Assembly (NCBI RefSeq): GCF_029392815.1
Contig: NZ_CP113942.1
Span: forward strand, 1,054,001-1,118,000
Source: Bifidobacterium sp. ESL0682
GTDB lineage: Bacteria; Actinomycetota; Actinomycetes; Actinomycetales; Bifidobacteriaceae
Direction of reading: 5' to 3'
Length of the DNA: 64,000 nt
The position numbers were made by a program, and so were the translations under genes. Within the stretch, counting starts at the first letter, position 1; each line of letters opens with the position of its first letter. Under the pieces are notes generated by a model. It saw only the letters and a program-made list of their open reading frames with translations. It searched no databases and was not told where the DNA came from. Positions 1 to 64,000 of the stretch are shown here, piece by piece.

Positions 1-407
1 GCAACACTGCTGAAGAAAGAAGTAGTAGGCCGACATGGCTGATCTTCGGCGACCGTTCGCCCGATGAGGATTTTCTGTATCGTGACGAGCTGGAGCAGTG
101 GGAGAGTGGCGGCAACCTGACAAGATTGGATACGGTGTGGTCGCGATACGGCGCAAAGCACCATATTCAGGATGCTTTGCCTGAAATGGGCGCCGAGCTG
201 TTGCGCTGGCTCGATGCAGGTGCCGAACTATACCTATGCGGACACAATCGCGACACCTTGCAATCAGTGCAGGAGGCATTGCAAACGTCCATTGCAATCG
301 CTCAAGCCAACGCTTCAGCCATGTCGGTGGAACCGAATAATGACGACGTTGAATGGGCAAGAGCTTATATGGAACGTTTGCGTGGTGCCAGCCGCATCCA
401 TTGTTGA
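1..407 (+). CDS. NADPH-dependent flavoprotein reductase, C-terminal part (partial)
   Basis: The frame is open from base 3 of the window and stops at 405-407, so only the last ~134 residues are present. They look like the NADP-binding end of a ferredoxin-NADP reductase / sulfite-reductase-flavoprotein (CysJ-like) module: a TWLIFGDR strand followed by a DFLYRDELEQW segment, then RYGAKHHIQDAL and LYLCGHNRDTL, which match the usual GxR...DFLYxxE...VQD...YVCG order. In that family this domain binds NADPH and passes electrons to FAD. The electron acceptor cannot be told because the N-terminal part lies outside. It converges on the minus-strand gene ending at 512, with a 16-bp inverted repeat between them. 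Confidence 0.7.
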   Translation, partial: NTAEERSSRPTWLIFGDRSPDEDFLYRDELEQWESGGNLTRLDTVWSRYGAKHHIQDALPEMGAELLRWLDAGAELYLCGHNRDTLQSVQEALQTSIAIAQANASAMSVEPNNDDVEWARAYMERLRGASRIHC

Positions 408-467
408 GGCACAGGGCGCAACCTTTTGCTCAAGTCATACCGGTATCAGTTCTGTAACAAGTGGATG

Positions 468-519
468 CGCGATAAATACGGCATTTCGCGTGAACTGGCA
501 AGCTGCCGTATTTATCGCG
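468..519. terminator. 16-bp inverted repeat between convergent genes
   Basis: CGCGATAAATACGGCA (468-483) is matched exactly by its reverse complement at 504-519 around a 20-nt loop. The right arm overlaps the stop codon of the minus-strand flavoprotein gene. There is no clear T-run, so termination in both directions is inferred only from position and stem strength. Confidence 0.5.
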
Positions 520-1084
520 GAATTGCCGCCAGCACCTTCTGTTCGTAAGCCTTGCGGCGTTCAGGCGTGTCTTTGTGGGAGTCCATGTTGCCCAATACGT
601 CGACATGGACGAGCTTGATTCCGCAGTTGCGAAGGATGAAGTGCTTCCAGCGAGTAACGAGCGTGCCAGGCATACGAATGTAAACAGCCGGCCCTTGGCA
701 GCTGGTGGTGATCGATGCGGTTCGGCCTTTGAGCAGTCCTTCTTCGAGAAGCTTGCCGTCAACGTGTCGGTAAGCAACGCGTGGAGTAAAGACGCGTTCA
801 ATCCAACCCTTGAGAATGGAGGGTTCGGCGGTCCACCATACCGGGAAGAAGAACGCAAGATGATTGGCCCATTTCACCTGTTGCTGCCAGCGGTTGGGCA
901 ATGTTTCGTCGGCCATGTGCCGGCGGTAGCCATAGCGCAGCACCGGGTCAAAGTCCGGTTCTTGGCTCAGGTCGATAATCTCGACATGATGGCCGAGTTC
1001 CTTGGCTTTTGACATGTATGCATGGGCGAGTCCAGCACTCATGCTCTGTGGATCCGGAGACCCTTGAATGACGAGAATGTTCAT
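512..1084 (-). CDS. Flavodoxin-fold NAD(P)H quinone oxidoreductase
   Basis: A 190-residue protein of the Flavodoxin_2 / NQO-KefF family, which uses FMN or FAD and NAD(P)H to reduce quinones or similar electrophiles by two electrons in the cytosol. Seen in the sequence: the N-terminal strand MNILVIQGSPDPQS (flavin phosphate loop) and the family segment FFPVWWTAEPSILKGWIERVF near residues 78-98. I chose the ATG at 1082-1084 because AAAGGAA lies just upstream and the flavodoxin strand starts there; an upstream in-frame codon would add 20 unlike residues. It is divergent from a MarR gene and shares its upstream region with two operator-like dyads, so control by that regulator is likely. The substrate is unknown. 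Confidence 0.85.
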   Translation of the reverse strand: MNILVIQGSPDPQSMSAGLAHAYMSKAKELGHHVEIIDLSQEPDFDPVLRYGYRRHMADETLPNRWQQQVKWANHLAFFFPVWWTAEPSILKGWIERVFTPRVAYRHVDGKLLEEGLLKGRTASITTSCQGPAVYIRMPGTLVTRWKHFILRNCGIKLVHVDVLGNMDSHKDTPERRKAYEQKVLAAIPR

Positions 1085-1193
1085 GTTTTTCCTTTGCGTT
1101 GAACGGAAACGGCAGGCCAAGAAACGTTTTGGTTTCGAGATCAATCATTCGAAAATCCAAGAAAAGTTGCTTTCGGCACAACCGTTAATTTAG

Positions 1194-1205
1194 ATGACAT
1201 GTCAT
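1194..1205. promoter_or_regulatory. Palindromic operator-like site 1
   Basis: ATGACATGTCAT is a perfect 12-bp palindrome between the divergent flavoprotein and MarR genes. The same core TGACATGTCA recurs 34 bp downstream. MarR dimers bind such dyads; the assignment to this MarR protein is inferred from position. Confidence 0.6.
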
Positions 1206-1228
1206 GTTTATGAAGAATATCATTCAGG

Positions 1229-1246
1229 TGACATGTCATGTATAAT
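1229..1246 (+). promoter_or_regulatory. Operator-like site 2 next to a -10 box
   Basis: TGACATGTCA (1229-1238) repeats the core of site 1 and is followed directly by TATAAT at 1241-1246, a perfect -10 hexamer about 37 bp before the MarR start codon. A regulator bound here would cover the promoter, which fits autorepression. No good -35 hexamer is seen. Confidence 0.6.
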
Positions 1247-1282
1247 CGGCGTGTTGTAGATACTGCACGAAAGGAACAGACA

Positions 1283-1708
1283 ATGGACGCAGCAAAATGC
1301 CTGGAATTCGTTCGAGAACTGCGCTCGTTGAACCACGTACTTGACGCGAGACTCAACGAGGGGTTGCGCCCGCTGGGCATTTCCTGCGTACAGGCCGATG
1401 CGCTGATGGCCCTGCATGAATTGCAACCCTGCACGCTGAAAACCTTGTCGGCTCATCTGATCGCCGAATCCGGACACCCCAGCCGGCTCATCTCGCGTAT
1501 GAAGAAAAACGGCTTGGTCGACGTAAAGCCGTCCGCAGCCGACGGCCGTGCCATGCTCATCAGCCTCACCGATCAAGGCGAACGTCTAGCAATGCAATCA
1601 TCCCAAATAAGGCAAGGAATCATCAATGAACTCGATCTTGATGTTCAAGACATCATCGACGCAACCAAGTTCCTGAAAACCGTAGCAAAACAGGTTTCAG
1701 CTCAATAA
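1283..1708 (+). CDS. MarR-family transcriptional regulator
   Basis: A 141-residue winged-helix regulator. The centre has the MarR layout: a recognition-helix region CTLKTLSAHLIAESGHPSRLISRM, then the wing with VDVKPSAADGRAMLISLTDQG, the typical D-x-R-(A/S) motif of the family. The start at 1283 is supported by GAAAGGAA seven bases upstream; an in-frame ATG at 1238 lies inside the second operator and has no ribosome site. MarR proteins usually repress their own gene and a divergent one until a small phenolic or oxidant ligand binds. Here the divergent partner is a quinone-reductase-like flavoprotein, so a quinone or electrophile signal is a reasonable guess. Confidence 0.88.
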   Translation: MDAAKCLEFVRELRSLNHVLDARLNEGLRPLGISCVQADALMALHELQPCTLKTLSAHLIAESGHPSRLISRMKKNGLVDVKPSAADGRAMLISLTDQGERLAMQSSQIRQGIINELDLDVQDIIDATKFLKTVAKQVSAQ

Positions 1709-1781
1709 AACGAACATTTTTACTGTTCATTTACGTTTCATCGGCTTTCCGCCCAGCAAGCTTTCAGAAAAGATAGTACAG

Positions 1782-3293
1782 TTGAAGACTATGTTTATCG
1801 GTCGTCCTTCGTTGGACGCCGCCGATGAAGACATTGAAAATCGACCACGAAAGAGGTGCGGCTTGGAAGACGCCTTCGAAGCTTCAGCGCAAAAGATGCA
1901 CGAAGCGCACATGAGTGATGTCGCCATTGCCCAATTCAAACGACTGTATGAGGAATGGCAGAATAACAACGACAGCAGCTGGATCCGCGAGGATGACATC
2001 GAGCCGCTGCAGAATGTGCCTAGCTTCCACGATGTGTACAAGACCATCGACCACGACCAGGCCGTACACGCCTTTGCGAAGACCGCGTTCCTCAAGCTCA
2101 ACGGCGGGCTTGGCACCTCGATGGGCCTCGACAGGGCGAAGTCATTGCTCCCGGTTCGTCGCCACAAGGCCAGGCCTATGCGCTTCATCGACATCATTCT
2201 TGGCCAGGTGACCACCGCCCGCCAGAGGCTCAACGTCCCGCTGCCGCTGACCATGATGAACTCGTTCCGTACCTCCAAAGACACCATCGAGGCCCTCACG
2301 GAGACCAAGAATTTCCAGCAGGACGATATTCCCATGGAAATCGTGCAGCATCAGGAGCCCAAGATTGACATGGAAACGGGCAAGCCTGTCCAGTTCCCGG
2401 AAAATCCGGAACTGGAATGGTGCCCACCTGGCCACGGCGATCTCTTCTCCACAATTTGGGAATCCGGACTTTTGGATATTCTCGAGGACAAGGGATTCAA
2501 GTATCTGTTCATTTCGAATTCCGACAACCTTGGTGCCCGCCCCTCTCGTACACTGGCCCAGTATTTCGAAAACACTGGAGCACCGTTCATGGTTGAGGTC
2601 GCCAACCGCACCTACGCCGACCGCAAGGGCGGCCATTTCGTGCGCGACAAGAAGACCGGTCGTCTCGTGCTGCGTGAGATGACGCAGGTCAACCCCGAAG
2701 ATAAGGCAGCTGCCGAAGATATCGAGCGTCATCCTTACTTCAACACCAACAGCATCTGGGTGCGTATCGATGACCTCAAGGCCAAACTTGCACAACACAA
2801 CGGCGTTCTGCCCCTGCCGATCATCCGCAATTACAAGACCGTCGACCCGACCAACCCCGATACGACGAAGGTGGTGCAGCTGGAAACCGCGATGGGTGCG
2901 GCAATCGGGCTTTTCGACGGCGCGATCTGCGTGCAGGTCGATCGCATGCGTTTCCTTCCGGTTAAAACCACCGATGACCTCTTCATCATGCGTTCCGACA
3001 GATTCCATCTGACCGATTCCTACGAAATGGAAGACGGCAATTATCTTTTCCCGGACGTCAAGCTCGACCCTCGTTATTACCGCAATATCGAGGATTTCAA
3101 CAAGCGTTTCCCCTATGCGATACCATCCCTTGCAGCCGCCAATTCGGTGACCATCAACGGCGACTGGACATTCGGGCATGACGTTGTGTTTTACGGCGAC
3201 GCAGTCCTCGAAGACCAAGGCAAGCCGAGTTATGTGCCGAATGGGGAGTTTGTCGGGCCACAGGGAATAGAACCTGACGAATGGCTTTGGTAA
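1782..3293 (+). CDS. ugpA: UTP--glucose-1-phosphate uridylyltransferase, eukaryotic type
   Basis: About 500 residues of the UDPGP family, which makes UDP-glucose from UTP and glucose-1-phosphate. The nucleotide loop FLKLNGGLGTSMG is present near residues 106-118, followed by K(S)LLPVR; further on come MNSFRTS, QHxxPK, GHGD and FISNSDNLGA, all in the order expected for the eukaryotic/bifidobacterial branch and not found in bacterial GalU. In bifidobacteria this type of enzyme serves the Leloir and lacto-N-biose/galacto-N-biose routes. The start is uncertain: TTG at 1782 and ATG at 1791 are in frame with a weak ribosome site, and a start about 30 codons further in is possible. A long dyad follows the stop. 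Confidence 0.88.
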   Translation: MKTMFIGRPSLDAADEDIENRPRKRCGLEDAFEASAQKMHEAHMSDVAIAQFKRLYEEWQNNNDSSWIREDDIEPLQNVPSFHDVYKTIDHDQAVHAFAKTAFLKLNGGLGTSMGLDRAKSLLPVRRHKARPMRFIDIILGQVTTARQRLNVPLPLTMMNSFRTSKDTIEALTETKNFQQDDIPMEIVQHQEPKIDMETGKPVQFPENPELEWCPPGHGDLFSTIWESGLLDILEDKGFKYLFISNSDNLGARPSRTLAQYFENTGAPFMVEVANRTYADRKGGHFVRDKKTGRLVLREMTQVNPEDKAAAEDIERHPYFNTNSIWVRIDDLKAKLAQHNGVLPLPIIRNYKTVDPTNPDTTKVVQLETAMGAAIGLFDGAICVQVDRMRFLPVKTTDDLFIMRSDRFHLTDSYEMEDGNYLFPDVKLDPRYYRNIEDFNKRFPYAIPSLAAANSVTINGDWTFGHDVVFYGDAVLEDQGKPSYVPNGEFVGPQGIEPDEWLW

Positions 3294-3296
3294 ATA

Positions 3297-3347
3297 CGAA
3301 CGAGTTGGAACCGTAACGAAAATAAAGGACAGGTTCCAGCTCGTTCG
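3297..3347 (+). terminator. Long hairpin after ugpA
   Basis: CGAACGAGTTGGAACC (3297-3312) pairs with GGTTCCAGCTCGTTCG (3332-3347) over 16 positions with one G-T pair, around a 19-nt loop just after the stop codon. No T-run follows, so it may be a weak terminator or an mRNA-stabilising hairpin. Confidence 0.55.
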
Positions 3348-3575
3348 CAGCGCTTTGTTCGCATTCCCGTTGATGAGCATGACAAGAACCGAACAATCTT
3401 ACTTTGATGATTCGGTTCGGAATCCTCAGAAAGCGTAGAACACGCGGCAAAACGTGAGAAAAAACATTAAATTTGCGAAATTCCGCAATTTACCGGAAAA
3501 AGCATCTAATATAGATAAGGGTGTGAGTCACAAGGCACGCACTTTTACCTGAACATTAACGATACGTGAGGACTA

Positions 3576-5498
3576 ATGGCAGAAGGAAGCAACGGAAGGC
3601 GACGTTTTTCCGACAAGTGGGGCAAGCACGAATTGGACGTGCTGGCTGTCCTATCATCTGCGTTCCCACAATGGTTGACTTCACGGCAAATTGCGCAGCG
3701 CGTCAAGGCTTATGCCGATTCATACGGTGAACTTGCAGATCAGGCGGCAAAGGCGGCATTCGCCAAGCAATTCCAACGCGATCGTGCGAAGTTGGCGGCC
3801 ATGGGTATCGCCATCGAATCGCGTCAGCCTGAATATTCCTCCAAGTCGGAAGGCCAGGACTTCGCGTCATACCGTCTGCAGCTGGGGGACGAGCCAAGGG
3901 TTCGTCTGCGCTTCAAGCAGGAAGATCTGCCGGTCCTTGCGGCAGCAAACTATTTGGCACGTTCCATGTCCATTTCCTCTTCCTCATCCAAGCATGAGGA
4001 ACAACATACTTCTCGTACGGCACCTCGTGTGCCGCAGACACCGACACCAGGTCTTGGCCTCGATTCGATTGCGCCAGGGCTTGGCACCCAGCCTATTCCC
4101 GACAACCTGATGAAGATCGTCGATCAGCGTCGTTTCGCCGCTACCATCGATGTGGACGGCGGGCATATGAATGTCGCCTACACGGATTCTGACGATCTCG
4201 CGATGTTCATGCTTGAGCACCCTGGTTCCTCCGTGGTTTCGCCGCAGGAAGCGGCGGACGCCTGGAACCGTAGACTCCATGCGGCTGAAAATTTCAAACT
4301 TGCTGACACCAGTCAGGGCGATGTCAGAGAGAGCATCGTCACGCCTTCGATCAACAAGACGACGGTGAATGACGAAGTCGATTCGGATGGTTCCAAGTCC
4401 CATTCCAAACGCAATTCCTCATTCCAGACAGGTAGTGAAGTCGACCGCCGGCTGAGGCTTATGCTCTTCCTCTCCGCCCATCTCGGCGAAGAGTATTCCC
4501 TTGAAGAGCTTGCCGAGCGTTTCATCGGCGAACCTAAAACCGAAGACGAAAAGAAAAAGGGCGTAGCGGTCATCCGCAAGGACATCAACACCCTGACCAC
4601 GGTTTCCGACGACGGTGAGATGGCTGGTAGCCAGTTCTTCGACATCGATTGGTCGCTTTTGGATGCCGACGGCATCGTCTCAGCTACCAATTCTCTGGGC
4701 CTCGAGCGTCTGGCAGGCATCTCGCAGCAGTACTTGAGCATGTTGACTGCTTCGGTGAGCTATCTGGCCCATTCTTCATTGCTGCCTACCGAGCAGCGTG
4801 AACAGGCCGAATCGCTGTATGTTCGTCTGCGCCAGCATGTCAAGCCAGGGGAGACCCCATGGCTGAGCCTTACCGGTTACGAAGTCGAGCCACGTAGTTT
4901 CAGCGTTGTCAAGCGCGCCATTTCCACTGACTCTCTACTGGATATGGAATATACCGATGGCACCGGCCGTACGCGCCGTAAGCTGGTCGCACCCTCCAAG
5001 ATCTTCGTGGATGAGGGCGTCTATTATGTAGCCGTCTGGACGGATGTGGCCAAGGCCGCTCCGAAGGACGAAAAGAAATTCGTCTCCAAAGATACGACCA
5101 TCAACAAGGCTAACGGTTTGCCTCGCATCTGGCAGGTACTGCGCCTTTCCCGCATCGAAAAGGCTGAACTCGTCAAGCCAATCGCACAAGTCGACATTCC
5201 CGATGTTCCCGTTGCGGAATTGCGCAAGTGGAGTTTCGACAATGGAACGCCGACGGTCTTCGTCACCGATCAGCCCGATCTTCCATTCATCAAGACCTTG
5301 CCAGGCGCCACGGTCGAACCTTGCGGCGACGGAGAGAAAGTGCACCTGACCGTTTCTTCGGATTCATGGTTTGTGGCCTTCGCCATTGCTCATGCCAGGC
5401 ATATCACGGCCGTTGCTCCGGAACCGCTGCTGACGATGATTCAGGCGCGTGCGCATCGTGAGCTCAGTCTTGAAGAGGGCGACAACAAGCAAGACTGA
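3576..5498 (+). CDS. PafBC-like double WYL-type transcriptional regulator
   Basis: A 640-residue cytosolic protein with two regulator-like halves. The first (about 1-100) has a winged-helix segment (KHELDVLAVLSS, LTSRQIAQRVKAYA, FQRDRAKLAAMGI); it is followed by a low-complexity Ser/Pro linker (about 130-165) and a shortened, poorly recognisable middle. The second half (about 290-640) has another helix-turn-helix (LRLMLFLSAHLGEEYSLEELAERF, VIRKDINTL), a WYL-type core (LDMEYTDGTGRTRRKLVAPSKIFVDEGVYYVAVW) and a C-terminal WCX-like end. In actinobacteria pafB and pafC lie upstream of helY and activate DNA-damage genes; natural PafB-PafC fusions are known. The same neighbour is present here, with only a small membrane protein between. 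The role in the damage response is by homology and context. Confidence 0.78.
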   Translation: MAEGSNGRRRFSDKWGKHELDVLAVLSSAFPQWLTSRQIAQRVKAYADSYGELADQAAKAAFAKQFQRDRAKLAAMGIAIESRQPEYSSKSEGQDFASYRLQLGDEPRVRLRFKQEDLPVLAAANYLARSMSISSSSSKHEEQHTSRTAPRVPQTPTPGLGLDSIAPGLGTQPIPDNLMKIVDQRRFAATIDVDGGHMNVAYTDSDDLAMFMLEHPGSSVVSPQEAADAWNRRLHAAENFKLADTSQGDVRESIVTPSINKTTVNDEVDSDGSKSHSKRNSSFQTGSEVDRRLRLMLFLSAHLGEEYSLEELAERFIGEPKTEDEKKKGVAVIRKDINTLTTVSDDGEMAGSQFFDIDWSLLDADGIVSATNSLGLERLAGISQQYLSMLTASVSYLAHSSLLPTEQREQAESLYVRLRQHVKPGETPWLSLTGYEVEPRSFSVVKRAISTDSLLDMEYTDGTGRTRRKLVAPSKIFVDEGVYYVAVWTDVAKAAPKDEKKFVSKDTTINKANGLPRIWQVLRLSRIEKAELVKPIAQVDIPDVPVAELRKWSFDNGTPTVFVTDQPDLPFIKTLPGATVEPCGDGEKVHLTVSSDSWFVAFAIAHARHITAVAPEPLLTMIQARAHRELSLEEGDNKQD

Positions 5499-5569
5499 GT
5501 GGACAGCAGCCACAACCTGAAAATCATTGGAAACTGAACAAACGAGTTCGAAAGCGTGAGGTGGTTCAC

Positions 5570-5941
5570 ATGCCTTGGTGGGGTTGGATCATACTGGCTG
5601 TCATTATGCTTGCTGTGTTCATCATCGGCCTGATATATGCAGGAATTCACGCCATACGCGCGGCTCATAGCATAGCCGATACCGGCAGCAACGTCCAAGG
5701 CTATCTTTCCGTCATGCAGCAATCCTCCGATACGGATGAGGAAACTGCCGAACCGCCGCTTTTCACGCAGCCGCTTTCCACTGCCGCTCACCGCTATAGT
5801 CTCGCCCAAACAGCAGTCGAGCAGAGAAGAATCACCAAACACAACCGTCATGCGGAACATTGGGGTGTCTGGAAGAATCATCGCGTTCCTTTTACTGAGC
5901 CTGCGGCCGACAAACAGAACAGCAACGAACATACGAGCTGA
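5570..5941 (+). CDS. Small single-pass membrane protein
   Basis: A 123-residue protein with one N-terminal membrane helix (about residues 3-26, PWWGWIILAVIMLAVFIIGLIYAG) followed by a polar, probably cytosolic tail rich in Gln, Asn and His. GAGGTG sits seven bases before the ATG at 5570, which decides this start over the GTG at 5561. It fills the place that tatA and tatC take between pafC and helY in mycobacteria, but it has no TatA hallmark (no FG hinge, no clear amphipathic helix), so I do not call it TatA. It is 71 bp after the PafBC-like gene and 50 bp before helY, so co-transcription is likely. Function unknown. Confidence 0.7.
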   Translation: MPWWGWIILAVIMLAVFIIGLIYAGIHAIRAAHSIADTGSNVQGYLSVMQQSSDTDEETAEPPLFTQPLSTAAHRYSLAQTAVEQRRITKHNRHAEHWGVWKNHRVPFTEPAADKQNSNEHTS

Positions 5942-5991
5942 ATCCATCCAATTGGTTCCGGCCATTTTCATGAATCGACAGTTTCATATTT

Positions 5992-8735
5992 ATGAGTCAT
6001 TCACATCATTATCGTCATAACAATCATCGTGCAGACAATTTCGCCGATTCCGAGAAGACACCACGAGAGCAGTCGCGGGACGAACCCACACTTTCACCTT
6101 CGCAACGCTATGCCGCCTTCAAAAAAGAAGCTCCTACGAACGATCCGAAGCAGCACGATTCGCCAAGACCTTGCCATTTGAACTCGACCCCTTCCAAATC
6201 GAAGCCAACGAAGCACTCGAGGCAGGCAAGAACGTCCTGGTAGCGGCCCCTACCGGAGCAGGCAAGACCATCGTCGCGGATTTTGCGATGCATCTGGCCC
6301 AGCGCAACAATGTCAAGGCGTTCTACACCACACCAATCAAAGCGTTGAGCAACCAGAAATACCATGATCTGGTCGACCTGTATGGCTCCGAAAACGTAGG
6401 TCTGCTCACTGGAGATACTTCCATCAATTCGGAAGCGAACCTTGTGGTGATGACCACTGAAGTACTGCGCAACATGCTCTACGAGAATTCGAAACGCTGC
6501 GAGCCCTACGGTATGTAATCCTCGATGAAGTGCACTATTTGGCCGATAAATTCCGCGGTCCGGTATGGGAAGAAGTCATCATCCATCTGCCGAAGACGGT
6601 CAAAATCGTCGGGCTTTCGGCGACTGTTTCCAATGTGGAGGATTTCTGCGCCTGGATCGAGTCTGTCCGAGGTGCCACCCAAACTGGTCGTCTCCGAAAA
6701 ACGTCCTGTGCCATTGGAACAGCATGTGATGGTTCAGACCGATGACCAGCACGAGCCCGAGCTTTTGGACCTCTATCGGCACGACAAATCCGGCGTGCAA
6801 ACCGACAAACTGAATGCCAAACTCGTTGACCGTATCGACCAACTCGATCGAAGAGCCGCTTCACGCGCTCATGAAGAGCGCAGGGGAGGCAGAAACCGTC
6901 ATCGCAGGGGAGCGGAGAACCGACACAGAACCGGTCAGATGCGGCGCTATACACCGCGTCGGTGGGCTGTTGTCGATGAACTGAACTTCATGGGACTTCT
7001 GCCCGGCATCTATTTCATCTTTTCCCGTAACGGCTGCGACGAAGCCGTGGAGCAATGCCTGCGTGCCGGACTGGAACTGACGACCAAAGATGAGGTGAAA
7101 CGTATCCGAGCCATCGTCGATGAGATGGTTGAAGGGGAACTCGATCATGCCGATCTTAAGGCATTGGGGTTCGCACGTTTCCGTTACGCACTTGAAGAGG
7201 GATTTGCTCCTCATCATGCGGGCATGGTGGCGCTGTTCCGACAGATCGTCGAACGCTTGTTCGAAGAAGGCCTGGTCAAGATGGTCTTCGCCACCGAGAC
7301 TCTGGCTTTGGGCATCAACATGCCGGCCCGCTGCGTGGTCATCGAGAAGCTCGAAAAATTCAACGGCGTCGACCATGTCACACTGACACCAGGCGAATAC
7401 ACACAGCTTACCGGACGCGCCGGCAGACGCGGCATCGACACCATTGGCCACGCAGTCATTGTCGATCATCGAGATTTCGTACCAGCCACTGCCGCTTCGC
7501 TTTCCAGCAAACGTGTCTATCCGCTGCATTCAAGTTTCAAACCGACGTTCAACATGGCCGTCAACCTGCTCAATTCCAGCAGCTATACCACCGCTCGTGA
7601 CACGCTCGACCATTCGTTCGCACAATGGGAAGCGAACGAATCCGCCGAGGATCTTGAATCTCGTATTCATACCTTGCAGCATGCGGTTGATGGATATGAA
7701 CAGGCGTTCAAGTGCTCCCACGGTGATTTCAAGGAATTCATGACCCTGCGTCAACGCCTTTCGTATCTGCAGAAAGACGAACGACGGCACCTCAAGCGTC
7801 GCAATTTCAATAGCGACAAGGAACGCACACAGGCATTCCTCACTCTGGACCGCCAGATTGACCAGCTGAAGCAGCAGGAAAGCGAACATCCCTGCAAATC
7901 CTGCCCAGACTTCCAGAATCATCTCAAATGGGGCCATCGTTGGCTACGCGAGTCCAAGGAGCTGCGTCGTATCAAGGGCCGTTACGAGTCCCGTACAGGC
8001 TCTATGGCACGTCAATTCGACCAGATCTGTAAGGTGCTCTGCTCTTTGGGTTATCTCAAGGAGACGACGGAGGACTACACCAATGAGCTGGAAGCCGGCC
8101 GAAACGACACCAGGCGAGAGAGTATATCGGCCGGAATGAGTATGTCCACAAGATCTGCCGACATTCAACAGGTTGACGAGCAAAAGCATGACCGTGATTA
8201 TCGCCTTACCATGCGCGGCCAATTGTTGAGGCATCTGTACAGCGAATACGATTTGGTACTTGCCGAGGCAATCAGCGACGGCTTCTTCGACGGCTTGGAA
8301 CCAGAGGAACTTGCCGCAACGTTGTCCTCTTTGGTATATCACGCGCGCAGGGGAGGAGACAGCGAACCTCGTCGCTACCCTGGCGGTCCGGATGGCTCCG
8401 TAGCACGGGCTTGCCGGAGTCTGAGAGAAGTGTTCGCCGATGTCGAAATGATGCGCGAAGATGCCGACCTGGACGAGTTGGAACCGCTTGATTTCGGACT
8501 GGTCGATGTGATGTATGACTGGGCCAGGGGAGAGGATCTAGCGCAGATTCTGCATGGTACCGAGCTGACTGGAGGCGATTTCGTACGCAACGCCAAACGT
8601 CTTTCGGACATCCTTCAGCAAATCTCAACGGCCGCTCCATACTACGAACACGATGACCCGCATCTGGCCGAGGCCGCAAAGAAAGCAAACCAGCTCGTCA
8701 ACCGTGGCATTGTGGCGTATTCAGGCGTGGACTGA
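5992..8735 (+). CDS. helY: HelY-type superfamily 2 RNA/DNA helicase (three frameshifts as sequenced)
   Basis: Read through three one-base corrections this is a ~914-residue Ski2-like ATP-dependent helicase. Motifs in order: Walker A VAAPTGAGKT, TTPIKALSNQKY, DEVH box in VILDEVHYLAD, SAT in VGLSATVSN, NMPARCVVIEKL and motif VI QLTGRAGRRGID, then a long C-terminal region. The breaks are at an A6 run (6121-6126, one A short: QRYAAFKK continues as RSSYERSEAARFAKTLPFELD), an A3 run (6492-6494, one A short) and a C3 run (6678-6680, one C too many, restoring VRGATKLVVSEKRPVPL). The motifs and everything outside the breaks are intact, which points to sequencing error. The first ATG at 5992 has no clear ribosome site; the N-terminus is tentative. 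Confidence 0.8.
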
Positions 8736-8822
8736 CGATCCACCAAAGATCTGACTACGGGAATAATCCAATCGTCCGAACTGTTCTGTACTTTAGAAAT
8801 AGATAATTAACAAGGAGAATGT

Positions 8823-9170
8823 ATGGCGGAACGCAGCCTGCGCGGTATGAGTATCGGAGCCAAATCACTCGAATCCGATGAAAATGTTGATTTTGCGGCA
8901 AGAACCGATGTGACGTATGTATGCCCGAAAGGTCATCGTACGATCCTTCCGTTCGCAGAAGGCGCCGAAGTGCCTGTCGAATGGGAATGCCGTTGCGGTG
9001 AAGTCGCCAAGCGCGACGATGCTGACCCAGACGAGATCGACGAGATCAAAAAGCCGACACGAACCCATTGGGACATGCTCATGGAGCGTCGTACCGAAGA
9101 CGAGCTCAAAGAACTGCTGGACAAGCGTTTGAAGATGCATCGTGAAGGTTGGTTCCCGGATTACGAGTGA
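8823..9170 (+). CDS. rbpA: RNA polymerase-binding protein RbpA
   Basis: A 115-residue actinobacterial RbpA. RbpA binds the housekeeping sigma factor and the RNA polymerase beta' subunit and stabilises the open promoter complex. Visible parts: the N-terminal RSLRGMSIGAKSLES, a zinc-ribbon-like core with CPKGH and CRCG (three of the usual four metal-site positions are Cys/His), a basic linker KKPTRTHWDML, and the C-terminal sigma-interaction helix ERRTEDELKELLDKRL. Length and order match the family from end to end. AAGGAG lies seven bases upstream of the ATG. It forms its own unit, with a rho-independent terminator 35 bp after the stop. Confidence 0.95.
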   Translation: MAERSLRGMSIGAKSLESDENVDFAARTDVTYVCPKGHRTILPFAEGAEVPVEWECRCGEVAKRDDADPDEIDEIKKPTRTHWDMLMERRTEDELKELLDKRLKMHREGWFPDYE

Positions 9171-9204
9171 GTCCTGAGGCACTCCGATAAATTATTTTTA
9201 TTAT

Positions 9205-9251
9205 GGCGATGACTGATTGATTGAATACTTACCAGTCATCGCCGTTTTATT
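9205..9251 (+). terminator. Rho-independent terminator of rbpA
   Basis: GGCGATGACTG (9205-9215) pairs perfectly with CAGTCATCGCC (9233-9243), followed by GTTTTATTGTT. Confidence 0.85.
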
Positions 9252-9442
9252 GTTACTTGTGTAGTCGTATCTCTTAGAATCGCGCTCAGAAAACTTGGCT
9301 GGATAACTGAATTACTATTAGCTATAGCTAAATCGTTACACGAACATGTATTTGGCTGAGCAAATAGCTTGTTATATATTAGTTCCATATATCACCGAAA
9401 TAAACGAGAATCATATATACTTACACAAATATCCGATAATGT

Positions 9443-9480
9443 ACGTTATGTCAGATTTCGAAGAAATCTCGACATAACGT
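9443..9480. repeat. Large palindrome A
   Basis: ACGTTATGTC at 9443-9452 is mirrored by GACATAACGT at 9471-9480, and inside it AGATTTC is mirrored by GAAATCT around GAA, with one unpaired base. The whole 38 bp can form one hairpin. Confidence 0.75.
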
Positions 9481-9523
9481 CGTCATGTTATGTGGCAAGC
9501 AAGCTTGCTTACATAACATGACG
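9481..9523. repeat. Large palindrome B
   Basis: CGTCATGTTATGT (9481-9493) is mirrored by ACATAACATGACG (9511-9523), with AAGCAAGCTTGCTT, itself palindromic, at the centre. It abuts palindrome A and shares the TTATGT core with it. Confidence 0.75.
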
Positions 9524-9726
9524 CACGCCCCCTATTGTTTCAGTACGAAGATACATATACAGCAGTGCAACGCAAAAAGAACAGCAATTATATTTGTCTT
9601 GCTGTTTATCATTTATTATCTGCTAATATTTGCCTGAGCTGAGCGACGTCCTAATATGCAGGTTCGAAATTATTTACTGTGCCGACTGCCTAATAATGAA
9701 CTATCGATGCCTCTATGCTTAGATGT

Positions 9727-10109
9727 TTAGTTGACCGTTGTGTGATGACGCCTGGAAAGAACTTCGTTGATGATGCTTCTTTGAGCTTGTTTGGCCTGCA
9801 GATACATCAGGACCAGCTCGGCTACAAAAAAGATGCCCAGAATGATTGCTGAAGGAATACCCAACACGGAATACCAATGCCGTATCTCACCGCTGATTTG
9901 GTCATGCATCAACTTGTAGACACCGTAAGGCGCACAGCAGAGGAACATCGAGACGATCTGCATGATTACGACTGACCATTGCACAGTCTCGACCTTGCGG
10001 GAATCGCCTTTTTGCGCAGCGCTCCGTTGACGATGCAGATTGCACAGATTCCAAGAGCCCAAAGCAAGGAAAAAATCCATAAAAATCCTGGCAATACCGC
10101 ACTTATCAT
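9727..10109 (-). CDS. Small polytopic membrane protein (frameshifted as sequenced)
   Basis: With one added base this is a ~127-residue protein with three hydrophobic helices: about 5-30 (LPGFLWIFSLLWALGICAIC), 44-65 (SVVIMQIVSMFLCCAPYGVY) and 80-105 (VLGIPSAIILGIFFVAELVLM), ending in a basic tail. The upstream frame starts at ATG 10109 behind AAGGA (five-base spacing) and is lost at the T5 run 10009-10013; adding one base there joins MISAVLPGFLW...ALRKK to GDSRKVETVQW. Reading only the downstream frame would give a start at 10080 but lose the first helix. I do not recognise a family. It lies beside the AT-rich palindrome region. Confidence 0.55.
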
Positions 10110-10204
10110 ATTATTCCTTTAACTTGGAAGCTGGTCTGTCTCAGTATAGCAATCAATGGATTATCGCAAGTAAATCACGAATGTCCTAGAACTGGTTACG
10201 TATC

Positions 10205-10884
10205 CTATAACGAACGTTCACGACGCTGAGTCTCCAGCTTTTCACGCATACGTTCAGCCGCGATTTCATCAATGGGTGAGGTGTGCAATGATGAGATGGA
10301 TGAATCTGCAGGGGTGACATCGACGTGTTTCTCGTTTTCCAGATCGTGCTCGACTTGATGCCACAACTTCCCCACTGAAACGGCGAACACCGCAGTCCCC
10401 TGGTCAATCAATGCGAGTACCTGGTCGCCGTCCTGGCATTCCTTGACATCCTGACCATCGCAGATGATGGTCATATGCTCAAGGTCGGCGGTGCGCCGTC
10501 GGCTCAGAAAGCCGATAGCAGCGGTGACATTCTGCAGGTTGACACCTGTGTCGAGCAGTTTCTTGAAACCGCCAGGATAAGGACATCCTTGAAGGAATAC
10601 AGTCTGCGGGAACCAGAGCCATGCGATGGCGTGATGGAGGGAACAACAATCTGTTTGCGAGCCCAATAGTCGAGTTGACGGTAGGTGATTCCGGCAACCT
10701 TCGATGCAACTGTTCCTCGATAACCACGTGTGGCATCGTCCTCATCGGACGAAGAAAACAACTCCCCCTGTACCGGTTCAGCTGATGCCGATTTCTCTGA
10801 TGCCGCAGTCGATACGCGAGCAGAGATAGAAAAAGAACGGGAAGGAGAACCGGCTGCAGACAACGTGTCGTCATTCACGTTCAT
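10205..10884 (-). CDS. ftsR: MerR-family regulator, FtsR-like (frameshifted as sequenced)
   Basis: Restored length is ~226 residues. After a ~50-residue Ser/Ala-rich leader comes the MerR helix-turn-helix and wing (ITYRQLDYWARKQIV, GSGSRRLYSFKDVLIL), then after the break KKLLDTGVNLQNVTAAIGFLSRR and a C-terminal part with LALIDQGTAVFAVSVGKLWHQVE. The frame breaks at a run of three A (10566-10568, plus strand); one more base gives VLILAVFKKLLDTGVNLQ. The start at 10884 has AAAGGA at good spacing; an ATG two codons upstream is too close to it. A MerR gene just after garA is the arrangement of mycobacterial Rv1828, whose corynebacterial relative FtsR controls ftsZ; the symbol rests on that context. 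Confidence 0.72.
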
Positions 10885-10942
10885 AGCCATGTCCTTTCCG
10901 TTCTTCAGCTTCGGTTTACGATATATCGAATCCTAAAACGTG

Positions 10943-11383
10943 TTATTTCGCCGACTCGGTTTGCGGAGCAAAGAACACCAGACGGAACTTCCCTATCATG
11001 ATTTCATCGCCGTTCTTCAGCGCCGTATGGTCGACACGCTGGCGATTCACATAGGTGCCATTGAGGCTACCGGAATCAACCACTTCGAAAGTATTGCCGA
11101 CGCGACGGAACATCGCGTGCACACGTGAAACCGTAGAATCGTCGAGCAAAATATCCGCATGCGGGTCACGACCGACACTGACCTCATCTTCGTCAAGCAG
11201 GTAACGCGAACCGGATACCGCTCCCCTGGTCGAAATCAACAAAGCTGAACCAGGCGAAAGCTTGGTGATGGTGTCGAGATCCTCTTCGGTCAGTGGACGG
11301 TCTCCGGCGGAGGTAACAGGAATATTGACAGCAGGCAGGCCGATGATGGTCGTTTCACCCGCGCTTGGAATCGGATTAGTCAT
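10943..11383 (-). CDS. garA: FHA-domain protein, GarA/OdhI-like
   Basis: A 146-residue protein with a flexible N-terminus and a C-terminal forkhead-associated domain (about 60-140). The FHA signature residues are visible: VSVGRDPHADILLDD, STVSRVHAMF and SGSLNGTYVNR, which bind phosphothreonine. The N-terminus has GETTII near residues 9-14, resembling the ETTSVF motif that PknB/PknG-type kinases phosphorylate in GarA and OdhI, after which the FHA domain binds its own tail. In other actinobacteria GarA/OdhI switches 2-oxoglutarate dehydrogenase and glutamate metabolism; which enzyme it would control here is not visible. It is followed by the MerR gene as in mycobacteria. Confidence 0.82.
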   Translation of the reverse strand: MTNPIPSAGETTIIGLPAVNIPVTSAGDRPLTEEDLDTITKLSPGSALLISTRGAVSGSRYLLDEDEVSVGRDPHADILLDDSTVSRVHAMFRRVGNTFEVVDSGSLNGTYVNRQRVDHTALKNGDEIMIGKFRLVFFAPQTESAK

Positions 11384-11387
11384 GGTT

Positions 11388-12202
11388 CTATTCTACCGTT
11401 TTTGCGTACTGATATTGACCAACATTGCGAGTCTCGCTGATATCTACACTATCTGAGGGTGTCACAGTGACATCGGCACCGAATTTCACCTTGAACCGTG
11501 AGCCGACACCGCCAGCGATATTGACGGCGTTCTGCAGATTCTGCGGGTCGCCGATGGCTTTGACTACATACGGCGCCTTGAGATTCTGTCCGTCACATTC
11601 AAGACCCTTTTTCGTGTCCGTCACATAGGTCGAGGTGACCACACGAACGTTGTCCAACTCCATGACCTCGACGCTGCGTTGCGTAGCTCCTCCAGAAGCT
11701 GGAACATGGTCGCAGCATCGATGTTTTCCTTGGAGCCCTGCGTGATGGTGATGACAACGCCTTTGCCCTGTGCCGGCAACCTGCCGGACAGGATACCGCT
11801 GGTATCCTCGTTCTCCTTGGCGATACGCTGGGCTTCCTGCTGCTTGTCTGCAGCAGCTTTGAGCGAGTTGAGCTGGCCAGTGAGCTCGGTTTTACGTTGC
11901 TGGAGGTTCTGGACCTGTGTACTGGTCTCGCTGATGAGTCTGGTCAGTTCCTCCTCACTCATCGTCTCATAACTCGAGGTCTTGTTGTTGAGCTGGATGG
12001 CATAGCTGAAGCCGAGCAAGGCACAAAGCAATACGATGAGCAGACTGGTCATCAGTCTGGAAGCAATACCGCCCCCGATCCGCCGTGGCGGCTTCTTCCT
12101 GACCACAGGGAAGGAACCGGTGTCGGTTCGGTCGTTCTCCTTGTCGTGCGCATGCTGGATATGCATACGGTTGAGGATGTCGTGAGTTTTGTTATGCTCC
12201 AT
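11388..12202 (-). CDS. DUF881 family protein (second copy; frameshifted as sequenced)
   Basis: Restored length is ~271 residues: a short cytosolic N-terminus, one membrane helix (about 49-70, LMTSLLIVLLCALLGFSYAI), a coiled coil (EELTRLISETSTQVQNLQQRKTELTGQL), then the DUF881 core with GKGVVITITQG, FQLLEELRNAG, MELDNVRVVTSTYV and APYVVKAIGDPQNL. The frame breaks near 11672-11674; one more G (minus strand) gives RNAGVEVMELDNV. DUF881 proteins resemble the B. subtilis YlxW/YlxX group, sit near cell-division genes, and face the outside of the cell. It begins six bases after the small basic protein and is followed by garA, the usual actinobacterial order. Confidence 0.82.
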
Positions 12203-12208
12203 GGTTCA

Positions 12209-12544
12209 TCAGCCTTTGAAGATGAATCGGCGAATGGCGGAGACATTGGAGAAAATTCGTATGCCGAGCACAACGATGACGGCCGTCTGCAGCTGGGATC
12301 CCACACCAAGCTGATTACCGAGCAGCACCAGCAACGTCGCCGTCAGCACATTGGAGATGAAGGAGATGACAAAGACCTTGTCGGAGAACGAGCGTTCAAA
12401 ATAGGCTCTTGCCGCACCGAGCAGCGCGTCGAGTGCAGCCACCACCATGATGGGCAAATACGGTTGCAGGACGATGGGGATGTCCGGCTTCACAAAGATG
12501 CCGATGATGACCCCGACGATCAAACCAAGCACTGCCGCCATCAT
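12209..12544 (-). CDS. sbp: Small basic family membrane protein (DUF1290)
   Basis: A ~110-residue membrane protein with three or four hydrophobic segments: AVLGLIVGVIIGIFV, YLPIMVVAALDALLGAARAYFE, VFVISFISNVLTATLLVLLGNQLGVG and AVIVVLGIRIFSN, ending in the basic tail AIRRFIFKG. This matches the small basic protein family (Sbp, B. subtilis YlxX neighbour) found between two DUF881 genes across actinobacteria. AAGGAG lies four bases before the first of two ATGs (12544 or 12541), and the stop of the upstream DUF881 gene overlaps the start, so translation is coupled. A link to division-site or envelope work is inferred from the conserved gene order. Confidence 0.88.
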   Translation of the reverse strand: MMAAVLGLIVGVIIGIFVKPDIPIVLQPYLPIMVVAALDALLGAARAYFERSFSDKVFVISFISNVLTATLLVLLGNQLGVGSQLQTAVIVVLGIRIFSNVSAIRRFIFKG

Positions 12545-13518
12545 TTGCTCCTTTTCGCTTCGGTCACGTTTGTGGCCTCTGCAGCGTTCAATTTCAACGA
12601 ATAGGATTTCGACACCTGAGGGTTGATACCTGCGGCGTTAAGCGTTCGGTAAAGCCCTGGCTGGGACTGGCTGCTCATCTGATCGGCCAAGTCTTTGGGA
12701 TTGCCTATCGCTTCTATCTTATAGGGACTTGCCACCTGATTCACGCCTATGAGAATTGTTTGGCCGGCAGTGCGTACCGACGTCGACACGCCGATGCGGT
12801 ATCCGTTGATGGAAATCGCTTCAGCTCCGGCTTTCCAAAGCTGCAACACAATATCCTGCAAGTCGGCGTCGGTGACCACCCGGATATGATTGGCGTTGCC
12901 GTCCCGAGGACTTACACCGCCTGTTTTGCCGGCTGAAGCGATGGGATCGGCCACAGTCATGACGATGCCCGGCCCCTTGACCTTCAAGGCACCATTGGCC
13001 ATCTCGTCCTTCTGCAATACCGGGTCCTCGGAGGTGCTGGGCATGGAATCGGACTTTTTCACCACCTGGCTGTGCAGGTCGGTGACTTCAGAGGTAAGTT
13101 TGTTCAAGGCTGTATTTTGCTGTTGCAATTCCGAGATTAGGCTCGCGCGCACTTGCTTGCGCGGATCGGTATTGAGCTGACGAACGAAGACGCTGCCTAC
13201 GCACCCTACAGCCACGCAAATGATAAAGACGATGACGCGGGTAAACCAAACCGAGAACGCAGAATGCGGTTTTTGCTGGGTGAGCAGGGCGTCCGAGAAC
13301 AGCGGATCAAGCGGACGATTGGTCAGATCATCGATAAGACGCAAACTGTCATCGTCGACCTTACGGCGATGCTTGCGAGTGAGAACCTGCTCGTCTTCTG
13401 TGTCCGCATGCCAAGGTCCGAGACCAACCACGGCCTTCGAAAAGACAGCGCGACGTTTGCTGGGCAGTTCATCGACTCCCACGGCAAAAGACAGCGGCTC
13501 CCGCTCGAAGCCAGTCAT
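12541..13518 (-). CDS. DUF881 family protein (first copy)
   Basis: A 325-residue protein with a long cytosolic N-terminus (~100 residues), a membrane helix (about 109-131, VWFTRVIVFIICVAVGCVGSVFV), a coiled-coil segment (LISELQQQNTALNKLTSEVTDLHSQV) and the DUF881 core with ALKVKGPGIVMTVADP, DLQDIVLQLWKAGAEAISINGYRIG and ASPYKIEAIGNPKDLADQ. The fold is predicted to lie outside the membrane. Its start codon shares a base with the pgsA stop (TAATG) and its stop overlaps the sbp start, so pgsA, this gene and sbp form one tightly coupled unit. It is intact and about 55 residues longer than the second DUF881 copy. Confidence 0.87.
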   Translation of the reverse strand: MTGFEREPLSFAVGVDELPSKRRAVFSKAVVGLGPWHADTEDEQVLTRKHRRKVDDDSLRLIDDLTNRPLDPLFSDALLTQQKPHSAFSVWFTRVIVFIICVAVGCVGSVFVRQLNTDPRKQVRASLISELQQQNTALNKLTSEVTDLHSQVVKKSDSMPSTSEDPVLQKDEMANGALKVKGPGIVMTVADPIASAGKTGGVSPRDGNANHIRVVTDADLQDIVLQLWKAGAEAISINGYRIGVSTSVRTAGQTILIGVNQVASPYKIEAIGNPKDLADQMSSQSQPGLYRTLNAAGINPQVSKSYSLKLNAAEATNVTEAKRSK

Positions 13519-14123
13519 TACTTGCCTGAGTCATGGCGCAACAACGTTATGCCCTGACGAATGTAGATATAACCGGCAAGCCAGTAGAGAACAAGACCCC
13601 AGATACCTGCGGCCAATGCAGCCAGATGAATGATCTGGGTGAACGTGTTGCTCCACAAATCGGCGAAGATGAGTGCCGCAATCGAGATCATCAACAGCGC
13701 CGTCCCGGCCTTCCCGACGAAGTGGACCGGCAAGGGACCATAATCATGCTGTGCCAGAATGAAAATCAGGATGAGCAGGATGAGGTCTCGCAATCCGACG
13801 ATGAACAACATCCACCAAGGAATGATTCCCGCCAATCCGAGAGCGAGGATACTGCAGAAAATCAGCAGACGATCGGCAATCGGGTCCAAGATCTGTCCGA
13901 TTTTGCTGACTTGGTTCCATTTTCGGGCGATGATGCCGTCCAAGCCGTCACTTGCCGCGGAAATGGCCAGTACGATAAGCGCAGCGACCATCTTGTGTTG
14001 GGCCGTCAACCACGAAATTAAGGGGATGGAGACGATGCGCAACAGGCTGATAAGGTTCGGGACCGTCAGATAGATATCCCGTGCATCCGGACTGTAACGA
14101 GTGATATTCAATGGTAATTTCAT
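13518..14123 (-). CDS. pgsA: CDP-alcohol phosphatidyltransferase (phosphatidylglycerophosphate synthase-like)
   Basis: A 201-residue integral membrane enzyme. It has the CDP-alcohol phosphotransferase motif D-G-x2-A-R-x8-G-x3-D-x3-D in SDGLDGIIARKWNQVSKIG followed by LDPIADR (about residues 58-84), which holds the metal ions and the CDP-diacylglycerol. About five hydrophobic helices surround it. The family joins a phosphatidyl group to glycerol-3-phosphate, inositol or phosphatidylglycerol; the position before DUF881/sbp matches mycobacterial pgsA2, so PGP or cardiolipin synthase are both possible. It starts nine bases after the hisG stop and overlaps the next gene by one base. Confidence 0.85.
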   Translation of the reverse strand: MKLPLNITRYSPDARDIYLTVPNLISLLRIVSIPLISWLTAQHKMVAALIVLAISAASDGLDGIIARKWNQVSKIGQILDPIADRLLIFCSILALGLAGIIPWWMLFIVGLRDLILLILIFILAQHDYGPLPVHFVGKAGTALLMISIAALIFADLWSNTFTQIIHLAALAAGIWGLVLYWLAGYIYIRQGITLLRHDSGK

Positions 14124-14132
14124 AGCCAGAGT

Positions 14133-14985
14133 TCAGATTCTCGAAGCTTGCAAAGCGGTGACGATAATGGCTCGTGCGCCGACGTCGTAGAGCTTGTCCA
14201 TCGTCTGATTCACCTTCTCACGTTCCACCATCGCGCGCACCGCGCACCACTGCTGGTCATGCAGAGGCGAGATTGTGGGACTTTCCAGGCCGGGTGTGAG
14301 TGCCACGGCGGCGCCTACTTTACTCATCGGCACATCATAATCCATCATGACGTATCGCCGAGCCGTGAGTACGCCTTCCAAACGCCGCTTGAAGATGACA
14401 AGCTGCTTATCGTCTTGAGAAATATGAGGCGATCGAATAAGAATTGCCTCAGAGTGCAGAATCGGCTCTCCGAAGGTACGCAGACCAGCGTTACGCAAGG
14501 TGGTGCCAGTGGAGACCACGTCGGCGATGAGATCGGCTACGCCAAGCTGTACCGAAGATTCGACCGCACCGTCAAGATGGGTGATTTCGGCGTGCAAACC
14601 ATGGGACGTGAGATAATCACGAACCAGCTTGTCGAAAGAGCTGGCAATGCGCTTGCCATCGACATCTTCGAGTTTTGGCAATTGGAGAATCGTTGGGAGC
14701 GGCGAAACGGAACGTCGAAGCACCGAAGCCGAGAGGAAGATCTTCTGTAGCAGCGGTATCGGTGTTCAGCAGCATGTCGCGTCCGGTGATACCTACATCA
14801 ATGGCACCCTGGCCAACATAAATGGCGATATCAAGAGGACGAAGATAGAACAGCTCTACATTGTTGTCGTGATCCTCAACCACCAATTGGCGTGACTGGG
14901 TACGCAACTGGTACCCTGCCTCCTCCAGCAGACTCCATGCGGGCTCGGAAAGCATGCCCTTGTTAGGCACGGCAATTCGTAGCAT
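14133..14985 (-). CDS. hisG: ATP phosphoribosyltransferase, long form (frameshifted as sequenced)
   Basis: First step of histidine synthesis: ATP plus PRPP gives phosphoribosyl-ATP. Restored length ~283 residues is the long HisG form with a C-terminal regulatory domain, and does not need HisZ. Visible: [12 protein letters not shown] at the start, [25 protein letters not shown], the PRPP-loop-like [16 protein letters not shown], and the C-terminal [13 protein letters not shown]...[19 protein letters not shown]. The frame breaks at a T4 run (14673-14676, plus strand); removing one base gives [19 protein letters not shown]. Start at 14985 because AAGGAGG lies just upstream. It follows hisE and precedes pgsA. 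Histidine feedback is known for the family. Confidence 0.87.
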
Positions 14986-15057
14986 TCTCTTTCCTCCTTC
15001 GACTCTCCACTTCCGCGTTCGCCTTCTCCATGACAAACGACTTTTTGCTATACGGCT

Positions 15058-15321
15058 TTATAAGTTCTTGTAAATATCTTCGAGACTGATGCCATGCTTA
15101 ATCATCATCACCTGGATATGGTAGATGAGTTGACTCATCTCTTCGGCTGTGCGGTCGGCACCTTCATATTCCGCAGCAATCCAGGTTTCCCCTGCCTCTT
15201 CGTTGATCTTCTTGCCGATGAAATGGGTACCTTTGTCCAGCTCGTCGACGGTCTTTGAACCCGCAGGACGAGTCTCGGCCTTTTCGCTCAATTCCTTGAA
15301 CAGTGATTCGAATGTCTTCAT
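15058..15321 (-). CDS. hisE: Phosphoribosyl-ATP pyrophosphatase
   Basis: An 87-residue HisE of the MazG-like all-alpha NTP pyrophosphohydrolase fold, which cleaves phosphoribosyl-ATP to phosphoribosyl-AMP and diphosphate. Seen: [43 protein letters not shown] with the EExxE metal-site pattern, and [26 protein letters not shown]. The ATG at 15321 is chosen because the conserved start falls there; an upstream codon at 15357 adds unrelated residues. Unlike enterobacteria, HisE and HisI are separate here, and hisE stands next to hisG, the usual actinobacterial order. Confidence 0.93.
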
Positions 15322-15369
15322 TGTTGTTCTCCATTGCTTTGCCGCACACCAATGCACGGCCTGTTGGGT

Positions 15370-16035
15370 TTATGCCCGGTATGCGGCCTCGGCCTGGGCG
15401 CGAATGTCGTCAATCGCCTTGGCGCGATCTTGGGCTCCATAAACAGCCGAACCTGCGACAAGGACGTCCGCGCCGGCTTTCGCCACGATAGGAGCGGTCT
15501 TGGGGCTGACGCCGCCATCGACCTGAATACGTGTACTGAGCCCGCGGCGGGTAATCTCATCACGAAGACGACGTACCTTGGCCATCTGATTGTCAAGGAA
15601 TTTTTGGCCACCAAATCCTGGTTCCACAGTCATAATCAAAATCATGTCGAACTCGTCAAGGATGTCGAAAATCGGTTCGACAGGCTCGGCAGGACGAACT
15701 GCGAAGCACGCCTTGCAACCCATGTCGTGCAACTGACGCGCCAGACGCACCGGCGCATGCACGGCTCCCATGTGGAAACTTACAGAGGCCGCACCGAGCT
15801 TAGCGTATTCAGGAGCCCAACGGTCCGGATCCTCAATCATCAGATGCACGTCCACAGGCAGGTTCGTCACTTCGCAGATGCGCTCAACTACCGGCTCGCC
15901 GATGGTCAGATTGGGGACGAAATGATGGTCCATCACATCGACGTGAACCAGATCCGCATGGTCGATTGCCTTGAGGTCACGTTCGAGATTGCAGAAATCC
16001 GCTGAAAGAATGCTTGGTGCGATTTGAATGCTCAT
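15370..16035 (-). CDS. rpe: Ribulose-phosphate 3-epimerase
   Basis: A 221-residue TIM-barrel epimerase that interconverts ribulose-5-phosphate and xylulose-5-phosphate, the latter being the phosphoketolase substrate of the bifid shunt. Motifs: IAPSILSADFCNLERDL at the start, LVHVDVMDHHFVPNLTIG (metal-binding His and Asp), DVHLMIEDPDRW, the LIMTVEPGFGGQKF loop and the IQVDGGVSPKTAPIVAKAGADVLVAGSAV phosphate site. Length and every motif fit. It lies 48 bp upstream of hisE on the same strand. Confidence 0.95.
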   Translation of the reverse strand: MSIQIAPSILSADFCNLERDLKAIDHADLVHVDVMDHHFVPNLTIGEPVVERICEVTNLPVDVHLMIEDPDRWAPEYAKLGAASVSFHMGAVHAPVRLARQLHDMGCKACFAVRPAEPVEPIFDILDEFDMILIMTVEPGFGGQKFLDNQMAKVRRLRDEITRRGLSTRIQVDGGVSPKTAPIVAKAGADVLVAGSAVYGAQDRAKAIDDIRAQAEAAYRA

Positions 16036-16178
16036 AGTGTTCTATCCTATGCGGTGCGAAAGACTTGAAAGCAATGTATAGCAACGAATACGCTTCGGAT
16101 TCAACTGACATAGACAAATCTAAATCAGATGTCGAATTGAGTCTCAATGCCCATCAAATAAATCGTCAGCAAGGGCGC

Positions 16179-17172
16179 TCACTGCTTCTTTTCCTTGGCT
16201 CTTTTCTCATCTTCTGCAGCTGCACGTTCCTCAACTTCCGTCAAGGTGCGCAATCGCTCGGAGAGAGCAAACACGGGGCTGCCCACCCGCTGGATAACCA
16301 CAAATGCCACCACGCCCAGAATGAAGACGATTATCGAGACCCATACGTTGACGCGTACACCAAGAATCTCATGCGCGAAATCGATGCGCAGCGCTTCGAT
16401 CCATGTGCGACCCGCGGTGTACCACATCACATACGCGGCAAAAAGGCTTCCTGCCTTAAGTCGGTCCATGGCCTTGCGGCCTATCCAGATGATGAGGGCT
16501 GCGCCAATGAGGTTCCAGATCATCTCGTAAAGGAAAGTGGGTTGGAACAATGTACCGGTCGGGCAGGTCTCGCCGTCGTAGCACTGCTCGCCGTGGCCGA
16601 TGGCCGAACCGGTCATGTTGAGTTTGAGTCCCCAAGGAAGCGTTGTCGGAGCTCCATAGAGTTCCTGATTAAACCAGTTGCCAAGCCTGCCCACCGCTTG
16701 GGCGACCAGCAAAGCCGGCGCCACAGCATCGGCAAGCAAGGCCGTCGGATAGTGTTTGTGACGGCACCACGCCCATGCAGCCAATGCGCCGAACAGCACC
16801 CCGCCCCAAATGCCAAGGCCACCGTTCCAGATACGCAATATCTCCATTGGGTCCCCATTGGGTCCGAAGAAACGTTCTGGCGTGGTCACCACATGGTAGA
16901 GGCGCGCACCGATGATGCCTGCAGGAACAGCGCAAAGGGTGATGTCGAGAATCTGGTCGAAATTGCCCCCATTTTTTCCAGCGACGATTGGTGATCCACA
17001 TGGCCAGAACGATGCCCAGAAGGATGCACAAGGCATAGAAACGTATATCGATGGGGCCGATACTCCAGTTGCCGAGGGACAGACGCGGAATGACGATCTT
17101 CGAAATGTTCGGAGAGGGAATGTAGGCCAACGTCCGTGTTTGCTGCACATTCAAAATAGATCCTGGTGTCAT
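16179..17172 (-). CDS. lgt: Prolipoprotein diacylglyceryl transferase (frameshifted as sequenced)
   Basis: Lgt moves a diacylglyceryl group from phosphatidylglycerol to the lipobox cysteine of prelipoproteins, in the membrane. Restored length ~330 residues with several helices. Visible: SIGPIDIRFYALCILLGIVLAMWITNRRW near the N-terminus, GIIGARLYHV, IWNGGLGIWGGVLFG, and the signature ALLVAQAVGRLGNWFNQELYG with its essential Arg, then TGTLFQPTFLYEMIWN. The frame breaks at an A6 run on the minus strand (16972-16977); removing one A gives NRRWKNGGNFDQILD. The C-terminus is a charged EKRAKEKKQ tail, common in actinobacterial Lgt. Substrates in this window include the lipoproteins at 31.1 and 45.6 kb. 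Confidence 0.9.
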
Positions 17173-17253
17173 GGTTCCTCAACAACATCTCGGCGATTTA
17201 TGTATCCGACGGCTATCATACCTCGTTGTCACCACTGCTGATGTTCCGTCTTT

Positions 17254-17676
17254 TCAGCGACACACATCGTATACGGCGTCTTCGGGCTTGCGCTCACCAA
17301 TCACCACCGGGACATGTCCGCCTTCGTCGAAGCAGGAACGCGCTCCGGTATGGCAGGCCGCCCCAATCTGGTCGACTTCGACAAGCAACGCGTCTCCGTC
17401 ACAGTCGAGCGACAGACTCTTGACATACTGCGCGTGCCCGGAAGTGTCGCCCTTGCGCCAGTATTCCTGGCGGGAACGCGACCAGAAGGTGACGCGACCG
17501 GTCGTCAGCGTGCGACGCAACGCCTCGTCGTTCATGTAGCCCACCATCAGTACCTGCTTGGAGTCGTACTGCTGGATGACCGCCGTCACAAGTCCTTTGT
17601 CGTCGTGTTTCAGACGTGCTGCAAGACGGGGGTCCAAGGTGGTGCTGTTGTCGTAAATCGTGTCTTCATTCATCAT
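17254..17676 (-). CDS. hisI: Phosphoribosyl-AMP cyclohydrolase
   Basis: A 140-residue HisI that opens the purine ring of phosphoribosyl-AMP, zinc-dependent. Visible: [49 protein letters not shown], and the metal-site cysteines in [29 protein letters not shown]. The start is one of two adjacent ATGs (17676 or 17673) behind AAGGA; an in-frame ATG at 17772 would add 32 unrelated residues. It follows hisF on the same strand, and lgt comes next. Confidence 0.93.
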
Positions 17677-17811
17677 TGAGGTCCTTAGTACTCTTGTATC
17701 CCAGATTTCGTCGCTGTCACAGCCGTTGTTGTCTGTCTTGCAACTCATATTGTCATATAACATCGTTGCCATGAGAGATGTCGCGAAACCTGAGGTTATT
17801 GTCTTCTTAGA

Positions 17812-18599
17812 CTATTTGGCTGGTGACGATTCCCGCACCGTGATGCCATGTTCTTTCATGGTCTGCTTGACTTGAGCGATGGTCATCTTGCCGTAGTGGA
17901 AGACCGATGCTGCGAGCACCGCATCCGCACCGGCTTCGACGGCAGGCGGAAAGTCCTCAAGCTTGCCGGCACCGCCGCTGGCAATCAACGGGATGTTGAC
18001 CACCTTGCGCACGGCTTTGAGCATCTCGATGTCAAAGCCGTTTTCAGTCCCGTCAGCGTCCATGGAGTTGAGCAGAATCTCGCCTACACCAAGCTCTTGC
18101 GCTCGTTGAGCCCACCAGAGGGCATCGATGCCGGTGGAATGGCGGCCACCCATTGTGGTGACTTCGAATCCGGATTTGGTGTGTTGCTCCCCTTGCTCAC
18201 GTCGGGCATCCACGGAAAGCACCAGCACCTGGTTACCGAAACGCTGGGCGACCTGGCTGATCAGTTCTGGATTGTTGATGGCGGCAGTATTGACGCTTAC
18301 CTTGTCAGCACCGCTACGGAGCAACGCGTCAACGTCATTGACTGTTCGAACTCCCCGCCGACCGTCAGCGGAATGAAAATCTGGCCTGCCGTGCGGGTGA
18401 CCACATCCATCATCGTCTGACGATGACTGCTGGAGGCGGTCACATCAAGGAATGTCAGCTCGTCGGCGCCTTCGTCGTAATAGCGCCCCGCGAGCTCGAC
18501 CGGATCGCCGGCATCACGCAGATTCTCGAAATGCACGCCTTTGACCACACGTCCGTCATCCACATCCAGACACGGAATCACTCGCACCGCCAATGACAT
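17812..18599 (-). CDS. hisF: Imidazole glycerol phosphate synthase, cyclase subunit (frameshifted as sequenced)
   Basis: HisF closes the imidazole ring using ammonia from HisH. Restored length ~262 residues, a TIM barrel: [20 protein letters not shown] (catalytic Asp), [80 protein letters not shown] (second catalytic Asp) and [15 protein letters not shown]. The break is at a C4 run on the plus strand (18353-18356); one more base turns GGEFEQS into [10 protein letters not shown]. The ATG at 18599 follows GAGGAG. hisH is not in this window. Confidence 0.92.
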
Positions 18600-18722
18600 A
18601 ACACCACTCCTCATCGTCTACAAAACAATGTTATAAGCCTAGACTACAAATCCTGTCCGCACACCATCTATCTCACGAACGGACAGGACACGTTGCCGAC
18701 GGGCGCGTACACGCTCGTGAGA

Positions 18723-19928
18723 TCATGCACGTATGTTCTTCGCTGCCAACTGGCCGCAGGCGCCGTCGATATCCGAACCTCTGGTATCTCGCAATGTCGC
18801 CGTGATACCGGCGCTGTGCAGAATATCGAGGAAACGCTGCTCATCCTCGGGCTTAGAAGCGGTCCACTTCGAGCCTTCGATCGGATTCAGCGGAATCGGG
18901 TTGACATGCACCCAATTGTCACCGTAATGGTTCAGGCGGTGGGCCAGCTGCCGAGCATGTTCGGCTTGGTCGTTAATGCCGCGCATCAGTGCATATTCAA
19001 TGCTCACACGACGATGACTGGCGAGATAGTAATCATGTGCGGCGTCAAGTACTTGTTCGGAGTTGAAACGCCGGTTCATCGGCACCAACTCGTCTCGAAG
19101 CGTATCGTTCGGCGCATGCAGCGACACCGCCAGACGTACTGGGATGCCTTCATTCGTCAACTTTTTGATGCCGGGAACCACACCAACAGTCGAGACGGTG
19201 ATGTTGCGGGCTGAAATGCCGAATCCCTGTGGCTGCATGGCGCTGATCTGACGAACGGCGGACAGCACCGACTTGTAGTTGCCCATAGGCTCGCCTTCTC
19301 CCATGAATACCACGTTGCTCAGGCGCCCAGGCCCTCCGGCGACCTTACCATCTTCCATCGCCTTGGCGGCGACACGCACCTGTTCAAGAATCTCGGCTGT
19401 GGAAAGATTACGGGTCAGGCCCAACTGACCGGTGGCACAGAACGGGCAGCCCATGCCACAGCCCACCTGGCTGGAGATACAAAGAGTCGCACGATTCGGG
19501 TAGCGCATGAGCACCGATTCAATATGTGAGCCATCAAACAGCTCCCACAAGGTCTTGATGGTGGTGCCGTTGTCGGCCACCTGGTGAGTCACTTCCGTAA
19601 TAAGGGTCGGGAAGAAGGCCTCTTGCGCAGCCTCACGTTTGTCGGCTGGAAAATCGGTGAACGTCGAGACATCATTGTTGAAATGCTCGAAATAATGGTT
19701 GCCGAGCTGCTTGACCCTGAATTTCGGCATTCCCAGCTGTTTGGCTGTTTCGATGCGTTGTTCGTCGGTCATATCGGCAAAGTGCAGCGGCGGCTTGCCG
19801 CGACGGGCATGGTTCTTGGCCAGCACATCGCGAAACGCACCGGAATTGCCACCTGCGGTCACACCAGATTCGGCCTCGTTGGCTTCCTCTGACATAGCAC
19901 TTGTGGCTGTGGTTAAGGCTTCATTCAT
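18723..19928 (-). CDS. rlmN: Dual-specificity 23S rRNA/tRNA adenine C2-methyltransferase
   Basis: A ~401-residue radical SAM methyltransferase that methylates A2503 of 23S rRNA and A37 of some tRNAs. Seen: an N-terminal accessory domain with LGMPKFRVKQLGNHYFEHF, the 4Fe-4S motif CGMGCPFCATG (CxxxCxxC), GEGEPMGNYKSVLSAV, ITVSTVGVVPGI, and SLHAPNDTLRDELVPMNRRF; the C-terminal Cys in DIDGACGQLAAK is the methyl-carrying residue. The start is uncertain: ATG 19928 has GGGGA upstream, while further in-frame starts up to 20018 would lengthen a poorly conserved acidic N-terminus. Confidence 0.92.
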   Translation of the reverse strand: MNEALTTATSAMSEEANEAESGVTAGGNSGAFRDVLAKNHARRGKPPLHFADMTDEQRIETAKQLGMPKFRVKQLGNHYFEHFNNDVSTFTDFPADKREAAQEAFFPTLITEVTHQVADNGTTIKTLWELFDGSHIESVLMRYPNRATLCISSQVGCGMGCPFCATGQLGLTRNLSTAEILEQVRVAAKAMEDGKVAGGPGRLSNVVFMGEGEPMGNYKSVLSAVRQISAMQPQGFGISARNITVSTVGVVPGIKKLTNEGIPVRLAVSLHAPNDTLRDELVPMNRRFNSEQVLDAAHDYYLASHRRVSIEYALMRGINDQAEHARQLAHRLNHYGDNWVHVNPIPLNPIEGSKWTASKPEDEQRFLDILHSAGITATLRDTRGSDIDGACGQLAAKNIRA

Positions 19929-20137
19929 GATTTTCCCCATATACTCTGCATCCGCTAGTAATGATTCTGTATCATACGGCGAACGCAGCGATGTCCAACA
20001 GTAATCTGTCTCTTCCAACTTCCCGAAACACGGCAGGCAACACAGGCAAGAATGTGATAATTCTGGCGCGATAACGCTAATACGACAGCGATACTCTCAA
20101 CAAAACCTGCCGTTATTTTCGACCATACGGTAAAACG

Positions 20138-21124
20138 CTACATCCCGGTTGCCCAAAGAAGAAGGGTAAAGAACGGCGCACATAGCAAGATCGAATCGAC
20201 GCGATCTATGACTCCGCCATGACCCTTCAGAAGATGGCCCATATCCTTCAATCCCATGTCGCGCTTGAGCATCGAGGCGCAAAGGTCGCCGAACGTGCCG
20301 ATGACGCCGACCATCACACCGGTGATAATCAGTACCCACCAACGTGCTGACCACAGGCTTGGATAGGTGATGGCAAAAATCGCGAAAGCGCCAATCATGG
20401 CGAAAAGGATTGAGCCGCACAGCCCTTCAACGGATTTCTTGGGCGAAATGCGTGGAGAAAGTTTGTGCTTACCGAGGAAGGCACCGAAGAAAAGACCACC
20501 GGTATCGGAAAGAGCAGGCAGGAAAATCACCATGATGGCATGCGCAACCGGGTGGCCGTTAAAGGTCTCCGGAAGGATGATGCACGAGGCCAGTACCAAA
20601 ATATAGAGCACCAGAAATACCGACACAGCCACATTGTTGATGCTGCTTTCACCGGTTGTGCTAGTCGCCGCCGATGGCCCGGAGGATTTTTCTACGTTTT
20701 GTGCCGCTGCGAGTTTGCCTTCGATGGCTCCTGCAAGGCGCTTGCCGACGTTGTGCCGCATGTTTGCGGCAATGGCCACAACCACTGTCGAAACGGTAAT
20801 ACCCACACCCGCCGCAAGCACATGGTTGGGAACGTAATAGATCGAGAGCAACGTAGCTGCGCAGCACAGCCACAGCATCACCAACGGGATGTACAGGTGA
20901 ACCGTGGCGAAAGAAACATGCAGCTCACGCAGCGCCAGAACCAAGAAAACGACAATCAACCAAACATACAGATCGATCCTGAGCAGCAGACAGGCAACGA
21001 TGAGGACGATCAGGAAAACGGCGGTTGCAACGGCCTGGGGCATGTTACGCCCTGTCTTCTTGTTAATGTCATTGAGCGCGTTGCTCACCTCGTCGCCTGC
21101 CTCGTGCCGTTGTTTGTTGGTCAT
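20138..21124 (-). CDS. cdsA: Phosphatidate cytidylyltransferase
   Basis: An integral membrane enzyme of ~328 residues that makes CDP-diacylglycerol from phosphatidic acid and CTP, the precursor used by pgsA-type enzymes. About eight hydrophobic helices are present and the CdsA signature is complete near the C-terminus: SMLKRDMGLKDMGHLLKGHG followed by GVIDRVDS. A hydrophilic stretch of ~35 residues between helices 4 and 5 (AAAQNVEKSSGPSAATSTTGES) is unusually long. The start is likely ATG 21124 (AAGG close upstream); a TTG at 21172 would add 16 residues. It follows frr by 75 bp, in the common order rpsB-tsf-pyrH-frr-cdsA. Confidence 0.92.
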   Translation of the reverse strand: MTNKQRHEAGDEVSNALNDINKKTGRNMPQAVATAVFLIVLIVACLLLRIDLYVWLIVVFLVLALRELHVSFATVHLYIPLVMLWLCCAATLLSIYYVPNHVLAAGVGITVSTVVVAIAANMRHNVGKRLAGAIEGKLAAAQNVEKSSGPSAATSTTGESSINNVAVSVFLVLYILVLASCIILPETFNGHPVAHAIMVIFLPALSDTGGLFFGAFLGKHKLSPRISPKKSVEGLCGSILFAMIGAFAIFAITYPSLWSARWWVLIITGVMVGVIGTFGDLCASMLKRDMGLKDMGHLLKGHGGVIDRVDSILLCAPFFTLLLWATGM

Positions 21125-21199
21125 TGCCTTGTCTTTCGTGTCTGTCCGATTGATTTCCAATACGTTTTCCAAAAACGGAAAGACGCATCAATCACCGAA

Positions 21200-21754
21200 T
21201 CAGACCTCCATGATCTCCTTCTCCTTGGCATCAAGAAGTTGGTCGATGGTCTCTGTGGTCTCCTTGGTGACCTTGTCGAGATCCTTTTGCAGACGGTCGC
21301 CCTCGTCTTCGCCCATATCGCCGTCCTTGACGGCCTTGTCGATGGACTCCTTGGCTTTGCGTCGGATGTTGCGTACCGCAACCTTGCCGTCTTCGGCCTT
21401 GCCCTTGGCGAGCTTGACGTATTCCTTGCGGCGGTCTTCGGTCAGTTCCGGCATGGTCAGATGGATGACGTTGCCGTCGCGACGGGTGCTGCCGCCGAGA
21501 TCGGAGTCGCGAATGGCCTTTTCGACGGCGTTGGCCTGCGAGCCGTCAAACGGGGTGATAGACAGGGTACGCGGTTCCGGAACTCCGATGGAGGCGACGG
21601 CCTTGATTGGGGTCGGAGCGCCGTAGTAATCGACGACGAGGCCATTGAGAAGCGCCGGATTGGCACGACCTGTGCGGATGCCAGAGAAGTTCTCCTTCGT
21701 GGCTTCCACGGACTTGTTCATCTGTTCCTTGGCTTGTTCTACAGGATTTGCCAT
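21200..21754 (-). CDS. frr: Ribosome recycling factor
   Basis: A 184-residue RRF, which with EF-G splits the ribosome after termination. The two-domain signature is complete: a helix with EQMNKSVEATKENFSGIRTGRANPALLNGLVVDYYGAPTP, the beta domain with EPRTLSITPFD, then LTEDRRKEYVKLAKGKAEDGKVAVRNIRRKA and the C-terminal helix. ATG 21754 sits behind AGGAGAA; an in-frame upstream start would add eight residues. Part of the pyrH-frr-cdsA series. Confidence 0.96.
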   Translation of the reverse strand: MANPVEQAKEQMNKSVEATKENFSGIRTGRANPALLNGLVVDYYGAPTPIKAVASIGVPEPRTLSITPFDGSQANAVEKAIRDSDLGGSTRRDGNVIHLTMPELTEDRRKEYVKLAKGKAEDGKVAVRNIRRKAKESIDKAVKDGDMGEDEGDRLQKDLDKVTKETTETIDQLLDAKEKEIMEV

Positions 21755-21859
21755 GTTGTTCTCCTTATAGATTCGCAAAACGAATCTGTTGCTTACGAGG
21801 TTGCTGTTGTTCTCAGCGATTGTTTCTGATCAACGCACCGACAAACGATGCATCGCGTA

Positions 21860-22609
21860 TTATTGGATGACTTCCGATTCAAGGTTGGACACAAGCGTGC
21901 CAATCGGTTCTCCGACCAATGCCTTGGTGACATTTCCGGCTTCCTCCAAGCCGAACACACGAATATGCTGGTCGTTTTCACGAGCCATGGAAAGCGCCGC
22001 GGCATCCATGACCGCGAGGTTGTCGACCAATGCACGCTGGTAGCTCAAAGTCTGGAAACGCTTGGCGTTCGAGTCTTTACGAGGGTCGGCGGTATAGATG
22101 CCGTCAACACCGTTCTTGCCCATCAACACCTCATCGCAATGAATCTCCAGCGAACGCTGAATGGAGACGGTGTCGGTGGAGAAGTAAGGCATGCCCGCAC
22201 CTGCGCCGAAAATCACCACACGACCCTTTTCCAGATGGCGGATGGCTTTCAGAGGAATGTAAGGTTCTGCGACCTGACCCATGGTGATGGCTGTCTGTAC
22301 GCGAGTGGCCTGACCTTCCTGCTCGAGGAAGTCCTGCAAAGCGAGGCAGTTCATGACGGTGCCGAGCATGCCCATGTAATCGCCACGACTGCGTTCGATA
22401 CCGGCCTGCTGAAGTTCTGCACCTCGGAAGAAGTTGCCACCTCCGACGACGATGGCGACTTCGACGCCTTTCCCGACCGCCTTGTGGATTTCCTGGGCGA
22501 TACGGCGAATCACCGCTGTGTCGATGCCGATTTGGCCTCCACCGAAAGCCTCACCTGAAAGTTTCAGCAGCACCCGTCGAGCGTTATCATCCTTGGCATC
22601 GTTAGTCAT
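21860..22609 (-). CDS. pyrH: Uridylate (UMP) kinase
   Basis: A 249-residue hexameric UMP kinase of the amino-acid-kinase fold that phosphorylates UMP to UDP and is feedback-inhibited by UTP. Visible: [61 protein letters not shown] and [15 protein letters not shown]. The ATG at 22609 follows AAAGG at good spacing; the in-frame ATG at 22642 has none. It lies between tsf and frr as in most bacteria. Confidence 0.96.
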
Positions 22610-22817
22610 CAGCGGCCTTTCTATCCTTATACAACGGCACATTACTGACTTATAGGTTATCCGTTCACAACGACAGCAACGTTTGTTGGCAGGTCTTGCC
22701 GTGAGAGGCTTCCAATCATTACGACTGACATCGTTGATGGGCAGTTGGACGAGCTTTACGGAATTGAAAATGAACTCTGGAACAATCTGAGTCCGAATCG
22801 GAAAAACTTGAACCTTG

Positions 22818-22860
22818 ATATAAAAATGTTGGCTGGTATCAGAAGATACCAGCCAACATT
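22818..22860 (-). terminator. Rho-independent terminator after tsf
   Basis: AATGTTGGCTGGTATC (22825-22840) pairs perfectly over 16 bp with 22845-22860 around a 4-nt loop; on the minus strand TTTTTATATC follows. It separates rpsB-tsf from pyrH. Confidence 0.9.
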
Positions 22861-22896
22861 CATGTGCTAATCAGCAGTAGGCGAAACAGTCGAGAA

Positions 22897-23748
22897 TTAC
22901 TTCTCGTCGCCCTTGCCTACCTCGATACGCGCAAAGGCAAGGAGCTCGCCGCCGGCCTGCTTGAAGAGGTCACCGACGGTCTTGGAGGTGTCCTTGACAT
23001 ATTCCTGCTCGAGCAGCACGTTCTCCTTGTAGAAGGCGTTCATGCGGCCCTCCACAATCTTGGGGATGATCTTCTCGGGCTTGCCTTCGGCCTGGGACTT
23101 CTCGGTGGCCACGCGACGTTCGGATTCGACAATATCAGCCGGAACGTCCTCACGCTTGAGCCACTTGGCGCCCATCGCGGAAATCTGCAGAGCGGCCTCG
23201 TGGGCAACGGTTGCGCCCTTTTCGTCGGTCGCGACGATGGCGACGATGCTCGGAGGCATTTCAGCGGACTTCTTGTGAGCATAGATCTCGACCTTCGGGC
23301 CTTCGATCTTGGCCACCTGGCCGACCTTGACGTGCTCGCCGAAGAGCGCTGCGGCTTCTTCCACGGTCTCCTTGACGGTGCCGTCGGCGGATGCGGCCGC
23401 GAGGACCTCATCGGCAGTGCCTGCGCCGGCCTTGATGACGTCATCGAGCACGCCATCGGCGAAGGCGACGAACTTCGGAGTCTTCGCCACGAAGTCGGTC
23501 TCGGAGTTGAGCTCGACGGCATAGCCGACCTGTCCGTTGTCGGTGTCGACCACGCGGGAGGCAATGGTGCCTTCCTGGGCGGTGCGGCCCTCGCGCTTGC
23601 CTGCGGCCTGGATGCCCTTGGCGCGGATGATTTCCTTGGCGCGTGCCACGTCGCCTTCGGCTTCGGTGAGCGCCTTCTTGACGTCCATCATGCCGGCACC
23701 AGTGTCTTCACGCACCTGCTTGATCAAAGCTGCTGTAATTGCTGCCAT
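22897..23748 (-). CDS. tsf: Elongation factor Ts
   Basis: A 283-residue EF-Ts, the guanine-nucleotide exchange factor of EF-Tu. The N-terminal UBA-like module with the family signature is plain: ALIKQVREDTGAGMMDVKKALTEAEGDVARAKEIIRAKG. The core carries GQVGYAVELNSETDFVAKTPKF, the second EF-Ts signature. AAGGAGA lies upstream of the ATG. Downstream of rpsB with a hairpin in the gap, and closed by a strong terminator. The codon choice is strongly biased, as expected for a highly expressed gene. Confidence 0.97.
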   Translation of the reverse strand: MAAITAALIKQVREDTGAGMMDVKKALTEAEGDVARAKEIIRAKGIQAAGKREGRTAQEGTIASRVVDTDNGQVGYAVELNSETDFVAKTPKFVAFADGVLDDVIKAGAGTADEVLAAASADGTVKETVEEAAALFGEHVKVGQVAKIEGPKVEIYAHKKSAEMPPSIVAIVATDEKGATVAHEAALQISAMGAKWLKREDVPADIVESERRVATEKSQAEGKPEKIIPKIVEGRMNAFYKENVLLEQEYVKDTSKTVGDLFKQAGGELLAFARIEVGKGDEK

Positions 23749-23787
23749 GTGTATCTCCTTGAAATGTTAATTGCTAATCAATGCACC

Positions 23788-23828
23788 AAAGGCGGTGCGG
23801 AAGCCAGAAGTTTCCGACACCGCCTTTT
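23788..23828 (-). terminator. Hairpin between rpsB and tsf
   Basis: GGCGGTG (23791-23797) pairs with CACCGCC (23818-23824), extended inside by CGGAA/TTCCG. The T-run after it on the minus strand is weak, so partial termination or mRNA processing that sets the rpsB:tsf ratio is the likely role. Confidence 0.55.
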
Positions 23829-23842
23829 GCACGTGATGTTGG

Positions 23843-24702
23843 TCAGGCCTTTGCCTCTTCGACCTTGGTTTCCTCAACCTTGGCCTCAGCAGGGCTGGTT
23901 TCGGCGGTGGCCGATGCGCCCTCTGCAGGCTTCTCATTGTCCTTGAGCAAGTCCTTCTCCCAAGCGGCCATCGGCTGCTCGGACTTGTCTTCGGTCTTCT
24001 CGGCCTTGCCGCTGCGCTCAAGCAGGCCGTCGGCGACGGCATCAGCCATGAGGCTGGTCAGCAGCTCGATGCCACGAATGGCGTCATCGTTGGCCGGAAT
24101 CGGATAATCCACGAGGTCGGGATCGGTGTTGGTGTCGACAATAGCGACAACCGGGATGTTCAGCTTGTGAGCTTCCTCAACGGCCAGCGCTTCCTTGTTG
24201 ATGTCGACAACAAACATGGCGGAAGGAGTGCGGGTCATGTTGCGGATGCCGCCGAGCTGCTTCTCGAGCTTGTTCTTCTCACGCTGCAGGAGCAGGAGTT
24301 CCTTCTTGGTCAGACCGGAGCCGTGAACGTCGGTGAAGTCCATCTCTTCCAGTTCCTTCAGGCGTGCGACGCGCTTGGAAACGGTCTGGAAGTTGGTGAG
24401 CATGCCGCCGAGCCAGCGCTCGGAAACGTAAGGCATGTTGACGCGGGTGGCCTGGGCAGCGATGGCTTCCTGGGCCTGCTTCTTCGTGCCGACGAAGAGC
24501 ACGGTGCCGTTGTGAGCGACGGTCTGCTTGATGAAATCGTAGGCCTTGTCGATCATATCGAGCGACTTGAAGAGATTGATGATGTGGATGCCGTTGCGCT
24601 CCATCAAGATGTACTGCTTCATCTTGGGGTTCCAGCGACGGGTCTGATGGCCGAAGTGCAGTCCTGCCTTCAGCATTTTTCGCTCATAGTGATCTGAGCC
24701 AT
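23843..24702 (-). CDS. rpsB: 30S ribosomal protein S2 (frameshifted near the start as sequenced)
   Basis: S2 of the small subunit, ~285 residues. Conserved parts: [72 protein letters not shown] and [26 protein letters not shown], then a low-complexity acidic/Ala tail. The true start is the ATG at 24702 (MAQITMSE), but an A5 run on the minus strand (24676-24680) puts MLKAGL out of frame. The family consensus MAQITMSDMLKAG is restored by two fewer As, or one more (giving SEKMLKAG). As written, only a start inside the conserved part is open, which cannot be right for an essential gene. Confidence 0.93.
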
Positions 24703-25011
24703 GATAATGCTACCTTTCAGTCGGTTATTGCCTGGCCATGCGGGCCTGCGTGCAATGTCACCGCCTTGAGGCGAATCCATCGACCGACACAGTCCGTCAC
24801 GTGCATGACGCGAATTTGTGCGCTTGGTTGACAATATTTGTTGGATTCCTAGGCAACGTGACCGCTTCGGAATCCGCTTTAGCGCACAATTCCTTAAAAT
24901 AGCACAAACATGGTATAAAAGGCGGTTCTTCGGTATCCGCGTAACCTTGGCAGATATCCAGACCTGAAAAACGATAGCCAGATTGTTCTATGAATGATTC
25001 ATCAATAAAAA
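24703..25011. other. rpsB upstream region
   Basis: About 300 bp between rpsB and the def terminator with no credible gene on either strand. It must hold the rpsB promoter and leader. I see no clear -35/-10 pair and no leader I can assign. Confidence 0.4.
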
Positions 25012-25052
25012 AGTTGTCCGGACACCGACTTTTCATCGATATCCGGACAACT
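25005..25052 (-). terminator. Rho-independent terminator of def
   Basis: AGTTGTCCGGA (25012-25022) pairs perfectly with TCCGGACAACT (25042-25052); on the minus strand TTTTTTATTG follows. Confidence 0.85.
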
Positions 25053-25082
25053 GACACGTCCATCACTGCTTTGCAGCTTGAC

Positions 25083-25564
25083 TCATTGCGCCTCGCGCAT
25101 GCGGCGCATAGCCTCTCGGCGTTCCTCTTTTTCGAGACGGTCGAGATAGATATGACCGTCAAGATGGTCGGTCTCGTGCTGCAGCATCCGACCCATGATG
25201 CCCGTACCTTCGACGACGATGGTTTTGCCGTCGAGGTTGATACCACGAACACGAGCATAATCGGCCCGTCGAGTCTTGTACCAGAGCTTGGGCACCGAAA
25301 GGCAACCTTCGTCGCCGTACTGCTCTCCCCTGGTCTCTTCGACGACGGGGTTCAGCACATAGCCAAGCTTGCCGTCGATGTTATATGAGAAGGCACGCAG
25401 GTTGATACCGATCTGGTTGGCTGAAAGCCCGGCACGTCCGGGATCGTCAACAGTATCCAATAGATCCTGCACCATATTGCGGACTGCCGGGGTTATCTCC
25501 TAATCGGTTCGCATGGGGTACGCAACACCGGATCGGGAACGACCCGAATCTCTCGTAACGACAA
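25083..25564 (-). CDS. def: Peptide deformylase (frameshifted as sequenced)
   Basis: Removes the formyl group from the N-terminal Met of new proteins; metal-dependent. Restored length ~160 residues. The three active-site motifs are present: GLSANQIGI (GxGLAAxQ type), [10 protein letters not shown] (EGCLS) and [17 protein letters not shown] (HExDH). The N-terminal part ([19 protein letters not shown]) is in another frame; adding one base at 25500-25501 gives [19 protein letters not shown]. The start appears to be a TTG at 25564 behind AAGGAG with seven-base spacing. Without the correction the first ~40 residues would be lost. Confidence 0.87.
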
Positions 25565-25601
25565 TGCACTGCTCCTTTATATGTCGATGTTTCCGACACC
25601 A

Positions 25602-27632
25602 TCACTCTTTCGTGGACGAATCCTCTTCCGACTGCTTTTCGCTTTCGGTTTCCTTCCAGGGATCGTCCTCACGTTCCGCCCGACGCGCACCAACATTCTG
25701 TTTGGCCTGCTCATAGGCCTCACGAACCTTTGGAGTCACCGCATCGGTGGCCTGGCGCACGGATTCAGCGGTCTTGTCAATGAATCCCGCAGCGGCCGAG
25801 GGGGCCGGCTTGATCCGTGCTTTTGGAGTATAGATCTTGGTGTTGATGAGATCGGCGTAATGCTTGAGCACTTCCGGGCGCACGACTTTCATGCTCGGGG
25901 TCAGCATGCCGTTCTCTTGGGTGAATTCGTCTTCGACGATAATGAACTTGCGTACCGATTCCGCTCGTGAGACCGAACTGTTGGCCTGATCGACATATTG
26001 CTGGACGTATGCGCGAACGGCGTCGTTTTGGCAGATATCGGTTATGGACATGTTTTCGTCCATGCCGTTGTTGCTCAGCCAAGAACGGACCATCTCGGGG
26101 TCGAGCTCGATAAGGGCCGAAATGAAGGGACGGCCGTCACCGATGACGACGGCGTGGGAAACGATCGGACAGGTGCCGATAGTGTCTTCCATCGGGGCGG
26201 GACTGACGTTCTTGCCGCCGGCGGTGATGAGGATGTCCTTCTTGCGGCCGGTGATGTAGACGAAGCCGTCGTCGTCGATCTGCGCGATGTCTCCGGAATG
26301 TACCCAGCCGCCCGGCTCGGTAGCTTCGGCGGTGAGTTCAGGCTGCTTGTAATAGCCCAGGAACACATCCTCGCCATTGATCAGCAATTCGTCATCGTCC
26401 GCGAGCTTGACGGCAATGCCGGTGCCCGGACGGCCCACGGCGCCGACCTTGTTGAAGTCTTGGAAGCTGACGATGCAGGGTGCAGCGGTTTCGGTCATAC
26501 CATAGCCCTGAATGAAGGTGATGCCGTCCATGCCGTTGAAGAAATGCGCCAGATCGGCGTTCATCGGAGCGCCGCCGCAGGCGACGTACTTCAGGTTCGG
26601 GCCCAAGGCGCTGCGCACCGAAGCTCCCACCGTCTTCATATAGAACTTATGCTTCAACTGTTCGGCAAAGCTGTGGCCACGGCCTTCCTGCGCGTCTTTC
26701 GACCAACGCACGAAATGATCAAACGCCATGTTGAACACACGGCCCTGCAGCCCGGCGCCAGCTTTCTGTGAAGCGGCGTTGTAGACTTTCTCGAACACGC
26801 GAGGCACACCAAGCAGATAAGTCGGCTTGAACGTACGCAAATCGGTGAGCAAGTGCTTGGCGTTGGGTGTATAGCCCACAACGCCTTGGGCCCCGATGGC
26901 GACGTACTGGATGTAACGGGCGAAGCAATGGGCCAGCGGCAGGAAGAGCAGCAGCCTGCTTGGCTGATAAAGCATGTCGTCGAGCACAGCCCAACCGATG
27001 AAGGTCGTGGAAACGAAATTCCTGTGGGAAAGCATGACTCCTTTGGGAGCCCCTGTGGAACCGGAGGTGTAGACGATGGTCAGCATGTCATCAGCGCGCA
27101 CTCGAGAGATGGCGTCGTCCAGTTCCTCGTCAGTGACCGACGTACCGAAATCAGATACCGCCTCCAGGCCGTCCTCCTGCAGATTGAACACATATTTGAG
27201 GCCATCGCGTTCGCGACGGAACTCCTCGAGCGTCTGCGTGTGTTCCGCATCGCCTCCGAAGGCAACAATCGGATCGACATCTTCGACAATGCCCTTGGCC
27301 TGTCGAGGCGAATCGGTCTCATAAATCGGCACACTCACCGCGCCGATGGCAGCGCACGCAAAGTCCACGACACCCCACTCATAACTGGTGGCGGCGTAGA
27401 TAACAACCATGCTTCCGGCCTTGGCTCCCAGGCCCATCAGGCCCTTGGCCACTTTACGGACACGATCGAGCATCTGTTCAGCCGTGACGGTGTGCCATTG
27501 CTGGGTCGACTCGTCCAACCATTCGGCAATAGCACCCTTAGGTGCTTTTTCGGCTCGGTTGGAGAGCAACGAATAGATGGTGTCTTTATCCGTGGTCTTA
27601 GTGACAGGATCCAGATAGAATTCTCGCAACAT
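25602..27632 (-). CDS. Long-chain fatty acid--CoA ligase (AMP-binding)
   Basis: A 676-residue ANL-superfamily adenylating enzyme. It should activate a long-chain fatty acid to its acyl-CoA through an acyl-AMP. Motifs: TIVYTSGSTGAPKGVMLSH (P-loop-like A3), YGMTETAAPCIVS (A5), GWVHSGDIAQIDDDGFVYITGRKKDILITAGGKNVSP (A7-A8 with the hinge Asp and catalytic region). After the enzyme proper there is a ~60-residue charged C-terminal tail (AESVRQATDAVTPKVREAYEQAKQ), probably helical. ATG 27632 starts the conserved domain; a longer in-frame start at 27719 would overlap the upstream gene. Confidence 0.88.
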   Translation of the reverse strand: MLREFYLDPVTKTTDKDTIYSLLSNRAEKAPKGAIAEWLDESTQQWHTVTAEQMLDRVRKVAKGLMGLGAKAGSMVVIYAATSYEWGVVDFACAAIGAVSVPIYETDSPRQAKGIVEDVDPIVAFGGDAEHTQTLEEFRRERDGLKYVFNLQEDGLEAVSDFGTSVTDEELDDAISRVRADDMLTIVYTSGSTGAPKGVMLSHRNFVSTTFIGWAVLDDMLYQPSRLLLFLPLAHCFARYIQYVAIGAQGVVGYTPNAKHLLTDLRTFKPTYLLGVPRVFEKVYNAASQKAGAGLQGRVFNMAFDHFVRWSKDAQEGRGHSFAEQLKHKFYMKTVGASVRSALGPNLKYVACGGAPMNADLAHFFNGMDGITFIQGYGMTETAAPCIVSFQDFNKVGAVGRPGTGIAVKLADDDELLINGEDVFLGYYKQPELTAEATEPGGWVHSGDIAQIDDDGFVYITGRKKDILITAGGKNVSPAPMEDTIGTCPIVSHAVVIGDGRPFISALIELDPEMVRSWLSNNGMDENMSITDICQNDAVRAYVQQYVDQANSSVSRAESVRKFIIVEDEFTQENGMLTPSMKVVRPEVLKHYADLINTKIYTPKARIKPAPSAAAGFIDKTAESVRQATDAVTPKVREAYEQAKQNVGARRAEREDDPWKETESEKQSEEDSSTKE

Positions 27633-27711
27633 GTTCCCAACTATACGCAACCGTAACCCCAATACTACGTTAGCGTAACTTTTGACTCCTCCAGATAGTC
27701 CCGTGCAGGAT

Positions 27712-28230
27712 TCATCCAAGATCCGCAGTAGTGCAAATCCAACGCGAACCGGTGCGGCGCAGCACCAAGGTCACCCAATAGCTGTTTTGCCCCACCCCAA
27801 GGTTCACGACAATCTCAGTGGTATCAGGACTGACCAGTGTACCGTAGACGAGCATCGGCACCGCAGGCAGGTAGCAAAATTTGGCCTTGAGTTCCTTGTG
27901 AGTACGCAAGTGGTTTTCCAGCAGATATGACATCGTCTCCAGACGTTGGACACAGGGGCCGCTCAAGGCCTGCTGGAGTTTCTGGGGTGGCGTCCGACCT
28001 CGTACAACGTCGAGGCTCATGCACGCGATTCTGCATGACGAAAGGGCGAAACTCCGACATTGCGCCTCGCTCATCGTCGCTGGATAACAGCAAGAAATAT
28101 GATAAGGAATCGGCCGGTTCGACAGTTCGACACGGATGGAACCGTCATAGCAGGGCAAGCCGGATGCCGGCGCACCCATTATCTGTGCGGGCTGCCGCAT
28201 GGCCATGGTCTGTTCGTCGCTGTTCATCAT
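27712..28230 (-). CDS. Rv3235-family-like hypothetical protein
   Basis: A 172-residue soluble protein. The first ~55 residues are variable; a helix (SYLLENHLRTHKELKA) and a beta-rich C-terminus ending in YWVTLVLRRTGSRWICTTADLG follow, an arrangement like the actinobacterial Rv3235 family, whose members end with a short Trp/Arg-rich strand. AAGGAG precedes a double ATG (28230/28227). The gene is 79 bp upstream of the acyl-CoA ligase and on the same strand. No function is known for the family; the assignment is tentative. Confidence 0.6.
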   Translation of the reverse strand: MMNSDEQTMAMRQPAQIMGAPASGLPCYDGSIRVELSNRPIPYHISCCYPATMSEAQCRSFALSSCRIACMSLDVVRGRTPPQKLQQALSGPCVQRLETMSYLLENHLRTHKELKAKFCYLPAVPMLVYGTLVSPDTTEIVVNLGVGQNSYWVTLVLRRTGSRWICTTADLG

Positions 28231-28389
28231 CGAATCTCCTTGCAATCTATGGTTGGTATTCCTAGGGCACCAGATGATTTCGGCAAAGTCAACCTAGAAT
28301 CGTTGAAACAAGGAAAAATCAAGATTTTTCGATGTCATTTTACGAGCTGGATATCAATCGTCTCTTTGCTGAAAAAGACAAGATGGTAA

Positions 28390-28424
28390 ACAAAAAGCCA
28401 TCCGTCGTTATCAACGGATGGCTT
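28390..28424 (-). terminator. Rho-independent terminator of guaB3
   Basis: AAGCCATCCGT (28395-28405) pairs with ACGGATGGCTT (28414-28424); on the minus strand TTTTTGTTTACC follows. Confidence 0.88.
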
Positions 28425-28443
28425 GCAGGAATTGTTCAGTCAA

Positions 28444-29567
28444 TCAGCCCAAATGTGAGAGCGTGACTGCCACATCGCAATGCTGGAAGTTCTTGAGATC
28501 CACGTAGCCGGTAGAGGCCATGGCACGACGCAAGGCGCCGATAAAGTTGACCGTACCGTCGGCGTTATGGCTGGGACCAAACAGAATCTGCTCAAGCGGA
28601 GCGATCGTACCGACGTTCGTGCGCTTGCCGCGAGGAAGGGAACAATGACGCGCTTCGGCACCCCAATGCATGCCTTTGCCGGGAGCTTCGGTGGCGCGAG
28701 CCAACGGCGTGCCGAGCATGACGGCGTCAGCGCCCATTGCCAGGGCCTTGACGAACGAGCCTGACGTACCCATACCGCCATCGGCGATGATCTGCACATA
28801 ACGTCCGCCGGATTCATCCATGTAATCGCGACGAGCCTCGGCCACATCGGCAATCGCCGTGGCCATAGGAGCATGGATGCCGATGGTGGAACGCGTGCCG
28901 GAAACCGCTCCGCCGCCAAAGCCGACCAAAACGCCTGCAGCACCGGTGCGCATGAGATGAAGGGCTGCAGGGTAGCTGGCCGCTCCCCGACAATGACCGG
29001 AACATCGAGGTCATAGATGAATTTCTTGAGATCCAGAGGCTCATGGCTTTCCGAAACATGTTCGGCCGAAACCGCCGTGCCACGAATCACAAAGAGATCG
29101 ACACCGGCCTCGATAACGGTCGAATAGAATTCCTGAGTACGCTGGGGCGAGAGCGCTCCGGCGACCGTGACACCTGCGTCGCGAATCTCGTGAAGACGGC
29201 GGGTGATCAGTTCCGGTTTGATCGGTTCGGAGTAAATCTCCTGCATACGCGTGGTGGCAGCGGCCTCGTCAAGTTCGGCGATTTCGTCAAGCAATGGCTG
29301 CGGGTCGTCATAACGCGTCCACAATCCTTCAAGGTCCAGCACGCCGAGAGCGCCAAGCTTGCCCATGGCAATCGCAGTGGCCGGGCTGGTCACCGAATCC
29401 ATCGGAGCGGAAAGTACCGGGACGTCAAACTGGTAGGCATCAATCTGCCAATCCGTTGACACATCCTGCGGATCACGGGTCCTACGCGAGGGAACAATGG
29501 CGACATCGTCCAATGAATAGGCCAAACGGCCCTTCTTGCCTAAACCGATTTCAATTTCCTGAGTCAT
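28444..29567 (-). CDS. guaB3: GuaB3 family IMP dehydrogenase-related protein (frameshifted as sequenced)
   Basis: A ~374-residue TIM-barrel protein of the GuaB3 group found in actinobacteria next to or apart from true IMP dehydrogenase; members without CBS domains reduce or oxidise purine nucleotides (some act as GMP reductase). Seen: IGLGKKGRLAYSLDDVAIVPSRRTR, VPVLSAPMDSVTSPATAIAMGKLG, VIRGTAVSAEH, GAAGVLVGFGGGA, IIADGGMGTSGSFVKALAMGADAVMLGTPLA. The frame breaks at a C4 run on the plus strand (28985-28988); one more base turns IVGERPAT into IVGGAASYPAALHLMRTG. No CBS insertion is present, which separates it from guaB. Confidence 0.87.
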
Positions 29568-29713
29568 GCCTTCAGATTACTTCCTCTATGTGACGAGCGA
29601 CACAGCCTGGTCGCTGCGGCAGAAGCTGTCTCGCCAATCAGTCACCGCAACACCAACGACATATTCGGGCGAGATAATGATTTCATATTTGAAGTTGCGA
29701 AGAAAGGGCTAGC

Positions 29714-30937
29714 ATGGAAAAAATCAAGGTGGAGGGCACCATCGCCGAACTTGACGGCGACGAAATGACCAGAGTGATATGGAAAGACATCAAGAACCGT
29801 CTTATCCTGCCCTATCTTGACGTCAATCTTGACTATTACGACCTTGGCATCGAAAACCGCGATGCCACCGACGACCAAGTCACCATCGACGCGGCCAACG
29901 CCATTAAGAAGCACCATGTCGGTGTCAAATGCGCCACCATCACCCCAGACGAGGCACGAGTCAAGGAATTCAACCTCAAGAAGATGTGGAAGTCACCAAA
30001 CGGAACCATCCGCAACATCCTCGGCGGCACGATCTTCCGTGAGCCCATTGTCATCTCCAATATTCCGCGCCTGGTACCTGGCTGGAAGAAGCCCATCGTC
30101 GTGGCGAGGCACGCCTTCGGTGACCAGTACAAGGCCACGGATTTCAAAGTTGGCAAGCCCGGACGCCTGACCGTCACCTTTACGCCTGCCGACGGCAGCG
30201 AGTCCATCGAACACGTCGTCTACGACTATCCCGGGGCCGGCGTGGCCCAGGTGCAATATAATCTCGATGATTCCATCCGCGGTTTTGCGCGAGCATGCTT
30301 CAACTACGGGCTTATGCGACACTATCCGGTATATCTTTCCACCAAGAACACCATTCTCAAGGCATACGACGGCGAATTCAAGGACATCTTTGCAGAGGTT
30401 TACGAGACCGAGTACAAGGAGCGCTTCGAGCAGGAAGGACTCACCTACGAGCATCGCCTGATCGATGACATGGTGGCCAGTACGATGAAATGGCATGGCG
30501 GCTACATCTGGGCCTGTAAGAACTACGACGGGGACGTGCAGTCCGATTCCGTCGCACAGGGCTTTGGATCGTTGGGGCTGATGACTTCGGTGCTGATGAC
30601 ACCGGATGGACAGACCGTTGAAGCCGAAGCCGCCCACGGCACGGTAACCCGTCACTATCGCCGCTGGCTCAAGGGCGAGAAAACCTCGACCAATCCCATA
30701 GCCTCGATCTATGCGTGGACCGGCGGGCTCAAGCAGCGCGCCAAGCTTGACGGGACTCCTCAGGTTCAACAGTTCGCGGAAACACTCGAACGGGTCATCA
30801 TCAAGACCGTGGAAAGCGGAAAAATGACCAAGGATCTGGCGATGCTCATTGGCCCGGACCAGTCGTGGCTCGACACCGAGGGCTTCATGGATGCGCTGGA
30901 TGAGGGACTCAATAAGGAACTGCTCCAACAGCAATAA
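29714..30937 (+). CDS. icd: NADP-dependent isocitrate dehydrogenase
   Basis: A 407-residue homodimeric type II (eukaryotic-like) isocitrate dehydrogenase that makes 2-oxoglutarate and NADPH, feeding glutamate synthesis in an organism with an incomplete TCA cycle. Visible: [27 protein letters not shown], the substrate loop [77 protein letters not shown] (metal-binding Asp residues) and [29 protein letters not shown] (NADP site). AAAGGG is seven bases before the ATG. It is a single-gene unit closed by a dyad. Confidence 0.95.
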
Positions 30938-30969
30938 TGTGATGCCCTCTTCGATTGGCGTTTGACAGA

Positions 30970-31011
30970 TGCCGTCGTACCTGTGATTTGGCGATTGCGG
31001 GGACGACGGCA
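30970..31011 (+). terminator. Hairpin after icd
   Basis: TGCCGTCGT (30970-30978) pairs with ACGACGGCA (31003-31011) around a 24-nt loop, followed by CTTTCAT. A moderate terminator candidate. Confidence 0.5.
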
Positions 31012-31075
31012 CTTTCATATCGGCCTGAGACTATTATCGATATCGAATGTTTGAAAGCACGGCAAAGGACGGAAT

Positions 31076-32680
31076 ATGACCAAGCACAACGGGCATTCCT
31101 TGGCACGTTTTGTGGCTTTGGCCCTTACAGCGGCACTGACCATGGCATCGGCTGCTTGCGGATCCGGGCAGAACAACGGGGAAACCACATCTATCGATAC
31201 CACCAAACTACCTGAGAGTTCGGTCGCGGCAAAAAGCGAAGTCGTGATATTCACCCCCTCGGACGGCATTTCCATTTCCGCGCATACCCCACTCAACAAA
31301 TGGGCCAAGTTCGTTCCCGTGTTGACCAAAGCGTTAACCAATGCTGGCTTCCTCTCCAAGAACATCGCCACAAAAACCGACGCCAATCTGACCAAGCAGA
31401 GCGATGACGTTCAGGATTACGTGGTCAATCAGCTCTCATCATCATCTGCAGACAAGGACCGTCACACCATACTGATCGTCGCTCCGGCGACTGACGGAAA
31501 CGTTGGCAACGAACAGTATGGCGATTACCTCACCAATCCTGTTGACGCCCCAAATTCAGACCCAGATAATCCAGTCAGCAATGTGGCGGCCACCGGCGCC
31601 AGTGATTCGGCATCAACCCAAGGTGATGCCGACAAGCAGCAAAATGGGTCGAACAGCAAAGATGCGGCCGAGGCGAAAAAACGGCTGACGAAATCGTTAA
31701 AACTGGCACAGAAGGCCGGTGCTCATACCGCCATACTGGCCAACCCCCTTGCAGGATTTACTCCGGATTTCTTTGTCAGCATGTCCACGCCAAGGCAAAT
31801 CGGCACACTTCAGGCACGCCAGCTCGTCTCGAAACTCGCGTTGGAAAAGACCACAACGAACCACCCCAAGTCCATTGAAGTCATGCTTCCTATCAGCGAC
31901 AATGACAACGCTGACGACACGTCCAGGGAATTCGCCAGCGAGGCGTTCAAAGGAATATGGAATGTGCTGGGGCCGTATTTCAAGGACGGGCGTGCGATAA
32001 GCCCTTCGAAGACCCTGAGCGGCATGAGTACCGAAAAGGATTGGCAAGCCGTTTCCTTCAAAGCCTCAAAGACCTCAGAAGTCCGCGATGAACTCGACAC
32101 CCGCTTGGTGGGCTCATCGAAAGATGCACAACCGCACCATGTTGACGGTGTCATCGCGATGAACGATTTTGTCTCTTCTGCCGTCGTCGATGAACTGACG
32201 AGCCTGAAATACAAGGGAAGCGCCGCGGATATCAACCCCGAAATCGAGGTGTCGGGCATCGTCGGAACGCTCACCGGCAAGCATAACCTGAATCGACAGG
32301 CCGTGCCCAAGCCCAAAGACGACAAGTCAGCGAATACCAACGAGGAGTCGGAACCGCAGATGAGCAGTGACGGCAACATGGCATGGCCGATTGTGACTGG
32401 ATACGGCTCCTATGTAGACATGATTCCCGATGTCGTCAACGGCAAGCAGTGGATGACCGGCATGGAGAACATCCAGAAGCTTTCCCGCGATATCGCTTCT
32501 GTCAGCAGTGCGATTGAAGCCGGAAAGCCCGCAGCGGGGCCCTCATACGTCAAATCCATGTCCATCGATGGCAAGGAAACCAATGTCATCCATGAGAAGC
32601 CTATGGCCATCAGCGCCGGAAATCTGAAGAAAACGCTGATTGAACCGGGATACATTTCGCTTGCGGACGCGGGATTGTAA
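31076..32680 (+). CDS. Predicted lipoprotein resembling sugar-type periplasmic binding proteins
   Basis: A 534-residue exported protein. Signal peptide at residues 1-28 (basic start, hydrophobic LARFVALALTAALTM, then ASAAC), with Cys28 as the likely lipidated residue, although the -3 position is not a classical lipobox. The mature part has traits of the type I periplasmic-binding fold: a two-lobed alpha/beta pattern, HTILIVAPA, KAGAHTAILANPLAG, a central KSIEVMLPISDNDN and the HHVDGVIAMNDFVSSAVVDEL segment, where sugar binders carry the AxNDxxA motif. A Ser/Asn/Asp-rich insertion (about 145-205) breaks the first lobe. No permease or ATPase gene is nearby. Ligand unknown; a signalling or orphan binding role is possible. 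Confidence 0.65.
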   Translation: MTKHNGHSLARFVALALTAALTMASAACGSGQNNGETTSIDTTKLPESSVAAKSEVVIFTPSDGISISAHTPLNKWAKFVPVLTKALTNAGFLSKNIATKTDANLTKQSDDVQDYVVNQLSSSSADKDRHTILIVAPATDGNVGNEQYGDYLTNPVDAPNSDPDNPVSNVAATGASDSASTQGDADKQQNGSNSKDAAEAKKRLTKSLKLAQKAGAHTAILANPLAGFTPDFFVSMSTPRQIGTLQARQLVSKLALEKTTTNHPKSIEVMLPISDNDNADDTSREFASEAFKGIWNVLGPYFKDGRAISPSKTLSGMSTEKDWQAVSFKASKTSEVRDELDTRLVGSSKDAQPHHVDGVIAMNDFVSSAVVDELTSLKYKGSAADINPEIEVSGIVGTLTGKHNLNRQAVPKPKDDKSANTNEESEPQMSSDGNMAWPIVTGYGSYVDMIPDVVNGKQWMTGMENIQKLSRDIASVSSAIEAGKPAAGPSYVKSMSIDGKETNVIHEKPMAISAGNLKKTLIEPGYISLADAGL

Positions 32681-32708
32681 AGCAACCTTCGCAGCCTTAT
32701 TAACGGAT

Positions 32709-33437
32709 TTATCCTGCTTCATTGACCGCTTTCAGCACTATTTTTCTCGATGATGCCAGCTTCTGCGGATCTCGATATTCATGTTTAGCCTTTCTGACTC
32801 CCCAATGCACGCAGATTCCTGTGCAATGGTCCGAGACTCCGGTCACCGTGCCGATCGGCAGCCCCTTTTTGACCGGAGTTCCCATTGGCAACAATGTCTG
32901 TGCCGGTTCCAATGTCAGCGTCAAGCTTTTGTGTCGAATACTCACCACTGATTTTCCGGCGACGCTGCCGGCGAAACTGATAAAACCATCCGCTGGTGCC
33001 AAAAGCTGAGTGCCTTCGACAGCAGCGACGTCCACGCCGCGATGCCCCGGTCCCCACACTTGCGCTGGTGCCTTGAACTGTCGTGTCACCACATGCGGCA
33101 TGACCGGCCAGCGCATGTCTGCCTTGCAACCCGTAGTGTCTTCGACCGAAGGGCCTGATGACGCGATAGGTTCGACAGAACCCATCGAATACTCCTCAAT
33201 ACTGCCTATTTCACTCATAACAGCACCGTCAACAGCTTTATCGGCAACGACCACCACTTCATCAGCCTCGGCCGCCAACGCCTTGTGTTGGCCCATTCCG
33301 AAACCCGTAAACAAGACAGCGAATACGCACAGCAGCGTCACGAAGCTCCAGACGGCACTGGTCATACGTTCCTTTCGCTTTTCCCTTGCTCGTAACAGCC
33401 GATCCTGTTTGATTTTTTGTTTCCTTGTTTCTTCCAT
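32709..33437 (-). CDS. M23 (LytM-type) metallopeptidase, membrane-anchored
   Basis: A 242-residue protein: a highly basic cytosolic start (EETRKQKIKQDRLLRAREKRKER), a membrane helix (about 28-50, AVWSFVTLLCVFAVLFTGFGMG), a linker, and an M23 peptidase domain from about residue 110. The zinc motifs HxxxD (GPGHRGVDVAA) and HxH-like end (CVHWGVRK) are visible, the latter lacking the first His of the HxH motif but with His before Trp as in many active members. The domain cuts peptidoglycan cross-bridges outside the membrane. AAGGAGG precedes the ATG. About 95 bp upstream lies the 41-bp element shared with the comEA promoter region. Confidence 0.83.
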   Translation of the reverse strand: MEETRKQKIKQDRLLRAREKRKERMTSAVWSFVTLLCVFAVLFTGFGMGQHKALAAEADEVVVVADKAVDGAVMSEIGSIEEYSMGSVEPIASSGPSVEDTTGCKADMRWPVMPHVVTRQFKAPAQVWGPGHRGVDVAAVEGTQLLAPADGFISFAGSVAGKSVVSIRHKSLTLTLEPAQTLLPMGTPVKKGLPIGTVTGVSDHCTGICVHWGVRKAKHEYRDPQKLASSRKIVLKAVNEAG

Positions 33438-33532
33438 GAGGGTTAGCCTCCTTTGATTTCATAGCGTCCGAACCAGCGTTTCGAGTTCCACTATGGCGCA
33501 CATCTGACAAGAGACGAAGGAAAAACGAGTGA

Positions 33533-33573
33533 TGTGGTCGAACGTTCGCAGTTATCCACAGCTTCGGGCGTGT
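33533..33573 (-). promoter_or_regulatory. Shared upstream element, copy 1 (M23 gene)
   Basis: On the plus strand: TGTGGTCGAA (33533-33542), eight bases, GTTATCCACA (33551-33560), seven bases, GCGTGT (33568-33573). The same order and spacing occur before comEA at 42163-42202. TTATCCACA also matches the DnaA-box consensus. It lies 95 bp before the minus-strand M23 start codon. Confidence 0.6.
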
Positions 33574-33655
33574 TGCAAAATCCGTCCACCAGATATTCAT
33601 GGTTTCTTTTCTGCCGGGTATAACCTGAATATCAAAACCGAAAGGAAATCACAGC

Positions 33656-34285
33656 ATGACCTCAAGAAAACAAACGACGAACAACGACGCTAAGAAGCAA
33701 GATAGTGAAATATCGAATACCACCGATGGTCTCGAACGCTGCTGGCCGCAATCGTATCTTGGCTTAAGCCATGACATGCTCGTTTATCATGACACGGAAT
33801 GGGGTGTGCCGTGCTACGACTCCCAAGCTCTATTCGAGCGTTTGGCTTTGGAAGCCATGCAGGCCGGACTTTCCTGGAACACCATCATCAACAAACGCAA
33901 AGCCATCGATGTCGCATTCCATGATTTCGACATCGAAGAAGTCGCTCGAATGACTCCGGAAATACCGAAACTGATGGAGAACGAAGGAATCATCCGAAAT
34001 CGCCGCAAAATCGAAGCCATCATCCACAACGCCCAAGTCGCCTGCCAACTGGATATGCCGTTCGCCGATTATATTTGGCATTTCGCGCCGGATGGGCCCA
34101 GCATCAACAGGCCGAAGAGCCGCGATGAGGTTCCGGCAGTGACCACGGAATCAGTCGCGATCAGCAAGGCCCTCAAAAAGGACGGATTCAAGTTCGTAGG
34201 CCCCACCACCGTCTATGCCTATATGCAATCGATGGGCATGGTCAACGATCATTTACAGGGGTGTTTCTGCTGCCCGGCGCGATGA
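33656..34285 (+). CDS. tag: DNA-3-methyladenine glycosylase I
   Basis: A 209-residue HhH-GPD base-excision enzyme that removes 3-methyladenine from alkylated DNA. Seen: RCWPQ with the first zinc-site Cys, LVYHDTEWGVPCYDSQALFERLALEAMQAGLSWNTIINKR (family signature with the catalytic Glu), NEGIIRNRRKIEAIIHNA, and the C-terminal FKFVGPTTVYAYMQSMGMVNDHLQGCFCC with the other zinc ligands (His, Cys). There is a ~25-residue hydrophilic N-terminal extension. AAGGAAA precedes the ATG. It is a single gene. Confidence 0.93.
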   Translation: MTSRKQTTNNDAKKQDSEISNTTDGLERCWPQSYLGLSHDMLVYHDTEWGVPCYDSQALFERLALEAMQAGLSWNTIINKRKAIDVAFHDFDIEEVARMTPEIPKLMENEGIIRNRRKIEAIIHNAQVACQLDMPFADYIWHFAPDGPSINRPKSRDEVPAVTTESVAISKALKKDGFKFVGPTTVYAYMQSMGMVNDHLQGCFCCPAR

Positions 34286-34464
34286 TATCTTGCATAGAAA
34301 GCCTGGCGTCTTCAGAGATTTGAATTCCAGATAAAGAAATTCGGAAATATCGGCCACGAAAATGTACCGGCAGCAACAGGCAACCCCGCCACATCGTCCT
34401 TATCGCCTTTACATGCAGGGATACATTTGGATACATCAACATTGCTTCGACTCATGCGTGCATA

Positions 34465-34505
34465 AAGAAAAATCCTCAGAACCTTAAAGATCCTGAGGAT
34501 TTCAT
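34465..34505 (-). terminator. Rho-independent terminator of tRNA-Asn
   Basis: AAATCCTCAG (34470-34479) pairs with CTGAGGATTT (34493-34502); on the minus strand TTTCTTTATG follows. Confidence 0.85.
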
Positions 34506-34509
34506 TCCG

Positions 34510-34582
34510 CTCCCGCAGCTGGGCTTGAACCAGCGACATTCTGATTAACAGTCAGACGCTCTGCCAACTGAGCTATGCGGGA
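34510..34582 (-). tRNA. tRNA-Asn (GTT)
   Basis: A 73-nt cloverleaf on the minus strand: acceptor TCCCGCA/TGCGGGA with discriminator G, D-arm with AGCTCAGTTGGCAGAGC, anticodon loop CTGTTAA (anticodon GTT) and T-arm GGTTCAAGCCC. CCA is not encoded. Confidence 0.96.
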
Positions 34583-34703
34583 ATGTCCCGTACGAAGCTT
34601 GAAGCACCGCACAAGAAATATATAATATACGAGAATCGTCATCGTGCAACTCCAATGGCGTGTCGCTTGGTTTTTGCGGGATGTCGCGACTCAGATAGGC
34701 GCT

Positions 34704-35747
34704 TCACACACTGATGACGTTCATGGGCATCGCGGAATCGATAGGGAAATCCGGATCGGACGGACGTACGCCAGCTTCAACCAGGTTGACGCCCAGCATG
34801 GCCACCATGGCGCCGTTGTCGGTGCACAGTTTGATCTGCGGGATACGTACTTCGACGCCATGCTCCTTGCCGACCTCGAGCAGCTTGGCGCGCAGCTGAG
34901 AATTGGCGGAGAAACCGCCTCCGACGATCAAGGTCTTCGAGTCGTATTCCTCGCAACCGTGCATGGCCTTGTTCGCCAGCACTGTGGCCACAGAATCCGC
35001 CAACGAGGCACAGACATCATCGACCGGAATTTCCTTGCCGGCCGCCTGCTGAGCCTCAACCCAGCGGGCCACGGCGGTCTTGACACCGGAGAAACTAAAA
35101 TCGTAGGGGTGCTCTTTGCCGGCCTTGCCTTTGGTGAGCCCCTGCGGAACCTTGATGGCATGCGGGTCGCCCAACTGTCCGTGTCTGTCAATATGAGGGC
35201 CGCCAGGATAGGGGAAGCCCAGCAAGCGGGCAACCTTGTCGAAGCACTCCCCCGCAGCATCGTCGAGCGTCGTGCCGACCACATCGACATGTCGAGCGAC
35301 ATCCTCGACATGCAGCAGCGAAGTGTGTCCGCCGGAGACGATCAACGCCAGCGTATCCTTCGGGAAGGGGCCAAACTGCAGCTGGGTGACGGCAATATGG
35401 CCGATGACGTGGTTAATGCCGTAAATCGGCTTGTTAGCGGCCCATGCAAGGGCTTTGGCACCAGATACACCCACTGCAAGGCAGCCGGCCAGTCCGGGCC
35501 CCGCAGAGACGGCGATGGCGTCAACGTCGGAAAGCTCCATGTTCGCGTCGGCCAAGGCCTTGGAAACCACGGGCACGAACGCCTCGGCGTGCGCACGCGA
35601 GGCTATCTCCGGAATGACACCGCCATAGCGCGCATGCTCTTCCATGGAGGAGGCGACCACGTTGGAAACGAGCGTGCGCCCGCGGACGATGGCCGCTGCG
35701 GTCTCGTCACAGGTCGATTCGATACCCAGTACTGTCGGTTCGCTCAT
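34704..35747 (-). CDS. tsaD: tRNA N6-threonylcarbamoyladenosine synthase, catalytic subunit
   Basis: A 347-residue Kae1/TsaD protein that moves threonylcarbamoyl to A37 of ANN-decoding tRNAs with TsaB and TsaE. Signatures: VLGIESTCDETAAAIV (ASKHA phosphate loop), HARYGGVIPEIASRAHAE, GPGLAGCLAVGVSGAKALAWA, the metal-binding His in INHVIGHI, LIVSGGHTSLL and DDAAGECFDKVARLLG. Its start overlaps the rimI stop by four bases (ATGA), so the two are coupled. It lies directly upstream of tRNA-Asn, itself a substrate class for t6A. Confidence 0.96.
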   Translation of the reverse strand: MSEPTVLGIESTCDETAAAIVRGRTLVSNVVASSMEEHARYGGVIPEIASRAHAEAFVPVVSKALADANMELSDVDAIAVSAGPGLAGCLAVGVSGAKALAWAANKPIYGINHVIGHIAVTQLQFGPFPKDTLALIVSGGHTSLLHVEDVARHVDVVGTTLDDAAGECFDKVARLLGFPYPGGPHIDRHGQLGDPHAIKVPQGLTKGKAGKEHPYDFSFSGVKTAVARWVEAQQAAGKEIPVDDVCASLADSVATVLANKAMHGCEEYDSKTLIVGGGFSANSQLRAKLLEVGKEHGVEVRIPQIKLCTDNGAMVAMLGVNLVEAGVRPSDPDFPIDSAMPMNVISV

Positions 35748-36328
35748 TGTTCTTGCTCCATATTCCTTTTCGCGCTGCTGAAACCAATGATAGGTTCTTC
35801 AAAATCCAAGGCCATGCCAATGGCATCAACATCTCCAGGTTGATAGTAATGCCGCAGCAGACCGATATTCTTGAAGCCTTTGGAACGGTACAAACGTTGC
35901 GCGGCCTCATTGTCCGCACGTACTTCGAGCCTGATGCGACGCACATGGTACATGCACGCATATCGGATAAGCCTGTCGAGCAGGTTTCCGCCGATGCCCT
36001 GTCTGCGATAACGTTGATCGACTCCGACGCTCATAATCTGTGCCTCATGGTCGGCATGCCACATGCCGGCGTACCCGCGCATAGTCAGCGTAGGTGAAAC
36101 CGTGACTGGCATCTGCCGAGAGCCTGGGGCAGCATTATGGACGGTTTCCATCAAACCTGCTGCTTCGGAGGCATCCGCTATATCGCCGATATATATTCTT
36201 GAGGGATCAATCAACTCGTGATGCATCGTCTCGCGCTTCCAAGCCTGCGAGCCAAAGAGACGGGCATCAAGCGAGGTAACGCTGTCAAGCGCCCATTGCG
36301 GCTCAAGTTCATCGAATGAGACAATCAT
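35744..36328 (-). CDS. rimI: Ribosomal-protein-alanine N-acetyltransferase-like GNAT protein
   Basis: A 194-residue GNAT acetyltransferase. The acetyl-CoA loop is visible as QRYRRQGIGGNLLDRLI, preceded by the AQIMSVGVD strand, and followed by RIRLEVRADNEAAQRLYRSKGFKNIGLLRHYY, the RimI signature. RimI acetylates the N-terminal Ala of S18 in E. coli and is widely fused or adjacent to tsaB/tsaD. It lies between tsaB (10 bp) and tsaD (4-bp overlap). Substrate is inferred. Confidence 0.87.
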   Translation of the reverse strand: MIVSFDELEPQWALDSVTSLDARLFGSQAWKRETMHHELIDPSRIYIGDIADASEAAGLMETVHNAAPGSRQMPVTVSPTLTMRGYAGMWHADHEAQIMSVGVDQRYRRQGIGGNLLDRLIRYACMYHVRRIRLEVRADNEAAQRLYRSKGFKNIGLLRHYYQPGDVDAIGMALDFEEPIIGFSSAKRNMEQEQ

Positions 36329-36338
36329 GCTCTATCGC

Positions 36339-37259
36339 TCACGCCTTCGTCGCGCCCGCATGGTTGAGGACATGCTTCAGAGGATTCGGCACCGAAACGT
36401 CAGGACGGCGCAGATACAACGGTTCCACCGGCTTGATCGATTCAGATGCATGACCGCCGGCTGTGGTGGCTTGCAAACCCTCTTGATCGGGCTTGAACCC
36501 GTTGGAAGCCAGGGCACAATCGGCAAAGATCTCCAACCCGGCTGCCCTTGCATCGAGAACGGACGCATCGATGACACTACCCAACATTGCGCCGAATCCC
36601 TGCCAGGCCTCGGCGTATTTGGCTGCGCCGTGGCCGACGATGTCAATGCGATATTCACAGGACATGTCGAGATTCTCGATGGCTTGGATAACACGTTCAA
36701 CGATATGCTGAGGATAATCGATGTCCATCTGGACCACTGTGGAAATATCAGCTCTGCAGTGTCCGTTCTCTGTCCCATTCGCAGGGCTGCCGATACCTGC
36801 ATCCGCACCTTTGTCTGCATAAAGAGCAAAGTAAAGCTGACGCCGCCTGGCATCATTGACCGCGAGGGTGAGATGCTGGACATTGCTTTTCCCGTCAGAA
36901 GGTGTCACTTCGTTGAGGAATACGCAATCAGCCAGTCTGGCGTCCCCATGCCGTTTCAGTTGCATCATCCATGCTTGAGGCTCGAGAATATCCTGTCCGA
37001 GCAATGACGCGCCCGTGGCGAACGCCATGGCCTTCGCCGCCACGACACCGGCGCGCAGCCCGGTGAACGGTGCTGGACCGACGCCGACGACGATATAGTC
37101 AAGGCCGTTGGAAGCCAGCCCGGCCTGCTTGACGGCTTTGCCGACATTGACCTGCAGCCGTTCAACATGGGTACGCGAATCGGACTCCACAATGGGTTCG
37201 TGGCCCAAGACTCCGACCGTGGAACCAAACGAGGTGTCGATGACCAACGTGTTCGTCAT
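36339..37259 (-). CDS. tsaB: tRNA threonylcarbamoyladenosine biosynthesis protein TsaB
   Basis: A 306-residue TsaB, the non-catalytic partner of TsaD. N-terminal TLVIDTSFGSTVGVLG, then HVERLQVNVGKAVKQAGL and the family segment YIVVGVGPAPFTGLRAGVVAAKAMAFATG are clear. The middle and C-terminal halves are longer and more variable than in E. coli TsaB (231 residues), as in other actinobacteria. ATG 37259 follows AGGAGAA. 113 bp separate it from tsaE. Confidence 0.9.
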   Translation of the reverse strand: MTNTLVIDTSFGSTVGVLGHEPIVESDSRTHVERLQVNVGKAVKQAGLASNGLDYIVVGVGPAPFTGLRAGVVAAKAMAFATGASLLGQDILEPQAWMMQLKRHGDARLADCVFLNEVTPSDGKSNVQHLTLAVNDARRRQLYFALYADKGADAGIGSPANGTENGHCRADISTVVQMDIDYPQHIVERVIQAIENLDMSCEYRIDIVGHGAAKYAEAWQGFGAMLGSVIDASVLDARAAGLEIFADCALASNGFKPDQEGLQATTAGGHASESIKPVEPLYLRRPDVSVPNPLKHVLNHAGATKA

Positions 37260-37372
37260 GTTTTGTTCTCCTGACATTTCACGCAACCCGATACGCGATT
37301 GACTCTTCACCACGTATCCGTGCCGCTGTTACTGTACAACGCGGATATAACCGTCCGCCACCGCTCAGCTGC

Positions 37373-37975
37373 TCAGCCTTGTAGAATCGTTTGCAAATCC
37401 GTGTCGAAACCCTGCCAACGCTTGCCTACCGGAACAAAGGTAACCGTGCGCATGCCGTCTCCCGTAAGTTCAGCGTCGGGATTGCCGGCTTCGGCCTGGA
37501 TCACCGCCTCATCCAGTGGCCGGTCGATATGCACTTCAAGGCGCTCCTGGGCGAAAGCGGAAGCCATCTGTTCACCCCACTCCATAAGAATCACCGTATG
37601 TTCGCCCGGGTCCTCGAGCTCCTCGTCCAACCCCAGCGATTCGAGCTCATCGAGGAGCCTTTCAACCGTATCCTGCCCCGGAGCGAAGTCGTTGCCACCA
37701 AGCCGATAGGCGTCGACATGCACCAAGTGAGCTGACGAGCTGTCGGCAAAGCTGCCGTTCAATTCACGCGCAATGGTGAAAGTCGGCGAGACGATGGGAT
37801 CGGAGATATGAAGACCGGCGCCGAAACCCTGTGCAAACGTAGTCTTTCCTGCCCCCAAAGGGCCGGAAAGTAGAAGCACGTCACCGCCATGCACTAAAGA
37901 GGCAACCCGAGTTCCCAAGCGTTGCATATCCTGCCCGGTGGGCACTTCGATCATATATGGAGATTCTTCTGTCAT
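37373..37975 (-). CDS. tsaE: tRNA threonylcarbamoyladenosine biosynthesis ATPase TsaE
   Basis: A 200-residue P-loop ATPase that regulates the TsaB-TsaD complex. The Walker A motif LLLSGPLGAGKTTFAQGFG and the switch-like IVSPTFTIARE are clear, with VHVDAYRLGG and VILMEWGE (Walker B region). The ATG at 37975 overlaps the holA stop by four bases, so translation is coupled; a longer in-frame start at 38149 lies inside holA and is rejected. The C-terminal ~45 residues are not conserved in length. Confidence 0.93.
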   Translation of the reverse strand: MTEESPYMIEVPTGQDMQRLGTRVASLVHGGDVLLLSGPLGAGKTTFAQGFGAGLHISDPIVSPTFTIARELNGSFADSSSAHLVHVDAYRLGGNDFAPGQDTVERLLDELESLGLDEELEDPGEHTVILMEWGEQMASAFAQERLEVHIDRPLDEAVIQAEAGNPDAELTGDGMRTVTFVPVGKRWQGFDTDLQTILQG

Positions 37976-38960
37976 ACGTTCATTCGTCCTTTGTGGCTTA
38001 TCAGCTCGATGGAACGCTCCAGCGCATACATCGGGTCGCCACCGTTGGTTTTGTTCTGCTCGTCGGCCCATGCCAACGTCTGGATACAGCGTGAAAGCCC
38101 CTCCGAAGTCCAGCCACTCAGTTGACGGGTCGCATTGCGGAGCACCCACGGATTGGTTTTGGCCTCGGCTTGCGAAATTTCACCGGAACGCACGGCCGAG
38201 GCCTTGGCGAGCGTTCTGAGTTTCATGGCCAGAGAGCCGACGAGCGCGATAGGATCGGTGCCTTGGGCAACAGCCGCACGCATATCGATGATGGCTTTGG
38301 CGTCGTTACCGGCGAGCGCCGCGTCCGCCACTTCGAATCCTGTGACTTCGGCATTGCCGGTGAGATACTGATTGACCAGCTCAAGCCCGATGGGGTCCTC
38401 ATCGAAATCGAAACAAAGCTGAGAGCACATCGCAGCCAGTTCGCCCGTTTTGTCTCCGAGCACCGCCACCAGTTGCTGGGCGGCGGCCGGGTCGATGCGA
38501 CGATGTTCGCGCTCAAAACATTGGATGACAAAGTTCAATTTCGCATCGGCACGTTTGAGGTCTGGAACGTCTTTCTTTTCGGCCCCGGCTTTGGTCAACC
38601 TGTCGATGACCCTTTTGCCTTTTGCCCACCATCGTGTTGGGCGATGACCGTCCCTGTGTTCTCGGATGGATTTTTGGTCATGGAAGCGCAGTAGTCGACC
38701 ATCGTATCAGCCAAAGAATCGTCGGCGTTCTGGACGTGCCGGATGATGACGATGGAGCTGGAGCTCAGCAGGGATGGGCTCACGGCCTCGTCGAAGTCGT
38801 ACTGACTTGCATCCGTCGCGTCGAGTTCGATGATCTCCGCTTCGGGATCGTTCTTCGCGGCCCGATCACGGCAATCGCGAACCTGCTGTTGGTTAAGGAA
38901 CTCGTCGCCGCCAATAACTAACACGAATCGGGTCCGCTGTTTGCTTCGTTTTGCAGCCAT
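37972..38960 (-). CDS. holA: DNA polymerase III delta subunit (frameshifted as sequenced)
   Basis: HolA opens the sliding clamp within the clamp loader. Restored length ~329 residues. N-terminal part: FVLVIGGDEFLNQQQVRDCRDRA and SPSLLSSSSIVIIRHVQNADDS; middle: GTVIAQHDGGQKGKRVIDRLTKAGAE after correction; C-terminal part: ELAAMCSQLCFDF, ALVGSLAMKLRTL, LSGWTSEGLSRCIQTLAWADEQNKTNGGDPMYALERSI. The break is a T4 run on the plus strand (38620-38623), one base short. The gene is essential in bacteria. The ATG at 38960 follows GAGGA. Confidence 0.88.
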
Positions 38961-39078
38961 CACATTCCTCGATTCGCGGTTCTGCCGAAAATGTCTGTAA
39001 CGGGCGCAGGTCTTCTGGCACCCCTATCCATGATATTCAATGTGCTGTCACAGGTGGACATACGTCGTGTCATCGGTA

Positions 39079-41139
39079 TCAGTCGGGCTGCCAAAGCCGT
39101 TCGAACATCTGTTCGGTTTCTTTGAGCCATATCGCTCCTTTGCTACGTAACCGCATGAGACACCCACCATTGCGGACCACTGAGCCTTCGGTATTATGTC
39201 TTCTCGCCATAGCGGACAATACCTTGCAAAGCAAGACTATGCCTATTTCACAGACCACGACCGCCAACGTTCCCCCTATTCCACCAGCCCATGGAACGGT
39301 CGCCGATTGCGAACCTCCGATGGTATCCGCGCACCACTGCATCACCGCTGTCCCACAGCTTGATAGCCAGACACACGCAAACGCTAGATGAGGAGCACAT
39401 GACGACAGTACCAATCCCGCCAGTCCGGTCAATGTAGAGAAATCCACGAACGGCGCCACCAACAGATTCGCCGGCACCGAAAGCAGCGGCAATGTCGGAG
39501 TCATCAGCACCTGTATCGGCACAGTGAACAGCTGTGCGGCAATAGTCACCGACATACCGTCGGCAAGAAATTCTGGCAACAATATCGAGAGCCGCTCTGC
39601 AATGGGACCGGCACAGAGCACGATTCCAAGCACAGAGGCGCAGGAAAGCGCAAAACCGTAACTTCTCGACATTGTAGGATCGGCGAGCAACGTGAAGACG
39701 ACCGTCCAACTCAATGCACTGATTGCCTGCGGTCTTCTGCCGATAAACATGGCTAAAGACGCAAAGACCCCCATAATCAACGCCCGCATCACTGAGTCGG
39801 AGGGATACATGGCGCTCGCGAGCGCCACATAAGCCATCGCTGTCAGCAGCGAGACAATCTGACGTGGCAACAGGAATCTCGCGCAACCTGAGCGTATCAG
39901 ACTTCCAATCAGCGCGAAATGACCACCGGATACGGCCATGAGGTGCATGATGCCGGAATCCTTGAAATGCGTCTCCAATAGTGTGGCGAACGTTGCATTG
40001 ACAGGCTCATGCTGGATCGCGCTCGCACCCATGAAATCCTGACCCAAAAGCCCGATTGTCAATCCCGGAACCAGCACCCGGCCTTGCTCGGAAAGTCCCT
40101 CGGTCACAGAAAAGAACGAACGCTGCATGGAATCCACCAGCCGCTTTACGGGCGGGGCGCGTTCGACCATCCGAGTTTCAGCATCATCGCTCAGAGTCAG
40201 CCAGATCGGCCGTACACCATATCTTGCGATTTGCATTGTGCCGGCGGTCGCCACAGTCTGCCCATCCGAAAGCCTGCCACAAGCCGGTTTGTTGGCGTAC
40301 AGGACGATACGCGACCTGCTGTCCTGCCATATGCCTTCATAGCCCAAACCGACCAGATGCGCATTCGCCTGACAATCGGCCTGCCATGAACTCGCTGCCG
40401 TTACCGGAGAGTCGAGCCTTACCATCACCTCAACCTTGTTTTCGCCTTCTCTGGCGAGTGCTGTGGCCGGATCTCGATAAGCCAAGACCTCGCTGCCCAT
40501 TGCGGTGATGAACGCAGCGAGCGCCGAACAGACAAGAACAGTAACCCATATCGTCCTGTTCCCGCGAGATCCGCACGGTTCCCGTGAAATCGTGGATCTC
40601 AGCGAGGGAGTTGCCTCTTTCATGGTTTTCTGATCTGTTATAGACTGTGGATCCGTTGCCGATGCCGTCAAGACCCGGTCACCTATTTCATGCTCGGATT
40701 GTCGCTGTCGACGGTTCCTCGACAAAACCTGAATTCCGGGTTCGACAATAGATTGCGAACACTCTGAACCATCCTGACGACTCCCGTTATGGCTCAACCA
40801 TCGGCGAGATACGACAAGCAAAACAATCAGACCGACAAACAGCAAAAACAATACGAGCGCCGAAAAGATGGTTTCATCGTGCAACGGACCTATCAATCTG
40901 CCCACGGCCCTGACCAATACTGAAACCCAAGATGAAGAGCCGTTCATCCCATCGGCATCATGGTTCGTTGAAGACGAGGAGTCCGGCTGGCCTGTCCACA
41001 GAACGAACAAGGCATGCGAGGCCAGCAATGCAACCCACATGCACAACGCCACCGGCAGCATCCGCCAATCACGACTGCCTTGTTCGCTGCCTCGTTTGTC
41101 GTCAGGGCCTTTGTCTTGATAAATACCAGAGCTTTTCAT
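39079..41139 (-). CDS. comEC: ComEC/Rec2-type membrane channel protein
   Basis: A 686-residue polytopic membrane protein with an N-terminal pair of helices, a soluble OB-like segment (about 230-330) with paired cysteines, and the ComEC competence domain (about 365-610) with GLTIGLLGQDFMG and the family motif SGIMHLMAVSGGHFALIG. Family members form the channel for single-stranded DNA in natural transformation. No C-terminal metallo-beta-lactamase domain is present: the protein ends ~55 residues after the last helix. A ~95-residue hydrophilic insert between the second helix and the next is Gln/Ser/Arg-rich. Its ATG shares one base with the comEA stop. Confidence 0.9.
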   Translation of the reverse strand: MKSSGIYQDKGPDDKRGSEQGSRDWRMLPVALCMWVALLASHALFVLWTGQPDSSSSTNHDADGMNGSSSWVSVLVRAVGRLIGPLHDETIFSALVLFLLFVGLIVLLVVSRRWLSHNGSRQDGSECSQSIVEPGIQVLSRNRRQRQSEHEIGDRVLTASATDPQSITDQKTMKEATPSLRSTISREPCGSRGNRTIWVTVLVCSALAAFITAMGSEVLAYRDPATALAREGENKVEVMVRLDSPVTAASSWQADCQANAHLVGLGYEGIWQDSRSRIVLYANKPACGRLSDGQTVATAGTMQIARYGVRPIWLTLSDDAETRMVERAPPVKRLVDSMQRSFFSVTEGLSEQGRVLVPGLTIGLLGQDFMGASAIQHEPVNATFATLLETHFKDSGIMHLMAVSGGHFALIGSLIRSGCARFLLPRQIVSLLTAMAYVALASAMYPSDSVMRALIMGVFASLAMFIGRRPQAISALSWTVVFTLLADPTMSRSYGFALSCASVLGIVLCAGPIAERLSILLPEFLADGMSVTIAAQLFTVPIQVLMTPTLPLLSVPANLLVAPFVDFSTLTGLAGLVLSSCAPHLAFACVWLSSCGTAVMQWCADTIGGSQSATVPWAGGIGGTLAVVVCEIGIVLLCKVLSAMARRHNTEGSVVRNGGCLMRLRSKGAIWLKETEQMFERLWQPD

Positions 41140-42113
41140 CAGACCGTCACCTGCCCACGTATCTTCTCCAACGTCTTCTGTCCGATACCTGAGACTTTGA
41201 GCAGCTGATCAACACTGTTGAAACGGCCGATTGACGATCGATAGTCGATGATTTTCTGTGCCATCACCGGGCCAACACCCTTGATTTGCTGGAGCTGCGT
41301 GCTGTCGGCGGTATTGAGGTTAATGAGATTGCCTTGCCCCGTTGCAGTTTCGGTTTGAGTCGGCGGATTCGCCGATGACGAATCGCTACCAGCCTCTGCA
41401 TTTTGTCCGTCAGTTCCAGCCAAACTTTGCGAAGGGCCTGAACCACCACCAGCTCGAGAAGTGTTTCCTTGTTCGCGTTTGGAACTCTTGGATTGCGGTC
41501 CCGAACTCACTTCGGAACTTACCGATGAAGCTTCGGTTTGCTGCCTGTTGTAGTTGACCGCCTGCGTCACCAGCATCGTCAGGCTCGCGCATAACGCCAC
41601 CACCAGTACCAGAATCACGATGACGGCCTGCGTGGGCCTGAACACCAGTCTGGGTATGGTTCGCTGTGCCGAAGCCGATTGTTCAGCTGCTGACCTATTT
41701 GGAGCAGATCCCATTGCAGAATCAGGATCACCGACTTTCAAAAGCTGGCCAAAACTTCCTTCATCCTTCACCGGCTCGTTTTCCGGTTCGATAAGCCAAG
41801 TGTCAATTGACGGCAACGGAGGAAGTCCGACCCGTAAAAGTCCTTCGTCCGGATTCTGCCCGTCTCCCCTTTCTTTGAAACGGGAACGATTGTCCTCATC
41901 CGCATATCCCGTGGAAAAGACGTTGCCGGCATAAGCTCCGTTGAAATCGTCTTTTGCACCACGTTGCCCCATGGAGGCAAGACGGGACTGTGGGATGGAA
42001 CCATTGTCGCGACCATCTTGGCTAAACTCATTCGGAGACATGGCAGACGAATACAGCCGCGCCGTTGCAGTCCGTTCTTCGTCATGTGCTCTGTTTCCGA
42101 AATGAATATTCAT
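41139..42113 (-). CDS. comEA: ComEA-type helix-hairpin-helix DNA-binding protein
   Basis: A 324-residue membrane-anchored protein: a long hydrophilic N-terminal region (~155 residues, probably cytosolic), a membrane helix (about 160-184, TQAVIVILVLVVALCASLTMLV), a Ser/Gly/Gln-rich spacer, and two HhH motifs at the C-terminus (INLNTADSTQLQQIKGVGPVMAQKIIDYR and FNSVDQLLKVSGIGQKTLEKIRG). ComEA binds double-stranded DNA outside the membrane and hands it to ComEC, the next gene. The 150-residue N-terminal part is longer than in Bacillus ComEA. A 40-bp element shared with the M23 gene lies 50-89 bp upstream. Confidence 0.92.
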   Translation of the reverse strand: MNIHFGNRAHDEERTATARLYSSAMSPNEFSQDGRDNGSIPQSRLASMGQRGAKDDFNGAYAGNVFSTGYADEDNRSRFKERGDGQNPDEGLLRVGLPPLPSIDTWLIEPENEPVKDEGSFGQLLKVGDPDSAMGSAPNRSAAEQSASAQRTIPRLVFRPTQAVIVILVLVVALCASLTMLVTQAVNYNRQQTEASSVSSEVSSGPQSKSSKREQGNTSRAGGGSGPSQSLAGTDGQNAEAGSDSSSANPPTQTETATGQGNLINLNTADSTQLQQIKGVGPVMAQKIIDYRSSIGRFNSVDQLLKVSGIGQKTLEKIRGQVTV

Positions 42114-42381
42114 GCCTTAAGCTTGGTTGAACAGGCATCAAAAGTCGAGCCAAAACGACCACTGTGGTCGAATGGTAAGGGTTATCCACATTTGAGGCGT
42201 GTCATATCCTTACCCATCGAATCGTCCACATTCGTCCCAAACATACAGATAAAAAGCCTATAGCCATACAACGCATATTTTTGGCTGAATTCAGTCAATA
42301 GACCATCCGAAATTCTTCTTTTTCGAATTCCTGATTTTTTATGAATACATTTATTTCATCCGAAGAGAAAGCAACGGAACA
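42114..42381. other. comEA upstream region
   Basis: About 270 bp between comEA and the leuS terminator. It holds the shared element at 42163-42202 and an overlapping near-palindrome CGACCACTGTGGTCG (42156-42170). No gene is credible here. Confidence 0.55.
42163..42202 (-). promoter_or_regulatory. Shared upstream element, copy 2 (comEA-comEC)
   Basis: On the plus strand: TGTGGTCGAA (42163-42172), eight bases, GTTATCCACA (42181-42190), six bases, GCGTGT (42197-42202). Identical in words, order and orientation to the copy before the M23 gene, while the spacer bases differ, as expected for a bound site rather than a recent duplication. Confidence 0.62.
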
Positions 42382-42420
42382 AACAAAAGGTGGCACCGGA
42401 ATTGAATCCGGTGCCACCTT
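42382..42420 (-). terminator. Rho-independent terminator of leuS
   Basis: GGTGGCACCGGA (42389-42400) pairs perfectly with TCCGGTGCCACC (42407-42418) around a 6-nt loop; TTTTGTT follows on the minus strand. Confidence 0.9.
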
Positions 42421-42490
42421 ATTCGTCCTTTACGCCAGACGGCCGTTCGTTATCATCTCAAAACACCGTCTAACAGCAGTGGTTTACCCC

Positions 42491-45469
42491 TTACTCCGCC
42501 GGCACAATCGAGACGATCTTCGGCGCCTTGACGATGACCTTGCGCGGTTCCTTACCACCCAAACGGTCGGCGACGGCCTTCAGAGCCATCTCCTTGAGCT
42601 CGTCAGGGTCGATCGAGGGGCTGACCTCGAGCTTGGCACGAACCTTGCCCTTGACCTGCACGACGGCGGTGACGGATTCCTCGCCCACGTAGCGCTCGTC
42701 GACCTTCGGCCACGGCTCGTGTGCCAGGGACTCGGCATGGCCGAGCTTCGACCAGAGTTCCTCACAGATATGCGGGGCAATCGGCGAAAGCATGAGGATC
42801 AGCGGTTCGACGGCGGCGCGCGGCACCGACTTCAGGCCGGTCAGGTGGTTGTTCAACACGATGAGCTTGGCGATGGAGGTGTTGGGGCGCATATGCTCCA
42901 TCTCCTCGGTGACCGCGGCGATCGTGTTGTTCAAAAGCTTCAGTGTCTTGGCATCGGGAGCCTCTTCGGAGACCGTAACCTCGCCAGTGTTCTCATCGAC
43001 GACATTGCGCCAGAGGCGCTGCAGGAAGCGCATGCCGCCCACGACGTTGCGGTCGTTCCATGGGCGGGACTCGTCGAGCGGGCCCATGCTCATCTCATAA
43101 AGACGGAACGTATCGGCGCCATACTGCTCGTACATGTCATCCGGGGTGATGATGTTCTTGAGGCTCTTGCCCATCTTGCCGAACTCGCGGTTGGCGTGCT
43201 CGCCGTTCCACGTGAAGGTCGGCTCTCCGGACTTGTCGGCCGGACCTTCCTCCACTTCGGCGGCGGGCACATACTGCCCGCGGTCGTCGGTATAGGCATA
43301 GGCCTGGATCATACCCTGGTTGAAGAGCTTGTGGAACGGTTCCGGCGAATCCACATAGCCCAGGTCGAAGAGAATCTTATGCCAGAAGCGCGAGTAGAGC
43401 AGGTGCAGCACCGCGTGCTCGACACCACCGACGTAGAGGTCCACGCCGCCGGTCTTGCCGGATTCCTGGTTGTGGTTCGGGCCCATCCAATACTCGTACT
43501 CGTCGGAGTCAACCATGTGCTCGGTGTCGCTCGGATCGAGGTAGCGCATGTAGTACCAGCAGGAGCCGGCCCAGTTGGGCATAGTGTTGGTGTCGCGATA
43601 GTAGGTCTTGGGACCGTCGCCCAAATCAAGGGTGACCTTGACCCAGTCCTCGTTGCGACTCAGCGGTGCCTCGGGATTGCTTTCGGCGTCCTCCGGATCG
43701 AAGGTCTTGGGGCTGTAATCCGGCACGTCGGGCAGGTTGATCGGCAGCATTGAGTCGGGCAGCAGGTGCGGCACGCCGTCCTCGCCGTAGACGATCGGGA
43801 ACGGCTCGCCCCAGTAACGCTGGCGGGAGAAGAGCCAGTCGCGCAGACGGTAGCTGACGGTGCCCTTGCCCACACCGGCGGACTCGAGCCACTTGTTGAC
43901 CATCTCGATGGCATCGTTGACGCGCAGGCCGTTCAGGTCGAGCGCGTCACCCTTCGCCGAAGTGGAATCGGTCGAGGAATTGATGACGATTCCGTCGTGC
44001 GAGACGAACGGCGCCTTGCCTTCATAAGCGCTCAGGTCGTCACCGGAATCAGGCAACGGCTTGACGGTGTAGATGACCGGCAGGTCGAACTTCTTGGCGA
44101 AGTCGTAATCGCGCTGGTCGCCGCCGGGCACCGCCATGATGGCGCCGGTGCCGTAGTCCATCAGCACGTAGTCCGCAGTGAAAATCGGCAGCTTGTCGCC
44201 GGTGATGGGGTTCACGGCATAGAGACCGGTGAACAGGCCGGTCTTCTCGCCACCCTCGTCGACGCGATCCTGCGCGGTCTTGGATTCGGCCGCGAGGCGA
44301 TAAGCCTTCATACCCTCGGCAGGTGTGGCGTAGCCGCCCTTCCAATCCTCAGGCGTGTTCTCCGGCCATGCTGCGGGAACGTGATGGAGCAAGTCATGCT
44401 CAGGCGAGACGACGGCGAAAGTGGTGCCGAACAGTGTGTCAGGACGAGTGGTGTAAATCTCCATGTCCTGCTCGCCGTCAGAGGTGTCGACCTTGAAATG
44501 AACCGAAGCGCCGTGGGATTCGCCGATCCAGTTGCGCTGCATCAGCTTGACCTTCTGCGGCCAGTCGATGATGTCCAAATCTTCGATCAGACGATGGCCA
44601 TAGGCGGTAATGCGCATGGACCACTGGCGCAGCTCACGCTGGAAGACCGGGAAGTTCCCGCGCTCGGACTTGCCTTCGGCGGTGACCTCCTCGTTGGCGA
44701 GCACCGTTCCCAGGCCCGGACACCAGTTGACCGGCGACTTGGAGATATAGGCCAGACGGAAATCGTTCAGGACGTCGGACTGTTCGGCTTCGGTCAACTC
44801 ATCCCATTGCTTGCCGGAATCCTCGAACCCCGGAATGGCGCGCTTGCCGGACTTGAACTGGTCGATCAACGTGTCGATGTGGCGAGCAGAACCTTTGCCG
44901 CCATCGGGACGGACGAAATCAGGGTCGTACCAGGCGTCATAGATGCGCGAGAAAATCCACTGCGTCCAGCGCATGTAACCGGGGTCGATGGTGGCGAAGG
45001 TGCGGCGGTTGTCGAAGCTCAGGCCCATGCGGTGCAGCTGGCGACGCATGTTGGCAATGTTGGCCTCGGTGGTGACGCGCGGGTGCTGGCCGGTCTGTAC
45101 GGCGTACTGCTCGGCGGGAAGGCCGAAGGCGTCATAGCCCATGGCATGCAGCACGTTCTCGCCCTTCATGCGGTGGTAGCGGCTGACGACATCAGTAGCC
45201 AGATAGCCAAGTGGATGGCCGACATGCAGGCCCTTGCCGGAAGGATACGGGAACATGTCCATCGCGAAGTACGGGGTGCGCCCGTCGGCGAGGTTGCCGT
45301 TGCCGTCCTTCAGATCGCCTTTGACGTTCGCGGCCCAGAAGGTGCCCTTGTCATCCCAGGTTTTCTGCCATTTTTCTTCGATATCCTGCGCCATCTTGGC
45401 GTTGTATCGGTATGCCGGAACACTAGTAATATTGGCGCTCGAATCCGCGCCCTTCTCATTGTCGCTCAT
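42491..45469 (-). CDS. leuS: Leucyl-tRNA synthetase
   Basis: A 992-residue class I synthetase that charges tRNA-Leu. Visible: the HIGH-type motif PYPSGKGLHVGHPLGY near residue 75-90, the editing domain with TTRPDTLFGTTFAVVSPEH and MAVPGGDQRDYDFAKKF (conserved Asp for editing), YYMRYLDPSD, the KMSKS-type loop as KMGKS near residue 765 (GKMGKSLKNIITPDD), and the C-terminal VQVKGKVRAKLEV. Length is normal for actinobacteria. Reading frame intact over 3 kb. It is its own unit; the leader has no T-box features. Confidence 0.97.
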   Translation of the reverse strand: MSDNEKGADSSANITSVPAYRYNAKMAQDIEEKWQKTWDDKGTFWAANVKGDLKDGNGNLADGRTPYFAMDMFPYPSGKGLHVGHPLGYLATDVVSRYHRMKGENVLHAMGYDAFGLPAEQYAVQTGQHPRVTTEANIANMRRQLHRMGLSFDNRRTFATIDPGYMRWTQWIFSRIYDAWYDPDFVRPDGGKGSARHIDTLIDQFKSGKRAIPGFEDSGKQWDELTEAEQSDVLNDFRLAYISKSPVNWCPGLGTVLANEEVTAEGKSERGNFPVFQRELRQWSMRITAYGHRLIEDLDIIDWPQKVKLMQRNWIGESHGASVHFKVDTSDGEQDMEIYTTRPDTLFGTTFAVVSPEHDLLHHVPAAWPENTPEDWKGGYATPAEGMKAYRLAAESKTAQDRVDEGGEKTGLFTGLYAVNPITGDKLPIFTADYVLMDYGTGAIMAVPGGDQRDYDFAKKFDLPVIYTVKPLPDSGDDLSAYEGKAPFVSHDGIVINSSTDSTSAKGDALDLNGLRVNDAIEMVNKWLESAGVGKGTVSYRLRDWLFSRQRYWGEPFPIVYGEDGVPHLLPDSMLPINLPDVPDYSPKTFDPEDAESNPEAPLSRNEDWVKVTLDLGDGPKTYYRDTNTMPNWAGSCWYYMRYLDPSDTEHMVDSDEYEYWMGPNHNQESGKTGGVDLYVGGVEHAVLHLLYSRFWHKILFDLGYVDSPEPFHKLFNQGMIQAYAYTDDRGQYVPAAEVEEGPADKSGEPTFTWNGEHANREFGKMGKSLKNIITPDDMYEQYGADTFRLYEMSMGPLDESRPWNDRNVVGGMRFLQRLWRNVVDENTGEVTVSEEAPDAKTLKLLNNTIAAVTEEMEHMRPNTSIAKLIVLNNHLTGLKSVPRAAVEPLILMLSPIAPHICEELWSKLGHAESLAHEPWPKVDERYVGEESVTAVVQVKGKVRAKLEVSPSIDPDELKEMALKAVADRLGGKEPRKVIVKAPKIVSIVPAE

Positions 45470-45619
45470 AAATAGGATTATCGTGGCTCAACTGGACACA
45501 GGGCGCCATGTTTCCGCAAGGTGGTCATACCCATCTGAGAATGCTGCAACTCTGGCAGCAAACCATGATTCCATCTCTACAGTCGATAGCTCTTCAGCTT
45601 GAGCGAGAAGGAACGCTGG

Positions 45620-46506
45620 TCAACGACGCATCATTGCCGCATTGAGGGATTCCTCTGGGCTGTAGCCGATGTCCTGGTGCATGGTGTCGGCGGCTTTCTG
45701 CCAAGTGCCGTCCTTGACCATATCGGCGAGAATAGTGTCGATCTTTTTGGTCAGTTCCCCGTCTGAGGGACGAATCATGACGGCATGTCGGATCTGGGAG
45801 ACCTGCGCGACTGTCTTCGCCAACGATGCGGACGATGCCGAAGCCTCTGATCCCAGAACGGTTACGTCGTGCTCAACAACGTTCGAAGCCAGACCGTGGA
45901 GAATGGCCACGTCGGCCGCAACCGCATTCGCTTCACCCGAAAGCAGGGCGGTCAGGCATTGCGGATAGGTGTCACGTTCCTGAATCTTTACGGCAGGGAA
46001 CGCGGACGCAAGTGCATGTCCATCGGCCATGCCCTTGACCGTGCAGATATTCTGATTGTTCAATGACGATACACCGGTGAAGCTCTGTTGCTGGCTTGTC
46101 GGCACCATCAAGCCCAATGGGTCGACAAGATAGGGCTTGAAGTCCCGAATTCCCGGCCTGGGCCCGATGTGATATCGGCAGGCGTGGCGGAGATGAACAT
46201 ATCCGCTTTCGATTCTTCCAATGCCTTCGTGGCGGTCGAAACATTGACGGCTTTGTAGACGATCTGCTTCTGCGCGTACCCGAGTTTCTGGGCCACGTAA
46301 TGGGCGACCTCGATATCAAAGCCCGAGTATTTGCCTTCGTGGTCGAGTCCAAGGCCCGGCTCATCGTTGGAGACGGCTATGGCGATCGTCGGACCTTCAG
46401 GCACCTTGGCTGAAGGCGGGGCCTGAGTCGGCCCACATGCCGAAACGGAGCACAACAGGCCGATGCCACAGCAGAGCGCGAGTAATGATTTAAAGCGCTT
46501 ATGCAC
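45620..46506 (-). CDS. Amino-acid-type ABC transporter substrate-binding lipoprotein (frameshifted as sequenced)
   Basis: Restored length ~295 residues. A signal peptide with lipobox-like CSVSAC (Cys near residue 24) is followed by a family 3 solute-binding domain: GPTIAIAVSNDEPGLGLDHEGKYSGFDIEVAHYVAQKLGY, TKALEESKADMFISATPADIT, then after the break DFKPYLVDPLGLMVP, and C-terminal TAL LSGEANAVAADVAIL. The break is at 46150-46151 (one base short), giving GREIRDFKPYLVDP. The start is likely the GTG at 46506 with GGAAAG upstream. Such proteins bind polar amino acids for an importer; no permease or ATPase gene adjoins, so the partner is elsewhere. Confidence 0.78.
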
Positions 46507-46564
46507 ATGTTCTTTCCGCGGCGAAGATACCGCATGCAATCCCAACAACCGCATTCGAGAACCC

Positions 46565-47542
46565 CTACTTGAACAGTTTGGAACGGGTCAGCCACCAAGC
46601 CGCAAGACCGGTGATGACCATGGAGATGGCGATGACGATGAAGAAGCCCCAGCGCGAACCGGTGAACGGCATACCGAACATGCCGTCCTGGAAGTTCATG
46701 CCGTACATCGAGAAGATCAGCGTGGGAATGGAAAGCACGATGGAGATGATGGTGAAGATTCTCATCACGTTGTTCAGGTTGTTGGAGACGATCGAGGCGG
46801 AGGCGTCGGTCATGTTCGCGAGAACGCCGCTGTAGATGTTCGCCATCTCGATGGCCTGCTTGTTTTCGGTGATGACGTCGTCGAGCAGGTCTTCGTCTTC
46901 TGGGTACTGCTTGATGTGCGTGAGCGAGTTGAGTTTTTCGGTGACCCTCAGTTTCTCCATCACGATTTCGTTGGACTTGAGGCTGGTGGTGAAATACACC
47001 AAGGTCTTCGACAGTTCGAGCAGCTGCAGGATCTCGCGGTTCTGCATGGAATGCTGGAGCTTCAATTCAAGATTGTCTGAACTGCGGTCGATGATGCGCA
47101 GATAACGCAGGTACATGGTGGCGTTGCGGTAGAGAATCTGCAACACGAACCGTGTCTTCATATAAGTGTTGAACCCACGGATGGTGCCTTCCATGAAGGG
47201 ATGAAGCACCGGGGTGTCCTGCATGCAAACGGTGATGATCGTATGCGCGGCGACGATGATGGCGAGAGGGATGGTCTCGTAGTGGTCACGTCCGTCACGC
47301 TGCTCGACGGTGGGGATATCGACGATGATCATCGTGTAATCGTCCTCGGCATCGACGCGCGAACGTTCCTCGTCATCCAACGGGGCACGCAGATCGGCCA
47401 GATCGACACCGGTCTGGGAAGAGACGGTGGCAAGCTCGACGTCGGTTGGGTTTGACAGACAGATCCAAGAGCCGTCTTCCAGCTTGTTTATCTGTTCGAC
47501 CTGCCCATTGATCGTATTGAACATTCTCAACATGTCTGCCAC
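46565..47542 (-). CDS. corA: CorA-family magnesium/divalent-metal transporter
   Basis: A 325-residue CorA-like pentameric channel. A large cytosolic domain is followed by two C-terminal membrane helices, with the pore signature in the form YGMNF between them (IFSMYGMNFQDGMFG; family consensus GMN). The last helix (about 295-315) is followed by the basic end RSKLFK. AAAGGCGG precedes the ATG. Mg2+ is the likely ion; Co2+ or Ni2+ transport and the 2-TM CorA variant for efflux cannot be ruled out by sequence. Confidence 0.9.
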   Translation of the reverse strand: MADMLRMFNTINGQVEQINKLEDGSWICLSNPTDVELATVSSQTGVDLADLRAPLDDEERSRVDAEDDYTMIIVDIPTVEQRDGRDHYETIPLAIIVAAHTIITVCMQDTPVLHPFMEGTIRGFNTYMKTRFVLQILYRNATMYLRYLRIIDRSSDNLELKLQHSMQNREILQLLELSKTLVYFTTSLKSNEIVMEKLRVTEKLNSLTHIKQYPEDEDLLDDVITENKQAIEMANIYSGVLANMTDASASIVSNNLNNVMRIFTIISIVLSIPTLIFSMYGMNFQDGMFGMPFTGSRWGFFIVIAISMVITGLAAWWLTRSKLFK

Positions 47543-47853
47543 CCGCCTTTCGCGTTATTCGCTGTACGGTTTCCGCAGGAGACACCGGCTTGCGTGCCGA
47601 GCGTCCTGGCCACCGAAATACCTGCCATTGCGCCCCGCAAAAGCAACGTCATTCCGGATTCCTGCTGCTAACCCAAAATTCAAGGATAACCCCCAGCCGG
47701 AACTTTTGGGCCGAATTTAGCCCTTGGAGTTGCGTAATACACAAATGGCGACGGCTTTGTTTATCGGTTGCCATCTTTGATCCAATCAGAAGACGCTGAG
47801 GGCACATACCTTACGATTCTCCAATATCGAAAGGCGCACACCCGGTTACCGCC
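47543..47853. other. corA upstream region
   Basis: 311 bp with no credible gene. It holds an imperfect inverted repeat, CCCAAAATTC (47672-47681) against GAACTTTTGGG (47700-47710), that could act in corA control. I looked for an M-box magnesium riboswitch and do not recognise one. Confidence 0.4.
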
Positions 47854-48693
47854 TCAGACCGTCTCGGTGACGGGCAGCGGCTCCATCAGTTTCATGCCGG
47901 GATATCGCAGGTCCTCGGGCCCGTTGGACCAATCGGCGATCGTTGATATCGCAGGTCCTCGGTTGAATTCCGCAAGCGTCCAGTTATAGCTTCCATCGGC
48001 TTGAGCACTGGGTTTCAAGGTCGTCCAGTAGGCATTGGGAATATTGCCGAGTTCATCGATCTCGGGGTCCATACCGAGCAGCGTTTCGACCGTTGCGGCG
48101 ATGAACGACCCGTGGCTGACCAGCATCAGAGTGGTCGGGGTATCATCCTGCGCATTCTCGTTGAGCAGCTCGCATACGGCCTTCGCTCCCCTGGCACCCA
48201 CATCGGTACGCGATTCGACGTCGTATTTGGCCTCGCCACCCTGATGCGCACGCCAGGAACGATAGGCTTCGGCATCGAGCGCCTTGATTTCGGGACGCGT
48301 CATGCCTTCCCATTGCCCGAAGCTGCGCTCGCGAAGACGCTTATCGAGCGTTACCGGCAATCCGAGAATATCGGCAAAAGCATGAGCGGTCTGTGCTGCG
48401 CGGAAAAGATCGCTGGAAATCACCTTCATGTTATGCTTGGCCGCGGGTACCTTCTGGTATTCGCTGACATCGCTCTGCTCCGCTGCCTCCGGACCAGGCT
48501 GCGGCAGAAGTTCGGGCTTGCCTGCAACATTGCTGACTTTCGCCCAGTAATAGCGTTTCGCCAACTCCAAACCGGTCTGATCGACCTGCCATTGGCCGAT
48601 GATGTCGAGCGGAACATCGATCTGCCCCTGCAAGCGGTGAACGACGTTATATGACGTCCTTCCGTGCCTCAATAAAATGACTTCGTCGATCAT
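47854..48693 (-). CDS. Histidine phosphatase family protein (phosphoglycerate-mutase-like)
   Basis: A 279-residue branch-1 histidine phosphatase. VILLRHGRTSYN (RHG catalytic His) lies at residues 4-15, LQGQIDVPLDIIGQWQVDQTG follows, then SSDLFRAAQTAHAFAD, ERSFGQWEGMTRPEI and the second His in LMLVSHGSFIAATVETLLG. Substrates in this family range from sugar phosphates to nucleotides and cannot be told here. The ATG at 48693 follows GGAG; an in-frame codon at 48771 would add 26 unrelated residues. A paralogue with the same motifs lies at 57.7-58.4 kb. Confidence 0.88.
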   Translation of the reverse strand: MIDEVILLRHGRTSYNVVHRLQGQIDVPLDIIGQWQVDQTGLELAKRYYWAKVSNVAGKPELLPQPGPEAAEQSDVSEYQKVPAAKHNMKVISSDLFRAAQTAHAFADILGLPVTLDKRLRERSFGQWEGMTRPEIKALDAEAYRSWRAHQGGEAKYDVESRTDVGARGAKAVCELLNENAQDDTPTTLMLVSHGSFIAATVETLLGMDPEIDELGNIPNAYWTTLKPSAQADGSYNWTLAEFNRGPAISTIADWSNGPEDLRYPGMKLMEPLPVTETV

Positions 48694-48878
48694 ATTCGCT
48701 CCGTTTCCGGGTAGTCCCCCATCATCTGGCACACAGATATGTGCTTTCTCACTATTTTCATTGTGCCGCACCCCACCGATGAAAGGAACGCCGGAGGCCG
48801 TTCCCGTTCATCTGTACATTGCCTTTTCTGCATCATACAAAGAAAGAAAACACCGAAACATGCTGCACCATCGAATAG

Positions 48879-50017
48879 TTACTTCACGAAAAGCATCCAC
48901 ACTACCCAGAGCACCGCAATGACCGCATACGGCCAGAAATGCGCCCTGCTGATGGCGATGAACTCGCGAATGAAGGCCGTTGGCCAATAATAACCTTTGG
49001 TGTGGCTTCCCACACCGTCGGATTTGAGCCCCAGTTCGCGGGCATATTCGCCGGCACGGAACACATGGTAATCGCTGGTGACCACGGCGACACGGTAGGG
49101 ACACGACCTCCGATCCTTCATCCGTTCGACACGATCTGATCGGTGTTCGGCAATCGCCGATGACGACAGAGACTTCGGCGAATCGCCGACATCCGATGCT
49201 GTAGATTCGTTGTCGCCAGAAGACAGGATATGAGCCGATTGAGTCGCGTTGCTTCTTGCGTCCATGATTACTTTGGAATTGCGCAGGTTCTCAAAGGTGG
49301 TCGTGGACTGGTCCTCCTTGAGAATCGAGCTGGCCGGCACGCCTCTTTCCTCAATCAGGTACCGTTTCATGGCCTCAGCCTCGCTGATTTGCTCGTCAGC
49401 CCCTTGCCCTCCGGAAACGACGAACATGTCCTTCCCCCTTGTCGTTTCCATAAATCAACGGCTTTGTCAATTCTTCCTCGCAACAGCGGAGTCGGCTTCG
49501 TTCCCTGCAGCCCGGCACCGAGAATGACGATGTAGTCGTATCTTCTGCGTCGTGGAAGAATCCGGTAAATCGTGGAGTACGCGAGCAACGCCGCGAAGGT
49601 GAAGAAGAACCAGAGGCCTTCCAAAACGATGAGAAGGCCGATACCTTTGCCCCAGCGAGGCGCGTGGAAATAAACAGTCAACGGATACACGACCATGCAA
49701 GCCATCATCACGACGGCCAGCAATGCGGGCAAAACGGTCGAAAGCGCAAAGCCTTCGTGCCTGACGACAACAACGGTATTGATCAGCAGAAAGCTGACGA
49801 CAATAACCGGCGCGAACACAGCTACCAGCATAATGGGGATGAATGCCCAATCCCGCCAGAAATCAAGCAACAACGCGCTTGACAGACACAGTACGAACGC
49901 AGCAAGCCATACGGCGTTTCGGAAGCGCCGAGGTTCTTGAATAACCGACACCACCAGCAACAGGCCGAACACCGCACTCGGCCCATACAGCAGCGCGATC
50001 TGCCACCAATCGGTCAT
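48879..50017 (-). CDS. YdcF-like DUF218 membrane protein (frameshifted as sequenced)
   Basis: Restored length ~379 residues. About five membrane helices in the first 190 residues, then the DUF218 domain: YDYIVILGAGLQGTKPTPLLRGRIDKAVDLWKRQGG joined, after one added base at 49432-49433, to KDMFVVSGGQGADEQISEAEAMKRYLIEERGVP, then EDQSTTTFENLRNSK and VAVVTSDYHVFRAGEYARELGL. The family (SanA/ElyC/YdcF) acts in envelope processes. A final helix (about 355-377) closes the protein. A ~45-residue Ser/Asp-rich insertion sits in the middle of the domain. The ATG at 50017 follows GAGGGG. Confidence 0.82.
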
Positions 50018-50103
50018 ACTGTTCCCCCTCATCGTGGGCCTGGCCTGGTGTTGGTATCGTTCAGGAACCGCATCCTGATATGGCTTGGAGAAAAGAAGGT
50101 ATG

Positions 50104-50138
50104 AAAAAGGCCGAAAACTTGATGAGAAGTTTTCGGCC
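50104..50138 (-). terminator. Rho-independent terminator of tRNA-Ala
   Basis: GGCCGAAAACTT (50109-50120) pairs perfectly with AAGTTTTCGGCC (50127-50138); TTTTTCAT follows on the minus strand. Confidence 0.9.
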
Positions 50139-50144
50139 AACCTG

Positions 50145-50217
50145 TGGAGCTAGGGAGATTCGAACTCCCGACCCCCTCCATGCCATGGAGATGCGCTACC
50201 AGCTGCGCCATAGCCCC
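50145..50217 (-). tRNA. tRNA-Ala (GGC)
   Basis: A 73-nt cloverleaf on the minus strand: acceptor GGGGCTA/TAGCTCC with discriminator A, anticodon loop ATGGCAT (anticodon GGC), T-arm GGGAGTTCGAACTCTCC type. CCA is not encoded. Confidence 0.96.
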
Positions 50218-50467
50218 GGTCTTGTTTATTTATCAGCTCCTTGCGAAGCCTTAGATACTTTACAACAAACTTGCCAGATGACAAAACCGGCGTGTCGCCC
50301 AATGTTCCAAAATCCTTCAGACCCCTCAAATACCAACGAAACTGAGCCATCTGGTACCGTCACATACGCTTATCAATGCGCCGTCACACGTTGATGGGCA
50401 GGAACGAATGTTCACATTCATCCCTGCCCATCACGTTGTCCACGGAACGATCGCCTATTCCACGCGC

Positions 50468-51734
50468 TTATTTTCCAGTCGAATGACTGGAGCCGGTACC
50501 ACCTTTGGACGTTCCGGATTGGCTGCCGGAAGTCGAACCATTGGTGGTGGAACCATTCGAGCCTGAGCCTGTTCCCGTTCCTGTACCGGTCGACTCTCCA
50601 GCAGACCCGGAATCCGTGCTGCTACTGCCGCTATGGGAAGTGTCGGTGGAACTGCTTCCGGAATGGCCGGATTCAGAATTTCCGTTGCTGCCAGTCGTGC
50701 TTGAATTACCACTGCTCGACGTGTCAGAACCTGAGCCAGTTCCGGAACTAGAACCGGAGCTAGAACCAGAAGCGGTCCCCGTACCGTTCCCGGTCGTCGA
50801 GGAACCAGATCCACTTGACGTATCGGAATTCCCTGTTGAACCGGAATTGCTTTTGCCAGTGGAACCATTCTGCTGGTTGCTGCTGTCGGTATTCTGGCTG
50901 TCTTGTGTGGAAGTGCGGCCAGAATCATCGCTTTGCTGTTTCGGAGTTTTGGTGCTCGAATTGGTGACGATGTTACGCACCACGTCATCGGTACCTTGCC
51001 CCTTGGTGACTACCGAGATAATACCTGCCGTCACGCCTACAGCCACCAAGGCGCTGACTACCGCCACAATAACGGCGACGCGCTTGTAACGCTTCTGACG
51101 CGAGGACTCAAAGGTATGAATATGCCCGTCATGCTGCCCCGGCCCTTTGAGCTTGGTTGGCGAGGCAACAGCCTTCCCGGGTTCGCCGTTGTTCACAGGC
51201 GACATCACAGTGGTTTTGCCCGAAGCAGGCAGCTTCATGGCCTGAGTGGCACCGGAATCGCCGTTCCCCCGTTTTTGACATCGCCTTTGGCAGAGACCAA
51301 AGCCTTGGTCGCATCTTTTTTGCTGTTTTCAGGCTCCTTCTTGCCGGTCTTCGCCAACGCGGCCAGACTCGAGGAAGTGCCGTCCAAACGCAATGTAGAC
51401 GTGCCGTGGGCCAGAGGCGAGACAACGTCCGCATTCAACTGTCCATGATGCTGTGCATCAGAGCCGATGACTCGGGTCCTGTCGTCCGCTTCGGAGCCTC
51501 GAGCTATTTCATCCTCAGGCTCATCGCCAGGAGTGCCTTCCTGGAATTTTTTCCGGATTCATTGAGCACATTCTGATAGATCTGCGAGGCGACCGCCGAG
51601 ACGATGGAACCGACTGCCACACCGATTACCGAACCCGCAATGCCGATTTTTGCCGACAACAGGAACGAAGTGACCGCAGCAAGCGCGCCGGCTATGATCT
51701 GCGAGACCGAAATTCCCTTGAAAAAATTCTTCAT
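50468..51734 (-). CDS. Membrane protein with glycine-zipper start and long Ser/Thr/Gly tail (two frameshifts as sequenced)
   Basis: Three open segments join into one ~422-residue protein if one base is added at a T6 run (51547-51552, plus strand) and one at a C5 run (51266-51270). Then: an N-terminal hydrophobic, glycine-spaced region (about 10-50, IIAGALAAVTSFLLSAKIGIAGSVIGVAVGSIVSAV), an acidic then basic cytosolic-looking middle, a second membrane helix (AVIVAVVSALVAVGVTAGIISVV, about 215-240) after RQKRYKRV, and a ~170-residue tail made almost only of Ser, Thr, Gly and Asn. The tail should be outside the cell and may span the wall. No conserved domain or sortase motif is seen. The single-gene reading is an inference from both joints. 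Confidence 0.6.
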
Positions 51735-51886
51735 GGTCCCCAAGATTAACGAACCTGATTGAAGAAAGCTGGAAAGTAGACGAAACCTTGCTGAACGCTT
51801 ACAGATTTTGGCTGTGAGCCAATGAATTCCGCATTATATTCACGCCAGATGTGCAAATCAGCCCCGATAAACGAGCGAGTCCAGTA

Positions 51887-52957
51887 TCAGTGTTTGACAT
51901 GGTCGATTGCCCAGTCCTCCATACAGCGTACGGCGTTAACAATGATGGAACGGCGCAAAATGGACATGAGCACGGCAAGGAAAATGAAGGCAAAACCGAT
52001 CAACGTGGTCAGGCGCAACTGCGTGCCCCAGAAGACGACGGAGAAGAACTCCGAGAACAGACTTTCCGTGCACATCACGATCGAAGCCGACGATGCTGAG
52101 ACATGGGCCAGGCCGATGTTCTGCATGATCTGCGCCAACGTGGTGGCTCCGAGGAAAAGATAGAGGAAACTGACGATGATCTTCGGCTCCAGCCATGAGG
52201 CATCGGGCGCAGGTTCGGTGAACAGCGCCCCGACAAAGAATAGAATGGCCGCCACGGCGAATTGTGCAAAGGTGATGGCGATGGCGTTGAATTTCTTCGA
52301 GTAGACACCCAGATAGGTGAGATTGAAGGAGAACACGATCGCGCAGCCGACGGTGAGGATATCGCCAAGCGACAACGACAGCGAAAGCCCGCCCGGTTTC
52401 AGAGCCACGAATCCCACGCCGACCAGGCAAATCACACCGGCGATGATATTGACATTATGAGGACGGTTCCTGCTGACGCACCATGAAGCGAACGGCGTCA
52501 ACACGCAATAGACGGCGGTCAGAAACGCGCTGCGACCCGGATCGATGGTCAGCAGACCTTTGGTTTGCAACACCATCGTGCCCCAATAGGTGCCGCCGAC
52601 GAAGATTGCCGGCAGGATCATCGACCTGTTCAACGAGGGAATGATGGTCCTATGGAAAAGGACAAGCATCACGAGGCATGCCCCGGCGGTGCGCATGGTC
52701 ATCATCCACTGAGGCGGTATCGCCGTCATCGTGATCTTCGATACCAGATAGCTGCCACCCCACAGCGCGGCGCAGCCAAGCAGCATAAGACGGGCCAGAT
52801 TGGGCGGAAAATTGCGGGAAAGACGACTGCGCAAGCCGGGGAAACCTCGACGTGCGGCACCGGTTTCTGTCACAGATGAATGCTCTTCAGACGAAAAAGC
52901 CACGTGACTCTTATCCTCGAGCATCTCCGACGTGTTGGCATCGTTACCAGCAGCCAT
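51887..52957 (-). CDS. EamA/DMT-family transporter
   Basis: A 356-residue protein with ten membrane helices in two EamA repeats after a ~55-residue hydrophilic N-terminus. The first repeat starts LMLLGCAALWGGSYLVSKI with the family GxxF/Y pattern, PQWMMTMRTAGACLVML; the second contains DILTVGCAIVFSFNLTYLGVY and the end SASSASIVMCTESLFSEFFSVVFWG, the typical last-pair motif (E in the ninth helix). Members export or import metabolites, often amino acids or drugs; the substrate is unknown. The ATG at 52957 has AAAGG upstream. Confidence 0.88.
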   Translation of the reverse strand: MAAGNDANTSEMLEDKSHVAFSSEEHSSVTETGAARRGFPGLRSRLSRNFPPNLARLMLLGCAALWGGSYLVSKITMTAIPPQWMMTMRTAGACLVMLVLFHRTIIPSLNRSMILPAIFVGGTYWGTMVLQTKGLLTIDPGRSAFLTAVYCVLTPFASWCVSRNRPHNVNIIAGVICLVGVGFVALKPGGLSLSLSLGDILTVGCAIVFSFNLTYLGVYSKKFNAIAITFAQFAVAAILFFVGALFTEPAPDASWLEPKIIVSFLYLFLGATTLAQIMQNIGLAHVSASSASIVMCTESLFSEFFSVVFWGTQLRLTTLIGFAFIFLAVLMSILRRSIIVNAVRCMEDWAIDHVKH

Positions 52958-53384
52958 GTTAGCCTTTCTCTCTCGGCTCTTGTCTAAAGGCGATATAACA
53001 CACGAACCGGTGCCGGTCACGTTTCTCTTCATGTCCGACACCTGCACCACACGCAGCCATGTCACGCCAATAGGCATTCAAACCATTTCCATTGATATCT
53101 AAACTAAGCCATTGCCTTTCCACGACACGCTTAGAATCACAACGAAACAGCTCCCACTCGCACATTTCACGCGTTGGTTACATTTTTGCGCAGTTGAAGC
53201 CCGTTGAGCACAAAAACAGAGCTGCAAACAGTTGGCGAAATCAACACGTTCAAACACCGAAGATCGTAAGCAAACAATCGCGAGACTCGCGGTGAGTAAG
53301 GTCACACGATTCTATTAGTGAACGCAGGCATGAGGAAGTAAGATGAAAGCGTATAGCAAGCAGTTCGAACGAAAGGACAGCATC

Positions 53385-53789
53385 ATGGCAACTCTTACCC
53401 CGGAAATGAAGGAATTCATCAACAACAATCTCGCGTGGATCGCCACCGTCAGCAAGGAAGGCCAGCTCGACCTCGGCCCGAAGATGTCGATGTTCGTGCT
53501 TGACGACAACCACCTCGCCTATCACGAGCGCACCGCCGGCCAGCACTACAAGAACCTCGAAGACGGCAGCCCGCTCGTCGTCAGCTTCGCCAACCTTGAG
53601 GAAAAGAAGGGCTACCGCTTCCGCGGCAACGTGACCCTGCATTCCGACGATGCCATCTATGATGAGCAGGTCAAGGTTGCCGAGCAGAACGGCACCAAGA
53701 AGCCGGCTGTCATCCCCGTGCTCGAGATCACCGAGATTCAGGATCTCTCTGCCGGCGCCAAGGCTGGCACCACCATCAGCAAGGACTGA
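53385..53789 (+). CDS. Pyridoxamine 5'-phosphate oxidase-like FMN-binding protein
   Basis: A 134-residue split-barrel flavin-binding protein. It has the family start LTPEMKEFINNNLAWIATVSKEGQLDLGPKMSMFVLDD (first strand and substrate loop), LAYHERTAGQHYKNLEDGSPLVVSFANLEEKKGYRFRGNVTLH, the FMN contact region. Strong codon bias suggests high expression. Relatives reduce or oxidise small molecules or act on heme or F420-type cofactors; the real substrate is unknown. The start at 53385 follows AAAGGA; the gene has its own terminator. Confidence 0.83.
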   Translation: MATLTPEMKEFINNNLAWIATVSKEGQLDLGPKMSMFVLDDNHLAYHERTAGQHYKNLEDGSPLVVSFANLEEKKGYRFRGNVTLHSDDAIYDEQVKVAEQNGTKKPAVIPVLEITEIQDLSAGAKAGTTISKD

Positions 53790-53828
53790 TTGGATAGGTT
53801 ATAGGTCTCTTTTTCTCCTTTCAACAAC

Positions 53829-53866
53829 AAAATTGAGGGTTCCAGATAATGGGGCCCTCAATTTTT
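53829..53866 (+). terminator. Rho-independent terminator
   Basis: AAATTGAGGG (53830-53839) pairs with CCCTCAATTT (53855-53864) and TTTATTC follows. Confidence 0.87.
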
Positions 53867-54142
53867 ATTCACTGGTCTTCGCTCTGACCACTATGTAAAA
53901 TTCAATGAAATGCACTGCAACGTTAGACCAGAAAACTCGCATCTTGATTCAAATCATCACTCCATTCAGCATTAAGCCATAAACTCCATCGAAAATATAA
54001 ATTGTCTTGCTTATGTATCAATATGTTCACGTAGTTTTTGTGTAGTTTGTAGTATTTGTGGTAGTTGTGCTTTGCCGGGTTTCCTAGGGGTTTGACATCT
54101 GCAAACCAAACCTCACGCCGTAAGCGTGCCTGGAGGAGCTCA
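53867..54142. repeat. AT-rich gap with degenerate GTAGTTTGT-type repeats
   Basis: No credible gene. From about 54031 to 54080 the sequence repeats GTAGTTTTTG, GTAGTTTG, TAGTATTTG, GGTAGTTG with small changes. It may be the leader of the next gene or simple sequence drift. Confidence 0.45.
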
Positions 54143-54835
54143 ATGTGCAGTAAATTCTCGATTGATCTCGATTGGGACTCAATCGGCCAGAATTTTGGAA
54201 TCGACGAAAGCAATATTTCAAGGGACACCCTTCCCAGCCGGACGTTTTTGGTCAAGCCCAAACAGAGTATCGGGCTCATCGCTCAAGGCAAGGACGGCAC
54301 CAGACATCTGCGCGGTGCAAGCTGGTCTTTGATACCCCGTGCCAGCGCCACAGACAACCTGTCTTATTCCACCCACAACGCCCGAATTGAGTCCGCAGGA
54401 TTCCGGGCCATCTATTGCGAGTCGCTTGCCCACATGCGCGCCATCATCCCCGCTTCCGGCTATTTCGAACCACATAACCGTCGCCCTTTCTATTTCCATG
54501 CCCCGGATGATCAGGTCCTTGCAATAGCCGGCTTGTATTCCTGGTGGCGTCAGACACCGTCGTCGCCTTGGAGGTTGACCGCAACCATGATGACCTGTGC
54601 GGCCAGTGGCGGAGCAGCGACAATCCACAATCGCATGCCGTTGCTGATATCGGCGAATATGAGGGACCAATGGCTCGACCCACACCAAGACGGCTCATCC
54701 ATTCTTGATGCGGTACACAAATCAGGAGAACGTCTTTCCCAACGTCTTGAATTCCATGAGGTGGCGCATATTTCCGGTGATGGGCCACATATCATCAAAC
54801 CGGTGAGTGAAGACTCTCCGGCAAGTCTTTTCTAG
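54143..54835 (+). CDS. SRAP-domain protein (SOS response-associated peptidase, YedK-like)
   Basis: A 230-residue SRAP protein. The catalytic Cys is residue 2 (MCSKFS), exposed after Met removal, and crosslinks to abasic sites in single-stranded DNA. Other active-site residues are in place: Asn in THNARIES, Glu in IIPASGYFEPH and His in TIHNRMPLLI. GGAGGAG lies upstream of this ATG, and any longer start would bury the Cys, which fixes the N-terminus. The stretch RPFYFHAPDDQVLAIAGLYSWW matches the family core. It is not in a visible SOS cluster. Confidence 0.92.
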   Translation: MCSKFSIDLDWDSIGQNFGIDESNISRDTLPSRTFLVKPKQSIGLIAQGKDGTRHLRGASWSLIPRASATDNLSYSTHNARIESAGFRAIYCESLAHMRAIIPASGYFEPHNRRPFYFHAPDDQVLAIAGLYSWWRQTPSSPWRLTATMMTCAASGGAATIHNRMPLLISANMRDQWLDPHQDGSSILDAVHKSGERLSQRLEFHEVAHISGDGPHIIKPVSEDSPASLF

Positions 54836-55012
54836 CCGTTATGAAACCCGCGATTCCTTCCGCAATGGTTCACGATACTTCTCGATAAGCCGAACCCCAC
54901 GCTACGTTGCATTATGAGAGACAATGAGCGTAGCGGTTGACCGGTCATGCCTAAACGCAATGAGGTCAGCCAATCATATACACAGGTACCACAACAAAAG
55001 GACTATGAAACC

Positions 55013-55972
55013 ATGACAGCAAACCGTATCAACGTAGGCAATAGCGATCTGAAAGTATTCCCATTGGTCCTTGGCGGCAACACCTTCGGCTGGACCAGCG
55101 ACGACAAGACCAGCGACGCCGTGCTCGACAAGTACGTCGAGGCAGGCGGCAATTTCGTGGACACGGCCGACGTCTATTCGGCGTGGGTCCCCGGCCATTC
55201 CGGCGGCGAATCGGAAATCGTGCTTGGCCGTTGGCTCGCCACGCGTAAAAACCGCAACGATATGGTCATCGCCACCAAAGTCAGCGAACATCCTCAGTAT
55301 TCAGGACTTTCGGCCAAGAACATCGCTGCAGCCGCCGATGAATCCCTGTTGCGTCTCGGAACCGATTACATCGACCTCTATTACGCACATTTCGACGACG
55401 AGAAGACACCGCTTGAGGAAACCGTTGCAGCCTTCGACAAGCTGGTCAAGTCGGGCAAGGTGCGCGCCATCGGCCTTTCCAATTATTCGGCCGACCGCAT
55501 CGAGGAATGGTTCAAGATCGCCCGCGAGAACGGCTATGCCCTGCCCGTCGCCCTTGAGCCGCAATACAATCTCGTCGCCCGTGGCAACTATGAGAAGACA
55601 CTGGCTCCCGTAGCCAAGCGCGAACAGCTGTCGGTATTCCCCTATTTCGCACTGGCCGCAGGCTTCTTGACCGGCAAATACCGTTCTGCCGCCGATGCCG
55701 AAGGCAAGGCGCGCCAAGGCATGGTCGCCGATTATCTCACGCCTGACGGCTTCGCACTGATCGATGCGCTCGACAAGGTGGCCAAGGCTCACAATGTCGC
55801 CATCGCCACCGTCTCGCTGGCCTGGCTGCGTCATCGCCCGCAGGTCGCCGCGCCCATCGTCTCCGCCCGTATTCCCGAGCAGCTGCCTGATCTGCTGGCT
55901 TCCAGCACGCTCACGTTGAGCGATGCCGAGGTCGACGCACTTAACAAGGCTTCCGAGCCGTTTACCAAGTAA
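55013..55972 (+). CDS. Aldo/keto reductase
   Basis: A 319-residue TIM-barrel NADPH oxidoreductase. The catalytic tetrad can be seen: Asp in NFVDTADVYSAW (with Tyr four residues on), Lys in MVIATKVSEHP and His in LYYAHFDDEKTP; VRAIGLSNYSADRI and IATVSLAWLRHRPQVAAPIVSARI (NADP site) follow. GGESEIVLGRWL is typical of the YajO/GSP69-like branch. Strong codon bias. Substrate unknown. The ATG at 55013 follows AAAGGA at long spacing. A terminator follows. Confidence 0.92.
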   Translation: MTANRINVGNSDLKVFPLVLGGNTFGWTSDDKTSDAVLDKYVEAGGNFVDTADVYSAWVPGHSGGESEIVLGRWLATRKNRNDMVIATKVSEHPQYSGLSAKNIAAAADESLLRLGTDYIDLYYAHFDDEKTPLEETVAAFDKLVKSGKVRAIGLSNYSADRIEEWFKIARENGYALPVALEPQYNLVARGNYEKTLAPVAKREQLSVFPYFALAAGFLTGKYRSAADAEGKARQGMVADYLTPDGFALIDALDKVAKAHNVAIATVSLAWLRHRPQVAAPIVSARIPEQLPDLLASSTLTLSDAEVDALNKASEPFTK

Positions 55973-56017
55973 TCTCGATTCATAAGCGACTTCAGTCGTT
56001 TTAAACAGATAACACTA

Positions 56018-56055
56018 TTCCCATCCTGATTTCATAATCATGGATGGGAATTTTT
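56018..56055 (+). terminator. Rho-independent terminator of the aldo/keto reductase gene
   Basis: TTCCCATCC (56018-56026) pairs with GGATGGGAA (56042-56050), followed by TTTTT. Confidence 0.88.
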
Positions 56056-56182
56056 CATGCCTCTGAACGATATTCACTTCAACTATTACGGGAAGCCTCA
56101 GATCAACAAATAAAGATTCCGCAACCGTCCCATGGGACCATTTCAGGATTACTTATATCGCCGATACCACCGTCAACAACGG

Positions 56183-57478
56183 CTAAGAAACTCGATGCTC
56201 GACGTGCAGCAACGGCGTAGCATTGCCGTCTTCGTAGATATCGGCGTGCGGTGTCTCGTCCAGATTCATATCGACATGCAATTTGGCGTTGCTTTCACGG
56301 GCTTTGACATCATAGGCATAGTGCCGGTTTTCAAGCAATGTCGGTTCCGTGGTGGCGTCAACCATCCACGGACGAGCGCTTCTGATGGCGGTCAGCTGAC
56401 TGGTGAGCCGATACATCCATTCGCCATCACGGGGCAGATCTCCCGGCCTTTCCGGGTACTCGGGACGAACAATGTCATCACCGCCGACGCCATCGGTTTT
56501 GTCACCCGGCATCGCCCGTTCATCACCGTAATAAATCGAAGGCGTGCCACCGACCGTGAAAAGAACGACCGCCGCCATTGCAAGCTTTTCCTCGTCCTGA
56601 ATCTGACTCGCAACCCTAGTGACATCGTGGTTTCCGATGAACGTCTGGGGTATAAAGGTCTGCAAGAACATATTGTGACGCTTGAGGCACCAGTCCAGCT
56701 CGAAGAAATTCCCGTCCTTAAGACTGCTCCAGATCGCCTTCCACAGCTCGTACTGGGTAACGGTGTCAACGGTAGAATCATGCACGAATTCCGGGTAATC
56801 GCCTTGGATGGCTTCACCCATAAACCACGCGCCAGGAACCTCATGGCGTACGCGCGGCAGCACTTTCGCCCAGAATGATGCCGGCACCGTCATGGCCGCG
56901 TCGAGACGCCATGCATCCACGCCACGGCGCATCCAATACGTCATCACGTCGGTCACCAGATCGGCGACACGCGGCGCATCATGGTTGAAAGCTGGCAGAA
57001 TGGCATGACCTTCGAATTGTTCATACTCCAGTGTGCCGTCCTCGGCCAAGGAAAAACTGAACATGTCGTCATTGCTATGTTCGATGGGCTTGCCGGCTTC
57101 CAGCTCGGCTTGTGCTTGTTTCAATTCGCTCTGAAATTCCGGAAAATCTCTGCCGACATGGTTGAAAACCCCGTCGAGCATCAAGGCAATACCATGCTCG
57201 TGACAGGCGGTGACCAGTCGGTCGAAGCTTGCGTCATCACCGAGCCTAGGGTCGATAGTATAGAAATCGATGGTGTCATAGCCGTGGGTATCGGAATCGA
57301 AAATAGGACCGAGCAAAAGGCCGTTGCAACCCATGTCCTTCATGTAATCAAGCCAATTGACCAGTCGGTCAAGACGCGGCATCTTCTGGCGTTCTGTGTC
57401 GGATTGCGGACGCACCGGAGCCCCACAGAAGCCCAGAGGGTAAACCTGCCACCAGATCCTACGGCTCATTTCGTTCAT
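56183..57478 (-). CDS. GH13 alpha-amylase-family glycoside hydrolase
   Basis: A 431-residue intracellular (no signal peptide) GH13 enzyme. Region I DGVFNHVG, region II GVDAWRLDAA with the nucleophile Asp, region III WFMGEAI with the acid/base Glu, and region IV FIGNHDV with the third Asp are all present. The protein is shorter than most GH13 enzymes, with a reduced C-terminal domain. Maltogenic, neopullulanase-like or trehalose-type activity is possible; the specificity cannot be read from this. No transport or regulator gene lies beside it. The ATG at 57478 or the next Met three codons on could be the start. Confidence 0.9.
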   Translation of the reverse strand: MNEMSRRIWWQVYPLGFCGAPVRPQSDTERQKMPRLDRLVNWLDYMKDMGCNGLLLGPIFDSDTHGYDTIDFYTIDPRLGDDASFDRLVTACHEHGIALMLDGVFNHVGRDFPEFQSELKQAQAELEAGKPIEHSNDDMFSFSLAEDGTLEYEQFEGHAILPAFNHDAPRVADLVTDVMTYWMRRGVDAWRLDAAMTVPASFWAKVLPRVRHEVPGAWFMGEAIQGDYPEFVHDSTVDTVTQYELWKAIWSSLKDGNFFELDWCLKRHNMFLQTFIPQTFIGNHDVTRVASQIQDEEKLAMAAVVLFTVGGTPSIYYGDERAMPGDKTDGVGGDDIVRPEYPERPGDLPRDGEWMYRLTSQLTAIRSARPWMVDATTEPTLLENRHYAYDVKARESNAKLHVDMNLDETPHADIYEDGNATPLLHVEHRVS

Positions 57479-57607
57479 TTCGCGCCTCGTTTCGTGTCAG
57501 GTTCCCAAGTCGACGCCAACACCATCATCAACTCTACCAGTAGCAATCTAGCCGCACGGAAGGCTCAATGAACTCATCACGTAGCCGATTACATTATCTT
57601 CATCAAC

Positions 57608-57677
57608 AAAAAGAGGACTGCCCGCCTTCGAGAAATGCAATAAAAGCATAGGTTTAAAGCCTGGAAGCAGGGCAGTC
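57608..57677 (-). terminator. Terminator after the second histidine phosphatase gene
   Basis: GACTGCCC (57616-57623) pairs with GGGCAGTC (57670-57677) with inner pairing; on the minus strand CTCTTTTTGTTG follows. Confidence 0.75.
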
Positions 57678-57693
57678 TCAGCGAAAAATCGAA

Positions 57694-58419
57694 TCAGAGC
57701 TTAGGATTCTCCCATTCGTCGGTATCGGCGATGGCCGGTCCGTGGTTGTAATCGGAAAGCGCCCAACGTAACGGCTTGCCGGCAATGGCGATGGGAATGA
57801 GTCTGGCCCAGTGAGCGTTGCGCATCGAGAACACCGCGCTGTTGGCATCAGCGTCGTCATCGGCATCGAGCAGCGTGCGGACCGTATCGGCAATGCACGC
57901 ACCGTGCGAAAACACGTACAGATCGGTGTCAGGCTCGGCTTTGTCTGCCCACTCGGCGATGGCCTGCGACGCCCGCTGCCCCACGTGCTTATCGGGTTCG
58001 ACGTTGTGTTTGAGCTCGCCGCTCTCACCATGAATCCACGAGATGAAATCATCCGGGTACTTCTTCATGATGTCGCGGGTCGCCTCGCCTTCCCAATCAC
58101 CATAATTCCGTTCACGAACACGAGGATCGGGGTGGACCTCCTCGCCGATAAGGTCGGCGAAGGCGTGTGCGGTGGCCATAGCACGGCCAAGATCGGAGGC
58201 GACAATCAGGCGATGCCGCTGCGTATCTTGTTCTCCGTCGACATAAAGCTCTTTCAATGCACGACCGGTCTGTTGGACCTGCCAGTTGCCTACCTCGTCC
58301 AGAGGAATATCGATGGTACCTTGGACACGACCAGCGGCGTTGTAAGCAGTACGTCCATGACGCACCAACGTCAATGACCGAACGTGAACATTGGGATCGA
58401 ATAACGTGCTGAAATCCAT
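57694..58419 (-). CDS. Histidine phosphatase family protein (second copy)
   Basis: A 241-residue branch-1 histidine phosphatase: LTLVRHGRTAYN (catalytic RHG), VQGTIDIPLDEVGNWQVQQTGRAL, ASDLGRAMATAHAFADLIG, ERNYGDWEGEATRDIM and the second His in LYVFSHGACIADTVRTLL. It aligns along its length with the protein at 47.9-48.7 kb, including WVQQTG/WQVDQTG and the C-terminal DYNHGPAIADT against EFNRGPAISTI, so the two are paralogues. It follows rsfS and glmU on the same strand, a place where actinobacteria often keep a phosphoglycerate-mutase-like gene (gpgP or a nucleotide phosphatase). Confidence 0.9.
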   Translation of the reverse strand: MDFSTLFDPNVHVRSLTLVRHGRTAYNAAGRVQGTIDIPLDEVGNWQVQQTGRALKELYVDGEQDTQRHRLIVASDLGRAMATAHAFADLIGEEVHPDPRVRERNYGDWEGEATRDIMKKYPDDFISWIHGESGELKHNVEPDKHVGQRASQAIAEWADKAEPDTDLYVFSHGACIADTVRTLLDADDDADANSAVFSMRNAHWARLIPIAIAGKPLRWALSDYNHGPAIADTDEWENPKL

Positions 58420-58527
58420 CGCTTGACTCCTAACGATGCCGATGAAGTTGTTTACAGTCTAAATCCTGGGATGCTGTGCCACAGGTTCAATACCAAATAG
58501 CATTGTTCGTTCAAGTTCGACAGCCGT

Positions 58528-58923
58528 TTATTGAGCTGCAGAAGCGTTTTCGGCCGGTTGCGGAAGCTCAAGGTCGATAGCGGGGCAATCCTGCCAAAGG
58601 CGCTCAAGGTCATAGTATTGGCGTTCTTCCTCATGCATGATGTGAATCACGAAATCGCCATAGTCCAAGAGCACCCAACGTGCCTCGTCGAGGCCTTCGC
58701 GGCTGAGTGGCTCCAGCTTGCCGCCTTTGGTATACAGCTCTTTTTCGACTTCCTCGGCCACGGCCAGCACCTGGCGTTCGCTGGAAGCGGTGGCGATGAG
58801 CATGGCATCGGTGATGGCGATGGGGCCAGTGACGTCGAAGGCAACGATGTCGGTGGCCTTTACCCTGTCGGCGGCAACCGCCGCCAGACGCAGGGCTTCA
58901 ATCGTGGATTGCAATGCTGACAT
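58528..58923 (-). CDS. rsfS: Ribosome silencing factor RsfS
   Basis: A 131-residue RsfS (Iojap) that binds L14 and blocks subunit joining in poor conditions. The family segments VKATDIVAFDVTGPIAITDAMLIATASSERQVLAVAEEVEKEL and EGLDEARWVLLDYGDFVIHIMHEEERQYYDLERLW are complete. It begins three bases after the glmU stop. In many bacteria rsfS follows nadD; here nadD is 3 kb away with glmU and prs between. Confidence 0.95.
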   Translation of the reverse strand: MSALQSTIEALRLAAVAADRVKATDIVAFDVTGPIAITDAMLIATASSERQVLAVAEEVEKELYTKGGKLEPLSREGLDEARWVLLDYGDFVIHIMHEEERQYYDLERLWQDCPAIDLELPQPAENASAAQ

Positions 58924-58926
58924 AAA

Positions 58927-60309
58927 TCAACGCTCCCATTCGGGCTTCCAGCCCTCTACTACATGTTGTGTGTTCTCTGAATATACCATCGAATCGTCCG
59001 GTACCGCGTGGCGGATGACCGAACCGGCTCCGGTGGTGACGTTGTCGCCGACCTCGACCGGTGCCACAAATAGATTTCCGGCACCGACATGGACGTTGGA
59101 GCCGATGTGGGTGCGGTTCTTGTGTACACCGTCGTAATTGGCGGAAATGGTGCCGCCGCCGATATTGGTGTGCTCCCCCAGCTCGGCATCGCCCATGTAA
59201 CTCAGGTGCGGCACCTTGGTACCCTCACCGATGTGCGCCTTCTTCATTTCGACGAATGCGCCGGCCTTCGTGCCCTTTTCGAGCACATTGCCCGGGCGCA
59301 GATAGGTCCACGGGCCGATATTGGCATCGGGGCCGATATGCGACTCCTGCACACGGCTGCGCTCCACGGTGGCGCCGGCTTCGATATGGGCGTCAATCAA
59401 CGTGGTGTAGGGCCCAATAATCGCATTCTCGGCAACGGTGCTATGTCCCTGGAGGAATGATCCGGGCAGCACGGTGACATCCTGTGCCAACTCGACATCG
59501 TCCTCGATCCACGTGGTTGACGGGTCGAGAATCGTCACTCCTTCACGCATCCAATGCTCGCAGATGCGCAGGTTGTGCTTGCAGGAAAGATTGGACAGTT
59601 GCACACGGTCGTTGACGCCTTCGACGCTCAGCGCATCAGGCGCAGCGAAGGCACCGACCTTGCCGTTCTTTCGCGCACTTTCGAGGGCATCGGTCAAATA
59701 GAACTCACCTTGCGCGTTTTGCGAATCCAAGCCCTGTACCGCCCTGGCAAGCACATCTGCATCAAAAACGTAGACGGAAGTGTTGATCTCATGAATCGCG
59801 AGTTCGTTGCTGTTGGCATCCTTCTGCTCGACGATGCGCAGCACGCTGCCGTCGCTGTCTCGGATGATGCGGCCATAACCTGTCGGATCATCGAGATTGG
59901 CAGTAAGGACGGTGGCATCGTTGCCGCTCGTCTTATGAAAATCAATCAGGGCATCGAGTGTGGCCGTATCCAGCAATGGCATATCGCTGGCCGCGATGAG
60001 AACCGGACCGGTGAGTTGTCCTTCGGAATCCAGCTGTTTCATGGCGCATTGCACGGCGCGGCCAGTGCCGGGAATATCATCCTGCTCGACGATTTCGACC
60101 TTGTCATTGTAGCTTTGCGCAGCCTTGCTCACGCGCTCCGCCTGATAATGAACGACCACGGCGAGCGTGTCGGGATCAAGTGCCGAAACAGAACTCATCA
60201 CACGTTCGAGGAATGTCTTGCCGGCAAGTTCGTGAAGTACTTTGGGCTTGGACGAGCGCATACGCGTTCCTTCACCGGCTGCGAGAATTATTGCTGCACT
60301 CAATGCCAT
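58927..60309 (-). CDS. glmU: Bifunctional UDP-GlcNAc pyrophosphorylase / glucosamine-1-phosphate acetyltransferase
   Basis: A 460-residue GlmU that makes UDP-GlcNAc for peptidoglycan. N-terminal domain: AAIILAAGEGTRMRSSKPKVLHELAGKTFLERVM (uridylyl loop), QAERV, EQDDIPGTGRAVQCAM, ASDMPLLDTATLDAL. C-terminal left-handed beta helix from about residue 255: GVTILDPSTTWIEDDV, IGPYTTL, ANIGPWTYLRPGNVLEKGTKAGAFVEMKKAHIGEGTKVPHLSYMGDAELGEHTNIGGGTISANYDG, with the active-site His/Asn/Tyr region. Upstream of rsfS by 3 bp. Intact. Confidence 0.96.
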   Translation of the reverse strand: MALSAAIILAAGEGTRMRSSKPKVLHELAGKTFLERVMSSVSALDPDTLAVVVHYQAERVSKAAQSYNDKVEIVEQDDIPGTGRAVQCAMKQLDSEGQLTGPVLIAASDMPLLDTATLDALIDFHKTSGNDATVLTANLDDPTGYGRIIRDSDGSVLRIVEQKDANSNELAIHEINTSVYVFDADVLARAVQGLDSQNAQGEFYLTDALESARKNGKVGAFAAPDALSVEGVNDRVQLSNLSCKHNLRICEHWMREGVTILDPSTTWIEDDVELAQDVTVLPGSFLQGHSTVAENAIIGPYTTLIDAHIEAGATVERSRVQESHIGPDANIGPWTYLRPGNVLEKGTKAGAFVEMKKAHIGEGTKVPHLSYMGDAELGEHTNIGGGTISANYDGVHKNRTHIGSNVHVGAGNLFVAPVEVGDNVTTGAGSVIRHAVPDDSMVYSENTQHVVEGWKPEWER

Positions 60310-60354
60310 ATCTACTCCAATTCCGATGCTTCACAGCGAAACACACTTGCGGAT

Positions 60355-60395
60355 ACACAAATCGGCTGGCACCCGATATACGGAATGGCAGCCGA
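60355..60395 (-). terminator. Terminator of tRNA-Gln
   Basis: TCGGCTG (60362-60368) pairs with CAGCCGA (60389-60395) around a 20-nt loop; TTTGTGT follows on the minus strand. Moderate. Confidence 0.6.
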
Positions 60396-60405
60396 CTGCA
60401 AAAAG

Positions 60406-60476
60406 TTCCTCCACCTGGATTCGAACCAAGACTAAGGGTTCCAAAGACCCGTGTGCTGCCTTTACACCATGGAGGA
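60406..60476 (-). tRNA. tRNA-Gln (TTG)
   Basis: A 71-nt cloverleaf on the minus strand: acceptor TCCTCCA/TGGAGGA with discriminator A, D-arm ATGGTGTAAAGGCAGC, anticodon loop CTTTGGA (anticodon TTG) and T-arm TTGGTTCGAATCCAG. The anticodon stem has a weak closing pair. CCA is not encoded. Confidence 0.93.
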
Positions 60477-60614
60477 ATAGTACGGTCTCATGACCGAACC
60501 GTTTTTCTATTATGCTGGTCACCTCTGACAAGCCGACACGCTCAATGCCGAATCATCGAACATATCGGCTTGCACGGCTAACCACAATCTGAAACCGTAT
60601 GAGCACCGGCCGGA

Positions 60615-61636
60615 TCAGGCGAACAGGAAGCCTTGTCCGTGATGTTCGGGATAGGTGTCGAAAAGCTTGGCGACCGAGCCGTCCTCGAAGACGGCCTTGA
60701 CTGCGCTGGCGAGCAACGGAGCGATAGAAAGCACGGTAAGCCCGTCCCAACGCTTGATTCGTCGATGGGCACGGTGTCGGTCAGAACGACCTCGCGTGCA
60801 CCGCAGTTCTTGAGACGGTCGACCGCAGGGCCGGAAAGCACGCCGTGCGTGGCGACGACGGTGACGGACTTGGCGCCGGCCTGCTTGAGCACGTCACAGG
60901 CGCCGACGATGGTGCCACCGGTATCGATCAGATCGTCGACCAGGACGCAGTCCTTGCCGACCACATCGCCGACCACACGGTTGGAGGTGGCGTGGTTCGG
61001 ACGGTTGATGTCACGAGTCTTGTGGACGAAGGCAAGCGGGCCGCCCCCGAGACGCTGCGCCCACTGCTCAGCCACACGGATACGGCCGGCATCCGGGGAG
61101 ACCACGGCCACGTTGTCGAGATTGCCTTGGAACCGGTCACGAATGTAGTCGACGAGAACCGGCATGGCGATCAGGTGGTCGACCGGGCCGTCGAAGAAGC
61201 CCTGGGACTGTGCGGCGTGCAGGTCAACGCTCATCACACGGTCGGCACCTGCGGTGCGCAGCAGATCAAAAACAAGTCGGCAGGAAATGGGCTCGCGACC
61301 GAGATGCTTCTTGTCCTGGCGGGAGTATCCCAGCAGCGGGCAGACGGCGGTGATGGAACGGGCCGAGGCACGCTTCAACGCATCGATCATGATGAGCTGT
61401 TCCATGATGGCCTTGTTGACGTCACCGGCATGGCTTTGCAACACGAAGACATCCGCGCCGCGCACCGATTCGGTGTAGCGCACGTACATCTCGCCGTTCG
61501 CGAAATCGTATGCTGTAGTCTGCAAAACGTCGATGCCAAGCTGGTTAGCGACGTCTGCCGCCAGCTGGGGATGGGCCCTGCCGGTGACGAGGATGAGATT
61601 CTTACTGGGCTTTCCTTCTAGGATTGCGCTCACCAT
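60615..61636 (-). CDS. prs: Ribose-phosphate pyrophosphokinase (frameshifted near the end as sequenced)
   Basis: Makes PRPP from ribose-5-phosphate and ATP, the substrate of hisG above and of nucleotide synthesis. Restored length ~340 residues. Seen: LILVTGRAHPQLAADVANQLG, DFANGEMYVRYTESVRGADVFVLQS, ALKRASARSITAVCPLLGYSRQDKKHLGREPIS (class I ATP and R5P sites), RVMSVDLHAAQSQGFFDGPVDHL, VVSPDAGRIRVAEQWA and the PRPP loop VLVDDLIDTGGTI. The frame breaks at 60754-60755; one more base turns DESSVGTGL into DESKRWDGLTVLSIAPLLASAVKAVFEDGSVAKLF and ends at 60615. As written a scrambled tail runs to 60578. ATG 61636 follows GGAG. Confidence 0.92.
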
Positions 61637-61682
61637 ATCTCCAAACGTTATCGTCTGTATGAACCACAGCCATACTAGCTTC

Positions 61683-61928
61683 TCAACGCGACGGGGACAC
61701 ACTCGGTTCGTTCACATCGGATTCGTCCCGATCGCGCAAGGCCTCTGCATGTTTGAAAACTGACAAGAACTCATGAAGCACGGCATAGGCACAGAATACA
61801 TTCAACGCTACAAACACTGAACCAACATATCCATTGTGCAGCCATTCTCCGTTGGAGACCGATAGCATCTGCAAAAGAATAATCACTGAAAGACATACCT
61901 GAACAATACGAAGCTGGATCTTTTTCAT
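61683..61928 (-). CDS. Small membrane protein with two hydrophobic segments
   Basis: An 81-residue protein: KKIQLRIVQVCLSVIILLQMLSVSNGEWL is the first segment, GYVGSVFVALNVFCAYAVLHEFL the second, followed by a charged tail with DRDESD. GGAGGT stands six bases before the ATG at 61928, which is preferred over the ATG two codons upstream. No family recognised. It lies alone between nadD and prs, on their strand. Confidence 0.65.
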   Translation of the reverse strand: MKKIQLRIVQVCLSVIILLQMLSVSNGEWLHNGYVGSVFVALNVFCAYAVLHEFLSVFKHAEALRDRDESDVNEPSVSPSR

Positions 61929-61994
61929 CGTCATACCTCCATTGGTAGTACCAATTATTGAAGAAAGTATAACATACCGAAATCGTGAAGCTGA

Positions 61995-62798
61995 TTATTT
62001 CTCAATATAAAGCCCGTGCTTGGCGATGTATTGCACCACGCCGTCAGGGACGAGGTACCACACCGGTTCACCATGCAAGACGCGGTGACGAACATCCGTG
62101 GAGGAAATGGCCAGTGCGGGAATCTCAAGGGTGTCGACCTCGACCTGGGTGCGCATGTGCTCCGGGCTGGTGTAGCCGGGGCGAGTGACGGCCACAAAGT
62201 GCGCGAGGTCGAACATGCTCCGTGCTTCCTTCCACTTGAGGATCTCGGCCACGGCGTCGGCACCGGTGATGAAGAAGAGTTCGGCGTCGGGATTCAACGC
62301 GTGGATGTCACGCAAGGTATCAATCGTGTAGGTGACACCAGGACGGTCGATATCGACGCGGGAAACGGTGAATTTAGGGTTCGAGGCCGTGGCGATGACA
62401 GTCATCAGGTAACGGTCCTCAGCGTTGGTGACATGCTTGCCCAGCTTGAAGGCCGGTCGACCTGTGGGCACGAAGATTACTTCATCGAGATGATAGACCC
62501 AGGCGACCTCGCTGGCCGCGACCAAATGGCCGTTATGAATGGGATCGAACGTGCCGCCCATAATGCCGATGCGGCGACGACCGTCTCGTAAATGCCGGGT
62601 ATTGGGCTGCGACCCCGGAGTCTCAATGAAATTCGGATCGGACACCGACGACAGCCCTGACATCTTGCGGGACTGTTCCGGCGACTGCAATAACCTATCC
62701 GAAACAACCGAGGGAGACATTTCGTCTGGATTGGTCGCCTGCGACTGGATAGTGCGGTCGTCTCCTGCGGGCTCAACAGGATTCGAAGAGACGCTCAT
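61995..62798 (-). CDS. nadD: Nicotinate-nucleotide adenylyltransferase
   Basis: A 267-residue protein that adenylates nicotinate mononucleotide in NAD synthesis. The core starts near residue 77: [25 protein letters not shown] (HxGH-type motif), [64 protein letters not shown] and [14 protein letters not shown]. The first ~76 residues are a polar, Ser/Gln-rich extension not found in E. coli NadD; a downstream start could be used, but the start at 62798 overlaps the previous stop by four bases (ATGA), which supports it. Confidence 0.93.
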
Positions 62799-63559
62799 GC
62801 CTTACCTTCACTTGCGTCTTTGGCATCACCGGCGTTCTTGGCCTGCTCTTCCGTCTCTTCACGCTTCTCGTCGGCCTGTTCGGTCTGTTCCTCGATGGCT
62901 TCGACAGTGGTGTGCTCGCTCGGGTCGATCTTGCCCATGTCCTCGTCGTATTCGTCCTGCACGACATGACGAATCTCAGCGAAGGTGGGAATCGGGAAAT
63001 CGGGCTGGTACAGGCGACGCACCGAGGCAACACATTCGGTGGCACGGACCAGCAGATCGTTCATCGCATCGACGTTGCCTTCAGACTCCTGCTTACTGAA
63101 TTCGGCAATGTAGTGTTCCATCGCGGCAAGTCGTTCCGCAACCGTCTTCTTACCGTCTTCATCGAGATCGACCACGTCGTCCGCGTCCATCTCCGGCCAT
63201 CCGACGAGGGCGGCATCCGCATATTCGAGGGAGGCACGCTGGTCCGCGGTGGCGATACCGTCCTCGACCTGGACCAGAAAGACATAGCGAACGATGGCAA
63301 GACGCTCCGAGGCAATTTTCAAGCCGATTCGCGGGTCATTGATGTCGATGCCACGGTCTTTGGCGAGCTGGTAGTCGGCCTTGATTCCGGTCTGTTCCTC
63401 TTCCTGTTCAGCCTCACCGTTTTCCTGCGGCACTTGACCGTCTGTTGTCGCGGTCATCGGCTGGTTGTCAGGATTCTGATTGGCGGAAATATTGCCTTCA
63501 AGACTTCTGCTTTCGCCGTCAATACCAGCGTCGCCCTTGTCGTGTTCAGCGTCGTTCAT
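62795..63559 (-). CDS. Conserved acidic hypothetical protein upstream of nadD
   Basis: A 254-residue soluble, very acidic protein. The first ~75 residues and the last ~50 are low-complexity (Glu/Asp/Gln-rich); the middle (about 80-200) is helical with [100 protein letters not shown] do not recognise a domain. It sits between proA and nadD and its stop overlaps the nadD start. ATG 63559 follows AAGGA; starts up to 63616 are possible. Confidence 0.7.
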
Positions 63560-63579
63560 ATCGTGTCCTTCGATTGTCA

Positions 63580-64000
63580 TCAGGCCCGCACCTGACCGGT
63601 GCCATAACCAATCCATTTGGTCGTGGTCATTTCAGTCAAACCCATTGGCCCGCGTGCATGCAACTTCTGGGTGGAAATGCCCAATTCAGCTCCAAAACCG
63701 AACATACCGCCATCCGTGAACCTTGAAGAGGCATTGGCCATGACCACCGCCGAATCGATACGTTTGGTGAAGCGCTCGACGGTGCCGTAATCCTCGGAAA
63801 TGATGCATTCAGTGTGACCAGTGGAATGGGCGTTGATATGCTCGATCGCCTTGTCAAGAGAACTGACCACTTTGACGCCCATTTTCAGCGCAAGGTATTC
63901 GGTATCCCAATCCTCATCGGTGGCATGCACCAAGCTCAGATTTTCTATGGTGCCTTGGTCGATGATTTCATAGGCTTCGTCGTCGGCGTGCAGCTCCACT
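63580..64000 (-). CDS. proA: Glutamate-5-semialdehyde dehydrogenase, C-terminal part (partial)
   Basis: The gene runs past the window end; the last ~140 residues are present. They match Pro[97 protein letters not shown]. ProA reduces glutamyl-5-phosphate to glutamate semialdehyde in proline synthesis. The catalytic Cys lies upstream and is not in the window. Confidence 0.93.

Follow-up and report, generated by a model that had tools for sequence, protein, structure and literature searches.

In Bifidobacterium sp. ESL0682, the predicted chromosomal dimer-resolution site dif is continued on its XerD side by two abutting hairpins, A and B, which very probably form the dif-proximal unit of a dif-linked element that is built of XerD-box hairpins and acts at the DNA level. 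The main role of this element might be the accessory loading or control of XerD, an assignment that is made tentatively; to the combined reading, a DNA-level array of such hairpins at dif with either of the two XerD roles described below, we give even chances. The gap in which the hairpins are located includes the 500-bp segment with the highest AT content (36.8% GC vs. 54.9%) in the window, the window being the whole stretch of 64,000 nucleotides that was analysed. The following features were assigned in and around this gap (window coordinates):

8823–9170, + strand: rbpA, encoding an RNA polymerase-binding protein, left neighbour (Pfam RbpA, 9.3e-40)
9203–9245, + strand: likely rbpA terminator, an inverted repeat followed by a T-rich tail
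9429–9456, + strand: dif site with XerC arm (9429–9439), 6-bp centre (9440–9445) and XerD arm (9446–9456)
9443–9480, unstranded: hairpin A, one arm being the XerD side of dif and the other arm its inverted copy
9472–9478, − strand: inverted XerD box of hairpin A (ACATAAC), with 8 nt between it and the GTTATGT box of B
9481–9523, − strand: hairpin B with covarying outer arms, XerD boxes (9487–9493 and 9511–9517) and inner stem
9574–9606, − strand: likely terminator of the membrane gene, an inverted repeat followed by a T-run on the − strand
9727–10080, − strand: small membrane protein, right neighbour, with relatives beside dif in other genomes

The sequence leading into palindrome A, GATAATGTACGTTATGTCAGAT, is arranged like a dif site, with a XerC arm, a centre of 6 bp and a XerD arm, the arm borders being placed by comparison with E. 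coli dif. The core occurs only once in the window and has a match in 108 of 112 genomes of the genus; the four genomes without a match are 74–78% complete in three cases and 98% complete in one. On the contig, dif occupies positions 1,063,429–1,063,456 of 2,093,512 and thus lies opposite dnaA, which was found at the contig start (Pfam Bac_DnaA, 3.2e-62). The site is also situated within the stretch where the GC skew switches sign: among 20 sampled stretches, the skew was positive in 9 of 11 to the left of dif and negative in 9 of 9 to the right, and immediately to the left it was about zero or slightly negative (−0.014 over 9.4 kb). XerD is encoded in the genome (363.6 bits; family cut-off 329.6), as is a XerC candidate, for which XerC was the best-matching model but with a score below the cut-off (301.9 vs. 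335.15 bits). Judged by sequence, the genus-wide conservation of arms and centre, the location at the terminus and skew switch and the presence of XerD identify 9429–9456 as the chromosomal dimer-resolution site dif. Predictions of dif in single-chromosome Actinobacteria were reportedly made by Kono and colleagues. As such a site was predicted in 66 of 66 single-chromosome Actinobacteria (PMC3025954), dif itself was expected here, and the adjacent hairpin array is the part that seems to be new. Among the matches listed for literature on Bifidobacterium dif/Xer, dimer resolution, dif hairpins and XerD sites, no title or abstract opening describes such an array.

Two back-to-back palindromes at 9443–9480 and 9481–9523 had been described in an earlier note on this DNA, and their exact positions and their folding were confirmed. 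The fold of hairpin A comprises 17 bp, a single bulge and a loop of 3 nt (−13.7 kcal/mol as DNA, z −7.1); its left arm comprises the final three centre bases and the XerD arm (9446–9456) of dif, and its right arm is the inverted copy. Hairpin B adjoins A directly, has perfect 13-bp outer arms (−15.7 kcal/mol on the top strand, −16.3 on the bottom strand, z about −8) and consists, in this order, of six variable outer bases, GTTATRT, an internal loop, an inner stem, ACATAAC and the six mirrored outer bases. For a 116-nt stretch a fold z of −8.6 was obtained, which 0 of 200 shuffles equalled. The TTATGT core noticed earlier is indeed shared by A and B; its identity with the core of the XerD half-site of dif had been overlooked. 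In the same way, the proposal of a recombination site applies to that half of A which contains the XerD arm, dif as such having escaped recognition, and for the remainder of A and for B the option of a protein-binding hairpin on DNA appears to be the best reading. No XerC box was seen by eye in either hairpin, only boxes of the XerD type. The junction of A and B can be read as two XerD boxes facing each other across 10 bp, in comparison to 6 bp in dif.

Palindromes are not rare in this region, but this pair is. An inverted-repeat scan (arms of at least 13, at most one mismatch) returned nine places in the window, hairpin B and the likely rbpA terminator at 9203–9245 among them, vs. 0–2 in ten shuffles; hairpin A was absent because of its bulge. 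The box pattern GTTATRT-N(8-30)-ACATAAC, on the other hand, matched only A and B in the 2.09 Mb genome (one match for the control, in which the pattern was read backwards), and the pattern of the A–B junction was found only at this site. The covariance model R1 scored hairpin B with 58.7 bits on the − strand and 43.4 bits on the + strand, B being part of its training set, and gave no match in 400 kb of samples from the same genome. These results bear on the view that A and B are copies of a dispersed palindromic repeat of the REP or BIME type which lies here by chance. BIMEs are tandem hairpins with conserved cores, and the units at dif resemble them in this respect, but sites in the own genome occurred only at dif, as did the listed matches in the family (best candidates per genome). 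A dispersed repeat was rejected on account of this single location in the genome, and the view is extremely improbable. The end of an insertion element, also offered earlier, found no confirmation, since no element was seen and no dispersed copies were found; a mobile origin is possible and is discussed below.

The box pattern collected 43 hairpins, 17 of type A and 26 of type B. Alignment A1, the main set, covers the 26 B hairpins except for two distal units whose outer arms do not pair, so that the pairing, strand and energy results for these 24 hairpins are flattered. Alignment A4 (29 rows) combines the 26 B hairpins with three distinct hairpins from G553 and G562, and the 36-row set additionally includes seven divergent hairpins, for each of which the strand with a XerD-like 5' arm was used. 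The 15 distinct A hairpins form alignment A2. Units too degenerate for the pattern (e.g. in G116, G002, G117 and G001) are outside all hairpin counts.

In the 29 B hairpins, 93.9% of the cells were paired, and the covariation score of 0.351 exceeded both the shuffled value (0.123; 0 of 500 shuffles reached the observed score) and the slid-partner control (at most 0.076); relatedness is ignored by the shuffles and kept by the slid controls. Double changes amounted to 17, 16 and 14 in the three outer pairs adjoining the box. Compensatory arm changes in relatives, which the earlier note had named as the check to be made, were also evident after addition of the divergent hairpins: 92.7% of the 13-bp stem cells were paired in the 36 hairpins, and 81 cells had changed on both sides vs. 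23.7 in shuffles (0 of 500). Even the first box pair is changed from G-C to A-T in four divergent hairpins. The box is invariant in the 29 rows except for the wobble position, which is so by construction because it was part of the collecting pattern. Independent of this pattern, 19 of 20 arrays have both boxes in the hairpin adjacent to A, and the facing boxes of A and B are spaced by 8 nt in 19 of 20 arrays and, by eye, in five of six divergent ones. In hairpin A, the loop-side bases change on both sides as well (TTTC/GAAA, TTAC/GTAA and TTGC/GCAA; AAAAG/CTTTT in the divergent group). As read from these alignments, the hairpin structure is what evolution keeps, with outer arms that vary but stay complementary.

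Palindromes might also be kept perfect by mutation, without any function, through template switching at a replication hot spot near the terminus. Correction by template switching yields paired arm changes in one step and keeps the arms alike without selection, and the site does lie where the replication forks meet. However, irregularities of the stem, namely the internal loop and an A facing a C on the top strand, are found uncorrected in most hairpins, the spacing of 8 nt is fixed, and 83 of the 108 dif loci of the genus have no such hairpin. This explanation is accordingly given a very small probability, and conservation of the folded structure is preferred.

Among 34 non-Watson-Crick cells in the 13-bp stem of the 24 main-set hairpins, 20 can form a wobble only on the bottom strand, one only on the top strand and 13 on neither; a single position accounts for 18 of the 20 bottom-strand wobbles. 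The DNA fold was more stable on the bottom strand in 22 of 24 hairpins of the main set and in all seven divergent ones, where the difference was once just 0.1 kcal/mol; the XerD-like arm is on the top strand in five of these seven. A predicted preference for the bottom strand is therefore clear in the main set and only partly borne out by the divergent members, and it is weak overall. The divergent hairpins argue for the proposed element by providing more lineages with compensated arms and against one of its steps by the strand result, which left the overall assessment unchanged.

The strand data are also relevant to the possibility that A and B act as structured RNA, for example as 3' UTR hairpins transcribed from the bottom strand and read from the right-hand gene. 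The wobbles of the main set would be G-U pairs on the bottom strand, where the RNA fold was more stable in 20 of 24 hairpins, and a gene for the membrane protein (12 array loci) or a MerR gene (16 array loci) faces the array wherever it was found. Yet both neighbours in the window have a likely terminator before the array, the terminator at 9574–9606 preceding it for a transcript coming from the membrane gene, and no Rfam family but tRNA reached the gathering score in the window. The membrane gene was detected by tblastn in just 12 of the 20 first-found array loci, and in four others (L004, L005, L036 and L041) the right-hand sequence is different by eye while the array is still with dif. The overlap of A with dif and the XerD boxes would, moreover, be a coincidence. 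In a survey of 20 array loci, terminators were found on the left in 8 and on the right in 7, vs. 4.6 expected on each side; as this shows no clear enrichment, the RNA explanation is weakened rather than closed, and it is quite improbable. A known RNA family at A and B was rejected on the basis of the Rfam result. An intrinsic terminator was rejected as well; the absence of a T-run after either stem, as stated earlier, was found to be correct by eye, and a loose scan flagged one weak terminator-like stem across A and B.

The gene rbpA lies left of dif in 20 of 20 first-found array loci. The membrane protein on the right had been regarded as an orphan, which it is not, as in 31 of 53 loci, its own among them, tblastn detected relatives no more than about 1.5 kb away from dif; in L042 and L043, the right side probably holds diverged copies of the membrane gene. 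In 7 of 53 loci (L011, L012, L015, L016, L017, L023 and L049), the genes on either side of dif have changed places with respect to its orientation, as expected from inversions centred on dif. Further to the left in the window (about 6516–6745), a helicase-like gene (6171–8735) seems by eye to leave and re-enter its frame, with a stop at 6516–6518 and continuation in another frame from 6530; this appears to be due to frameshifts or sequencing errors.

At least 25 of the 108 genus dif loci carry the module, as do two sister-genus genomes, and wherever found it lies on the XerD side of dif. Of the 189 family genomes, 20 contain the exact A-type pattern, namely 18 of the 112 own-genus genomes and two from another genus; this is an undercount given the exact pattern, and the same may apply to the sister genera. 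B-type hairpins were detected at E 0.01 in 19 of 189 family genomes, likewise an undercount with only the best candidates per genome scored, and all listed matches are within about 300 bp of dif. The first 18 genus genomes with the module came from BLAST and the exact pattern. When R1 was applied to the remaining 90 dif loci of the genus, 0 of 33 in one set and 7 of 57 in the other contained divergent B hairpins (G012, G023, G036, G068, G083 and G099; G081 only at E 0.13); an A-type arm was recognised by eye in six of these seven, G012 being without A, and G114 has A and no proper B. The lack of such a hairpin at 83 of 108 loci indicates that the array is dispensable for dif. In these 83 loci, an inverted XerD arm (at most two mismatches) was present on the XerD side in 8 vs. 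1.2 expected from shuffles, and the controls gave 1 (direct orientation) and 2 (inverted, XerC side); the eight arms are possibly traces of the array.

Across the phylum, the own genome was the sole match (exact core or model) among 396 genomes, a sample with no other member of the family and a denominator that includes genomes with or without a recognisable dif. Members named in the pattern scan are B. simiiventris, B. amazonense, B. tibiigranuli, B. subtile, two ESL isolates and one binned genome; the carriers with ESL-series strain names presumably come from bee guts. On a DnaA tree of 59 of the 60 genomes fetched (G003, a partial hit, was left out, and many genus genomes are absent), the 26 array genomes require seven changes, of which four are forced by well-supported branches; with only the 20 first-found array genomes labelled, five changes are required and three forced. 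One clade of this tree has the module in each of its 13 genomes, always with a high-scoring nearest hairpin (53 to 66 bits). RbpA sequences within this clade share 89.6–100% identity with the own copy, whereas for the 90 loci not among the first 18, the 61 sequences that aligned over at least 100 residues reach at most 86.1%; 21 of the 108 loci show no RbpA and were left unplaced in this comparison. Some clades appear to have kept the array stably for a long time, and its overall distribution looks patchy.

By eye, arrays consist of one to about five units, and distal units decay. In 12 arrays with at least two scored units, the unit nearest to dif scored best in 10, tied in one and lost in one, the scores deriving from the R1 model, which was built from many of these same units. 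This polarity would also fit an attachment structure, remnant or live, of a small single-stranded-DNA element that uses XerCD and enters at dif like CTXphi, each entry depositing a unit beside dif and older units being pushed outward and decaying. The patchy spread, with seven changes and four of them forced, and the tandem units, best kept next to dif in 10 of 12 arrays, agree with this explanation. So does the junction of A and B with its facing XerD boxes and 10-bp centre, since CTXphi attP1 is described as having a 12-bp centre and folding with inverted attP2 (PMC4246890), and IMG/VR contains a provirus (L069) that resembles filamentous phages and has a dif-type repeat at each end. However, phage or mobile genes were not seen in the arrays, XerD boxes and no XerC box were recognised by eye, and, unlike a relic, the nearest hairpin is kept high-scoring in 13 of 13 main-clade genomes. 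INPHARED gave no phage match, plasmids gave just pieces of 21 and 22 bp (E 0.3–0.9), and the strict hairpin pattern occurred in no IMG/VR contig; the loose pattern matched at least 120 stretches there, most of which would be expected to be chance matches. A plasmid or phage end was rejected on these database results. The explanation by a mobile element is unlikely, if worth serious thought, and a chromosomal element serving XerD is preferred.

Several other Xer-linked sequences were observed. The provirus L069 (1–7976) encodes a Rep_1 protein and a protein with matches to the Zot family and to PHROG morphogenesis proteins, and its right dif-type direct repeat has four mismatches on the XerC side; it appears to be a phage using the bifidobacterial dif. 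To the right of an exact dif, the IMG/VR sequences L065 and L067 are the same, which suggests another element inserted at dif; L066 and L068 (exact dif core) share a different right side. The right side of dif in L363 (G126) resembles the left end of L069 by eye and is possibly an integrated relative of it. A dif-like site, GATAAGGGCGGTTATGTCAGAT, occurs with a near-identical right flank at three places in two genomes (L219, L220 and L221; G020 and G069) and probably belongs to a mobile element with its own Xer site. In L222 (1947–1988; G089), a truncated and a full dif-like core lie almost in tandem. The own genome encodes, at L217 (702165–702776), a recombinase which matches the XerD model below its cut-off and lies beside HsdS-like frames (by eye), an arrangement as in phase-variable type I restriction systems.

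The hairpins share the XerD half-site, sit on the XerD side of dif and have compensated stems, and on these grounds we propose that folded hairpins hold XerD beside dif. Array DNA that is single-stranded or extruded as a cruciform would fold into hairpins whose stems display the XerD half-site. Right of dif, the bottom strand would, according to the GC skew, be the lagging-strand template of the right-hand fork and thus presumably the strand that is most often single-stranded. XerD would then bind the folded boxes, and the array might hold or position it beside dif and so tune dimer resolution; alternatively, the array might serve XerD in a terminus role such as SMC unloading. Since the XerD arm is consumed when hairpin A forms, an active dif and a folded A would be mutually exclusive, which might constitute a switch. 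The existence of a family of conserved hairpins which reproduce half of dif, and which turned up nowhere but beside dif, suggests a hitherto unrecognised accessory part of the chromosome-separation machinery. A bolder version, which is distinctly improbable, would be an integron-like platform run by the housekeeping XerCD, in which dif is the double-stranded acceptor and the hairpins are folded single-strand sites, units being added at the dif end and the nearest one kept by the host to control dif.

The site dif is usually treated as a bare 28-bp site, and several bifidobacterial lineages extend it with structured DNA derived from half of dif. If XerD binds the hairpins, they would provide a handle on Xer recombinases acting on folded single strands outside phages and integrons and on the positioning of XerD at the terminus, and possibly a clue to the origin of folded recombination sites such as attC. 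The covariance model R1 can serve as a search tool for the array.

Among known systems, the dif/XerCD system is the same in its 28-bp site near the terminus and in the XerD and XerC-like recombinase encoded here; it differs in that, in the descriptions given by the sources, dif consists of 28 bp, with no folded array of XerD boxes attached. A Rfam entry exists for the STAXI motif. According to PMC2864571, this motif occurs in tandem near genes for the handling of DNA, and single-stranded DNA was considered for it; it shares the tandem structured arrangement with the array but is a pseudoknot with UUCG loops.

Tyrosine recombinases are described as acting on a folded single-stranded site in the case of CTXphi attP(+) (PMC4246890, PMC5357621), in which, according to the first of these sources, attP1 with its extended 12-bp centre pairs with inverted attP2. 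Intra-strand pairing of inverted dif-like boxes and an extended centre between boxes are common to attP(+) and the array. In contrast, attP(+) is portrayed as phage-borne and about 150 nt long, with XerC and XerD boxes and 90 nt between its halves, whereas the array consists of short hairpins without phage genes seen beside them. Instead of the XerC and XerD boxes on a folded strand that mark the CTXphi type, A and B contain by eye only the XerD type, and in place of a single-stranded-DNA phage as carrier, INPHARED and the strict search of IMG/VR yielded no match.

The R box of integron attC sites has the consensus GTTRRRY. These sites are likewise recombined as folded single strands by tyrosine recombinases, as outlined in PMC2727003, and they correspond to the array in their hairpins with covarying arms, in conserved stem irregularities, in tandem arrangement next to a double-stranded site and in bottom-strand preference, which for the array is predicted and limited to the main set. 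They differ in that the array has the box GTTATGT, units only tens of bases apart and no cassette genes, and the XerC-like protein, the only recombinase of the genome compared, scored far below the integron-integrase cut-offs. The XDS of B. subtilis are XerD-binding sites reported to unload SMC, and no hairpins are mentioned for them in the excerpts of the two sources (PMC10945525, PMC12322038); what they have in common with the array, for which XerD binding is proposed, is XerD near the terminus with a role beyond the resolution of dimers.
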